DNA of 64,000 nt from Onthophagus taurus (Eukaryota; Arthropoda; Insecta; Coleoptera; Scarabaeidae), in NCBI RefSeq assembly GCF_036711975.1, contig NC_091973.1, positions 62,001 through 126,000 on the forward strand, given 5' to 3'. The position numbers and the translations under genes are program-made. How positions within the stretch are numbered: the first letter of the stretch is position 1; each line of letters begins with the position of its first letter. Shown piece after piece: positions 1 through 64,000 of this stretch. The notes below the pieces were generated by a model. It saw only the letters and a program-made list of their open reading frames with translations, had not been told where the DNA came from and did not search any database.

Positions 1-525
1 GAACTACAACTTAACCCGATAAAACCAATAATAAAGCCGATCTCACTTCAACGATATACTTATTCATTTATTGTCGCACTCCTTTGCAAGCTTTATTTGA
101 TTTTTCAAACTGAATAATAGATTTCTTTCTCTGAAGAATTGGAGAAAAAGGCTTCGTGGTGATTTCTTTGGGGCATTATCGTTATGATTTATTTTCAAAA
201 TATCAACTAAGTGACCAAATCTGATCTTGTTAGTTTTTTTTGGCACATCGTAAAGAATAATATCTAATTCCTCCCGCTTCAAATTTTTAAATTCAGGTTT
301 ATCTTATCTTATCAATGGTTTATCACTGGTTCTCTTAGACAAGAATGTCGAAATACTGGTCGTAAACTGCATAAAGAAGTTTTCGTCTTTTAAATCAGAT
401 GAACTCCGGATCATATATATATATATATATTTGCAATTATCTAAATATGATTAAATACGCTCTCCAGATATGAAATATCTATCAATTGTAATAGGTATTT
501 ATTTATGTAATTTTTTTTTGATTAG
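1..525. other. Intronic or upstream sequence of big brain
   Basis: This AT-rich stretch ends in a splice acceptor (AG at 524-525) and is best read as the last intron of the big brain gene, whose earlier exons lie outside the window. It holds an AT dinucleotide run at about 413-430. A 72-codon minus-strand open frame at 64-282 has no family I recognise and no clear splice or start context, so I do not call it a gene. Confidence 0.5.
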
Positions 526-1461
526 ATACCATATTTGAATCCAGCAAGATCTTTGGGTCCATCGTTTGTTTTAAGTAAATGGGATAATCATTGGGTGTAT
601 TGGTTAGGTCCGGCGATGGGTGGAGCAGCATCCGGATTAATTTACGAATATCTGTTAAATCCAAAACGTCAAAGAAAGACTAAATCGGCCGATGGTGATA
701 CATCGAGTATGAATTCAGATGCTGATACTTATGATGATTTAGAAAAAACGAATGGAAATAAGTTAGGATCAAATTATAATTCTTATAGACCACCTGGCGG
801 AACGACTGCGAATGCTTTAGCTGCTTATTGTCCAAGCGTGGCATCGACTAGTTTATATTCAGCACCTCCAACTAAATTGGAACGTGTCGATTCTTTATAC
901 GGCAATTCAAAATCTTTGTATTGTAAATCTCCGCCTTTAACTCGAGCAAATTTAAATCGGTCGCAATCGGTTTATGCTAAATCGAATTCTTATTTGAATC
1001 GAGAAACATTGCCTAGACCTGGACCGTTAGTTCCAGCACAATCACTATATCCGATTCGATTAAATCCGGGCGGTGGTAATAATCAACAAGCGGAAAACGC
1101 TCAAAATCAACAACGAACTGAGGCTTACAATAATTCGAATTCAAATCGGGACCGAAACGATGGCTATAATAGCAATACGGTGGAAAGAAGAGAATATTAT
1201 AGAAACGGCAATTACGATTCGGTTCAGTATGATGAAAACGAGAAAAGGGCCCCTAGGTCAACCCGACCTGAATCTTTATACGGTAGTGTTAATGGAAACC
1301 AAAGACGAGGTGGAGGCGGAGGTCAATCGGCTCCTTCTGACGATTCAAATTATGGTGGAGGATCTTATGGAGGATTTAGTAATAGAAAAACTAGCGGGAC
1401 TTATAATGGAAGGACTGTTACGGGTGCTGAAGTTCGACAATCACCTAATTCTCAATATTAA
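526..1461 (+). CDS. bib: Big brain (MIP/aquaporin family), last exon, partial
   Basis: This is the 3' terminal coding exon of big brain, the neurogenic MIP-family channel of the plasma membrane that acts with Notch/Delta in ectodermal fate choice. The exon opens in phase 0 after the acceptor at 524-525. It immediately shows the second NPA box (NPARSLGPSFVL), then the last transmembrane helix (HWVYWLGPAMGG...GLIYEYLL). A cytoplasmic tail of about 260 residues follows, rich in Asn, Ser, Tyr and Gly. Tail blocks such as NRSQSVYAKSN and PRPGPLVPAQSLYP are, from memory, shared with fly Bib and are far beyond the length of water-channel aquaporins, so this is Bib rather than a generic aquaporin. 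Earlier exons are off the left edge. The tail ends in a Gly/Ser/Tyr-rich low-complexity part. Confidence 0.93.
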   Translation: MPYLNPARSLGPSFVLSKWDNHWVYWLGPAMGGAASGLIYEYLLNPKRQRKTKSADGDTSSMNSDADTYDDLEKTNGNKLGSNYNSYRPPGGTTANALAAYCPSVASTSLYSAPPTKLERVDSLYGNSKSLYCKSPPLTRANLNRSQSVYAKSNSYLNRETLPRPGPLVPAQSLYPIRLNPGGGNNQQAENAQNQQRTEAYNNSNSNRDRNDGYNSNTVERREYYRNGNYDSVQYDENEKRAPRSTRPESLYGSVNGNQRRGGGGGQSAPSDDSNYGGGSYGGFSNRKTSGTYNGRTVTGAEVRQSPNSQY

Positions 1462-2191
1462 GACTGGTTATTATTATTTTTGTATACATAGCTTAGACTG
1501 TAAAATTTATTTTTTTTTGTAAATACATTATTTCTTTAATTTCGACTAAATTTGTTTTATTTGTACAAAGCGCCACAAAACAATGACCAGTTTTAGGTTA
1601 GCATAATCTTAATCATTAACCCTCGGCCGCAAGCAACCTCGGCTTAATTACTCAATATATATATATTTGATAAGCTATAATATTACGAGTTCTGTGCAAC
1701 TGACTGGCCAAGCTGTACAGCCACATTTTCCGCGGGTTCGGTTACTTTGATTTCTCTTTCGATCTTCAGTACTTTTCTAGAATTTCAATTTTAGACTGAA
1801 GAAAAGACTGGGCACTGAGTTCAGAGAAGCAGTTCGGCGGAAAGAGTTTTTCTAAGGCAGTTCAGTTCGTAAGTAGTTCGTAGTCTAGTCCAGTCCGTCC
1901 AGTCAAAAAGGGAGTCCAGGTCTGGAGGAGTCCAGAAAGCAGAGAGTAGGCGCAGACCACAAGAGTCGAAAACCAAAGAACAAAAATAAAGTTGAGAAGT
2001 GAGGTTTTTGGACAAAAGAAGTTTCTCCCAAGAGAAAATTACTAATATTCAAATTTTCAAATATACTTTGTTACTTCATTAACAGATGGCGCCACCGTAG
2101 ACATAAACGTAAAAAAAAAAAAAAAATATATAATATATGAAGTTGTGGTTAAGATTCCGGTATTCGTGTTGACCGTTAAAAGGTTACAAAA
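1462..2191. other. Intergenic: bib 3' UTR and KDSR leader
   Basis: No coding exon is seen. A short motif at about 1621-1643 (CCTCGGCCGCAAGCAACCTC) recurs near 18553 and, inverted, near 18662, so it belongs to a dispersed repeat. About 1780-2060 is a GC-richer block full of short AGTCCAG-type repeats with no recognisable frame. A CTCF-like AGATGGCGCC lies at 2084, about 100 bases before the KDSR start, and a poly-A/TA run at about 2111-2139. Confidence 0.6.
2084..2093 (+). promoter_or_regulatory. CTCF-like AGATGGCGCC motif upstream of KDSR
   Basis: AGATGGCGCC fits the published CTCF core AGRKGGCRS. It lies 99 bases upstream of the KDSR start codon. Related sites precede eight other genes in this window. 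Binding is inferred, not shown. Confidence 0.35.
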
Positions 2192-3169
2192 ATGATTTTC
2201 ATAGTATTACCCTGTTTAGTTCTCCTTTACATTTTGTTAATAAACTTTTTATATGAATTATTCTGTGCTAAAGAAAAATCGGTTCAAGAAAAACACGTAG
2301 TGGTTATTGGTGGCTCAAGTGGGATTGGTAAGGCTTTTGCATGTTTAGCAGCCCAAAAAGGGGCACATGTGACAATCATAGCACGAAATGAAGACAGACT
2401 TCGATTAGCAGTTGAAGAAATTAAAAAGGACCGTCTAAATGACTCACAAAGAACGAAATCTATCTCCCTTGATGTTTCTGATTATGATCAAGTGAACGGG
2501 TGTTTACTATCTTTGGATGATGAACTTCCAATTTATATGTTAATGAATTGCGCTGGGTTAGCAATTTGTGGAATAATCGAAGATGTAAGTGAAGAAAATG
2601 TTAAAAAAATGTTTGATGTAAACTATTATGGAACTCATAATGCAATAAAAACTTTAGTTCCCCGATTTAAGACTCGGAAAGAGGGACATATTGTTTTAAC
2701 TGGATCTCAAGCTTCATTACTTGGAATTTACGGTTATACAACTTACGCAGCAACTAAATTTGCTTTGAGAGGTTTAGCGGAAGCTTTAGCTATGGAATTG
2801 AAACATTATAACATTCATGTAACATTGGCCCTTCCTCCGGATACAAACACACCTGGTTTTCAAGAGGAAAATAAATCGAAACCTGAAGAAACTAGATTAA
2901 TTACTGAATCAGCCGGTATTTACCAACCAAAAACGGTGGCTCAAGCAATTTTAAAAGACGTTTTAAAAGGATCTTTTTTTAGTTATATTGGGATGGAAAG
3001 TTTTTTGTTGACCACTTTATGTGTTGGAATGACTTCACATCGCAAATATTATGAACTCGCTTACCATTGTATTTTATTGGGACCTTTTAAATTGATTAGT
3101 TCCTTTTATTTGGGAAATTTTCATAAAATTATTAACGACTGTGCAAAAAAGAATAAAAAAGCTGATTAA
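2192..3169 (+). CDS. KDSR: 3-ketodihydrosphingosine reductase (SDR family)
   Basis: The product reduces 3-ketodihydrosphingosine to dihydrosphingosine with NADPH, the second step of de novo sphingolipid synthesis, on the cytosolic face of the ER. The 325-residue single-exon frame has an N-terminal hydrophobic anchor (residues 1-25), the SDR nucleotide loop GGSSGIG (40-46), NCAG (119-122), and a catalytic triad of Ser172, Tyr185 and Lys189 (Y-AATK). The stretch DTNTPGF after the active site is typical of the FVT1/KDSR branch of SDRs. A hydrophobic segment near 270-290 matches the C-terminal membrane anchor of the family. The length is close to vertebrate KDSR. It ends only 96 bases from the stop codon of the oppositely oriented GTPBP3 gene, so their 3' UTRs probably overlap. 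Confidence 0.93.
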   Translation: MIFIVLPCLVLLYILLINFLYELFCAKEKSVQEKHVVVIGGSSGIGKAFACLAAQKGAHVTIIARNEDRLRLAVEEIKKDRLNDSQRTKSISLDVSDYDQVNGCLLSLDDELPIYMLMNCAGLAICGIIEDVSEENVKKMFDVNYYGTHNAIKTLVPRFKTRKEGHIVLTGSQASLLGIYGYTTYAATKFALRGLAEALAMELKHYNIHVTLALPPDTNTPGFQEENKSKPEETRLITESAGIYQPKTVAQAILKDVLKGSFFSYIGMESFLLTTLCVGMTSHRKYYELAYHCILLGPFKLISSFYLGNFHKIINDCAKKNKKAD

Positions 3170-3265
3170 AAGAATGATGTATTTGACAACGCATTTAAAT
3201 TTAGCTTAGTATTAAAAGTATTTTTGTGAAATTAAACGATTACTTTTAAAAATAATTAATTAATT

Positions 3266-4841
3266 TTATTTTCCAATACAAAAATTATGAAATATTTCAT
3301 CTAAAACATCAACGACGGGACTGTTATCTTTACGACCTTCGATAATTTCGGTGATATATCGCAAAGAGTATCTTAAATCATTTCCTAAAAGTCCATAATC
3401 TAAATCGTTTAATTTCTGTGAATCGCGAGCTTCTTTGATAGTATCTAAAAATGAATTGAAATGTTTTTCTGATTTTTCTAATAACAAACGGTATCGTAGT
3501 TTTGTTATTGCTGGATTTTCTTTTGTTGGTTCAGCACAACTAAAACGAAAATTACACTTTTTTGATGAAAATTGTTGTTTATACTCACATGTCCTTCAAG
3601 TGTGCCCCCATTTTAGTAATAAATTTATTTAGTCCTTTTTGCGTTTTGACGGAAACACATAACGCCTCATTTTCAATTGTATCATTAATTTTATCAACTT
3701 TGTTCAATAAAATAATACATTTTTTATTAAATAAGTTCTCTAATTTTTTTTCTTTCAAATCCATTTCATTAATGATATGAGGAACCTTTAAATTATCAAC
3801 AACGTGTTCTTTAATAAAATCAAAAAGTACTTCATTATTATTCAGTTTCTTCCAAATTGTAAATTTTTCAACATCAACAATTAAAATTAATAATTGAGCT
3901 TTTTCTATGGCGCTTAAAGCAATTTTAACACCTTCAGCTTCAATTGGATCAACATCTTCATAGCGTAATCCACATGTATCAAATAAAATAACCGGATATC
4001 CTAAAATATCTAAGTTCATTTCAAGTGTATCTCGAGTCGTTCCTGGATAAGGAGTAACAATAGCTGCGTTTCTTTTACATAAAAAATTATATAAACTACT
4101 TTTCCCAACATTTGGTTCACCTAAAATAACCGTTTGAACGCCAGATCGTAACGTTTCCCCTCTAGTACCATCATTAAGGTGCTTTACAACATCGTTTCGG
4201 ATCACCTCAATTTTAATAAAAATTTCATTTAATATTTTTTCACTTTCGTATTCTTCAATATTTTCAAAATTAAATAAACTCTCGAAATTCATTAAACTAT
4301 TAAATATGTCATCCTTCCATTTTTTATAAACCTTACTTAAAACACCCTGACTTTGTAAGAAAGCTTGCTTTCGTTGCAACTCAGTTTCAGCATTTATTAA
4401 ATCCGCCAAACCTTCAGCTTCGACTAGATCCATTTTTTTATTAAAAAAAGCACGTTTCGTGTATTCCCCAGGACGAGCTAATCGAAAATTTGGTAAAGTT
4501 TCCAAAGCTTGTAAGATACTTGAAACTATAGCGGTTCCACCATGCACTTGAAATTCACAAACATCTTCACCAGTAAAGCTATTTGGCGATGGAAACCAAA
4601 ACAATAATCCTTTATCAATAACATCGTTAGTTTTAGGATGACAAATTGCCGTTAAATTAGCGTAACGTGGTGGTGGTAAACTCACGTTGTACTTAGTTAG
4701 TTTTTTTATGGCTAAGGAGGCATCTTTTCCTGATATTCTAATTACAGCAACTCCACATTTTCCTTGTCCTGAGCATAACGCATATATTGTATTTTCAGAA
4801 AGAGTTTTGACAGTTGTGTAATATCTTTGAAATTTAAACAT
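3266..4841 (-). CDS. GTPBP3: tRNA modification GTPase GTPBP3/MnmE, mitochondrial
   Basis: With MTO1/GidA this protein places the taurinomethyl-type group on wobble uridine of mitochondrial tRNAs. There are two exons, 3589-4841 and 3266-3539, separated by a 49-nt intron. The join restores a codon in phase 2 and gives 508 residues. It shows the N-terminal formyl-THF-binding domain (about 15-135, with GEYTKRAF and LVEAEGLADLI), a G domain inserted in the helical domain (P-loop GEPNVGKS 241-248, GTTRD 267-271, DTCG 288-291, NKVD 380-383), and the diagnostic C-terminal CIGK in which the Cys is catalytic. G3 reads DTCG rather than the usual DTAG. The N-terminus (MFKFQRYYTTVK) is basic and lacks acids, as expected for a mitochondrial presequence. 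Confidence 0.95.
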
Positions 4842-5419
4842 TATTTATTATTATTTGGAGAACGGTGATGACAAATATTTTTCTACATAATTACTTTTAA
4901 ATAGTTTTAATATTTTTCTTTATACATACTTTAAAAAAAAATTATAAACAAGTCACATAACCCAACTTTTTCCAATTATCCCCGAGAATATTTAGATAAG
5001 TCAACTTTAACTCGTGCATGTTAGATGCCGTTAGTATATGCCATCGCCTAAAATCATTGTTTCGAACTATTGTATATAACCTGACGAAATTAACCCCAAG
5101 ATAGATTTTAGCCTTGTTTATAGATATACCTATAAACAGGTGTATTATTAATATTATTTAAATTAATAATTATTGTTGTGCGGCCGACGTCTTCGCAGTC
5201 GTCCGCCGAGATTATATCTTATGTCACAAACAATACTTGGTGGGCTCCCGATCTCCATTCGCTATTCGCTGAGGGTCATCTGTCGGAAGGCTTTTAATAA
5301 AGCTAAACAAACCACCCCGATTGAATAACTACATATATGTATAAACAAAGTTTCGAACTAATTAATTCAAAAAAACTTCGTTAACGCACAACAACATTAA
5401 AATATGTATAAACATGTAA

Positions 5420-5667
5420 AGATGCGTACACATCAAGCGAACGAATACCGAACATGGACTAATGTCTACGTTAATACACAGGATACATAAGCGAATCAAA
5501 CGTTTGGTTCGTCTTCGCATGCGTTCGCCCCAAGAGCGGTACGTCAAAGAAAATCGGTGTGTGGACGGATTTGTTATTCGTGAGCTTGGTGTGTACAAAC
5601 TTCCAAGTGTTGAACAAACGAACAACAAACGTTCGTTGTTCGGAGTTCGCTTGATGTGTACGCACCT
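5420..5667. mobile_element. PIF/Harbinger-like MITE, 248 bp
   Basis: Terminal inverted repeats start AGATGCGTACACATCAAGCG on the left and, read inward, AGGTGCGTACACATCAAGCG on the right. They match at 22 of 23 positions and are flanked by a TAA duplication (5417-5419 and 5668-5670). The 3-bp TAA/TTA target duplication is the hallmark of PIF/Harbinger elements. It has no transposase gene. The TIR is related to that of the MITE at 8584-8790. Confidence 0.8.
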
Positions 5668-5714
5668 TAATATGCACATATTTTAATTTATTGCAAGTTG
5701 GAGTACTGAATATA

Positions 5715-5724
5715 AGATGTCGCT
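5715..5724 (+). promoter_or_regulatory. AGATGTCGCT motif upstream of the PDZ gene
   Basis: This is a one-base variant of the AGATGGCGCT motif seen before several genes here. It lies about 180 bases before the Tax1bp3-like start. Function is inferred only. Confidence 0.25.
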
Positions 5725-5897
5725 AGTGTAAAAACTCCCCCTAGAATTATTTTTCCGAACTAATCCGCCATATCAATTATTATTGTTGAATAGAAATCAT
5801 ATTGAGAGTGAACACCCACTGGTTTATTCAAAAAATTTACTGGAAAATTCGTGCTTTTCTGAGTGAAAACTTGTGTAATTAAAAACCAACTGTGAAA

Positions 5898-6384
5898 ATG
5901 GCAAAAATGGCATTTCAGCACCAAGCCGGAACGGCTATGGAATGTTTAAGCGTAAGTTTTGCAAGTCTGTTGGCGTCTTGTAAACATCATCATCGTCGTT
6001 GCAAAAGTTGAACATTAATTGTAAATTTAGATTCCAATAACTTTACACAAAGAAGGTGAAGGCGACAGCTTAAGGTGTGGTTTTAAAATTGGAGGTGGTA
6101 TTGACCAGGATTATCACAAAAGTCCTCAAGGATATACTGATAATGTATATGATTTTTTTGCGTATTTATTTTTACTTTTTGTTTGAAATTTTTAGGGTAT
6201 TTATGTGACCGAAGTACATGAATCAAGTCCAGCTTCACGCAGCGGTTTGAGAGTTCATGACAAAATTTTACAATGTAATGGTTATGATTTTACAATGGTT
6301 ACTCATAAGAAAGCTGTTAGTTATATTAAAAAACATCCTGTTCTAAATTTATTAGTTGCACGTAAAGGTGTAACTTCCACATAA
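5898..6384 (+). CDS. Tax1bp3: Tax1-binding protein 3 / TIP-1, single PDZ domain
   Basis: A small cytosolic scaffold consisting almost wholly of one PDZ domain; in vertebrates TIP-1 binds C-terminal motifs of beta-catenin, Rhotekin and others and competes with larger PDZ proteins. There are three exons: 5898-5951, 6031-6144 and 6196-6384, all joined in phase 0, giving 118 residues (human about 124). Signature segments are FKIGGGIDQD (the carboxylate-binding strand, here GFKIGGG), GIYVTEVHESSPA, GLRVHDKILQCNGYDFTMVT and a VLNLLVARK end. The start at 5898 is the first ATG of a clean leader (AAAATGGC). Individual exons are too short to stand out as long frames, so the gene rests on splice phase and PDZ similarity. 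Confidence 0.93.
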
Positions 6385-7931
6385 TTATATTATTAATTTT
6401 TTTTATATAAAAAAAAAGAAAATATAACTCCTAAGGATTTTTTCTAATAATGTTTGGTTCGCATTGTGAGCCTGCGCAGTAGGATTTTTACACCCAGAAA
6501 CAATGATGCGCATGCGCCGAAGGACGAAGTTTTATACATATTTAATATTAGCGTTACATGAAAAACATTTTTGTTAACAGTTAAATACTAAAAATGTTTA
6601 ACCTTTAACTAATCGTAAGTTTCGCGTGATGTGACTTAGCGACTAGTTCAGGGTTAATAGACAATTTGTTACCAAGTTATTTTAGGACGTTTTTAGGTGA
6701 TTTAGATTAATGTTATTAAAATAAAAATCGTTCGATAAAAGATATGTATATATATATAAGTTTTGATAAAGATTCTTGATTATGTGAGATTATACTCATT
6801 GTCTTAAGTATTTTTTGATTATTAATTAATTTAGATTTCCTTTTTTTTGTAGTCGACTACTGAACATTGCCAAAGTGTTACTGTTAGCAGTGTAAATGTC
6901 CTTGTTTTTATAAATGAAAACGTTTAATTTGCAATAATTTTTTTTCTAATTATTATTTTTATTGTACACGCCATTTTTCAAGCTACAAGCGGACATATGT
7001 TGTTTATTTCATATATCTATATATAGTTTTGTTTAAAATAAAAGGTTTACAAAAATCTGTTGTCGAATTATTAATACGTTTATTGTTACTTTGCCAATTT
7101 CTTTTTAATTGAACTGATTGACGTCGAGATATCTATTTAAATGTAGGTCATTGTTGTCTAAAATCTATGAATAAACCCTCATTTCTTAGTTGTAATCATT
7201 ATGGAAACCTGGGCTAGATGAGAATTTTTTATTTATACTTTATTATAGACTAGAGTATGATTTTAACTGTCACAGCAGATATCTTCCGAATCTCAAGTGA
7301 TACCGTTAACAAGTTGTAAAACAATTTTTACACATCTGAGGCTGTCTGAGGGGTCTGAGGAAGCTCTTGGGACATTGAAAAAGATATTTATATTATTGAT
7401 TATATGAATTTTGCTGTTTATTATTATTAATTTGGATTCACTTTAAATTTATTCTTCCATCTAGTATTAACACTAAAAAATTCAATTTTAATTCCAGTTT
7501 CCTGTAAATTATTATTTTTAGTGTAATCAAAATGTTAGATTTCCTGTTATAAGATCATCAGATTTTTTTATTGTTTACAATAACATTAAATATTTGGAAG
7601 ATAATAAGATAAGATATTTTTACGATTTGAAACCGTTATAAAAATATATAATTTGAATTAAAAATCCCGCGTTTTCGGATGCAATTCAATCATAAACGGA
7701 TAGATGGCGACGTTTTAGTATCCGGTACACAATTGACACCGTCGGGTACATATTAGTCGTTCATACATATTACCCGTTGTCAGACAGACACCGTTCGAAA
7801 AAGATAAAAAAAAATACCCTGTAGATTCTGTTTTATTTATTATTTATTTCTTTGATTATATGCGACTCGCGGTTTATTGAAGAGTCCCCGTTTCCGAAAG
7901 ACAGTACCCTGGAGAACTTGTTAATACAACC
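6385..7931. other. Intergenic between Tax1bp3 and Klp10A
   Basis: AT-rich with no coding exon seen. A fragment at about 7258-7290 (tttaactgtcacagcagata) resembles the end of the foldback family found at 13.7, 23.6, 38.5 and 61.8 kb. An AGATGGCGAC motif lies at 7702, about 230 bases before the kinesin start, with the probable kinesin 5' UTR after it. Confidence 0.6.
7702..7711 (+). promoter_or_regulatory. AGATGGCGAC motif upstream of Klp10A
   Basis: This site matches the recurrent AGATGGCGCT motif except at position nine, 230 bases before the ATG. It is preceded by AT as in several other copies (ATAGATGGC). Function is inferred. Confidence 0.28.
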
Positions 7932-12777
<4,846 letters not shown>

Positions 12778-14453
12778 ACTTCATTTAAAAAATGATAAAA
12801 TTGTTTTAAAACAAGCAAAATTAAAACCTGCTACTTGTATAACACAAGCTTACGTTGTATTATTGAAGGTCATAATGACGTTTAAGGCGGTGAAAAGAAT
12901 TAAAAACAGTTTTATTTAGTTTATGATATTCAATAATGTGATGTATTTGTCGCGAATACCACCGGGGACCGCCCAGTTTTTAAAAATTATTTACTAAAAG
13001 ATGCGGGAGCCGTGTGTGCGATGAAAAAACTATATATATAGAGAGAGAGATCTGGCACAGTTGTCTTACCAAAAAAATACTATGCTCCTGTTTTTATAAG
13101 ATTATTTATTTGTTCTTTTTTTTTTATTAAATCGGTCTCTGCATTTTCTTTTAATTTGTACACAAAACATTCCTAAGTTATTCTCAAGATAAGAAGGCGG
13201 CCACAGCGAAAGTTGGCAACGAAGATTTTGAAATAATTATGTTGTTTAATAATTTTTTTCTGTGAATTGTTACGTCGCATTGTTAGGCTGTGGTAATGTT
13301 TTTTAGAGTTATCTGCCGACTGATCGTTTGTTTAAAGCCGCCACCCTACCCTCGCTCCGCATTGCTTTCCCCCGAACATTGATTACTATAACAAATAACG
13401 AGATGTAGAGGCCTTAGTATCCACAGATGTGCAAGTATTCGTTTTTTCCCGTTATGTTACAATTTTTACCACTAATTTTGTGTTTTTTTTTACTGCGTTT
13501 ATTTGTAATCCACCGTTTCACTTTTCGCTAATAAACTTTTCGAAATTTAATTATGTTTTTTTTTTACTATCTCTCAATGCTTTAGGCGTAGAAGAATCCA
13601 GCTAAATACCCCACAGAAGGGCTGCCTCATCGAATCTGGAGGAATAAAAAAATTCGCTAGACTGCAACACAACCTATATAGGGTGTATATACAGATTTTA
13701 GCTGTGACAGCAGATATCTTGATTATTGTTGGAGATCTGATAAAATGTTGTACAAGGAAAGTTTAATATTCTATTATCTGCCATATTCTAAAAACAATTG
13801 GTTATAAAACTATAAAAAAGTCTAGTTACAACGATATATCACATTGTTGGTAATATGCTCAGAATCCCGATCGTTACTATTAACAACACACAAAACTACG
13901 CACTCATCCCAGTTTCATATTTTCGTACACTTCTCGATATTTGTGGATCTCAGAGCAAAAAGCTCTCTTTCACTTTTGCTCTCAGCTGCGTAAATACCGA
14001 GAAAAATATGAAAATTTGCTGAATTCGTACTTTTACAAAAATGACATGTAAAATGACTTTTACATGAATGACGTTATATAGATGAGAGCAAAACCGATGA
14101 AGCAACAGGCAACACAAAATTGGTATAATCCGCGACAAGCAAACCAATACACTTACTACGTGTTAGACAAATAGGTCTGGCCTAGGCCTGTGGACAACTT
14201 AAATACGATTTCAAAAGCCCACTTTCGATATGTTTGAGAAAAAAGATATTATTAATGTTATTATTAATGTTTTACGAGACAGAGGCTGGGTGATGATGAA
14301 TGGCTTTTTCTGGAAGAGATGGCAGAGCAATAAAAGAAAATATGACTGTATTAAATTAAATAATTTAATTGATTTATTTTTTATAAATAAATAATAGAAA
14401 CACATTGGTTTTAACACAGATCTTTGATAATTAATTAGTTAATCACATTTTTA
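12778..14453. other. Convergent intergenic, kinesin / FICD
   Basis: Holds the kinesin 3' UTR, a TA/GA run at about 13030-13050, a patch of GC-rich unique sequence at about 13330-13380, and the foldback repeat at 13690-14060. No coding exon seen. Confidence 0.6.
13690..14060. mobile_element. Foldback MITE, family A (rearranged copy)
   Basis: It begins TACAGATTTTAGCTGTGACA after a TA and shares its first part with the repeat at 38.5 kb. The next part is the reverse complement of the end of the copy at 23591-24024 (compare GTTACTATTAACAACA with TGTTGTTAATAGTAAC). A local palindrome is centred at about 13965. The inverted arrangement relative to the 23.6-kb copy points to a foldback-type element or internal inversion. 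The right boundary is not resolved. Confidence 0.5.
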
Positions 14454-15767
14454 TCAATCTTCTACTTCAATAACGGGACTACTGTAAATTTCATGGGTGA
14501 TCAATTTATTCCTACCAAGATAAGTATTTAAGGTTTCGTCCGTACAGTAAGCGATAAATCTCACAAACGGTCTTAAATCACCTCGATTAGCTATTTTTAA
14601 ATAATCGTAATACTTTTTTCGATCTTTTTTGCTAACTATAACAGGCGGATATCCCGACCTCAATAATATTAAATTCATAATTAATCGACTTGTGCGTCCG
14701 TTACCGTCCGTAAACGGATGAATATCAACTAATTTGTAATGAGCTAACGCCGCATAACGTACAGGATGCATATTGTGCGCTTCCTCGGAATTTAGCCAAT
14801 CAACGTACGAATGCATTAGTTCGTTCAATTTTTCGGGGGGTGGTGGCATGTGTCCACCTACGAAGACTTGTTGATTACGGAAGTAACCTGCCTCTAATGG
14901 ATCAGTATGACCCATAACGCGTTTATGTATTTCTAACAATTCGCGAATCGTTATTGTATCGGTTGTTGTTAGAATTTTTATATAACGGAGAGCCATTTCT
15001 AAACCTAAAATTTCGTTATGTTCATGTATTGTCTTTCCTGCAATCACCATTCCTGTTTCTAAAAGATATTGAAGTTCTGGTACAGTCATTGTGTTACCTT
15101 CTATTCCTACCTAAAAAAAAGTGATATAATTAAAATCTGTAACATATTGTAAGCTTACCGTATGATAAATATGTAAATAAAACAATTTCTTTTTCATTTC
15201 AAAATCAAATCCCGATTTTAATCTTTCTTTCAATAACTCTCTTTTTTCATCAATAATCTTAAACATCTCTAAATCAATTTTATCAACTAAATGCGAAGTC
15301 CTTCTGTGATTGCTTAAAGCTCCTTGATGATTAGGAGCATAAGTTAAAGCTCGTAAATATAGTTCGTCAGCGGAGACAACGTCTTCGTGAGTTTCTTCTA
15401 AATACTGTCCATAATGGATTAAAACTTCTGGGTTGTCAGGGGCCATGGCAGCTGCATGTTCAAATAATTTCAACGCTTTATCTAATTTACCCGATTTTCG
15501 GTAAGCTTGGGCAGCCTTTAAACAGTGTTCCACCTCGGAGTCTCTCGTCTGTGGACGACGTCGCTGATGTAAAAAAGCTGGTTGTTCAAAGATGACTTCA
15601 TCCGCAAAGGATTTTACGTCACTCAGGATTAAATCCGTGAAAAGAGGTTCGTGTAATTTTCCTGTTTGATGACTTTTTTTTGAGTTGAGGAGATAATATT
15701 GTAGTATCGTCAACAAAATACAAATAACGCAAAGTATTATTGATGAAACTATTGTCGTTATATGCAT
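14454..15767 (-). CDS. Fic: Fic domain protein adenylyltransferase FICD
   Basis: An ER-resident enzyme that AMPylates, and de-AMPylates, the chaperone BiP; in flies it is needed for visual neurotransmission. Two exons, 15159-15767 and 14454-15110, join in phase 0 to give 421 residues. It has an N-terminal signal-anchor helix (about 3-27, a type II membrane protein), two TPR repeats (about 78-145), a linker helix, the inhibitory motif VGIEGN (204-209) with Glu207, and the Fic core HPFTDGNGR (334-342) with catalytic His334. The inhibitory helix sits exactly at the exon junction. All key residues are present, so dual AMPylase/de-AMPylase behaviour is expected. It is head to head with the P450 across about 800 bases. 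Confidence 0.96.
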
Positions 15768-15963
15768 TTCATACGTTAGAGTTGCTTGTTAACTGATTTT
15801 TGTCGAGCATCATACATTTTATCGGTTGGAATTTTTAAAGTACACGTATACGAAATTTGTTGGTTATCCATGTTATTTTTGACTTTGACATATCTTAAAA
15901 TGCATTTTTTAAATAAATGTTTTCTACAGTATTTCTCTTATTTTACATTAAAATAAAGTCAAT

Positions 15964-15973
15964 AGATGGCACT
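15964..15973 (+). promoter_or_regulatory. AGATGGCACT motif, FICD side
   Basis: Fits the CTCF core AGRKGGCRS; context ATAGATGGCACTGTTT. It lies about 200 bases upstream of the FICD start codon, which is on the other strand. Confidence 0.33.
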
Positions 15974-16179
15974 GTTTCCAGGCGAAGTTGTTCTAAATGT
16001 TGCCGCCATTTGTTGGCGACAAAAATTTGTTTCTGCGTTTAATTAAAACACTAACATACTAATCCTTAAAAGCCGGATACTTAATGTTCTGGGCTGCTTA
16101 TAATTTTCAGTTAAAATTTCATTTATTAAAGTGGAGTGATCAGATTTGTTTATTGTCGAACGAGGGGCTAACTATCAAT

Positions 16180-16189
16180 AGATGGCGCT
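16180..16189 (+). promoter_or_regulatory. AGATGGCGCT motif, P450 side
   Basis: Context ATAGATGGCGCTGTTG, nearly the same as the copy 216 bases to the left. It lies about 390 bases upstream of the P450 start. Confidence 0.38.
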
Positions 16190-16570
16190 GTTGTTTTTGA
16201 AATTTTCCGTATTGAAGTTAATTGATAGGGATTTAAATATTATAAGTCTATCTTGCATCCTTCACTGAATACCATTGAACACGCATTCCGTGAATTATAG
16301 CAGATAATTGAGCTCCATATCGCCCACTGTTTGCTACGGCGCATCTGACCTTCACCGTCAACATAGATTTGCCAGACTGTATGTAACTTTTGGAAAAAAA
16401 TCATATCAGTTTCGTTTCATTTAAGTATTTTCAAGTATTAATATAAATCGTAGCGTAATCTTCAATTAAATAAAACTGATAGCGATGATATTTTATGAAA
16501 ATATTTACAACGTATCGAGCTTTCAGTGCGTTAGATTTAATTTGGGCGTTGGTTTTTTTATTAAAGTGCA

Positions 16571-18160
16571 ATGTTATTAATACTTGCAGCTTTAACCCTA
16601 GTTTTTATATATTTATATTTTGTGTTTACTACGCCTTTTTGGGATAAATTTGAAATTCCTTACTTAAAACCGAATCCGTTCTTTGGAAATTTGACGGATG
16701 TTGTTTTTCAAAAAGCTAGCTTAGTGGATGTTTATAACAGGATTTATAGGTTTGTCTGAGATTATTCTTAATTAGTAAAAGATTTAAGACATTTGAAATA
16801 TTTTAGAAAATTTAAAAACAGTGCGTACGTTGGGATTTATATAATAAGAAGGCCCGGAATTTTAATTAGAGATATTGATTTGGCTAAAGATGTTTTAATT
16901 GGTAACTTTAGTCATTTTCACGAAAACGATTTAGAAGTTGATCCGGAATATGATCCGATTTTTGGAAATAACCCGTTTACTATGAAAGGTGAAGAATGGA
17001 AAATTCAAAGAACTAAACATGTACCTCTATACACAATAGCAAAAGTAATTTTTAATTTTTCAAATTTCGCAATTTCAATATTCAAATTTTAGATGAAAAA
17101 TATGTTTGAATCGGTAAAGGATAGTTCAGAAAAATTAGTAAAATACTTAAAAGAACATACCGTAAAAAATAGTTGTGTTGAAGCAATGGATATTTCAGCA
17201 AAATACACTATTTCAAACGTGGGTAGTTGTGCCATAGGAATAGATAATCGAACATTAGAAGAAAAAAATTCAGAAATGCGTCAAATGGGGAAAGACTTAG
17301 TAGAAATATCAATTTACAATTCAATAAAACAATTTTTAATGATTGTTATTCCGAGTGTATTCGACTTTTTCAAGGTAACTTTGGTCCCAACAAAAGTTTA
17401 CAAAAGGCTTAAAAGTATTATCATTGAACAAATCGATTATAGAAACAAAAATAATCTGAAACGGAACGATTTTTTTGATAATATTCGTAAACCTAAAGGA
17501 AAAGGTGCCGAATTAGAAGAAATAATCGCCCATGTTGGCGGATTTTTCGTAGATGGTTTTGCAACAAGTTCCCACGCCTTAAATTTCACACTTTACGAAA
17601 TCGCCAAAAATGTAGATGTCCAAAGAAAATTACGAAAAGAAATCGACGAAACCATTTCAAAAAACGATGGAAAAATCACCTACGACATTTTAAATGAAAT
17701 GGTTTACTTAGAAGCCGTTATTTTGGAAAGTTTAAGAAAATATCCCCCTTTAGGATCGATGACGAAATTGTGCACATCACCGTTTACGCTTCCTCCAGCA
17801 ACTCCGGCCTCCAATCCAATCAAAATTCAAGTTGGAACACCCGTAGTAATTCCATTAATGGCCATTCAAAACGACGATAAGTATTATCCAAATCCAGAAA
17901 AATTCGATCCTAGCCGATTATTACCAGGAAACAAAGAATTTATTGAAAAAAAAGCTTTTATGCCATTTTCAACCGGCCCGAGAGCTTGTATTGGACAAAA
18001 ATTTGCTTTGATGCAAGCTAAAATGTGTATTTTTAAACTTTTGGAACATTTTAAATTAAAAGTTAATTCCAAAACTAGAGAACCTATTATGTTACATCCG
18101 GCTGCTGTTTTAATTACTGCTAAAGGTGGGATTTGGTTAGATGTTACTAAAAGGAAATAA
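16571..18160 (+). CDS. Cytochrome P450, CYP3 clan (microsomal)
   Basis: A haem monooxygenase of the insect CYP3 clan (CYP6/CYP9/CYP28-like), the group used for detoxification. Three exons, 16571-16749, 16807-17044 and 17093-18160, give 494 residues, normal for the family. It shows an N-terminal ER anchor (1-20), a proline-rich hinge (IPYLKPNPFFGN), helix-C WKIQR, helix K ESLR (351-354), FDPSRLLPG (PERF region), and haem loop FSTGPRACIG (431-440) with Cys438. The second intron is only 48 nt and falls where the family has ...TSGK-MKNMF. The I-helix reads DGFATSS (293-299), where most relatives have an acidic residue before the Thr (GFETSS); here it is Ala296. I cannot assign the subfamily from sequence alone. 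Confidence 0.92.
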
Positions 18161-18423
18161 AAATAAAATTTTCAGGAAATTAAAAGTATTCATTATTTAT
18201 TTCTTTACTGTGCCGTATTAATTTAATTAAACATTATTTAACAATACTGTTTAATATTTAATTTAATATTTAGTACGGAGGAATTTCGGATATAAACAAA
18301 AAAGCGCAAAAGAAACAAAATACTGCTCATAACTGATTATTATTTGGTAATTCTGTACCTAACCAACGTTCGAGTAGCTCATCATAACATATTAGATATT
18401 AGATTTGGCGGTATTAGATAGTA

Positions 18424-18650
18424 GATATCGTTCATTTGATGTCTTGGAATGTGAATCAAGCGTACAGCAGTTGAATAAGAAATCGTTTATCCTCACTCTG
18501 CCGAGATCATATATATCAATATAAAGCTAGTGTATACTATTGGTTCTAGCACCTCGTCCGCAAGCGACCTCGGCGATGTGAGGATAAGCGATTTCTTATT
18601 CAAGTGTTGTACATTTGGTGCTCTTTCTGGACATCAAATGAACTATATCG
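18424..18650. repeat. Foldback repeat with about 73-bp arms
   Basis: The left arm (18424-18496, with TTCATTTGATGTC and TTGAATAAGAAATCG) is the reverse complement of the right arm (18577-18650, with CGATTTCTTATTCAAG and GACATCAAATGAA), around a loop of about 80 bases. The loop contains CCTCGTCCGCAAGCGACCTC, which recurs inverted at about 18662 and in another form at 1621. No target duplication was identified. Confidence 0.65.
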
Positions 18651-18838
18651 TGATGTAACATCGCTGAGGTTGCTTGCAGAGGAGACGTTGGATATACAAT
18701 TATCGCAAGCGAGAATCGAAATTGGATAGGAGAAAAAAAAATTTTAAATTAACGGAATGTGCTATTAATTGTTAACTTATATTAACAATTTAAAAATTTA
18801 ATTTTAATATTTAGGGGTATATTTTACTATTCATCGTT

Positions 18839-18848
18839 AGATGACGCT
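18839..18848 (+). promoter_or_regulatory. AGATGACGCT motif upstream of Nrk
   Basis: A one-base variant of the recurrent AGATGGCGCT motif, about 780 bases before the Nrk start. A weak member of the set. Confidence 0.22.
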
Positions 18849-19627
18849 GCAATAATGTAAATAAACACTTAGGTTATTATATTATTTATAGCCGCAGTTA
18901 TAACATGGTTATATGTATGTACATTGGGATAAGAATGCTGTAATAGCTACACATTTTTTTGTGTAAATACCATGAACTTTATCAAGAAATATTTATTGTA
19001 GCTCAGGTAAAGATCAATTTAAGTGTCATAAGCTTTTATATATTTAAATTAAAGTGTGCAGTAAACAATTTGTTGGTAATTATGTATCTCCATACGTAAA
19101 TACTGTAAAAGTTGCTGCTAAATTATTGCAAGTTGAAGAATATGTAAATTATATATTTATTTATTTACATTTTGTACACCTGCAACATTTTAAAGATTCT
19201 TTAAAGCTTTTAAAATTATAAATAATTAAGTATTTATATTTGTTTAATTTTTTATGCGCTAGATCTAAGAAGATAAAAATAAAACCAAAACCTCGCAATA
19301 CAAATATAAAAATTATTTGATTATTTTAAGTTATTAAAATATATATAAATGTTTTATAGATAATTATCATTCGTACTTGTAAAGCATAAAGTTTTGTATA
19401 AATTAATGAATAAAAAATTTCCTTTTGCACTTTTTTCAATATTTCCAACAGTTACCTTTCCTCTAGACAGTTGGTAATTTATCCATTTATCCGCTTTAGT
19501 ACATTTTACATAGTAACATTTTTTGTCTACTAAATTACTAGACACAACAACAGGTTATAAAACCAAAGTATTTATTAATCGTAATGTGATTCTTTAACAA
19601 TATCATTGCCAAAAAAACAAATCAAAA

Positions 19628-21674
19628 ATGTATTTTCCACTGATACCTATTTTTCTACCAATGATTTATTCAGCTTCCGCTATGCAAACGGATTTTTGCG
19701 TTGTATACGGTGGAAAAATCTGCAAAAATTATATGCGCGATACAATGGTTTATAAGAACGGCACGAACGATATCAACGAGAATATAACAGCCGGTCTGTG
19801 GGAAGAAATGGTTGTAAAATTAAAAGAGCCATGTAAGAGTGCCGCCGAAGTAAGTTCATCACTATCTTTGCTTCAACAAAAACCCCATTATATAAAACGT
19901 TTTGCAGAAACTATTATGTATGTATGCATTTCCGTTGTGCAACGAAATGGGAAAACCTCTACCGCTCTGCTACGAAGATTGTTTGGTTGTCAAAGAACAA
20001 TTTTGTTACAACGATTGGTTGTTGATCGAAGCGAATAAAAAGAGGAATGTGACTTATAAATCAAAGGGACATTTTCAGTTACCAATTTGTGATGATTTAC
20101 CAAAGTATAAAGATAATAATAGTTCATGTTCTTATGCTAATTTAATGGATATAAAACAAGATGAAGTTACATGTAAGTAAATTATGTCTAAAATAAAATC
20201 TAATAAAATAAATTCATTTAGATGATTGTGTAAAAGGAAGAGGTCGTTTTTATCAAGGTACTATGAATGTGTCACAAAGTGGTTTACCTTGTCAAAATTG
20301 GGAATCGCAAACTCCTCACTCTCACATACACCCACCAATGTTTTTACCAGAATTACAAGGTGCTGAAAATTATTGCAGAAACGCCGGAGGTGCAGAACCA
20401 ATGCCCTGGTGTTTTACAATGAACAGTACTGTTCGTTGGCAACATTGTAACATAACAAGATGTTCAAACGAGACCAAAAGCCCAAAAGAAGATGTTAAAC
20501 CCCCAATAACAATGGATCAATATTTAACACCTACTTATATAATAGTTGGAGCAAGTATTGGGTTAATACTGATATTAATTTGTTTGTTATCGGTATTATT
20601 GTGTCATCGAATTCATAAACATCGATTGGGTTATAACCCGACTGGAAATACAGATGTGACTATCGATTTGGATAAATTACCAAATAACGCAACATACCAT
20701 AATTCGGGGGCGCGTTTAAATCCGAAATTAGAACGTTTAGAGTTTCCTAGAAACAATATTATATATATAAAAGACTTAGGACAGGGGGCGTTTGGTAGAG
20801 TTTTTCAAGCCAAAGCGCCAGATTTAGTTTCAGGTGAAGAATTTACTTTGGTTGCTGTTAAAATGCTTAAAGATGACGCGACTGAAGACTTACAAGATGA
20901 TTTCGAGAAGGAGGCGTGTTTACTAGCTGAATTTGATCACCCAAATATCGTAAAACTTCTAGGGGTTTGCGCTATTGGGCGGCCAATGTGTTTACTCTTT
21001 GAATACATGGGTAAAGGCGATTTAAACGAATATTTGAGAAAGTGTTCACCCACTTATCTTCCAAGAAGCGTTGATGAACGCGATTCCAAGGAAAACCTAT
21101 TGAATCATGTCGAGCTATTAGAAATTGCACTTCAAATCGCTTCCGGAATGGTTTATCTTTCAGAACGGAAATTCGTACACCGTGATCTTGCAACAAGAAA
21201 TTGTTTAATTAACGATGATATGGTTGTAAAAATTGCCGATTTTGGATTATCACAAAAAATTTACTTACAGGTAAATTTTACAATTTATAATTAATAGTTT
21301 AATAGAAATTTATTTTATAGGATTATTATAAAGGAGATGAACATGATGCGATTCCAGTTAGATGGATGCCTTTAGAAAGTATTCTTTACAATAAATACAC
21401 GTTAGAATCGGACGTATGGGCTTTTGGGGTGTGTTTATGGGAAATTTTTTCGTTCGCTCTCCAACCGTACTTCGGGATGACGCATGAGGAGGTTGTCAAG
21501 TATTTGAAGGCGGGTCATATGCTACTTAGTCCGGAAAATACTCCGGCACCCGTTTATGAAATAATGCGAATGTGTTGGGCTCAAAAACCCGCAGACAGGC
21601 CGAATTTTAAAGTTATCTTTAACGCATTGCATAATATTTATAATACAATGATCTCTTTGCCGCAGCATCATTAA
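19628..21674 (+). CDS. Nrk: Nrk receptor tyrosine kinase (Ror/MuSK family)
   Basis: A single-pass receptor of the Ror/MuSK family; the fly homologue is expressed in the nervous system and belongs to the Wnt-binding, Frizzled-domain RTK group. Four exons, 19628-19849, 19908-20172, 20222-21270 and 21321-21674, give 629 residues. Domains: signal peptide (1-18), Frizzled cysteine-rich domain (about 21-150, [10 protein letters not shown]), kringle (165-242), transmembrane helix (about 267-290), and kinase (342-620) with GQGAFG (349-354), Lys376 in VAVK, HRD (482-484), DFG (502-504) and the activation loop YLQDYY (510-515), placing three tyrosines as in MuSK/Ror/Trk. There is no immunoglobulin domain, unlike MuSK. 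The ending [16 protein letters not shown] and [10 protein letters not shown] fits Nrk better than Ror. Catalytic residues are intact. Confidence 0.92.
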
Positions 21675-21857
21675 TTTACTATTATATTGTAGTTTTGTTC
21701 CAACACATACACAATTTAAAACGCCGGTTTGAGTATTTATTAATAAGTGTACAGCTTAGTCCAAACTAGAATAGTTTAGATCTCATTTTATCTAAAAATT
21801 GGACCACTTTGTACACATTTATCCTACTTAATTTAACACATTCACTTGAGGACACAT

Positions 21858-21891
<34 letters not shown>

Positions 21892-21894
21892 TGG

Positions 21895-22330
21895 CAGTAC
21901 AATCCTGTGAAATCCTTGATCTCACGGATAACCTGTCTTCATTCATAGCTGGTAGAGCTCTTGGTATGTATCCTTCATTCGCCTCGCTCACAGATGGGAC
22001 CGTATATGCGACGAAGTACCTGTTGAGGAATTGCTCATCTCTCACTGTCATCACCCACGTCTCGCTCCCATACATTATCACTGGTCTTACACTGGTACGG
22101 TATATTTGGTCTTTGGTTCTCCGCGACAGTAGTCAGTAATTAATATATTAATTGGTGCCTGCACTGTATTGAGGTTTCTATTTCTTGGTATAAACATATA
22201 TTTTGTCTTCCCCTCGTTAACTGCAAGCCCAGCTCTTTTTGGTTCTTCCTCAAACTGTGCAAAGCTTTCCACTACTTGTCAGCAGATCAACATCATCATC
22301 ATACGTTAAATAAAGCGTTGAAAGCGTCTC
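21895..22330 (-). mobile_element. Non-LTR retrotransposon (LINE) remnant, reverse transcriptase part
   Basis: Minus-strand reading gives, in changing frames, a catalytic box like TYDDDVDLLT (about 22280-22318), then AGLAVNEGKTKYM (about 22190-22235) and IMYGSETWVMT (about 22050-22080), in the order found after the palm domain of jockey/RTE-like reverse transcriptases. It is frameshifted and truncated at both ends and cannot be active. A second remnant of the same kind lies at 48445-48890. Confidence 0.75.
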
Positions 22331-23590
22331 GTTACTCTCTCCAGCTTACCGGTTCGACCAGGCTGTCCCTGGCGAAGCCTAATACCTTATCTTTCCATTA
22401 CTTGACTAAAGAGGAAAATTTGGTCCATCGTTGATGAAATACCAGTATGTAGAATGCTATGTTTAAGAGCGTGATTCTTCTAAAGTTATCGCAGCTGGTC
22501 TTATGTATCGGACAGATGATTCCGATTTTCCATTTCTATCATACAAGTTCTAAATCATGTTCTCTTCTTACACCTAAACATTAATACATAACATTACACC
22601 ACTATAATAAAGTAGTGTGGAGATGGTCCAACTGGGAATGTGTTAAATGTTATTTATTAACTTTTTTATTATTTATAATGGACTTGTTATTTTGTACAAT
22701 AAAAAGAAACGGCTGCAATTGTGAGATTGCATAAATAAAGATAAAGCTCAACGTAAATAAAGAAAATGTAAATCGCACAAAATGTAAATTGTATTGCTCG
22801 TAGATAGGAGGAATTTTATTTTGAAGCTTATGATCACTATGTACTCTCGATTTAAGGAACCATCCTCAGGAGTTAAGATGTGCTAAAATGAAACCAACAT
22901 TTTCTAAAAGAATTCTAAACCCGAATAAAAAGTACAATTCGGAAATATTAAAATGGCAGCGTGTAATGTAATGAACGGAGGAGTTTTATGTCCGAAAGAC
23001 TGATTTAAAATGTTTTTTTTTAATTTCATTTCAAGGTTATTTAATGTTTTGACCAAAATAATAGCATGTTATTGTGGTAATTAAAATTACTTTGACCGAT
23101 TTTATAAAGCTACGATTTATTGCCATTTTATTAAACTTTGACGTAAATTGAAACAAATAGCAAAATTAATCAGACCAAAAAGAACTCGTTATGGTTCGCC
23201 GTGTGATAAGATTTCATAATAATGGAAAATTAGTAATGGTTTTAGGTAATGGAAACACCCAACCACACGAAATAAAATTCCTTTTCTTATTTTTTGTGTC
23301 AAAATATGCATACAATTTAAGAAATTCGTTACAATCCGTTTCGTGAATTCCAAAATAAATTTTTAGATAAGAAGTTGTGTATATCTGTGAATGTGAATGT
23401 ATTTCTTTTTTATATTTATACAAATATTTAAGCTTTGGAATTTTTTTATACACTTTATTTTTTATGTATGTAATATATACCGGAACTGTATGATTTTTCT
23501 TTTGAATTTATTGCTCTACCAAATAAAAGTAAATAAAAATCTTGTTTTTAATAACATAATGAAATTTTCATTTTTCCTCTTATAAGTATA

Positions 23591-24024
23591 TACAGTGTGT
23601 TTGATTTTAGTTGTCAGAAGAGATATCTCGACTACTGTTACAGATATGACAAAATATTATAGAAGGAAAGTTGCTTCAATCTTATTATTTCTTATATCAC
23701 GAACAATACTTGGGACTGCCATATAACTCATTTAAAACGACCAGAATTCGGATTCGGATCATAATACAACTTTTAGAACAAAAGTTGTAGCAAATTTTAT
23801 TCTTAACAATATTGTTCTCTTTCACTTTTGCTCTCAGATGCATAAACATCAAGAAAATATGAAAATACGAAAATTAGATGAATTCGTAGTTTTCCGTGTT
23901 GTTAATAGTAACGTTTGGGATTCGGAGCATATTACAAATAATGTGATATATCGTTATAACTAGATTTTTTTATAGTTTTATAATCCGTAATAAAATTGGG
24001 CATGATAAAATGAAACATACTGTA
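23591..24024. mobile_element. Mariner-like MITE, family A reference copy, 434 bp
   Basis: Termini TACAGTGTGTTT and AAACATACTGTA are inverted repeats (11 of 12) flanked by TA on both sides. No transposase. Sections recur at 13690-14060, 38505-39015 and 61840-62040, for example the TCACTTTTGCTCTCAGATGC segment near 23821 and 38819. Confidence 0.65.
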
Positions 24025-24772
24025 TATTAATATTTTGAAATTACCGCGTTTTCTTAATTTAATTTAAAAATTTTTAATAAATTTGAGAATTTTTTTTTGA
24101 TTCAAGTGAGGATGAAAAATTGTCGGGATTTATTGCTGTTTATTGTTAGGGTGAAAAGTGATTAAATTAAAGCAATGTGAAATTATTAAACGAAATTGAT
24201 ATGTATATAAAGTAGTCAGTAGGTTTTCGGACGTAAGTGAAGGTAGGCGCGGAAGATTAAAAAGTAAATAAAAAAAAATAAATTAGGAGCTCAACTGTCG
24301 GTACGCAGGCGCAAAAATATTTTTGTTGTGCTACGTAGTACATATCTAATTCAGTCATTTACTAATGTAATATAATATGAATATGATTCCTTCACGTCAT
24401 ACCGTTGCCATTTAGCCGAATACGTAGTAGCGCGAGAGAGATAGTCGTAGTGTTTAGCTCTTTTCTCTGTATTATGGTCTGACATCTACACTTGTGCCAT
24501 GGTATCACAATCTTTTTCCAAAGTTGAAACGCTAATGCAAAATAGGGCCGAGTGTTTTCAAATCTGAAATGTCAAGTATCAAGCTAGGGACAACAAGAGT
24601 GTTTTGTGTTAGGTAATAATTCGGACGTTACAGTTTAGGTAAATATACGGGGACCAGTGCGTATTTTTCCGTTTCTATTTTACATGGCACATCGTACTAT
24701 TTCGTCTCGAGCCTAAGATTATTTCCTCTCTGGCTAATGAGAGCCTTTTATTTTCCAGTTGTTTACTAGAGG

Positions 24773-26623
24773 ATGGCAGAAGAAAACGTAAGTAACCGTC
24801 GAAACAAAACATTTTTTCTAAACCTAAACATCTACGTCTAGGTTATGTTGCCTTACGTTTATTATCCCTCTCTCAAAATCTCTCACCTAAAATCCGTTCT
24901 TATTTTTAACCTAACCCTACGATTTCAACTATGTTTTAGACTAATGACGAAACGTCTGTTACAACAAACGGCACCAGGCGACCTAGAACCAGCGAAGACT
25001 TTTACATGTTTTGCACCTATGTTTTACAATATGAAAATTATGATACGGACAAAAAAGAGGTAAGTTATTAAAATATTAAATTAACTAAAACTTATTCATT
25101 TAAATTCATTTAGGAGGTTAGAAACGCAGTGAACCAAAGCCCCCCGTTGGATAGTTCCGGGAGCAGTGTAAACTCAGAGTCGACAAATTCAGACGCCCAA
25201 CAAGATGATAAACCCAGCGGCGACGACACCGACGATGGGGATTCCTACGATCTGATTACGTGCTTTTGTGGCAAACCATTTGCTGGAAGACCAATGATCG
25301 AATGTTCCAATTGCCTAACTTGGATACATCTAACCTGTGCAAAAATTAAGAAGTCAAACATACCTGATGTAAGAAATATTAATTATTTTTAAATTATTTT
25401 ACCAAAAATTATTTTTTATTTAAACGCTTTGTATCAGTATATTTGTAGGATATTTACCTGTAATGAAATCCAATATTATATTATGATCACCTGCTGATGG
25501 ATTAACGAGTTTTAGAATGTTGAATATCACTGCCTGTAGACAAGACTTAAATTTTATCCTTGAAACGTCCAAAACGATGAAGTTGATGACTCAAATGCAA
25601 AAAGTACAAATAGTATAGGTGTCCCAAATTCGTATATCTTCGAAACTAAAAGAGTTAGAAAAAAACGTACCTTACATGTCATGACCTCGTATTTCGAGAA
25701 ACTCTGAACAGCTATCGTCTTTTGTTTTCACCCTGTGCGGACAACGAATTTGGGACATCTGTACGTATTATCGATGTGGCGGTTACGACTATATTCTTCT
25801 ATATTCAATTTTAATAAGGAGATAAATCTTTAATAAAACTCAGGGGTTGACCCATGGATATTGAGGAGGGGGATTTTTTTTTTGACCCTAAATTGCGACT
25901 TGAAAATAGTCGAAATTTCTCTTTATATTGAGGCTAGTTTGTTTAATGACGGAAATAGTGCCTCGAGAACATCGAATTATTCGACAGAAATGCGCAACGA
26001 AGCTTAACTATAGAAGCTTAGAAAGCAAGGAAATAAAAGTTAGTAATGGCAAGTCCTTGTTATGAAGAAGCATAGGTGTTTTGCTTTTTCACATCAAGAT
26101 TCGTCATATCCTGATCATTGCTCGGAATGTATAGTATCTCCTCCACAAACATTTTTGCTCGTCTAAATGTATCTTAAGGTAACACACCTCCCATCACACG
26201 AAGCAACAGGTGCGACAGTATTTTCGAGTACGTTTCGAAGATATGCTTCAAAGAGCGCGCAGAAATGTACAAGATCTATAAAATAAATAAAATTGATATT
26301 GATTGTTTATTTCCATCTTTTAAAAACAAATACTTCAAGGCCGGTTCAACAGTCGTAAGATAAACTCGGGATAAGCATTTATCGGTATAACTTGAAAGGG
26401 CTGAACCGATTTGAACGCGGTGTGATTTGTCATATCTGATATTGTTACTTAACAGTTTATATTTTAGAATATTTTAATTTGATTAATAATTATTGAATTA
26501 AAATTGTTTATTTGTTGTTAGGTGTTCCATTGTGCCAGGTGCAAACCCAATAAAAAGCAAAGATCAGCGTCACCGACAAACCCGCCAGATAAAACCGTAA
26601 AGCGCCCGAAAAGAACAACGTAA
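24773..26623 (+). CDS. PHD-finger protein, PHF13/PHF23 type
   Basis: A small chromatin reader; PHF13/PHF23 PHD fingers bind H3K4me2/3. Four exons, 24773-24787, 24940-25059, 25114-25368 and 26522-26623, give 163 residues. A conserved N-terminal segment ([20 protein letters not shown]) is followed by an acidic/Ser-rich linker and a C4HC3 PHD finger starting [20 protein letters not shown], with WIHLTCAKI and HCARC closing it across the last intron. A basic tail follows (KPNKKQR...VKRPKRTT). The stop codon overlaps a perfect donor-like sequence (AC|GTAAGTAAGT at 26619), so a longer spliced C-terminus is possible. The first exon holds only five codons. Intron 3 contains a small MITE. Confidence 0.85.
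25616..25761. mobile_element. Short mariner-like MITE, 146 bp
   Basis: Inverted ends TAGGTGTCCCAAATTCGT and CAGATGTCCCAAATTCGT (right end read inward) are flanked by TA (25614-25615 and 25762-25763). It lies in intron 3 of the PHD-finger gene. The small size and lack of coding capacity indicate a MITE. Confidence 0.75.
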
Positions 26624-29277
26624 GTAAGTTGTACATAGAGTCTATCGCATAGTAGATATGTATAATAATGTAAATACTCTCATTAATCAAGAGGTACCCT
26701 TTGTAAATTGTTTAAATCGCGCCCGATCCGTCAATCGGTCGTTGTTTTTTTTTGTTCGTGAGAATAATAATGATAATAAAATTAAAACAAGAAAAAAAAA
26801 TAGAATTGTTATATTTCTATATGGATCCTAGGAATTTTGAAATTTCGTCTCTGACTCGTTGGCTGTTAGCTAGTGGAACAATGTGATAGCTACTACCGGC
26901 ACTCTGATTTTATTTTCTATAATTTCTTTTCTAATGATAGTGTATTAGTGTTTATTGCCGCTATGTTGTTAAGTTCGCTTTTTAAACCGTGGAACGACAA
27001 ATCAATTTTTATACATTTAAAGAAAAAAAACTAGTTAACATTTTAAAATTTCTAGGTGTTTTTTTATTTCTTTACTATATCTGTTTAATTTATTTTATTT
27101 TTTCCATTTATCATGGTTTAGTTTGTAAACAAAAAACGAAACGGTACGATAATCAAATTCTTTCTTATAATTGTATTGGATTTTTATATATATATATACA
27201 TATATATATTGTGGATGAAAATGAAAAATACAAATGCAACAATGTCTAAGAGACAACATTGTAATTATATCACCTGTCATACATAATTCACCATCCCCTT
27301 TTTATTGTCGCTACGTTTTAGACTCCCGCTTAATGAATAATAATTTTTTTATTGTAAGAGGAAATTTACCTGAACGTTTTCAACTTGGTACGCGTACATT
27401 TCTATCAAAATATAATACATAAAAAAATATTATATACGAAATATATTATTGGATACACCTTATATTGTTCTTTGCCATAAATACTGATGAGTCAATGTAG
27501 GGAGTATTGTGATATTAAAAAAAATAATAAGAAAAATATATAGATGATGTGATAATATATGATATTTTATTATTGCAATTCGAAATTCGATATTTTTTGA
27601 AGATTTACATTGATAATAATTCATTTCACACAATCTCGGATAATATTATATTGATAAAAAAGGTGGGGGATGATCGTAATTGTTGTAAATAATTAGTGCT
27701 AAGAGCTTAAAGAATCGGACGTATACGCGCTATATCCAAGTGTGAAAACGACGGAAAAATTTCTTTAATAATATCTAAAAAAAGAAATTCTATTACAATA
27801 TAAGCGATTAACAGGTTTTTTTGTGATACTATGTACAGATTTTAAGTTAAAACAAAACAAGTTATCGAAATGAAATTAAATCAAAAAAAAATAATAATTA
27901 ATAATACAGTGTGAATCATAATAATGTATAAAAAAATTATCTTGACTATTTTCAAGCATAAACAGAGGAATTAATAAAAAAAAGAATTTTTTAAGAAGAT
28001 AAAGGGTGTTAAAAATTGTTAAAAGAATTGAATTTCAAATTTGTTATTTAATTAGTTTGTTTATGTTTTAGGATAATCGGATAATTTCTTTTACTTATTT
28101 GCACTCTGTATACAACAAAATTTGTGTATGTTATGGTTTTTAATTTAGAAGTTGGATTTTTTGTGTTTATATGAAAAATTAATAAATGGATTGAAATTAG
28201 GAAGATTTCGTATCGACTAATAAAAAAATTAAACCCTAATAGATCTGCTATGTGAACTGTTTGATAAAATTTTCAGGGTAATTTTTTTATCATTTTCACC
28301 TTATTCCTAATTATTTTTTGTTGACTGACCGAAACTAGTACAGAATGGTATATAATACTGTTCGCAACATTTAAATTTAGTATATGTCCATTTTCCTTTC
28401 CCAAATTTAAGTACATATAGACACAACCCAAATATTATTTATGTTAATAATTTTCTTTATTTACCGTAATTGCGTTTTAATTATTATATTTTTGTATATT
28501 TGTTTTTCCCTTACACATTCTTTCATTTATTCTTATTATTTCTGTTTTGTCAACTACTTATAGTTTAATGGAAATTAATCATATATTGACTGAGTGTCTT
28601 TTACATGAGTGAACAGCTACATAATTTTTATAAAATAACTGTATTTGCAATAAAAAGTTCATGTTTCATTATTGTTATTATTTCTTTTTATTTTATTTAA
28701 TTATCATGTATTAGAATTTTTCCAAGCCACCTCAACATTCTATACCTACCTCTACCTTAACCCAACACAACCCAACCCAACCACTTACTACGATCGCTTA
28801 AGGGAGGAAATACCTTCAAAAATTTTTAAAAAAATCAAATTTTCCTCTTCAAATAACGTTGAAAAAATTGATGAATCTAACGAGTCTCTATCCATAAAAT
28901 CCTGGGAAGCAGGGAAATATAAGTTAGCAATGGAAAGTCTATTTCATGAAGAAACAGAAGCTTTATTGTGTGGCCCTGGAATTGCAGATTACTCGATGTC
29001 ATTGTAAATTGAAAGAAATCATTTTCCCAAAACTACGTTTTTACAACTCTTAGACACGATATCTCAAAAACTATTCGACCAATCTTCCTGAAATTTGTAA
29101 CACATAAAAATAGTAGTGCCTTTTTCTATTTGAACCTAGAAGATTGTATAAATCTCTTTTTAAATTGCATCTTTTTAATTATATTGCACACACTCCCCTG
29201 CTTTGGTCCCTTCTAGTTGATGATCTGATTGCGATAGTCGAAGTCGTTGGTAGTAATGTTACGGATGTGAGTTTAGG

Positions 29278-29526
29278 GGATGCGGATGCGGAATCGGATT
29301 TTCTAATTCTAATTTTGCGGATGCGGAGTTTTTGAAAAAAGTTACGTACTAAAATTTTCATGAAAATAATATTTCTATGGTAATTAATAGTAATTAGTAA
29401 ATTATTAATTAGTAATTAGTAATTATTTATTGTAACGGAGCTCAGCTAAAATATATGCGGATGCAGATGCGGATCCTCAAAATAATGCGGATTATCCGCA
29501 GTTGCGGATGCGGATGCGGATATCCC
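29278..29526. repeat. Interrupted GGATGC short tandem repeats
   Basis: Two clusters of GCGGATGCGGAT-type hexamers (about 29278-29330 and 29455-29526) are separated by AATTAGTAATTAG-type repeats. They give spurious open frames on both strands. Confidence 0.75.
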
Positions 29527-29589
29527 TGACATCACTAGTCGTTGGTGTAGAAATACAAGCGTATGCTGATGTTATTTTGTCGTTATGGT

Positions 29590-30170
29590 CAAAGGAACCA
29601 GTTTGTCGAGGATATCCAAAATCCTCTAGGTGACCCTAGCTACCATTTGCGCTTGGTGTAAGGGAGAGAATCTCTCGACAAACCCGTTGAGACAAGACAA
29701 TCGTTGCGCCCTTCACCAGAACACGAAAGTTGGATGGACTAATCCGCCCAACTATTCAAGGTGAAGAAATTCCTTTCTCAAAGGAAGTCTAATATCTAGG
29801 AGTAATGCTAGACAAAACCCTCTCATGGAATGTACATTTGCAGGGAGTTTTACGAGTTTTACAAAGCTAGACTATCCTTGTGGACTTGTCATAGTCTTTG
29901 TGGAAAAAATTGGAGTCTTACCCCTGAAAGACTGTACTGGCTCTATGTGACTGGTTAGACCTACGATGAGACTATGAGCAGTAGCCTGGTATAGGAAAGT
30001 CCGACAGACTTCAGTTATCAGTAAACTTTCACGAATTCAACGAGTAGTTGGATTGGCAATTTCTGGTGCGGTAAGCACAACGCCAACTGTAGGATGTTCT
30101 GCTTGGCCTATCTCCTTTGCATTTATTTGACTCTGCATTCTCGAAGTGCATGCAAAACCGTCACCAACTC
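29590..30170 (+). mobile_element. Non-LTR retrotransposon (LINE) remnant
   Basis: Plus-strand reading gives, with stops and frame changes, YLGVMLDKTLSWNVHL (about 29797-29844), then a stretch like LTPERLYWLYVTG, and RIQRVVGLAISGAVSTTPT (near 30036-30090). This is the order seen downstream of the reverse transcriptase core in R1/jockey/I-type elements, ahead of an RNase H domain. It is degraded and truncated. Confidence 0.75.
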
Positions 30171-30494
30171 AACTTAAATTAAATTTTATATATACCTCTA
30201 AATAGCCATCTTGGGTAAATACCCTCGGCTGTATATCCAGGGAATTTTCAATTGAAAATAAATACCCGGGTATTTAACAACACTCCTCATATGACGTATA
30301 TTTGTTCGGCGCGGCATCTCGGAATACAGAGATTAACAGATTAGTTTTAAAATATGGACAAAAGAAGGACTGTCCTCCCTAAAGGAGGACGATTCACCTT
30401 ATATTTGACCTAATTTATAAAATGCGTAATAAATAATAATAAAATAAAACAAGATGGCCTCCAATAGTTTTAAACGGTACTAAAATAACGCACC

Positions 30495-30504
30495 AGGTGG
30501 CGCT
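30495..30504 (+). promoter_or_regulatory. CTCF-like AGGTGGCGCT motif upstream of Ataxin-7 gene
   Basis: Context CACCAGGTGGCGCTAATG is the best match in the window to the published CTCF core CCANNAGRKGGCRS. It lies 450 bases before the Ataxin-7-like start codon. Confidence 0.42.
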
Positions 30505-30944
30505 AATGCGGTAACAGAAAGAGACGATTAAGTGGCACATCTACCTTACCTTCTTTATTGGTATATATGTATATATATATAATTATATTTTCTATGGAGA
30601 GTGGAGAGTATCGTGGTAACAAAAAAATAAAAATTAATTAAAAACGCGATAGTAAGTGGTGATTTAGTTTAGATTCGATAATTAATAAAATTAAAAGAAA
30701 AAAACGGTGGCTTCAACTTGATTTATTAGGTAAATTTTAGGAATAAACTCTCAAATAATCGGGGCTAAATCAAAACAAAAAGTTATATTAAATTATAATT
30801 CGCAAGAAAGTATTGATTACAAATTTTTTTGTGTTAAATTTTCGTTTTCATTCGAGAAATCTAAGTTGCGGTTAACTTTATTAACGAAGAGAGACAAAGT
30901 TGAGGTTATGTTCGTTCGGATACAGTGATTGATTTGTATTCGCT

Positions 30945-33900
30945 ATGGTTCTATTTGGGATGTATTTTAAACGTAAGTAATGTTCTTTTAATATTTTATT
31001 TATTAACCAAGTAAACTAAAGGATGATTTATTTTTTTTGCAAAATCCATTCGTTGTACAAAATTTTGATCAAAAAAAATGTTACCTGCTCCAACCCTGCA
31101 TTACAATAGCAGTTGTCAAAGCGTGTTAACCACTTGACTTTGAACAAATTACTGTGGATTTAAGTAAATCGGCTTTAAAGAAAATATAACGAACATAACA
31201 AAGGTTTTTTAAGAAATTCCTGGGCGATATTTTGTGCGGATGACCCGAAATTGTTGCTTTATATCGTTCGCAATTTATATGTAATCTATTATAACGGAAC
31301 AGCTGTCATTTTAAGATGATCTGCCCATGTGAATATATTTAAGATATTCGCTTTAAGATATCATTCGACAAACTGTAAGTTTTTAGAAAGCATGATCGTT
31401 ATAATTGTGTCTCAAAAACGGTTTGGGTTTTCTAAGAAAAAAAAAACTAAAAGATTTCGTATTTCCTCCTTTAAGAGTACTTCAAATGCATTTCTAGTAG
31501 AAAATCTCCACTTGCCGACTTATATAAAGCATCAAATAGCAATTAAAATCAATTTACAATCGTTTTAATAATCCAAAAAGTTCCAGGTGTAACATAACCT
31601 TTTAATTAACCTCTATTTTTATAATGGAGAAAGTATTTTTTGGGCGTTTAATATCTTATTTTTATTAATCTAACTATAACGTTAATTTTTTTTATTTGCA
31701 GTATTAGAAATGGCCGGATCAATATATCTTTCATTAAAACCCTTCGAATATAAACAATGGGCTGAGTCGATTGAAGAAGTTAATAAATGTAAATTAATTG
31801 GTAAGTTCATTTATTTAATAAAATAAGGCGAACAAATTTGTATTAGCTAAGAATGTAAAAAAGGAGTGATAAAGTGATAAGCATGCGATTAAAAAAATGC
31901 GATTTTTCATTTACAAAATTAAGGTTACTCATTAATACCATGAAGCCTAGTCATTCATGGAAGGTGTTTCATCTACTTAATTCTTTATGTTACTACCTTT
32001 ATTTCGACACAATCTTTTTGTTTAGTTTATAAACTGTAGAAAAGGTTGTAAGTTGATCTCAAGGAACCCTTGTACGACCAAAACTGTCTGTGATAGTCTG
32101 AAAATGATGATTAAAATTTGATGTTGTTGTCCTAGTATTATTATTCTCATGCGATATACAATTAGTTTATGCTTTTATACATCGTGTCATAAATGACTCG
32201 AAGTTATTAAGGGAAACCTAACCAATCATACGGTTAGACATGTAAGTCACAATAAATCTGCCCAACGTTTCATTCTAAAAGTTATTGTGGAAATAAATTT
32301 ATTGTATGTTTTAAAATGTATTTGAGTGATATATAAAATATCATAACGCTGGGGATCGCCCTATTTAAATCACTTGATTTAAAAGACGATTTTTTTTGTG
32401 TTATTTCAGATTATCTACAGCAGTGGTCGACTTTTTATATAAAAGTCTTGCCAAGTTCGACCGAAGGGTTTAAAATCTTTTTTACAATTAAAACTAACCT
32501 TCCGTTTTTGGCTCTGAGGTCCAGATGCATATATTTCAGATTCATGATTTTGTTGGCAATCGACTCAAAATGCCTTCGCGATCGCCCTTATGGACACCAT
32601 TGATCTACAAAGACGTAAATGCTTTAAGCTTTAATGGTCTTTTATTATGAAATTTAAATGTTAAATGATAATAAGAAAACGGTAAATGAATAAAATAACG
32701 AAAAGGAAACGTTATGAAACATTATCTTTCCATTAGAATACTTCCTTAATATAGTTACATGTTTTACAAAAACCTTAGATGGTTCACCATACCTAGGTCT
32801 AAACTGACCCATCATGGTCGTCCATGTTCGTTAAATTATTTTGGTCGTACAAGGGTATTAATTCTAAATACCAGACAAAACTTTATAAACAATCTGTCGA
32901 AATAGACGTAGTTACTTTCTAGAAAGGCGCATTTTTGAGATCGCCTTTATCGTAATCTAAATTTGTTAATTATTCTTTTGTTAGTAGTTGTGAAATCCTG
33001 TTGAGCACTTAACTATCACCAAATTAATTGAAAGTATTGACAAAAAGTAAGTGGAAATAATTATGGTTAATGTTGATATAACCGATTTTAACAATACAAA
33101 TCAATAGATTTCGGTGTTATCAACGTGAACGGTAATTTATATCTAGAACAAAAATCGATGTTTATGTAAATGATTATAGATTTATTTATTACAGTATTAA
33201 AAATGTCAGGATTAACATATCCTTCATTAAAACCTTTCTATAATAGACCGTGGGGTGAGTGGTTTGAAGAAGTGGATAAATGTAAAATAACTTGTAAGTA
33301 AAAAAAAATATTAAAAAAATTTTTTTTCATATTTTTATTTGTTACATCAAAATAGCTGATGATAAATGTGAAGACAAAACCGTAAATTCCTCAGTAAGCT
33401 TGCTACCTAGAAAAGACATCCTCTTGTATGGTACCTGTCCAAAAAATGATGTGCGCGTTTTGTGTCGTTGCGAGCGATGCAACAAACTTTTAATGCCCGT
33501 CGCCTATGTGAAACATATGAACGAAAAGCATGGGCCTGATCAGCATCCCCAGTCGCTCCCTGTTGTGCAACCGGGCACAAGTTTGCTCAAAAAGAAATAT
33601 TCCCATTCGAAGAATAAGAAGAAAATCAATCCACCGCCAGTTCCACCTCCCCCCTTATTTCAGGTACGTTTTAAGTGTAACCTTTCTGGAATCATTTCGA
33701 TTCGTGTTAACCTTTGATTAATTCTTCATAAATTATTTTACTTTGCAGACGTACGAAGCGCCAGTGCCGGCGTCCCCAATCCAAGCACCGGCCGCCATCT
33801 CGGCAGCCTCAACTGCAACGACAACAACGTCAGCAACAGCAGCTGCCACAGCAACGGCCGCCGCAGTCCCGTCCGGGGCGTCCGGCACGACAACCGCCGC

Positions 33901-36805
33901 CCCGACGGTCGTTTGTGCAGCAGCAACGAGCGAGGGGAAATCAGGTGCCATGCAACCGGTGCACGCTGCGAAATCAGAGCACGAGGTACTCGCTGAGGCC
34001 GCGCCAAACCCCGTCAGTCCTGCCGGGGTCGGCACGGACCCTACGGACGGCTACAGCATTGTCGTCAACATCCCGGTCTCTAACTCCACCTCCTCCTCCT
34101 TCTCCTCGTCGTCGTCTTCGTCGAAACACAAAAAGTCCAAAAAAAGCTCCAAGAAGGTCAAAGAATTCGACCCGGACAAGCACTGCGGAGTCTTTGAGGG
34201 GAATAAAGGACCGTGCTTAAGATCTATCACGTGCTCTAATCATATGGTAATTAAATTATTTTTACAGTTGCTTATCTGCCAGTACGTCGGGAACTTGTGT
34301 CCCTTTGTTTACGACATTTTTTACTATGGTTAGTCCCTGGGGGAAAAATGTTTCAAATTCATGAAAATCAATAATTGACTTGAACATCTGCAATATATAA
34401 TAACGTGAAAATTGTTGTTATAAATGTTTTTTTTTGTGACTTTCCGTTTCTGTACACGTTAAAAGTGATGTAGTCAACAGGGTGAACGATACGTTTAATT
34501 CATTTTATTATCTTCGCGTGGAAAGTTTTTAATTCAACAATTTACTCCGGAGAATTAAAATAATATTGTTCTTTCCAATCATTTCTTTTGATAAAGTTGT
34601 AATTTAGTGTAAATTAGGTATATACGCGATCGAACATTTAACATTGAAGCCAGGAACGGATTCTATCCCATCTTAATATTACTACTTTCTAACATTGTAT
34701 TATTTTAAACTTTTAGACTATAACTGCTTCTCTTATTTTGTCAAATTTACGGTTGCAGTATCTTTTTCTTCTTCCATCATAAACCATTTCTCTATGAGAT
34801 TAACGTTAAAAAAATTAATTTGCTGTCACTATCGATTATAAAGAAACCTTATTATAACTCTCCCATTTCCTCAATCAAAAAAATCATTTTCATTTCGTTA
34901 TTTCTTAAGTTTCATTCTAGATAGAATTTTTTTAACAATTCATTTGTAGTGTGTTTAATTAATTTGAAGTGATGGTGACAGTAAATTGATGAATTCGATG
35001 TAAAATAATGAAATTATTCACCCGAGTATTTAAAAAATAAATTAATTTTCCCGATTAAAGTGTAAGTCGTCGTTGTTCTGAAAAGTAACTCGTATCCAAG
35101 CGTATACCTAAAAGTTTTTTGTGTCATGAACAAGTGTAATCGCAAAGGTGTATTAAAGAATATCAAAACATAACTTTGCTGTATCAATTTTACGTTTCGT
35201 TATATTTTTATTTTCGACCGTTAAAAATTATTCCAAATAACCGCTTCTTTTTGACTTGCTCTTTTTTATAATTTCTTTTTATTAAACCACAGTGCTATCG
35301 TAAAATTAAGTTTAGAAAGATATTAAAGGTAAACCAACGCTCGTCGATTTACAAAGTACCATTAACGGACGAATTTTCTTTGTAGATACATTTGAGAAAA
35401 GCGGTGCCGGGACGTAGCAAAGACCTTCATCAGCTTATTGCCGACCATAAGGCATCTAAAGATAAAGAAACTGTTAAGCAGCCCGTATCCGGTATTCCAA
35501 AAGCAACGTCGCTCACCACTTCTTCATTGGTATGTATAATTTTTTTAAAATTTTTCTTCATAAATTTATATTAATTAACAATCCTCATCCCGTTTTTTTT
35601 TCTTTTTTAAATCATTGTGATTGTTTATTTATTAACAGCATCCCGTACAGGCTGTTCCGACGTCAATACCAACGGCTACGGCGGTTTTAACCACTGCAAC
35701 AACGGCCACAACTAAGTCCTCCGACGTACATGTCATAACGCAACCACTCCATATATCCGTACCCAGTACCGGCGTCAGTATAGTTTCATCTCAGGGAAAT
35801 AACGAAACTTGTACTTCTGTCGTTTATATGCCTATGAGTCCTGTCGCTGTTGTCTCACCCGTTCAGGTACTAACAATAAAATTTTAAGTAATTTTATCTA
35901 ATTTCTACGTGTAACTTACTTATGCGAAGTTAGCCCTCGATTAGTTGGGATTTTACATGGATAGTATTTTAATTATAAAAAGAGAACCTCTCAACAGATT
36001 TTGATTCGACGATTGATATTTTTGTGTTATTTTCGTGTACCTTCGCACTATTTTGGCGTTTTAGCGGAATTCAAAAGAGATTTCGAATCGGGCAGTTCCA
36101 CTTTCGTATTGGTGAAGGATGAAGCTTTCGAATGTGGTATCGTTCATCGAATTCCGCTGAGAAAATATATGTAATATCTAATTGGGAGCTACCTTCGCAT
36201 AGGTGACTAAATTAATGAAAAAGAATTTTTTTTCTATTTTTTCTGATTTTTTAAAATTTTTTACTTGATTTGTTTTTTTTTTTTACAAATAGCTGGGTGG
36301 ACCTATACTTCGTGTAGCATCCACGCAACCAGTTTTAAGTCCTCCATTAGCGACCCAACCGATTGTCGTGACAATACCAGTACAAACGAGCGGAGCACCT
36401 CAATATCCAGCACATCCCAAACCGCTGGTGATGTCGTCTTCATCGACAAGGAAAATTGGAGGTACGTTTGTACTGCAAAACCAGCGGATCGATCGACAAC
36501 GTAGTGAAATTCAAGTAGCTTCAAACGCCCGTCGAGCAATTTCTAATTCGTGCACGATCGTCAATACCCACCATAAGCCTAACATATTGAAGAATTCCGT
36601 TAGAAGCGGAGGAATAAAAACTGGCGGAGGAGTTAAACGACAGGCGTCTGATAAATTGGTTAACGACAATAACAAACATATTAGGTTAAGCGATGTGAAC
36701 GGGTTTATTTTGCACGCCGACGTTAGCGAAGGTGCTGAGGCACCGCAAACGGCCCAAACAAATAATTCGATACACGAGAAAGTCGCTTTTATTAATATGA
36801 AATGA
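30945..36805 (+). CDS. Atxn7: Ataxin-7-like protein, SAGA deubiquitinase module
   Basis: Ataxin-7 anchors the H2B deubiquitinase module (Non-stop/USP22) to SAGA. Exons: 30945-30972, alternative 31702-31800 or 33195-33293, then 33356-33663, 33749-34246, 35386-35529, 35639-35866 and 36293-36805. With one alternative exon it encodes 605 residues. It shows an N-terminal zinc-finger segment (CRCERCNKLLMPVAYVKHM...H), a Ser/Lys-rich stretch, and an SCA7 domain split between exons 4 and 5 (DPDKHCGVF, GPCLRSITCSNH, then HLRKAVPGRSKDLHQLIADH). Thr/Pro-rich low complexity surrounds the domain. There is no long polyglutamine. The first ATG gives MVLFGMYFK; a seven-codon open frame upstream starts at 30908. 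Introns carry a long inverted repeat and a MITE. Confidence 0.88.
31702..31800 (+). CDS. Ataxin-7 alternative exon 2a (99 nt)
   Basis: This encodes LLEMAGSIYLSLKPF then QWAESIEEVNKCK. It enters and leaves in phase 1, flanked by a good acceptor (TTTGCAG) and donor (GTAAGT). It is the same length as exon 2b at 33195-33293 and aligns without gaps at about 18 of 32 residues. It lacks the second Trp of the W-x-x-W pattern kept in 2b. Confidence 0.75.
31985..32945. repeat. Long imperfect inverted repeat between exons 2a and 2b
   Basis: The left arm (about 31988-32083, containing TATTTCGACA and CCCTTGTACGACCAAAA) is matched by the reverse complement of the right arm (about 32838-32940). About 750 bases separate the arms. 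It could be an old foldback element, or could allow pairing of the pre-mRNA between the duplicated exons. Boundaries and target duplication are unresolved. Confidence 0.55.
33195..33293 (+). CDS. Ataxin-7 alternative exon 2b (99 nt)
   Basis: This encodes LLKMSGLTYPSLKPF then PWGEWFEEVDKCK. It shares acceptor context (ACAG|TATTA), phase and length with exon 2a. PWGEW resembles the W-x-x-W pattern in the N-terminal segment of vertebrate Ataxin-7 proteins, so 2b looks like the ancestral form. Confidence 0.78.
34247..35385. other. Ataxin-7 intron 4
   Basis: This intron of 1139 bases splits the SCA7 domain. It is AT-rich, and I see no repeat family or exon in it. Confidence 0.6.
35912..36210. mobile_element. 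Probable MITE in Ataxin-7 intron 6
   Basis: Imperfect inverted ends, TAACTTACTTATGCGAAGTT on the left and TTAGTCACCTATGCGAAGGT read inward from the right, with a second inner inverted pair (GCGGAATTC...GAATTCCGC, 36063-36163). It occupies most of the intron. The family is not assigned. Confidence 0.5.
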
Positions 36806-38504
36806 GGTTCCATGTGATTTCCTACGGTTCGCGTATATTTCATTTAAAAGTAATAATGCGGAAAGGTAATAAGAAATAATAATAAGAGGGACTTTTTTTG
36901 TAATCGTAGATTAGGGTTATTTTGTCGATACGTCCTGACGACTGTTTATTTGAAAGACTGTTTATTTAAAAAAAAAATGTAAACGTTGTGTAACGATCTT
37001 TTTTTTTACGTATACATATATACATATATATTTTTCCACAGATGGTGTTCAATAATTGATGTGTCTGCTTGCACGTTCAGTGGCAGAATGAACTTGACTG
37101 TTGTTTTTTTATTTGAAATTTATTAAATGGTACGATTATTTATTACGCAATATATATACATGTATATGTTAGTGTATATAGCCTAATTAATAAGAGTATA
37201 TTTACTAAGAAGAAGGCAGTCGTATTTCTGCAACTGAACGATATTTATTACTATTTTTTTGTTTATAGTAATAAGAGAACAGTAAAAAATAAAAATGATT
37301 AATCGTGTTCCATTATAAGTGCTTGCTACGTTTCGGGTTGATAATGTCTTATCGTTATTTTAAAAACTAAGTAACAAGTATCTTGTATGTCAGATATTAA
37401 CTGAGGGATGTGGTATTAATGGCTACATTATTTCTTTTTATCACTTTTTTTTTTCGTTTAATCTCACTTTTTTTATGTCCAACATTCGAATTCCGAATCT
37501 TTAGTTAAATCGTCGTCGCATATCTTTAGTACAGAGCCGCATCGGATATTAATTTGCTTGTTTTGTGTATAGCTAAGTAGTTTCGTCCATGGCTCAGTAA
37601 AAAAGACTTCCCCCTTAAATAGATTTCGAGTATTTATTGTATTTATTTTGTTAACTATTACTATTATTATTTATTGAATGCGGTAAATTTTTTGTTTATC
37701 GTCTTATGGTGTGATTAAAAAAGAGAAATACTATGTAATGTGTCAACAAATTTTTAATGAACAAAAATTAATTACTGATAAGTTTTTTTTTCTCATAGAC
37801 GCTGACAGTTACCAATTGAATTTACATTTCTTCTCCTTCAAAATCTTTAAACATATAAAAATATTGCGTATAGTATATTGTCCGCGGCGTCTAAGGGTCT
37901 GTGAGCAGTATTAATTGGATATATTAATTTGCGTTTATGCCAACACAAAGAAGAAGAAAAAATTAGCACTTAATGTAAAGAAAAATATTAGAGAATTTAG
38001 GTGTAATTGTGGACAAAAACATTAGAGATTTAGGATTGTCTATCGTTTTTTCGTTTCTCCTTGGCATAAACATTTGTATAACACGTTGTAACAAATTGTT
38101 ACTTTTGAAAATCCATCGCCATCGACCGGATTGTTATAACTATCGTCCCTATTATACTTCCTCATTGTTTGTGCACTTTATCTCGCCCCTCTTCCTCCTC
38201 CCTCATCCTCATATTCCGTTCATGAACCCAACCCGGTCGTTGGCGCGGGATTCCTTGTGCAGATTGTAATACTGTGATCTTCACAAGCAATGCTCTAATG
38301 GCTGTGAATATTGCCAATTCCAGGCTGGCAACCTTACTGCCCACGTAAATTATCACAATTACAAATCGTGTAAATGATACTTTACGACAAAAAATGTTTA
38401 TTTTCTCGTTTACAATAAACCTGTACATAATATGATCGAAATTTTTATTATTGTTATTTCATTATAATATTCAAAACTTTTCCTCGTCCTTTTTCACTCT
38501 CGCA

Positions 38505-39015
38505 GATATCTACCGACTACTGTTCGAGATCTGACAAAATGTTATAGAAGAAAAGTTGCTCCACACTTAATATTCTATTATCTGCCATACTCAAAAAGGC
38601 AGGGACCTTCAATTGTGGTAGATGCAGCGAATACATTCAAAATTTTATTACGGATTGTAAAACTACACAAAAATCTAATTACAATGATTATTACAATGAA
38701 TCTATTACAATTATTTGTAGTATGCATCGAACAATAAGAACAAAAGTTGATGATGTTGAAGTCGGAACATACTACAAAAAAACTTAAAACAAAAGTTTAA
38801 GCAAATTTTATTCGTAATAATATTGGTCTTTTTCACTTTTGCTCTCAGATGCATAAATATCGAGAAAGATTTTATAGAGTAGTTTTTCATGCTGTTAAAA
38901 GTAACGTCCGGAATTCGAAGTATACTACAAATAGTAATATTGTTGTAACAAAATTTTTTTATAGTTATAATCTCTAATAAAATTGGACACGTTTGTGTTT
39001 TAGATTATGGCAGGT
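38505..39015. mobile_element. Foldback/MITE family A copy
   Basis: Shares CAGATATCTACCGACTACTG and GACAAAATGTTATAGAAG with the starts of copies at 23.6 and 13.7 kb, and TCACTTTTGCTCTCAGATGC plus the TTTTTTTATAGTTATAATC end region with the 23.6-kb copy. It is diverged, with clear ends lost. Confidence 0.55.
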
Positions 39016-39096
39016 GTATATATTCTCATTCCTTTCTTTTAATTTAAATTAAGTGAAAAAATTAAAAGTCTTAAAATTCAAGTGAAAGTAGATGAC

Positions 39097-39106
39097 AGCG
39101 CCATCT
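39097..39106 (-). promoter_or_regulatory. AGATGGCGCT motif upstream of onecut
   Basis: The minus strand reads AAAGATGGCGCTGTCATC. A CTCF-like core, 1.15 kb before the onecut start codon. Confidence 0.33.
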
Positions 39107-40163
39107 TTCAATAGATGGAAAATAAAATGAAAGTTTCAAGAAGCAGACAAAATGATATCTACGTATCAAAAATAGAGAACGCAATTCCGGGAAAATTTTG
39201 AATTTATCGATCGGTGGTTCAAAATACGACGTATTTTAGTATTTGCCTTCAAGCTGCGGAAAGTTCTGTTATATTATTATGTTATTTAACATAATTAAAA
39301 TAGAAATTGAAGTCACAAACAATTTAAAATCATAGTTTTAATTCGATTTATGCGTAAAAACCGAATGGAAAATTCGCGCTTTTACGGGTACTTTTTATGT
39401 TTGTGTGTTAAATTGAAAGATTACCAACTTTAAGTCTTAAAGAAATATTAGAATTGTTTTAAGTTTTTGAAGTTAATACCAGTATAGTGTGCTATAAAAT
39501 CGGGTTGTGAGAAAAGAACAAAAGGAATAGTCTGTTTACCCATATATTTAGTCGAAAATCGTTTGTGTATATGCGTAATTTTAGGAAACAGATGTCCGGA
39601 TATCTCCCTATCGAAAGGTGCAATAGCAAGCGATAGTGGTGAGGAGTGTGGAACGAAGAGATAAGGTGCAAATGTTGTTGGTTCATAGCGGCACGACGCG
39701 ACGCCGCGGAGACAGACGTCGAAGGGCGAGTGGCGAACAGTGGCGGACGACGTACGACGACGAGCAACGTCGAGTACCGTTAGGAGTTTGTTGGAAGGGA
39801 GTCGGAACAATATGAGGGTGTAGGGAGCAACCCTAGCAGCTGCGCGTTACTGGCGTACGCATCACGAGGGCGCATACGAAGGCCCACCTGGTTATGCGCG
39901 CTCCCCATTCAACTCGGTATCGACCGGTCGTTCGCGTTTCGTTTTCCGCCTAAGTACAAAATCGAAATCCCTCGGATCGGCGGAAAAAGGGAACATAGGG
40001 CCGAGGCCAATCGGGATAACATAAAATTGTCGATCTGCGACGTCGTCGTCGACGATGTGCGGGCGCGAAAGTCGACGGCGTCCGTGTTTTTCGTGTGCGC
40101 GTTCAACGATAGAAGAAGCGTCGCGACGGCGGACGCCGCCGCTGTCATAAACAAAGTGCGCTC

Positions 40164-40232
40164 ATGGCGTCCGACCGGTCGTCCATTTTTGCGCGCAATC
40201 GGCCGACGATTATCGTCAATTCGACATGCTAG
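40164..40232 (+). promoter_or_regulatory. Upstream ORF in the onecut leader
   Basis: A 22-codon frame starting MASDRSSIFARN ends 28 bases before the onecut ATG. Its start context (CTCATGG) has G at +4, so it could reduce initiation at onecut. Whether it lies in the mature leader is inferred. Confidence 0.4.
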
Positions 40233-40260
40233 TGCGTGAGGTGGTTCGATTTTCGTCGCG

Positions 40261-43200
40261 ATGATGGATAATATCGGTAAGATGATCGAACACCAGGCGC
40301 TGAACGAACAGGGGGTTGATGTTAATGAAACAGTAGACGCGCAGTCCGTACGCATGAGGCTCGTACCGAGGGCCGTTGTCGAGAGGCGGTTAGTGAAGCA
40401 AGAGGAGGCCGACGGAGCCCTATCCGTCATCGTCCAGGCCCAGGAGGAGTCCAGGGACTCGGAGCTCCTTAGTCCTGGAAAACTTTCCCCGACGTCAGTC
40501 AGCGTCGCCAACATGATAGACACCACCGACTTTCGCACGTTACAACCTGAACCGACGTATCAGACGCTGACGTCCGTTAACGGGAGAATGTCGCCCCCGG
40601 GGTACAGCCCCAGTTCGTCTTATGCGACGTTGACGCCGCTACAGCCGTTGCCCCCCATCTCAACGATGTCCGACAAGTTCGCGTACGGACACGCTAGTAA
40701 TGTTACCGGTTCCTTCACCGTCATGCAAAACAACGGTTTGGGTATCGGCCTGGGTTTGGGAGTGAACGTAAACACCGCGTATGCGATGCCTAACATGGAC
40801 ATCACGCCCCCGCACAACTACTCGTCACCGGGAATGGGCATGCAACAGCAACCGAGCCCCATCAGCCCCCAAAGCGCCTATAGCCAAAACGGATTACCCT
40901 CGCCTCAGAAGAGCATGTCGCCCCCGAGTTACGATTCCCCGTACGGGACTCAACGTGAGCTCGTAGGAAGACAACTTCAGAGTCCTCAACTCAGCCCTCC
41001 GTCGGCATCTTTGAACTCGCCCGGTGGTAGTTTGGTAACTAGTTTTAGTGGTGCAACTCTGAACGGACTGACACTTCAACACCATCCACCGACGTTGGTC
41101 CAAATCGCAGCACCTCCTCAAAGGGAATGTTCGCCCTCGCCGCCAGTTCTAAGTCTCCAGCAACAACCCGCGCAACAACAGCAACAACAGGTCCAACAAC
41201 AAAACCAACAACAACAACAGTCCGTTCAGCAGATTCCTGCCAAAGGATCCTCGCAGAACGCACTCAACGTGACCACGATCTCAACGGACGTCGAGGAAAT
41301 TAACACCAAAGAATTAGCGCAAAGGATCAGCGCCGAATTGAAGCGATATAGTATACCGCAGGCCATCTTCGCCCAAAGGGTTTTATGCAGATCCCAAGGG
41401 ACGTTATCGGACCTGTTGAGAAACCCGAAACCGTGGTCGAAACTCAAATCGGGACGCGAGACCTTCAGGAGGATGTGGAAGTGGCTTCAAGAACCCGAAT
41501 TTCAAAGGATGTCCGCCCTGAGGCTTGCAGGTCAGTACTTTTTGTGTTCCCTCAAACCTCGCCTTCGACAAGAGGGGTGCCGAATAAGGGCTCTTACAAA
41601 ACGAGTTTTCTCTTGTATTATTTACCTTTCTTTTCTATTATACATACTCTTACACTTTATTATTGCACAAACGATCTACTTAACATTAGAGTTTGGATAT
41701 GCTTTCCTTATTTTTGGCCCACACTAAACGACATACGTCCGTAAATCGTCCCCCTTCACATTTTGAGAAACCTAAAAAAAGTAAAAAAAAAGGGCAACAG
41801 GAAAACTACTACGGTAAACCGTGAAGCCGCGCGCTTTATTACTAATTTCTCGCAATTTATTTATTGTTTGTTCAATTTATTTTTGTCCCCCCCTTTCCTT
41901 CTTTTTGTTTCTCTATTTTAATTTTTTACGCTTCTTCCGGGCCGATGTAGGATTGAGTTATCGATGGAGCAAATCGAAAAACGCACGTGATCGTAGTCTA
42001 TATAGGTAAAGTATTGATTTTCACTGACGTTGATAATATTCTCATCCCCACTCAAACCTCTCTACCCTTACGACGTCACGAGTGGAACTTTTAAATTTGT
42101 TTGTATTTCAATTTCAGTGGCGCACCCAGAATACAAATCTCGAGGCTGTATAATAATATAAATATAAAGAATTATTCTTACTTTGCCAAAACTTTTTATG
42201 TCAATAATAGATTTTGGGTGCTCTTCTGAATTTTATAAGATAAAAATAAAATAATGAGAAATAAAAAATGCCGAGAGATGATACACGGATGAAAAGTATA
42301 TCCAAATACTGTGACCAGAGAGATCTCTAACGTTGTTATTTTAGGACCGAGGATTGTCTTAGCCCTATTGCTTAGTGGTTACTGTTGTTGTTGACTACTC
42401 TCTTGTTTTCATTGCAGACTGCCAGATGAGCAATGTAAACGTGAGGGCAGTCAACCCGAATAGGAGAAAATCACCCTCATCAACGTGCTTGTGAGTTATA
42501 TCTGTCTCTCTGTGGAATGTATTAAACGAAAATTTAAACTAATACTGCATGTAATCATTTATCTGTGTTTCCCTAATGGCGATAACGATGGGTATATCCA
42601 AACTCTAATAACCAAATAGCTGATGGCAGTGCATGAACCACGATGAGGACGCTTTAACTTTTTTTGAGTGAGCATGGCTCTAAATATGCTTCAAATTAAT
42701 TAAAAAATATTAACAATTTCCTACTCCATTAAATGTTACCACCTCATAAAGATTGTCACAATATTCTTTTAGTTCGAACCACGGAGACCTGCTACAAGCT
42801 CCTATGACTCACGAACTCGCGGGAATGTCGGAAAATTCCACCTAATTTGTAAAATCGATATATTGATTTCACTTGCAAGTCAGGCATTTCAATGTTGTAC
42901 GCTATCCTTTCCTGCACTTTAATGTCTGTTCCCCCAACGAAACCCGACCTTACATTTTTATTTCGTTTCTTTTTGACTACCTACTTTTTAGAAGTCGAAA
43001 CTTATTCAGACATTAAAAAAATTCATTTATTTACTTTTTTGTCAAATCAAATTTCTCTCTTTAAAATTAGTTATTAACTTAATTCTTTTACGCTATTTAA
43101 TTACTAACAAATTTTATTAATTTTTATTTTTACTAACTTAACCGTAATTAAGATCAAATTGAAATTGAAATGTGACAATTATTAGTTTGAGGTGAAAATA

Positions 43201-44458
43201 AAAGAAATTTAAACAATATTAAAATAAAATAATTCATCTACGTCCAGTTTTTATCCTGAAGTTTTAAAGCTTCAGAGCTGCGCTATCGAAGGAACATACT
43301 TTGCCCCCACCACAAAATGGGCCCCACAGCTGTTCGGAAAATCAATACCGACCGAACTTGTGCGAAATTATAGATACGAACGAAGCCAACGGTGGACGAA
43401 CTGCACCTGATTTTTAGAAATTAAAAAATGTTTCTTCACACAAATCAAAATTAACAAAATTTAAATTTATTATTTAATTAATTAACACATTTTATGTTAT
43501 TTTGTTGGGTTAATAATAACATGTTGAAATCATTTTCATTCGAGATTCCATCCGTGACGCTTTCCGTAACATAAAGAGTACAAATAAAGATTTTAGAAAA
43601 TGTACCTCTTCATGTTATCTTTTGTGTTCATCAAATAGAATTAATAAATAGTAATCGTTTTGATGTTATTTGATATATGTTTCAATTTGAGCTGTATGTT
43701 CTATAAAAATCTCTAATTTTGTTTATTAACATTCAAAGAACCCTAGAGGTGCTTAAAAAAGCTAGTTAATAATTAGATAAAAACGAGATAAATGTTGATC
43801 ATAAATAAGAAGGTGGATTTGGTAAATAAAGTTTTATTTCTTTTCTGTTACAGCTGCACAGATACCTCAACGAGGCAGTAAGTATTAGAATATTGCTATA
43901 TTTATAAAATATGATGACGGGAGGAACAGGAAAAAAATGGTCTTGGTTGTTCCTCCTGGCAGAGATTTTGGTTACTATGTCAGAGAATGTTATTAATCCA
44001 GTATGTTTCTGTCCAAAGACAATGAAGAATTTCTTTGTTCTTCATTAGGTTGCAAGAGGAAAGAAGACAATGCGAATCAATCAGATCAAATACCTACACC
44101 CAAGAAGCCCAGATTGGTTTTCACCGACCTACAACGTCGTACACTTCAGGCTATTTTTAAGGTAAAAATGTTAAAAAAAATTAATTTATTTTTTTATTAT
44201 AACTATTTATTATAGGAAACAAAGCGACCGTCGAAAGAGATGCAAGTGACAATTGCAAGACAGCTAGGACTGGAGCCAACGACGGTTGGAAACTTCTTCA
44301 TGAACGCGAGAAGACGGTCTATGGATAAATGGAAAGACGAAGATCCGAAGGCGGCGAACACGATTTTGCACCAACAGTTGTCGCCGGGTATGGACCACGA
44401 CGACCAAGATAACGATGTAGATTTAGACAATGAAGTCGACGAGGATGACGTGTTGTGA
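40261..44458 (+). CDS. onecut: Onecut (HNF6-type CUT-homeodomain transcription factor)
   Basis: A nuclear DNA-binding activator of neural and photoreceptor differentiation. Core exons 40261-41530, 44049-44161 and 44216-44458 join in phase to 541 residues; an optional 24-nt exon (43854-43877) adds eight. The long first exon encodes a Ser/Pro/Gln-rich region with a polyglutamine patch (about 300-325) and ends with the single CUT domain (about 345-423, from EEINTKELAQRISAELKRYS). The homeodomain is split over the last two exons (KKPRLVFTDLQRRTLQAIF...) and has the onecut-specific recognition helix VGNFFMNARRR. An acidic tail closes the protein. The coding GC content is much higher than the flanks. 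I chose the ATG at 40261; the next codon is also ATG. Confidence 0.94.
41531..43853. other. Onecut intron 1
   Basis: This intron of about 2.3 kb separates the CUT domain from the homeodomain. The reading frame stays open from 41531 to 41727 if the intron is kept. It holds a candidate 73-nt exon at 42418-42490 with good splice sites but an incompatible length. The remainder is AT-rich. Confidence 0.5.
43854..43877 (+). CDS. Onecut 24-nt microexon
   Basis: A strong acceptor (TTCTGTTACAG) and donor (GTAAGT) flank 24 bases. Entered in phase 1 from the CUT exon it adds eight residues (AAQIPQRGS replaces the single Gly at the junction), keeps the frame into the homeodomain exon, and has no stop. 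It lengthens the CUT-homeodomain linker, as the beta form of vertebrate HNF6 does. Confidence 0.65.
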
Positions 44459-45570
44459 CATGCGTTCCGTGATCGACAACTATTGATGCTGTGAACATTG
44501 TTGCAACACTCGCGTGCGACCAGCAAAATAAAACAAAATAATAAGTATAAAGTAAAAATAAAAGTATAAAATAAAGTAAAAAAAAATAAACAAGGAGACG
44601 ATGAAAAATAACATGAGAAGACACAAAGATAAAGGGAGGAGAACAGAGAACCTCGTTCGACTGTGGCAGGATGTATTTGACCTATAGGGGTTCACTTGTT
44701 TTTATATTTATATGAATCTATGTTAATAGTGACCAGATCTCTAAAAAAGTTCAACGTGATGATTGAAAACTACTAGTCATTTGTTGAGATTTAAAAAGAA
44801 AACTGTAATAGATGTAAAACGACGAAAAAAAAACATTCTCGTGTAACATTCCTACGTAAATTTAAATATTTTGTACAACCGGAACGAGATGGACGACTCG
44901 AAGTGTTAATTTCTTTGGTTGTAAAGTACACTTGTGATAATATCAGGTTCGTAAATAAAAAAGAAAATCTTAACATTCCTTTTCGAATATTTCCGTTATT
45001 GTTTGGTTTAGTAAAGGGTGCTTTAAATATAAAACGGCGATTTTTCCCATTCAGATTGCTTCAAGTACACCATTTTTTTATATTCATAAATATAGTGCGC
45101 GTCAAATGTAACCCTTTCCATCAAATTTCACAAACGATTTTTATTTTTTATTACCCCAAATGTTTTAGTAAACAAAATTGTTTGAGTTCAGTTAATCTTT
45201 TCTAACCGAATGAAATCTGCAACTTATTTGTTAGTTGCATTAAGAGATAAATAATACTGTACTTTATTAATATGGAAACGTCTCAATGATTAAAGAATTC
45301 AGTATTTGTTACAGTAGTAAATTCCATTTGTTTGAAAAGAAGATATGAGGTGAAATTTTTATATATTCCTAAAGAAAATGATGTTCGTCTTATTTAATTC
45401 TATTAGAAAATACTGTATGTAATATATAGAGTTTACATAAAAACATTTCACATTAAAATAGCAGGGCTAATATAAAATAGAAATCGACGTGTTTTGGCTC
45501 ATAACGAAACAATGAACCGTTTTTGAATCAATCATGTGTTAAAATTATGCATTTAGCTACAATGCATAGA

Positions 45571-46060
45571 CAAGTCCACTCGATTTAGAGACTGATATCT
45601 TCGCAACCGTTCGATAAAAAAAATTGCGCCAAAGTTTGTTGTAATCCCTGAACATTTCAATGTAACATATGTATGTATATGAATTAGAAAATTTTGCGGC
45701 GCCGCGTTTTTCTTTTTATCACGAATTAAATGAAAAAGTACCCGATTTTTGAGGGTATCGGCAACTTTGTCCACCTTGCGATTTTTTTTCTCAAGAACTG
45801 TCGAACAGTGGTAGCTTGCCTGATCGACCAAAAAATTACGTCTTTTGGTCGGTTAGTTTTTGAAAAAAAACATCGCAAAGTTGAGAAAGTCGGCTATCTT
45901 TTTCGATAAATTCGTGATATAAAAAAACCGTTTAGCCGAAATTTTTCAAATTCATTTATGTTACTTAGAAATTTTCAGTGATTACAACAAACATAACCGC
46001 TATTTTTTTCATCAAGCGGTTACGAAAAAATCGACCTCTAAATTGAGGGGCTTTGACTTT
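45571..46060. mobile_element. Foldback element, family B, about 490 bp
   Basis: Left arm (45571-45670) and right arm (45955-46060) are reverse complements over about 90 bases, sharing for example AACATTTCAATGTAACATA-type ends and GTTTGTTGTAATC. Pairing continues inward through TTTTTGGTCG/CGACCAAAAA around 45840, so nearly the whole element is one imperfect palindrome. Half of a related copy lies at 59815-59903. Confidence 0.7.
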
Positions 46061-48444
46061 GAAATTTTAATTAATAATTTTTCATATATCGGTTTAATTT
46101 TGTTCGGGTATGTTAGGAAATGTAATGATTGTGTTCCATCTTGAGGTTTAGTTGTAAAAAGTAAGCATAAGCTGGCTAAAATGAGCTGTTTTAGACAAAT
46201 CCCGAGGTGGATTCAACTATATTTTAAAATATGTAATGTTTAGTTATTTGAAGATTCTGTTTGGGAAAAAAATATGTTAAACGTTTCAAATCAAAAAAAA
46301 AAAAGAAAAAGAATTAAATAAATTGCGAAAGACAATAAAATAAACGTTAAGCCGTCGTAGTCACTTATAAAGCATTCTGCACGTGTAAATAGTAAAAAAA
46401 TACTATTTATATATTTATTAATTTATTTATATTATAATATCGTTCCAAGTTTTTTTATATTGTAGTTTTTTTACTTATTAATGATTTATGGGCGCTTTTG
46501 TTTGTTTGAAATACAGGGACGTGCTTCCAAAATTAAATACTTAATTTTTAAAATCGGAGTTACAGTTTGTGAAGCGATTTATTTTTTTATTTTATACTGT
46601 ATTAATTAAAGTTCCAACTTTGTAAATGTTGTGTATGCATTAATTTAGTTACAATTGTGATCCTGATTTTTTTTACTGTTTATTACATAGATTTTTTTCG
46701 TTTTTTACGAATAGGTCAAATACAACAAGATAACTTTACATAAAAAATACAAGAAAATAGAACGCAGATGTATTTTCTACACAAAATATGTACTTAGGTG
46801 AACAAAAAACCTTTTAGGGTAAAACAAGATTATATTTTAGCACAAAAATTTGGTATATTAATGTCATGGATGATACGTTTTTGTGTAAGGGAAATACCGC
46901 GTGTTCTTAAAAAATCGAGGGTACACTGTGCCCGTAGAGCACCTATTTTGCGTACCAAAAAAATTAAAAAAGAGGTTTTCTTAAGAGAAAATGTATTATA
47001 TTAATTGTATAGCTTTTTTTGTTTTCTTTTTATTGAAAAAATTAAATACTTAGAAATAAATAGAAAGTAAAAAATAATAACAATAATACCAACTATGCTA
47101 TAGTTGTACACTTGTGATTTAATTATTATTATTATTTATAACTTAGGAGGCTTTATTATTTATTTATTTTTTTAAAGTTTTATACCTCTTTATTATTTAA
47201 AATATAAGTTTATTACTTAGACCGGCGTAGTTCTTTTGTTTACACTTCGTGTTTTTCTTAATAATTTTTTACGAGTAGAGAATGACCAAATGTTGTTATT
47301 ATTTTTTCCTTTTTTTAGTTTGTACATAAATCTAAATGAGAAAAATATGTATATTAAAATGACGTATGATCAGGAATCACTTTTGCTACTAAATTGGTCG
47401 AGACGACCGGTCATTTTTGTATGTTGGGCGTAAAACATCCCTTAGCTTTCAAATTGAGCTTTGTAGATATTTACAAACAAGAAACTAATAATAACTTTTG
47501 TTTATAAATAAAAATCAGTATCGATGTACGGTTATTTATATATTAAACAAAAATAGACACGGTGACAATGTTTTGGTGTCACAAAATGCCTTAATACCAT
47601 GTAGATTGAAAGAAAAAAACATTGTTTACAAATTAGTCAGCACTGTCTTTCCTGTAATAGTTCATTTCTAGTCATTTTTAAATAAAAAACGGAAAAACAT
47701 TTAGTTTAGTGAAGAACTAACCACTTGACAAATAAATACTCTCGAACAGCCAATATTTGAAATGATAATATTGGCTGTCCAACCTGGCGGGTGCTGTATT
47801 TTTTTTTAATGTATTGTTTTGTGAACTTTGTGCAATCCCCACCTATTAGTGTTGACAGCACCCTCTAGTCATTGATTGTGTGTAATACAAACTGTTCTGC
47901 ACGACTATGCACCTTATTTACTATTTATTTTTAAACGTCGACGGTGGACAGATAGAAAAAAATAATAAAAAAAATTATATTCTTAATTATTACGTATAGG
48001 GAAGGGAGAATTCCGCAGCCAACCCAAATCAAGGTTTCGTGAAATATTTTTATTTTGGCCACACCCCGAAAATAATTAAAGAAATTACTAAAAGTTAAAA
48101 AAAATATATTTAATTTTTAGTGCAATAGTCAGTCAAGTGTATGAAAATGGCAATACCATATCCAATGAAATAAGGTAAAAATGACGATACAAAGTGTATT
48201 TCGTGGGCAACACGAATGGACACAGTTCTGTAGAAAATAGCATTGATTAAAGAAATATTTAAAATAAATATTTGTTTTCTTTCTTTTCATATTTCATTTT
48301 ATTTTGTTAATTCCAAAAAATATTTTTAACTAATTTGAACTAATAAGACATAGATAAATAGTATAAAAAATAATTCGGTATAAATGTCGATGAAGAAAAA
48401 TTAAAGGTAGGTACAATAATTGATATTGTAGCGAGATTTTTTAA

Positions 48445-48890
48445 GATATAATAGATCAGCAAATATATAAGCCGAGGCCGCTTATGTTATTTTCGATACT
48501 TTTTGATCTTAGGCTTGACTGATCTCAAAGGTTCTGAGTAGCCTTTCGTCCCTCTGTGATAGGACCGGTCGTATTAGAGTCCTACGCAGTTGGTACTTTA
48601 TAGCTCACAATAAGCCCAAATACTCAAACTGTACAACGTTCAAAGTTGAGTGCGCCTACCGTTAGGTTTTGCAGTTTGCAGCTGTCCTAATTCCTAATTA
48701 GACCTAATTAATATTTCCATTAGTGACATTAGTCCACTTTTCATCCCTGCTCTTTCTATGAGGTGAAATGCTTCTATCATATCTCTTATCGTTCTAGTAA
48801 TTATATCGACGTCATCCGTAAAGGCCAAGAACTGGACGCTTTTGTTGACTACAGTCCCTCTTAATCCCTCTTAGTTCTATCAATAGACCT
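48445..48890 (-). mobile_element. Non-LTR retrotransposon (LINE) remnant, reverse transcriptase part
   Basis: The minus strand reads GTVVNKSVQFLAFTDDVDII (about 48810-48870), where FTDDVD is the catalytic palm box, followed by RTIRDMIEAFHLIERAG and, after frame changes, VVQFEYLGLL and YQLRRTL. It overlaps in content with the remnant at 21.9-22.3 kb. Truncated and inactive. Confidence 0.75.
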
Positions 48891-49492
48891 AGAAGTAGAA
48901 ACATTCGGGTTTTTGACGTATCATTACGGAATCGTTATTTTACGATGAAGAAGTTAGTAATAAATCAGAATTTTCAAAAAAATGATTAACATTTTTCAAA
49001 TACTTAACTATACTACTAATAATGTGAGAAAAAACAAAAATATATGTTTTTGTTGATTCGAAAACAATGATGTTTTTGTTAGAGGCTCTCGGTGTTAATA
49101 AGACTTGTTGACCTGTAACAAATTTGTTGACTTATTACTACAAGGAGACGACGACTGATCTATTATAATTGTATTGTGGATATAAGTAACGTTAAAGTTA
49201 GGCAATGTGATAAGATCAGGTGTGAAGGTAAGTAGTGGAAAGTCTAAAAATAGAATGTAGCTGAGAGGAAGGAATTTGGTAGAGTAAAACGAACTGAAGG
49301 CGAGACTGGCGAGAGTATAGATTTTCGGAGCATCAAGTGCGTCCCCATTAGCCGGATCGATGATACGTTTGAAGGGCTTGCGCCAGAGTCGATCTGGCGT
49401 CGTCGCCACCGTTCGGAGTCGGCGTCGGCGTCGGTCGCGGGACCGACGGCAGCTGCATTATCCGCAGTGTGGCTCGAGAGCCGGGAGCCAAC

Positions 49493-49599
49493 ATGGCAAT
49501 AAGCGTGCCGAAAATATACCGCGATCCGCGTCATCAGTGTTGATTATGCTCGAGCGCGACAACAAACCCAAACAGGTTAACCGCGCGACATGGGTGTAA
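49493..49599 (+). promoter_or_regulatory. Two upstream ORFs in the Shal leader
   Basis: MAISVPKIYRDPRHQC (49493-49543) and MLERDNKPKQVNRATWV (49546-49599) sit back to back, ending 44 bases before the Shal ATG. The first has a good context (AACATGG). They could limit Shal translation. That they are in the mature leader is inferred from the continuous GC-rich sequence. Confidence 0.4.
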
Positions 49600-49643
49600 T
49601 GTTGTAGTAGTAAAGTCAGTGTACGAACATTCCTCCACATAGT

Positions 49644-52600
49644 ATGGCGTCGGTCGCCGCTTGGCTGCCATTTGCGCGGGCGGCGGCCATAGGATGGGTT
49701 CCCATAGCCACCCATCCGCTCCCACCGCCGCCCGTTCCCAAGGATCGTCGGAAAGCCGACGACGAAAAGCTGCTCATAAACGTCTCGGGACGAAGGTTTG
49801 AGACGTGGAGGAACACGTTGGAGAAGTACCCTGACACTCTGCTCGGTTCTAACGAGCGAGAATTCTTCTACGACGAAGATTGTAAAGAGTACTTTTTCGA
49901 TAGAGATCCGGATATATTTCGACACATCCTCAATTATTATAGAACTGGAAAATTGCACTATCCGAAACATGAGTGTTTAACTAGCTACGACGAAGAGCTA
50001 GCATTTTTCGGCATTCTTCCGGACGTAATCGGCGACTGCTGTTACGAAGACTACAGGGACAGAAAACGAGAAAATGCAGAAAGACTCATGGATGACAAAT
50101 TATCGGAAAACGGCGACCAAAATCTTCAACAACTAACTAATATTAGGCAGAAAATGTGGAGGGCATTTGAAAATCCTCACACTTCAACAGCGGCGTTGGT
50201 CTTTTACTATGTCACCGGATTCTTTATTGCCGTATCGGTGATGGCAAACGTCGTGGAAACGGTTCCGTGCGGAAAACGGCCTGGTCGAGCGGGTCCTCTT
50301 CCGTGTGGTGAACGTTATAAAATAGTTTTCTTCTGTTTGGACACGGCCTGCGTAATGATCTTTACCGCCGAGTATCTACTCAGGTTATTCGCGGCCCCGA
50401 ATCGGTACAAATTCGTTCGTAGCGTGATGAGCATCATAGACGTTGTTGCCATAATGCCGTATTATATTGGCCTCGGCATCACCGATAACGACGACGTTTC
50501 CGGGGCCTTTGTCACTCTTCGCGTGTTTCGCGTTTTTAGGATCTTCAAGTTCTCGCGCCACTCCCAAGGTTTGCGCATCCTCGGTTACACGCTCAAGTCT
50601 TGTGCTTCCGAGCTCGGCTTCCTCGTCTTTTCGCTAGCCATGGCCATCATCATCTTCGCCACCGTTATGTTTTATGCGGAGAAAAACGTTGGTGGCACAC
50701 CTTTCACTTCAATACCCGCCGCTTTTTGGTATACTATAGTCACTATGACTACTTTAGGGTAAGGAAGGATTTTTTAAATTATCCCTAATTATTAAGGTTT
50801 TATTTTCTGTTTTTTAATAGTTATGGGGATATGGTTCCGGGGACTATAGCGGGAAAAATCGTCGGTGGAGTTTGTTCTCTTAGCGGCGTCTTGGTAATCG
50901 CTCTTCCCGTTCCGGTTATTGTTTCGAATTTTAGCAGAATTTATCATCAGAATCAAAGAGCCGATAAACGAAAAGCCCAAAGGGTGAGTAACAAGATTAC
51001 AACATTGAGTATTGTAAACAATGGAGAGCTGTATTCGACGTCGAGATATTATATATAATGGTTGTTTAGCAAGATTAACTTAAGCACCTTTCCTTTGCCA
51101 GAATAATATAAATTGTATGCTCGAATCAGTTCCAAATTACCACCATCAGGAGCGATGACAGGTTTATTAACGTCAAAGAATGTATTTTCACTTATTAGAC
51201 TTATAGTTATTTGATCTTGAATGAAAACCGTAAAAAAAAAAATAACAAATATTTAAATATTAACACGGTATCAAAAAAAAATGTTTTAGAATCGTAAAAA
51301 TTTTTTCAAACATTTTTGCCTACACTAAAGTGTTTTTGGCAATAAAACTTTTATGCCACGACTGCGTTCGGGTAAGCCTATTTTATGTGTTTCTTGTTTG
51401 TAACTCTAAATAATAATGGTTGACATGAAGAGAATAGCGTAGGAGTTACGAGCCAACGTCCAAACTCTTTACATACAACAACAATCCCGATCAATCGAAT
51501 CCATTCATGACGAAACTTTAAATACAAACTTCAATTCAAATCGGTTTTCGCGTAAAAATTATTTTTAAACTCGTTAAATTTTCAAGTCGGCTAAATTTCG
51601 TTTCGATTCGAAAATAAGTTGTTGTGTTTAGACGGGAATTAAAAAGAAACGAAGAAAAGAAAAAGATAATAGCAAGTCAACGTTACATTGTTGTATATTT
51701 TTATTGAACTAAAACTAGAACTAACACTATACCCAGAACTGGAATCTCGTCGGAATCTCTGGAGCCGTCTTAACAGACGTACGGCTAAATCCGAATGTTT
51801 CTACTTCTTGGTCTAGTGTTAGTTCGAGCATTTGCCAATTTAAAGTGTGAAATAGTAGTTGCTTGTGCACCTCTTCCCGGGATGTAGCAATCCTCTTAGA
51901 TTCTACCGTCCTTGGGTGTGAGATATAAAATTAAATACACATAGAGCTTTCGTGATCACGTAAAAATAAAACAAAGCGACCGGAACTTAATTTCGGCGTT
52001 AGTTTAGGACGACATCGAGAGAAATCGATTTTTTATTATTATTTTGATTTATTATTATTAGTCAAGAAACTGCCTGCTCTAAAATCCCGATAACAACATG
52101 AACCGATCCTCAATTTATACGAACGCTTCTATAGAAATGAATATCTACATAAATCTCGCGTGTTGATCTTGTGCCAACTTTTATGAGTCACGTGTTTTGT
52201 TTTTTCTTCATGAATCCAAGTTGTTTACAAAATTTTGCTTTGTTATACAAATCTCTATTGATTCTACGCTTTGTAACCGAAAGATTTAAAGGAGATTTAA
52301 AATTAAAATAATTTTACAAATAATTTTTTTTTAATTATAGAAAGCAAGATTAGCAAGAATCCGTATTGCAAAGGCATCATCTGGAGCTGCATTTGTCAGC
52401 AAGAAAAAGGCTGCGGAAGCTCGATTGGCAGCCCAAGAATCTGGAATTGAGTTGGACGATAATTATCGGGAGGAAGACATTTTCGAGTTGCAACACCATC
52501 ATCTTTTGAGGTGTTTGGAGAAGACGACTGATCGCGAATTTGTTGAACTGGAGGTTCCTTATAACGGACATCCAAAACGACCTGGATCGCCATCGCCGTT

Positions 52601-52778
52601 GGCGAGCCCGGCGCATTCGGCGGTATCTATAGGGCTTTTGCAGTCGTGTTGCGGAAGATGTTGCCCGAGAAGGTATCAACAAGGTTGCGGGAAATATATG
52701 CCGGCTACATCGGCCGCTCAAAGTAAACAAACTGGTGGCGGTATGGATGGGACTTATTTGGTTGAGGCTTCGTTTTAA
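49644..52778 (+). CDS. Shal: Shal, Kv4 voltage-gated A-type potassium channel
   Basis: The pore-forming subunit of the somatodendritic A-type K+ current. Exons 49644-50758, 50821-50983 and 52341-52778 give 571 residues. The hydrophobic Kv4 N-terminus [18 protein letters not shown] binds KChIP-type partners and drives inactivation. It is followed by the T1 domain (about 42-139) with the zinc motif His109, Cys111, Cys132 and Cys133; six helices with S4 arginines at 293, 296 and 299, Lys302 and Arg305; and the filter TTLGYGDM (369-376), split by intron 1. The C-terminal exon has [20 protein letters not shown] and ends YLVEASF, as in fly Shal. If intron 2 is retained, translation runs 25 codons to 51058. 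All key residues are intact. Confidence 0.97.
50984..52340. other. Shal intron 2
   Basis: This 1357-base intron is open in the Shal frame for its first 75 bases including the stop (to 51058). A less AT-rich block at about 51690-51940 has no frame or family I recognise. Confidence 0.5.
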
Positions 52779-54724
52779 GCCACATATCACATTTCACTTG
52801 ATTAATTTTTTATTAAATTTTAAAACTAAGAAGATAAATTCTAAATATTTAAGTTCTTCTTTAACGATTATTATTTTTCGAGTTTTTCAATATTCTAAAT
52901 AGAACGGAATTTGTTAATAAGTGATTGCAAAAAAATCTTGTTCGAGTTTGCGATTGAATCATTATTAACTGAGGGGATTAACTACATTTAAAATTAAAAC
53001 ATTCCCCGATAGTTAATTTGTTCAATTAAAATAAGAAGCAGTGAACTCTAAATGAACTTTTTTTTCGTTTTGATGTACGCGAATAAGTATAAATTTCCAA
53101 TACTTCGAGATGTGTAGTATAAATAATGTGATATAGCTTATAAAAAAAGTAAAAAGGAAAAAGAGAAGTAAAAAGTTCGTTACAGTACTTGCATGTGTCT
53201 TAAATTTATAGTCATTGTTTGTAGAAGGTTAAAAAGATAAAATCCTCGACTAAAAAATAAAAAAAAAGCTTAAGAAATGAATACGCTCATTTAAAGGTTT
53301 GTGAAATCTAATTTGAAACTAAAAAATTCATAAAATAGTCGAGGAAAAACCCGGAAAGCTAAGTAGCTAAATATGAAGAGATCAGAGATCTATATAAATA
53401 AAATATTTTAAGAAATAGCTCTACACGCGCACGAAGAGAAAAAAATGTAAAGTTAAAGGTAAAAAAATATTATAGATAATAGACTTTCTAATTCTAAATA
53501 AAATTAATTAATTAATTATTATTACTATCATTTATTACTTCTAACGCGTTATATTTTTATTACTACTAAATGTTTCCGAGAGTTATTTTGTTAAAAAGAG
53601 AATGAAAATCAGAACGAAAACGAAAAAACGTTATTGTAATGCAACTTCTCGACCCCCTTTCGCGAAATAAAGTTTCCTCGTCGAAAATCGATAATTATTT
53701 TGTTTTATTTCCCTACAAATTAATAAAAAAATCATTCCTTTTTTTAAGATTTTTTATTTAAGTTTCTTTTTTATAATTTCGTAGAAAAGTCAGGAAACAT
53801 AATTTTAAAGTTACTTGTGAGTGAAGTTGTTTATAAAGATTTGTTTACGCGGAGATCTGCGTAGGTTCGGCAGTGAAATAAACCAATAAAAATGTTCGAG
53901 TCTTGTCAACAATTCCGTGAATGCTTTATAAATTATTGGCTGCTTATAAGAGGAAGAGGAGTCGATAATTGAGAACGTTTCCGTAATTTCGAACTCATTC
54001 TCTCGAGTACGTCATTCCCAAAACGAAATTGAACCAATAAAAATTTGATATTTTCAATTTTTTTTATGTTGATTTTTCCTGAAGACGTTTTCGAACGAGA
54101 TGAATCATATCGGGTGAAAGTAAAATTTTATAGCCGGAATGTTGATGTATATTTTAAATCACTAGTACATAATTCATTACAAGTAATCTAAACATTATCT
54201 AAAATTAACCTTTTTGCTTTTAATAGGTATTTAAAAAAAGACTTGTACATGCATTTTATTATCCTTTTATTCTTTTTCTTTGTCTCTCATTTTTTCATTT
54301 CTTCAAGGGTTGCAAACAAGAAGATAAATGTCGTTTCGATTGTTGATTGCTTTTACAATCGATTTCACGACTCAGATTTCAGACATTAGACCATTAATCA
54401 TACCGAAAACAAATACTATTCTACCGTTCCAATTTCTTGTTTACATCTCATCTTATTTATTTTAACTTCAATTAACATTTCGCGCTTTTTAGAAATGGAA
54501 TATCTAGGGGCCTGCGTTGAAATGAGACTGGTTCTAAGGATTTGTTCGCAACATCTTTGTTGTTGCCTTCATCTGTTCCATCAAAGTGTGAGTCTTTTGC
54601 ATCTTGATGCTATGAAGTCCTAAACGATGTTACTCCCAGCCATTTTCTGAGACTTCTCTTGGAGTCACGGCAGTCTTTGGACTTCCAGAAAACGACGGAC
54701 TGGAATCTCTACAGGAACTATTTC

Positions 54725-54786
54725 TTAGTCACCCTGACCTGGCGAAGACTCAAAATCGGGACACGGTTTACGTGGGACACCATTAC
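54725..54786 (-). CDS. Candidate terminal exon of an unidentified gene
   Basis: On the minus strand a very good acceptor (CTTTGTGTGTTTTCAG) is followed by 62 bases open in two phases: one reads NGVPRKPCPDFESSPGQGD then stop, the other SHVNRVPILSLRQ... then stop nearby. The block is GC-richer than its surroundings. No partner exon was found up to WASHC4, so it may be the end of a gene whose body lies further right, a non-coding RNA exon, or chance. Confidence 0.25.
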
Positions 54787-55701
54787 CTGAAAACACACAA
54801 AGAAATACTTTAGATTTTTGGAGGAGCTTTTGGAGGAAATAATAAAAAAATAATAATCAAACAAAAAAATCAGTACGCATTTATGAATGAGAGTGAGAGA
54901 AGAAACATTGTTTGGGTTAATAAAAAAAATTAAAAATCAAACTATAAAAAATGACCACGAATTTATTTAAAGAAACGATTTTTATATCAAATTAAAGAAA
55001 AAACATTTCTCTTTAAAATGACGTATAAGGACCATTTTTCAAAAAAATTAATAATGAAATTTTAAAAAATCGCTACGAATTTATTGATGGTAGTAAAAAA
55101 AACGGTTTTTATATTAAAGTAATGAAAAATGTTTTCTCTTTACAATGATGTATGGCAATAAATAAATTTAATTCCCTCATCAAGCTTCTAAAAAAACTTT
55201 CCGCTACGTAAGTAAATTTCGTAAAAAAATCGCGATTTAAACGAAAGTAAAATAAAACGGTATAGATAGTGACAAACGTAAACTTTTAAACCAACCTTTA
55301 GAAAGATCAACAAACCGTTCTGCGGCAAAAAAAGAAAGAGCTTTAAATCAACCAGCGTAGACCTATGCTGAACATAAAAATTAAATATTGATTAATATTT
55401 ATCTTAATTCACTGCCATTTGGGAATTTTTAAAATAAAAATACTTTATGTGAGTAATATAAACTCGAGAACGAGGTAAATAAGTCCTGGTATTTAATTTT
55501 GGATACACTAACACATTTTACTTATTGTTGGACGATGCCCAAGTGGTATGAATATGTGTTAGATTCTTTAATTTAAAACCGCACCTTACTTTAATTAAGA
55601 TTAATGACATTATATATACTTTTTTTTTACTTTTTTATCTCTTACAAAAATAAACCACTTTTTTAACCAAATTTATTTTATTTTAAAATTCGCGCGTATA
55701 C

Positions 55702-55711
55702 AGCGACATCT
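55702..55711 (-). promoter_or_regulatory. AGATGTCGCT motif upstream of WASHC4
   Basis: The minus strand reads ATAGATGTCGCTG, 95 bases before the WASHC4 start codon. Same variant as the site before the Tax1bp3-like gene. Confidence 0.28.
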
Positions 55712-55805
55712 ATTAGCAATAACGGAAACCAGCTTTCAAAACAAACCGTAAACGTCAAAGTTTAGTAACTTCATTGTAATGAATTTGGATTAAACCTTGT
55801 TGAAG

Positions 55806-58800
55806 ATGTTGGAACCGTCATTGATTGCAGAGAAAAAATTTAATAAAGAAACCGAGCGTAAGCGTAACCTAACTTCAGAAGTAGCGTAATAAATCCATTT
55901 TAAACGTTTAAGGGTTAATCGGCCAAGCTCAGTTGCAAAGATACGGAACGTTTTTGGAGAATTACCACAAGAAATTGAATTCTTTTAAGAAGAAATTACA
56001 AAATGATAGAAATGTTAAAATAAAACCCATCTCTTTAGAGTTTCAGCCTAAGGAAAATATCAAGTTACTTCAACTTATCCACTCGGATAATAAGATTTTA
56101 ACTAAAATTTTTGTTAGCTTACTCTCTGTTTGTCAGGAAATAAATTTACTCACGGATGAAGCTCAAGAATTTTATGAACATTTTATACTTTACGAAGAAG
56201 GTAATACAAATGATTATAATTGTTAATAAAACACACAAATAATAATTGTTGTAGAACAAGGTAAAGCAATTAACAAATTCAGCAAACTCCTTGAAACACT
56301 CCAAAAAGTTTCATTTTTTATTAATCGTGCTCACCAAGTAATCGTCTTGGTTTTGCGACAACTCAGTGGTATTTTAGGGAAAGGTTTTTATACGGGAAGT
56401 GCAACTTGTTCTTTTCCCGAACCGTTAGATTGTCTCTCGGAACTTTTAGTTTGCTTGGCCGTATTTGACACCCTCTTAAATCGTCCAATTATCAAGGAAC
56501 ATTGCGGGTTATATCGAAGATCTTTACGATATATGATGTCATCACCTGGGGATTACGAAATGACCATGGAAAATTTGCAATGCTTATTCCGAAAAGTTAA
56601 TGATATCGAAAATATGTTGTTATCCGGAAATATTTTGCAGGTAATTTTCTTTTTTATCCCAACATGATAACTAATAATTAATGTTTTACTTTTTGTCTTA
56701 AATAAGCACGTTATGGAAAAATGTTTAGAAGAATCATTAATAACGTCCATAAAGGGATGCAGCTTAGCAAGCGAATTTTTGTTGTACACCCAACAGCTTT
56801 TAAATGATTTAGAAAAAGATGAAGATGGTATTACGTACACGCAATTCTTTTTACAAGCAAATACTTTGGTTGCTTTTCAAACGATCCTCTTTGGATCGAT
56901 GGATAAAAGAATTTTAAAGCGTCTCATGGACATAAATAAAAAAACAACTGTTTGTACGATTTACGGGAATGTTCTTTGGTATCCAGAAAAATTTCTCACA
57001 ACACACCTATCAACGACTGACAAAATTGATGTAAAAATGTTCCAAACGTGTCGTTTAAATCAAATAAACATACGATGTCAAAACTTGCTAAAAGACACAA
57101 ATTTGATTTATTTACATGCTTACAATTGGATGGTTGATATAAATTCCTTGACTAAAGTCAATATGAGTCAATTACAAGTCCACCATTTAAACGAAGCTTG
57201 TAATCTTTTAATAGATGGTGTAAAAATGTCGAAAAAATTTTGTGAACTACTAAAATGGATCACTAATCTTCATGCTGATGAGGGAAAACCGATGTCCAAA
57301 TCGGTTTTGGTCGTTTTATGTAAATTAATTGAGATCTTAAAAAGTTTTCAATTCATTTTTACTAACCACCAATTACCGTTAACTTACATTCTTTTAATGA
57401 TTATGCAACATTTAAATCATAAAGCTTTGAGTATTTTAATTAACATTAAGGTAAAAAGTTCAATTTTTTTATTATTTTTATTTAATAACATTTTTAGAAA
57501 GGTTTAAAGACTGATAAGGCTTATAAGGAACAACATTTGGATGTTTTGTCAGCTTTAGTCGTTGCTGAACATGCTTTAAATGGTAAGTTAAATTTTTTAA
57601 TAACATTTGCTATATTTCTGAACCGTTGTGACTATATTACCTCATAAAATAATACTACCTCTTTCATAATAAGTGAGACATTATTATTATTAATATTAAT
57701 GTACCCTCATCTTCAAAGTTTAATCAAGTTTAATTTGTCACAAGTTAAAATGTTATAACAAAAAATAATATTATATGATAATACCTTTTTAGTCTAATAA
57801 CATACTTTTTAGGTCCTAACACAAAAGAAAGAATTTTACTAACAAAACTAGCATTATCAGCAAGCGGTCTTTCGAACGACGTTCTACAAGAAATTCGATC
57901 TACAATAACAAAATTAGAAGTAATAACAAACATTGGATATTTAATGGCGAGATTATGCGATTGTTCGTTTCTTTATTGGCATCAAGTACTCTTACCGGTC
58001 TATTTCGGAAAATTAATCGAAACAAGATGCGATTTATCACGGACTTACGTATATCATTATTATTATTTTATTATTTGCGCAGCTACTAATTTTTAATTTT
58101 CTTGTAGCTATTATTAAAAGCTTTAAGTGATTCAACAAATATAAACAAGTCATTTTCTTTAACCAAAAGGAATTTAGTGAAACAAGAGTTAATTAATCCT
58201 TTAACGCAACAAGTTGAGACCCATTTACGTTTGCAAACGCATTTGCATTTACAATTACCGCCGAGCGATCCGTTCCAAAATCCGCCTCCGTTTTCATTTA
58301 AAAAAATTTTCCCCGGATTACTCGATAAAAAATATTTGGATATAAAAAGCGAGGTTGAACACGATTTAGGTACAACTTTTTATAACTTAACGACCGTCGC
58401 ACAACACGATTGGAAAACGTACGTAGAAATGAGACGTTTAGCTTATTTACAATATGGTTTGGAAGCGGTAGAAAGTAATTTACCGATGCAAACATTAGAA
58501 CAAGGTCTAGACGTTTTGGAAATAATGCGAAACATTAACATTTTCGTTAGTAGATATTTATACAATTTAAATAATCAAGTTTTTGTCGAAGAATGGAGCA
58601 ACAATAAACATTTAAATACAATTAACATATCACACGTTGCAAACTCGATAAGAACACACGGAATTGGGATAATGAATACCACCGTAAACTTTACTTATCA
58701 ATTTTTGCAAAATCAGTTTTTTGTTTTTTCGCAATTTATGTTCGACGAATTGATTAAATCGAGGCTATTAAAAGATATCCGTTTTTTTACCGAACACAAA

Positions 58801-59631
58801 TCGGAATTAAATCAAATGTACCCGTTCGAACGTGCCGAAAAATTTAACATTGGAATTAAAAAATTGGGCTTAAACGAGGAAGGTTTAAGTCCGTTGGATT
58901 TATTTCGAAAATTAATCACACAAATTGGAAATGCCATGGGTTACATAAGATTAATAAGATCCGGAGGTCGACGATGTTTATCAGACGCGACGTGTTTTAT
59001 TCCCGATTTAAAATCGGTCGACGAATTCAATAACACGCTTGAAAACACGCCGTTTAATGAGAACACAAAAAAATCAGCGTGCCATTTAACGAGAGATGTT
59101 AAAATTTTAGCCGAAAATTTCGAAGAAGCAACCGAATATTTTCAGTTATTAGTCACCGTTTTTGCATCGGTTTTTCGTAACCCTAGAAATATCCATTTAA
59201 GAAATTTTTACGTCATTGTTCCCCCATTAACAATCAACTTCATCGAGCATTCTTTAGGGAGCAAAGAAAGGTTAAATAAAAAGAACCGCGAAGGCGCCGC
59301 TTTTACAGACGACGGATTCGCAATGGGATTAGCGTATATTCTTGAATTATTAGATCAAACAAACCAGTTAAAAACTTTGCATTGGTTCGAATCGGTTAAA
59401 GCAAAAATATTAAATGACCGAAAAAATTTAAAACAACAATGGGACCTTGCCAGTAAAGATGATCAAAAATTACAACAAACGTTATCTTTAACCGAAAAAA
59501 GAGTTAATTCTTATGACGCGGTATTAATTAATAATTATTATTAATAATCAATAAATAATATCTTTTGGTTTTAGGAATTCCAACTTTTATATTATAATTT
59601 GAGCAGTGCTAAAATATTTTTTGAATCTTAA
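55806..59631 (+). CDS. WASHC4: WASH complex subunit 4 (SWIP)
   Basis: A core helical subunit of the WASH complex, which drives Arp2/3 actin branching on endosomes for retromer sorting. Eight exons, 55806-55857, 55913-56200, 56255-56640, 56707-57450, 57498-57582, 57813-58048, 58108-59520 and 59575-59631, give 1086 residues (human about 1173). Recognised by long segments shared with vertebrate SWIP: YGTFLENY near the N-terminus, QIGNAMGYIRLIRSGG, NIHLRNFYVIVPPLTINF, NKKNREGAAFTDDGFAMG and the last exon EFQLLYYNLSSAKIFFES. The last exon is only 57 nt after a 54-nt intron, and is easily missed because the previous frame reads into the intron for six codons. The short C-terminus lacks the acidic tail of the human protein. 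No enzymatic motif is expected. Confidence 0.94.
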
Positions 59632-59814
59632 ATCAAGTTGCTTCGTTTATTTGTTAATAAATATAAATTGTTTATGAAAAAATTATAATGTAATGTTATT
59701 TTTTAGTGTCAAAAAGAAAAATTTAATAACCGTTCCTATTGTGTTAATTATTTTTAATTTTTAAATCCTTTTATAACCATAAAATATTAAGTGTGGCATC
59801 TATTCTTGCCACTT

Positions 59815-59903
59815 GTTCAGTAATTTCAACAAACTTTACCGCAATTTTTTTTTATCGAACGTTTGCGAAGATATCGATCTCCAAAGTGAGGGGCTTGACT
59901 TTT
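59815..59903. repeat. Partial family B foldback arm
   Basis: CAGTAATTTCAACAAACTTT through GTGAGGGGCTTGACTTTT matches the right arm of the 45.6-46.1 kb element (CAGTGATTACAACAAACATA ... TTGAGGGGCTTTGACTTT) at roughly three quarters of positions. Only one arm is recognisable. Confidence 0.6.
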
Positions 59904-60524
59904 GGCATGGATAGTAGATGATTTTGTCGATTTTTATAGCGAAGTCGAAAAAGAATAAAGAGCCGCGGCAGAAAATTGGGACCAACTATAATTAAAGTGA
60001 AATTACACTAGGAAGCGTATGAGCTGAACATCATAGGTACATATCCCAACAGATGACACATCTGACGACGTATAAGACAAATACTTTGAAGAATCGTGAA
60101 TACACAATCTAAACAGTACGTGGATCAGGAAATACGGTTGCGATGCCGCTGCGGTTCCATGCTTTAGTACTCTAGGCCATATAATACCAAAATACTTTTA
60201 CATACATGTTCACCCTTAAAAGGAACTTAAGAAAAGGATTGTTATATTTGTATTAATTTCAGGTTAAATTAGAGGGCCATCTATTAACTAAAACCTTAAG
60301 TTGATTTGGGTGAAATTGAGTCAAATCAGCACTTATTATTTAATTTATAATAAAATATTAATATTACGCTTATGGAGTATAAATTAAAAATTCCTTATTA
60401 AATATTTTAATTATAAAAAGTGAGTTTAATCAAGGTATAGTAATAATTAACGACGAAATAAATAATTGTTGGGACTTTATTTGACCAGTGACGTCTCCGC
60501 ATATAACTTCACACCGAACACCAT

Positions 60525-60540
60525 CTTGTACTCTCTCTTG
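60525..60540 (+). promoter_or_regulatory. Candidate TOP-type start of RpL19 mRNA
   Basis: A pyrimidine-rich tract 35 bases before the RpL19 ATG, as expected for ribosomal protein mRNAs under TOR control. The exact start is not proven. Confidence 0.35.
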
Positions 60541-60574
60541 TTGTGTATGAGTGGTGCGGTGCACATTGCTCATT

Positions 60575-61680
60575 ATGAGGTAAGTAATAAACAAAGCTTA
60601 TTTCCTACTCTAAACGCAAAAAATTGCATCTCTTACTTTAATAAACATATTATAAGAGTTCCTTTATCTATTTCGTGCCGATTAAGCTGAAATACCAAAA
60701 TTATGCACGTGTTGCTCCACATGGTGGTATTCGGCTATTAATAACGCTAGTTTTTTGAGCAATTCCACCCAAATTCTACAAAAAGAAATCGTTTTTAACA
60801 TTTCAACCATTGAACACGATAAAGAGCTCAGTTCGTGCTACTTTAATATATTATTCGAAAAATAAGATTTGAGGTTATGTTTTGCGTTTTTTCTTTCCAG
60901 TTCTTTAAAGTTACAAAAGAGGCTTGCAGCCTCTGTTATGAGATGCGGGAAGAAAAAGGTTTGGTTAGATCCAAATGAAATAAACGATATTGCAAATACA
61001 AATTCCAGTAAGTATCCGAGATTTGGGGAATATCCTTGTACGTAGAACGTCTTGTTTGTAGGGCAAAATATTCGTAAACTCATCAAAGATGGGTTGATCA
61101 TCAAAAAACCTGTCGCCGTCCACTCCAGGGCTAGGGTTCGTAAAAACACTGAAGCTCGTCGTAAAGGAAGGCATTGCGGTTTCGGTAAACGCAAGGGTAC
61201 CGCCAACGCACGTATGCCCCAAAAAGTAAGAAATTTTTTATTAAAATAAATATTGCGCCATGTTTTGTCAATGTAAAGTTATAAATGGATTAGCCCCTCT
61301 TAAAGAATTCTAAACCACAATTAAAATTAATTAAAGCAACAATTTCTTTTAAGGAATTGTGGATACAACGCATGAGAGTTTTGAGAAGACTCCTAAGAAA
61401 ATACAGGGATGCCAAAAAAATCGATCGTCATCTGTACCATTCATTGTACATGAAGGCGAAAGGTAATGTATTCAAGAACAAGAGAGTCTTAATGGAATAT
61501 ATTCACAAAAAGAAAGCTGAAAAGGCGCGTGCAAAGATGTTGAATGATCAGGCTGAGGCGAGAAGGACGAAGGTTAAGGAGGCGAAGGAACGCAGGAAAG
61601 AACGTATCGCGACAAAGAAGCAAGAGGTGCTTCAAAATTACGCCAGAGAAGATGAAGCCGCGGCAGCGACGAAAAAATAA
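60575..61680 (+). CDS. RpL19: 60S ribosomal protein L19 (eL19)
   Basis: A structural protein of the large cytosolic ribosomal subunit. Four exons, 60575-60579, 60901-61007, 61062-61225 and 61354-61680, give 200 residues. The first coding exon holds only ATGAG; the codon is completed in exon 2 ([20 protein letters not shown]). Conserved blocks are [50 protein letters not shown] and [11 protein letters not shown], with a long basic C-terminal helix ([18 protein letters not shown]). The short leader and early first intron are typical of insect ribosomal protein genes. It is tail to tail with the MFSD6-like gene. Confidence 0.98.
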
Positions 61681-62256
61681 ACATGTTATTTTATTAACTT
61701 GTATGCGGTTAGAATAAATCTTCTCTATGGTTAAGTAAAAAATCTTAGTTTTATTAATCCCTGTTGTTGATTTTTGTATGTTCACTTCAATTAAATTTAT
61801 ATTTATAGAGTAGAGTCCACAGAAATACAGGAACCAATGGTATACAAAAAACTTTTAGATTGAAAGTTGTGAAAACTACGATTATTGTCGTAGTTGAAAA
61901 ATATGAAAATCAAATGAATTCATAGTTTTCCATGTTGTTAATAACAACGCTTGGTATTCTGAACATATTACTAATAACAATAAATAACGTCATCTATCAG
62001 TTGTGACAACTAAAATCAAATACGCTGTATGTGAATTAACTGGAAATAGTAGTCCAGTTAGTATTAATGATGTGTTTTGTAATTAATACTTTATCTATTA
62101 AACCAATTTTGAATTAACACTTTTTATTTACAATTTTGATTAAATTAATATGAGTTGAAATGAATCAAAACAACTTATTTATTTAAAATTTATTTATTTA
62201 ACAAGATATTTATGAAATCAGAGTGAAATTAACTAAGTTTTCTTATTTCACAAATT
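61681..62256. other. Convergent intergenic, RpL19 / MFSD6-like
   Basis: Contains 3' UTRs of both genes and a diverged family A repeat (about 61840-62040, with ATGAATTCATAGTTTTCCAT and TGTTGTTAATAACAACG matching the 23.9-kb segment). No exon seen. Confidence 0.55.
61840..62040. mobile_element. Diverged family A repeat fragment
   Basis: Similarity to 23850-23960 covers GAAAATATGAAAA, GATGAATTCGTAGTTTTCC and the following TGTTGTTAATAGTAACG stretch, at about 75%. The ends are not recognisable. Confidence 0.5.
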
Positions 62257-64000
62257 TTATTCCTTTTTATCGTCATTCTTTGGATTCTTTGAGTCATTTT
62301 GTTCCTCTGTATCTTCATAGCCGAAATTAGTCGCGGATACTTTGGCAATTATAACTTCGTTATTTGGTAATGTTACAATTTCAAAATTCATCGAATCATC
62401 ATTATCTTTAGTTTGGAATCTTTTTTCATCGATTTTTTTCGACTTTTCTTCTTGGCTGTTATCGTTTGAATTGTTTTGTTCTTCATAGCTCATATTATCT
62501 ACAGAATCTTGGGAAATTATAACTTCATCTCTCGGTAATGTTATAGTATTAAAATTCTTTTTTTCGTCGCTTCTTTTCGGTGTTTCTTCTTGGTTGTTTT
62601 CATCTTCACTATCAATATAAGCCAAATTAGTCATGGAAACTTCCGTGATTATAACCTCATCATTCGGTAATGTTACGACTTCAAAATCCATGGACTCAAC
62701 GTTGTTTTCGGTTTGCGAATTTTCTTCGTCAGTCTTTTTCGGGGTTTGATCTTGATTGTTGTCGTTTTCTTTTTCTCCAACAACTTTTTTTTCGTTCAAA
62801 ATCGATCGCTTTTTCATGTAAATGTGGTAAAAGCCCAAATAAAGGAATCCAGAGATACCACTTATACCCGAAAATACTTGGAAAGTGCCTCTTATTCCGA
62901 TCATTTTGATGAAATAACCCCCAACTAAACTTCCAAAACTCTTACCAACCCCATAAAATAAGCCCCCGAATATTCCCTGAATTGTTGTGTCAGTTCTTTG
63001 CGTGGATAAACGCGCGGCGTAAGTGACAGCAGCCGTAAAACACAAAGACTGAGTAATACATTCCAACCCCTCAAAAATCAGCGCCAACCAAGGGTTATAA
63101 ATCAATGAATAGCCCAGCAATCGAATCACATAAGCAATAAAACCAATGAAAATCACATTTGCATGGCCGAGTTTTTTAATCAACGGCCCCGAAACGACAA
63201 GAATTGGTATTCCAAGTAACCCACCAGTCGTTATTGTTAATCCCATTAAAGATTTAGAACTACCCAAATCTTGGAGTAACCAAAAAAGAAAGCTTTCTAT
63301 GTAACCCCAAGCTGAACCTAAAAAAACAAAAATTTAAATTTACTTAAAAACACAAAAAATAATTACCTAATAAAAATACTGCAACAAAAACTGAAAATAA
63401 TTCGACGCTTAAAATTGATCGCACTTCCGAAACGACTTTTTGAGCTGGAGCTTTAAATTTCAAATTAATAAATAACATCATAATCCCGCTTAAGACTTTT
63501 AAAACCGCGTAAAGGTAAAAAACTGGGCGGAAGTCGGTGTATTTTTTCCCTATGCTTACGTAATCAATTAACCATCCGGATAATGGGGAACTTATTACGC
63601 CTCCTAAAGAAGCATAAATCTTTTGTAATCCGTAATCGGCTTTGTATTCCCTTAAAATGGCAATAACGGCACCCTCGAACATTGTGTAAGCTGTTCCGCC
63701 TATGATTGCAATAAAAACTCTCACGGCTAGGTAGGTCCAAAATGTGAATGAAGAATTAATATCGACCATTTTAAAACTGTTTGTGCATAACTTATTTCTT
63801 TCGGTTGTTGCGATGCACATTTTTTCGCACATTTCGGTAGCGTAAACATTTGTTTGGTTGTCCACAGCGAAAACATCTATTGAAATAGTTTCGTTTTTTA
63901 AAATTTGAAATCCATCACTACAAATTGGCGAATGTTTTTTCCCCTCATTAAAGTAATGCACATTGTAAGTGGTTTGATCGTCGAAAAAATATTTTTTCGA
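62257..64000 (-). CDS. MFSD6-like major facilitator transporter, partial
   Basis: A multi-span plasma-membrane carrier of the MFS_1-like/MFSD6 group; substrate unknown. Exons seen are 63367-64000 (open to the right edge, so the N-terminal half is missing) and 62257-63317, joined in phase 1. The visible part starts in an extracellular loop with Cys residues (ATEMCEKMCIATTERNKLC). It then gives about eight membrane segments, with MFSD6-like motifs ILREYKADYGLQKIYASLGG, SSPLSGWLIDY and GIFGGLFYGVGKSFGSLVGG. A hydrophilic cytoplasmic tail of about 170 residues carries three diverged repeats of a TLPNDEVII...Y unit, which is not a feature I know from MFSD6. On the plus strand the repeats lie near 62310-62392, 62480-62555 and 62612-62695. 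Confidence 0.82.

Follow-up and report, generated by a model that had tools for sequence, protein, structure and literature searches.

The gene that we identify from its translation as ATXN7/Sgf73, a SAGA subunit, carries in Onthophagus taurus a true tandem duplication of its second exon. The two copies, termed 2a and 2b, have intact splice sites, are neutral with respect to the reading frame, and differ in the motif by which this part of the protein is expected to bind a deubiquitinase. We infer that 2a is spliced into transcripts, that the copies serve as alternatives rather than being included together, and that the choice between them affects binding. In the reading that we rank first, above a drifting 2a and above the inclusion of both exons, 2b would anchor the deubiquitinase and 2a would do so weakly or not at all; in our judgement, it has about an even chance of being correct. 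The features are listed below by their positions in the window, i.e., the whole 64,000-nt stretch of DNA that was analysed.

30945..30972, + strand: exon 1, coding part; 28 nt from the first in-frame ATG, ending in phase 1; donor gtaagtaa; in-frame stop upstream
31702..31800, + strand: exon 2a; 99 nt, phase 1-1; product (L)LEMAGSIYLSLKPFEYKQWAESIEEVNKCKLI; USP22/Ubp8-binding motif incomplete (no Pro/Ser, no second Trp)
32066..32856, no strand assigned: transposon-like insert within the intron that separates 2a from 2b; perfect 18-nt inverted repeats at 32066-32083 and 32839-32856; outside the proposed mechanism
33195..33293, + strand: exon 2b; 99 nt, phase 1-1; product (L)LKMSGLTYPSLKPFYNRPWGEWFEEVDKCKIT; P-W-x-x-W present
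33356..33663, + strand: exon 3; N-terminal zinc-finger region; phmmer alignment to human ATXN7 (7ktr_N)
33749..34246, + strand: exon 4; low-complexity region, then the start of the SCA7 domain (translation, PF08313)
35386..35529, + strand: exon 5; remainder of the SCA7 domain (translation, PF08313)
35639..35866, + strand: exon 6; from splice sites and open frame
36293..36805, + strand: exon 7; last coding exon with TGA at its end; from splice site and open frame

The identity of the gene was indicated by two parts of the protein. The SCA7 domain (PF08313), spanning exons 4-5, was recognised with E = 8.9e-23 and 80.4 bits against a cut-off of 23, and human ataxin-7 (2kkr_A) matched it with E = 4.6e-14. 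Since a genome search with the SCA7 family gave one match only, exon 4 of this gene (all four candidates were scored), ATXN7 looks single-copy in the assembly. The N-terminal part, formed by exons 2 and 3, had no Pfam match in either the 2a or the 2b form. In the phmmer comparison with the N-terminus of human ATXN7 (7ktr_N), 2b and exon 3 aligned with E = 2.6e-5, residues 7-95 of the query pairing with residues 85-176 of the chain; the alignment of the 2a form began later, at the Trp, with the register one turn off (E = 4.5e-5). Scanned with the exon 3 peptide, a prokaryote contig collection gave 102 pattern matches, none of which was confirmed, as expected for prokaryotes. Elsewhere in the window, we observed an open frame at 40240-41727, within a GC-rich stretch (0.51 at 40001-42000), and another at 49614-50762. 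Judged by eye, the former resembles a Onecut CUT-domain protein and the latter a Shal-type potassium channel.

Re-checking of the sequence bore out the coordinates, the 99-nt lengths and the 1-1 phases that an earlier note on this DNA had given for 2a and 2b, and the splice sites agree with them. Both exons are bounded by GT-AG sites, with cag ahead and gtaagt behind. The copies align without gaps, as the note had stated, and 78 of their 99 nucleotides are identical. Its count of about 18 alike among 32 residues needs amending: 18 of 33 codons specify the same residue when the split codon, which draws its first base from exon 1, is included, and 17 of 32 inside the exon. The claim of frame neutrality held, with translated proteins of 605 aa (2a alone), 605 aa (2b alone), 638 aa (both) and 572 aa (neither), each containing the terminal stop codon only. 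The runner-up among ungapped 99-nt matches to 2b, on both strands of the window, reached 51/99 (mean ≈ 28, SD 4.7). When the whole assembly (290.8 Mb, 33 contigs) was searched at the protein level in six frames, using 2b and part of exon 3 as the query and accepting E values up to 10, three matches were returned, all at this locus, of which 2a was the weakest (E = 0.02). Thus, a third copy was found neither in the window by the ungapped scan nor genome-wide by the six-frame protein search. At the DNA level, a search with either exon recovered just that exon and not its 78% identical sister, so that further diverged copies could escape such searches.

What the exon encodes can be read against the zf-UBP-binding motif described in PMC13376213. 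There, the zf-UBP domain of USP22 is shown to bind the ATXN7L1 peptide VPSPEAFLGKPWSSWI, the motif is given as [FM][AL]Gx[PS]WxxW, and the Trp residues are key to binding, which was abolished in the combined W47A/S48G/S49G/W50A mutant of ATXN7L1. The same text places residues 30-36 of yeast Sgf73 (DSWKSLM) at the corresponding position on the zf-UBP of Ubp8. In exon 2b, the stretch PSLKPFYNRPWGEWFEEV contains PWGEW, which fits the [PS]-W-x-x-W core, and has F at the first motif position. Positions 2-3 are Y-N, not [AL]-G, so the core fits and the full vertebrate motif does not. In exon 2a, the stretch LSLKPFEYKQWAESIEEV contains QWAES, with Q instead of [PS] and S instead of the second Trp, and departs from the core. 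The contrast between PWGEW and QWAES, drawn in the earlier note from the loss of the second Trp in 2a, is therefore correct, and 2a additionally has no Pro/Ser before the first Trp. Judged by its likeness to the measured motif, exon 2 specifies the stretch through which ATXN7 docks on the zf-UBP of USP22 (Non-stop in the fly); the anchoring role that the note had assigned to it is thereby tied to a measured motif (PMC13376213).

The two copies also differ in how closely they resemble the vertebrate peptides. Over the nine-residue core, the BLOSUM62 score against ATXN7L1 was 36 for 2b and 13 for 2a, and against ATXN7 it was 18 and -2, respectively. Exon 2b has the vertebrate residue at the [PS] position, at the second Trp, and at the Pro before Ser (PS in 2b, LS in 2a). 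Exon 2a has the ATXN7L1 residue, absent from 2b, at the Lys before Pro/Gln and at the Ile after the second Trp position, both less critical. This comparison therefore suggests that, of the two copies, 2b lies nearer the ancestral state at the motif, though not everywhere. We must also note that the aromatic pair of 2a may have moved one helical turn up (Y-x-x-W, in EYKQW) and not been lost. With the register of 2a moved by one turn, the core scored 6 for ATXN7 and 5 for ATXN7L1, which beats the homologous register for ATXN7 and falls below it for ATXN7L1.

We propose that the second exon of the gene was copied in tandem fairly recently and that both copies would now be alternative. Exon 2b would provide the ancestral N-terminus, with F-x-x-x-P-W-x-x-W docking on the zf-UBP of USP22/Non-stop and tethering the deubiquitinase module to SAGA. 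Exon 2a would swap in F-x-x-x-Q-W-x-x-S, for which docking is expected to be weak or nil. A transcript with 2b, or with 2a and 2b, would then encode an ATXN7 that holds the deubiquitinase, whereas a transcript with 2a alone, or with neither, would encode one that does not hold it firmly. The 2a-only form could shift the enzyme from SAGA to other partners. Alternative use is supported by the 78/99 identity, the equal length and phases, the GT-AG sites and the four open combinations, and the division of roles by the dependence of USP22 binding on the Trp residues and by the higher BLOSUM62 scores of 2b. PMC3228551 recognises candidate mutually exclusive exons by similar length, conserved splice sites and frame, and homology, and the 2a/2b pair has every one of these properties (length, splice-site type, frame and phase, homology). 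This agreement supports alternative use as well. In the X-chromosome survey of the fly reported there, neighbouring exons with such features that are not exclusive were rare, and of 65 internal exons that it predicted, 26 had an existing annotation as mutually exclusive. A complete exon-encoded SAGA switch, in which 2b would keep the enzyme attached and 2a would shed the docking peptide and leave active Non-stop free for other substrates, seems to us rather unlikely.

Alternative use is weakened by the divergence of the two copies, which is what simple drift of 2a would produce. The 21 nucleotide differences fall on codon positions 1, 2 and 3 in the ratio 8:8:5, with the third-position excess absent. 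The pairwise Nei-Gojobori estimates were dN 0.234 and dS 0.242, giving a dN/dS of 0.97 (bootstrap 0.35-4.9, with 0.9% of the replicates below 0.3 and 10% below 0.5), a pairwise value that cannot tell adaptive change from relaxed constraint. The 2a protein has changed about as fast as the silent sites. This check of the 2a/2b pair thus gave no sign of codon constraint on 2a, the absence of which in relatives the earlier note had named as refuting its reading. Of the 16 degenerate residues shared by the copies, 14 use the identical codon, compared with 8.8 expected (P = 0.003) when codon usage is taken from seven open stretches within the window, one of the 16 sharing its first base by construction. 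As the silent sites have diverged little, the copy is not old, and the duplicate looks fairly young. Such a pattern would be expected if constraint on 2a had relaxed or if the divergence were adaptive, and not under long joint conservation; 2a would be an alternative exon of recent origin that has diverged, or else one whose drift continues.

The strongest competitor is accordingly a 2a that is decaying or non-functional, intact only through recency and rarely or never included, with the gene running on 2b alone. The dN/dS near 1, the codon-position pattern and the missing docking residues all favour it, and the low silent divergence (14/16 identical codons) implies little time for the exon to break. 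Nevertheless, after up to 21 changes, 2a has no stop and no indel, and keeps a consensus donor and acceptor. We estimated the joint probability, under neutrality, that the frame stays open, no indel arises and nine splice bases go untouched, in a model that assumes indel ratios of 0.1 and 0.2, a transition bias and an A+T bias. If 2a took all 21 changes, this chance was 0.003 (0.0004 at the doubled indel rate), but it rose to 0.06 (0.02) for 10 changes and 0.11 (0.05) for 8. These values are post hoc, since it was the intact look of the pair that led to its choice, and they carry little weight if 2a accounts for only some of the changes. The intact frame and splice sites are thus modest evidence against pure drift, and we consider a decaying 2a unlikely, though worth keeping in view.

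A further competitor is that both exons are normally included, or that 2a is an optional cassette upstream of 2b, so that the longer N-terminus would retain the 2b docking stretch. It is compatible with the open, in-frame 638-aa protein and with the consensus donors and acceptors of both exons, and it gains from the lack of a visible exclusion mechanism, which in turn weakens alternative use. None of the devices looked for at the locus (short intron, frame, splice-site incompatibility, competing RNA pairing) was visible. Protein-regulated exclusion would leave no such sequence mark. Against forced exclusion, the form with both exons is in frame, the intron between them measures 1394 nt, and 2a and 2b are both ordinary GT-AG exons. 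RNA pairing was tested for eight pairs with 60 shuffles each, and six were unremarkable. Intron 1 paired with intron 3 at z = -2.2 (1/60 shuffles), in A/T-rich sequence, and the only clear result came from the two ends of the transposon-like insert. However, the aligned human protein has one such stretch, and on the fly X chromosome, neighbouring homologous exons with these features that are not exclusive occurred in just 6 of 1705 genes (PMC3228551). We regard joint inclusion as improbable, and more so than a decaying 2a.

The ends of the insert can pair at -41 kcal/mol, compared with a shuffle mean of -20 (0/60 shuffles). Paired ends are the normal build of such elements, and for this reason, the pairing is no evidence of regulated splicing. 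We rejected a splicing hairpin formed by the 18/18-nt inverted repeat, as the 18-mer recurs in the genome and the inner segments are dispersed repeats, which points to transposon-like ends. The genome contains the terminal 18-mer exactly at five places, including the two at this locus, and with one mismatch at 16; counts at up to three mismatches were uninformative (125 forward and 157 reverse, where the reversed control pattern gave 721 and 414). For the segment 32110-32201 of the insert, all five distant matches among those listed lay within 90 nt of such an 18-mer. A dispersed repeat nested at ~ 32427-32618 had at least 35 further matches in its left part and at least 38 in its right part, with 80-98% identity among the matches listed. 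A longer palindrome was also sought across the intron with gaps allowed, and 41/300 shuffles reached the score obtained.

The extent of the copied piece bears on whether the duplication is genuine. The ungapped repeat match covered 139 nt, pairing 31688-31826 with 33181-33319 at 76% identity. In 10-nt bins beyond the exon, identity was 7/10 and 5/10 upstream, and 7/10, 5/10 and 5/10 downstream, and then dropped, this near-edge similarity being partly due to the splice signal common to both copies and to A/T richness. A gapped local alignment of the copies reached ~ 260 nt further upstream. When the flanks were aligned on their own, shuffles scored at least as well in 174/200 cases for the upstream 60 nt, 163/200 for the upstream 100 nt minus the last 20, 25/200 for the upstream 400 nt and 193/200 for the downstream 62 nt; for the whole introns, the figure was 74/200. 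Because silent divergence is only ~ 0.24, copied flanks should remain recognisable. That they align no better than shuffles therefore suggests that the copied piece was roughly the exon with its splice signals, or that the exon has been held more alike than its surroundings. We also observed that similarity fades ~ 20-30 nt past the exon edges despite the little silent divergence, as though the exon had been copied almost without intron. An assembly artefact or uncollapsed haplotype, for which two similar stretches 1.5 kb apart and nothing else would speak, was rejected as very improbable, since the 78% identity of the exon is gone ~ 20-30 nt outside its edges and the flanks align no better than shuffles, unlike two haplotypes.

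The position of the start codon may alter the role of exon 1. In-frame ATGs are present in exon 1 at 30945 and 30960, and each copy of exon 2 contains an ATG of its own, in the contexts AGAAATGG and AAAAATGT. By the usual context rules, the exon-2 ATGs presumably stand in the better context. Exon 1 may instead be 5' UTR if translation starts at the exon-2 ATGs. Reading by eye, we noticed a short upstream open reading frame at 30908-30928 (ATG to TGA), directly ahead of the exon 1 ATG, which could dampen initiation or redirect the start to the exon-2 ATGs.

The human member of the ATXN7 family is the cause of spinocerebellar ataxia 7. Exons duplicated in tandem and used as alternatives are a familiar phenomenon. 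In the fly, as reported in PMC6693919, Non-stop is anchored to SAGA by the amino terminus of Ataxin-7; when Atxn7 is missing, the module comes free in active form and acts as a gain of function. If alternative use is true, a splice choice altering the docking peptide would be a natural, reversible setting of the amount of SAGA-bound deubiquitinase; if 2a is unused, the locus is a young exon duplication only. A literature search, mostly outside subscription journals, found no report of an ATXN7 exon-2 duplication or of mutually exclusive ATXN7 exons in the titles and abstract openings of the papers listed, and in the SCA7 review PMC8987156, isoform or splice terms occur once, in the reference list. 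For human ATXN7, PMC8194025 mentions splice variants whose tissue profiles differ.

The pair resembles the tandem mutually exclusive exons of animals (PMC3228551, PMC6071210 and PMC9741552), which are likewise neighbouring homologous exons of the same length, phase and splice-site type. It differs from them in being a candidate pair, recognised from sequence alone, without convincing competing pairing. The 2a/2b copy also looks young, whereas most human tandem mutually exclusive exon events are ancient, according to PMC9741552. At the level of the peptide, 2b has F-x-x-x-P-W-x-x-W in the location that corresponds to the motif of ATXN7, ATXN7L1 and ATXN7L2 (PMC13376213), directly before the N-terminal zinc finger. 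In 2b, Y-N takes the place of the vertebrate [AL]-G, and 2a departs at [PS] and at the second Trp. The DSWKSLM segment of yeast Sgf73 on the zf-UBP of Ubp8 provides a W-x-x-(large hydrophobic) core in the position seen in 2b, the second core position being Leu in yeast, Trp in 2b and Ser in 2a. In humans, docking-peptide variety is spread over three paralogous proteins, ATXN7, ATXN7L1 and ATXN7L2, each encoded by its own gene and with different docking peptides (PMC13376213), whereas in O. taurus it may be provided by two exons of one gene.
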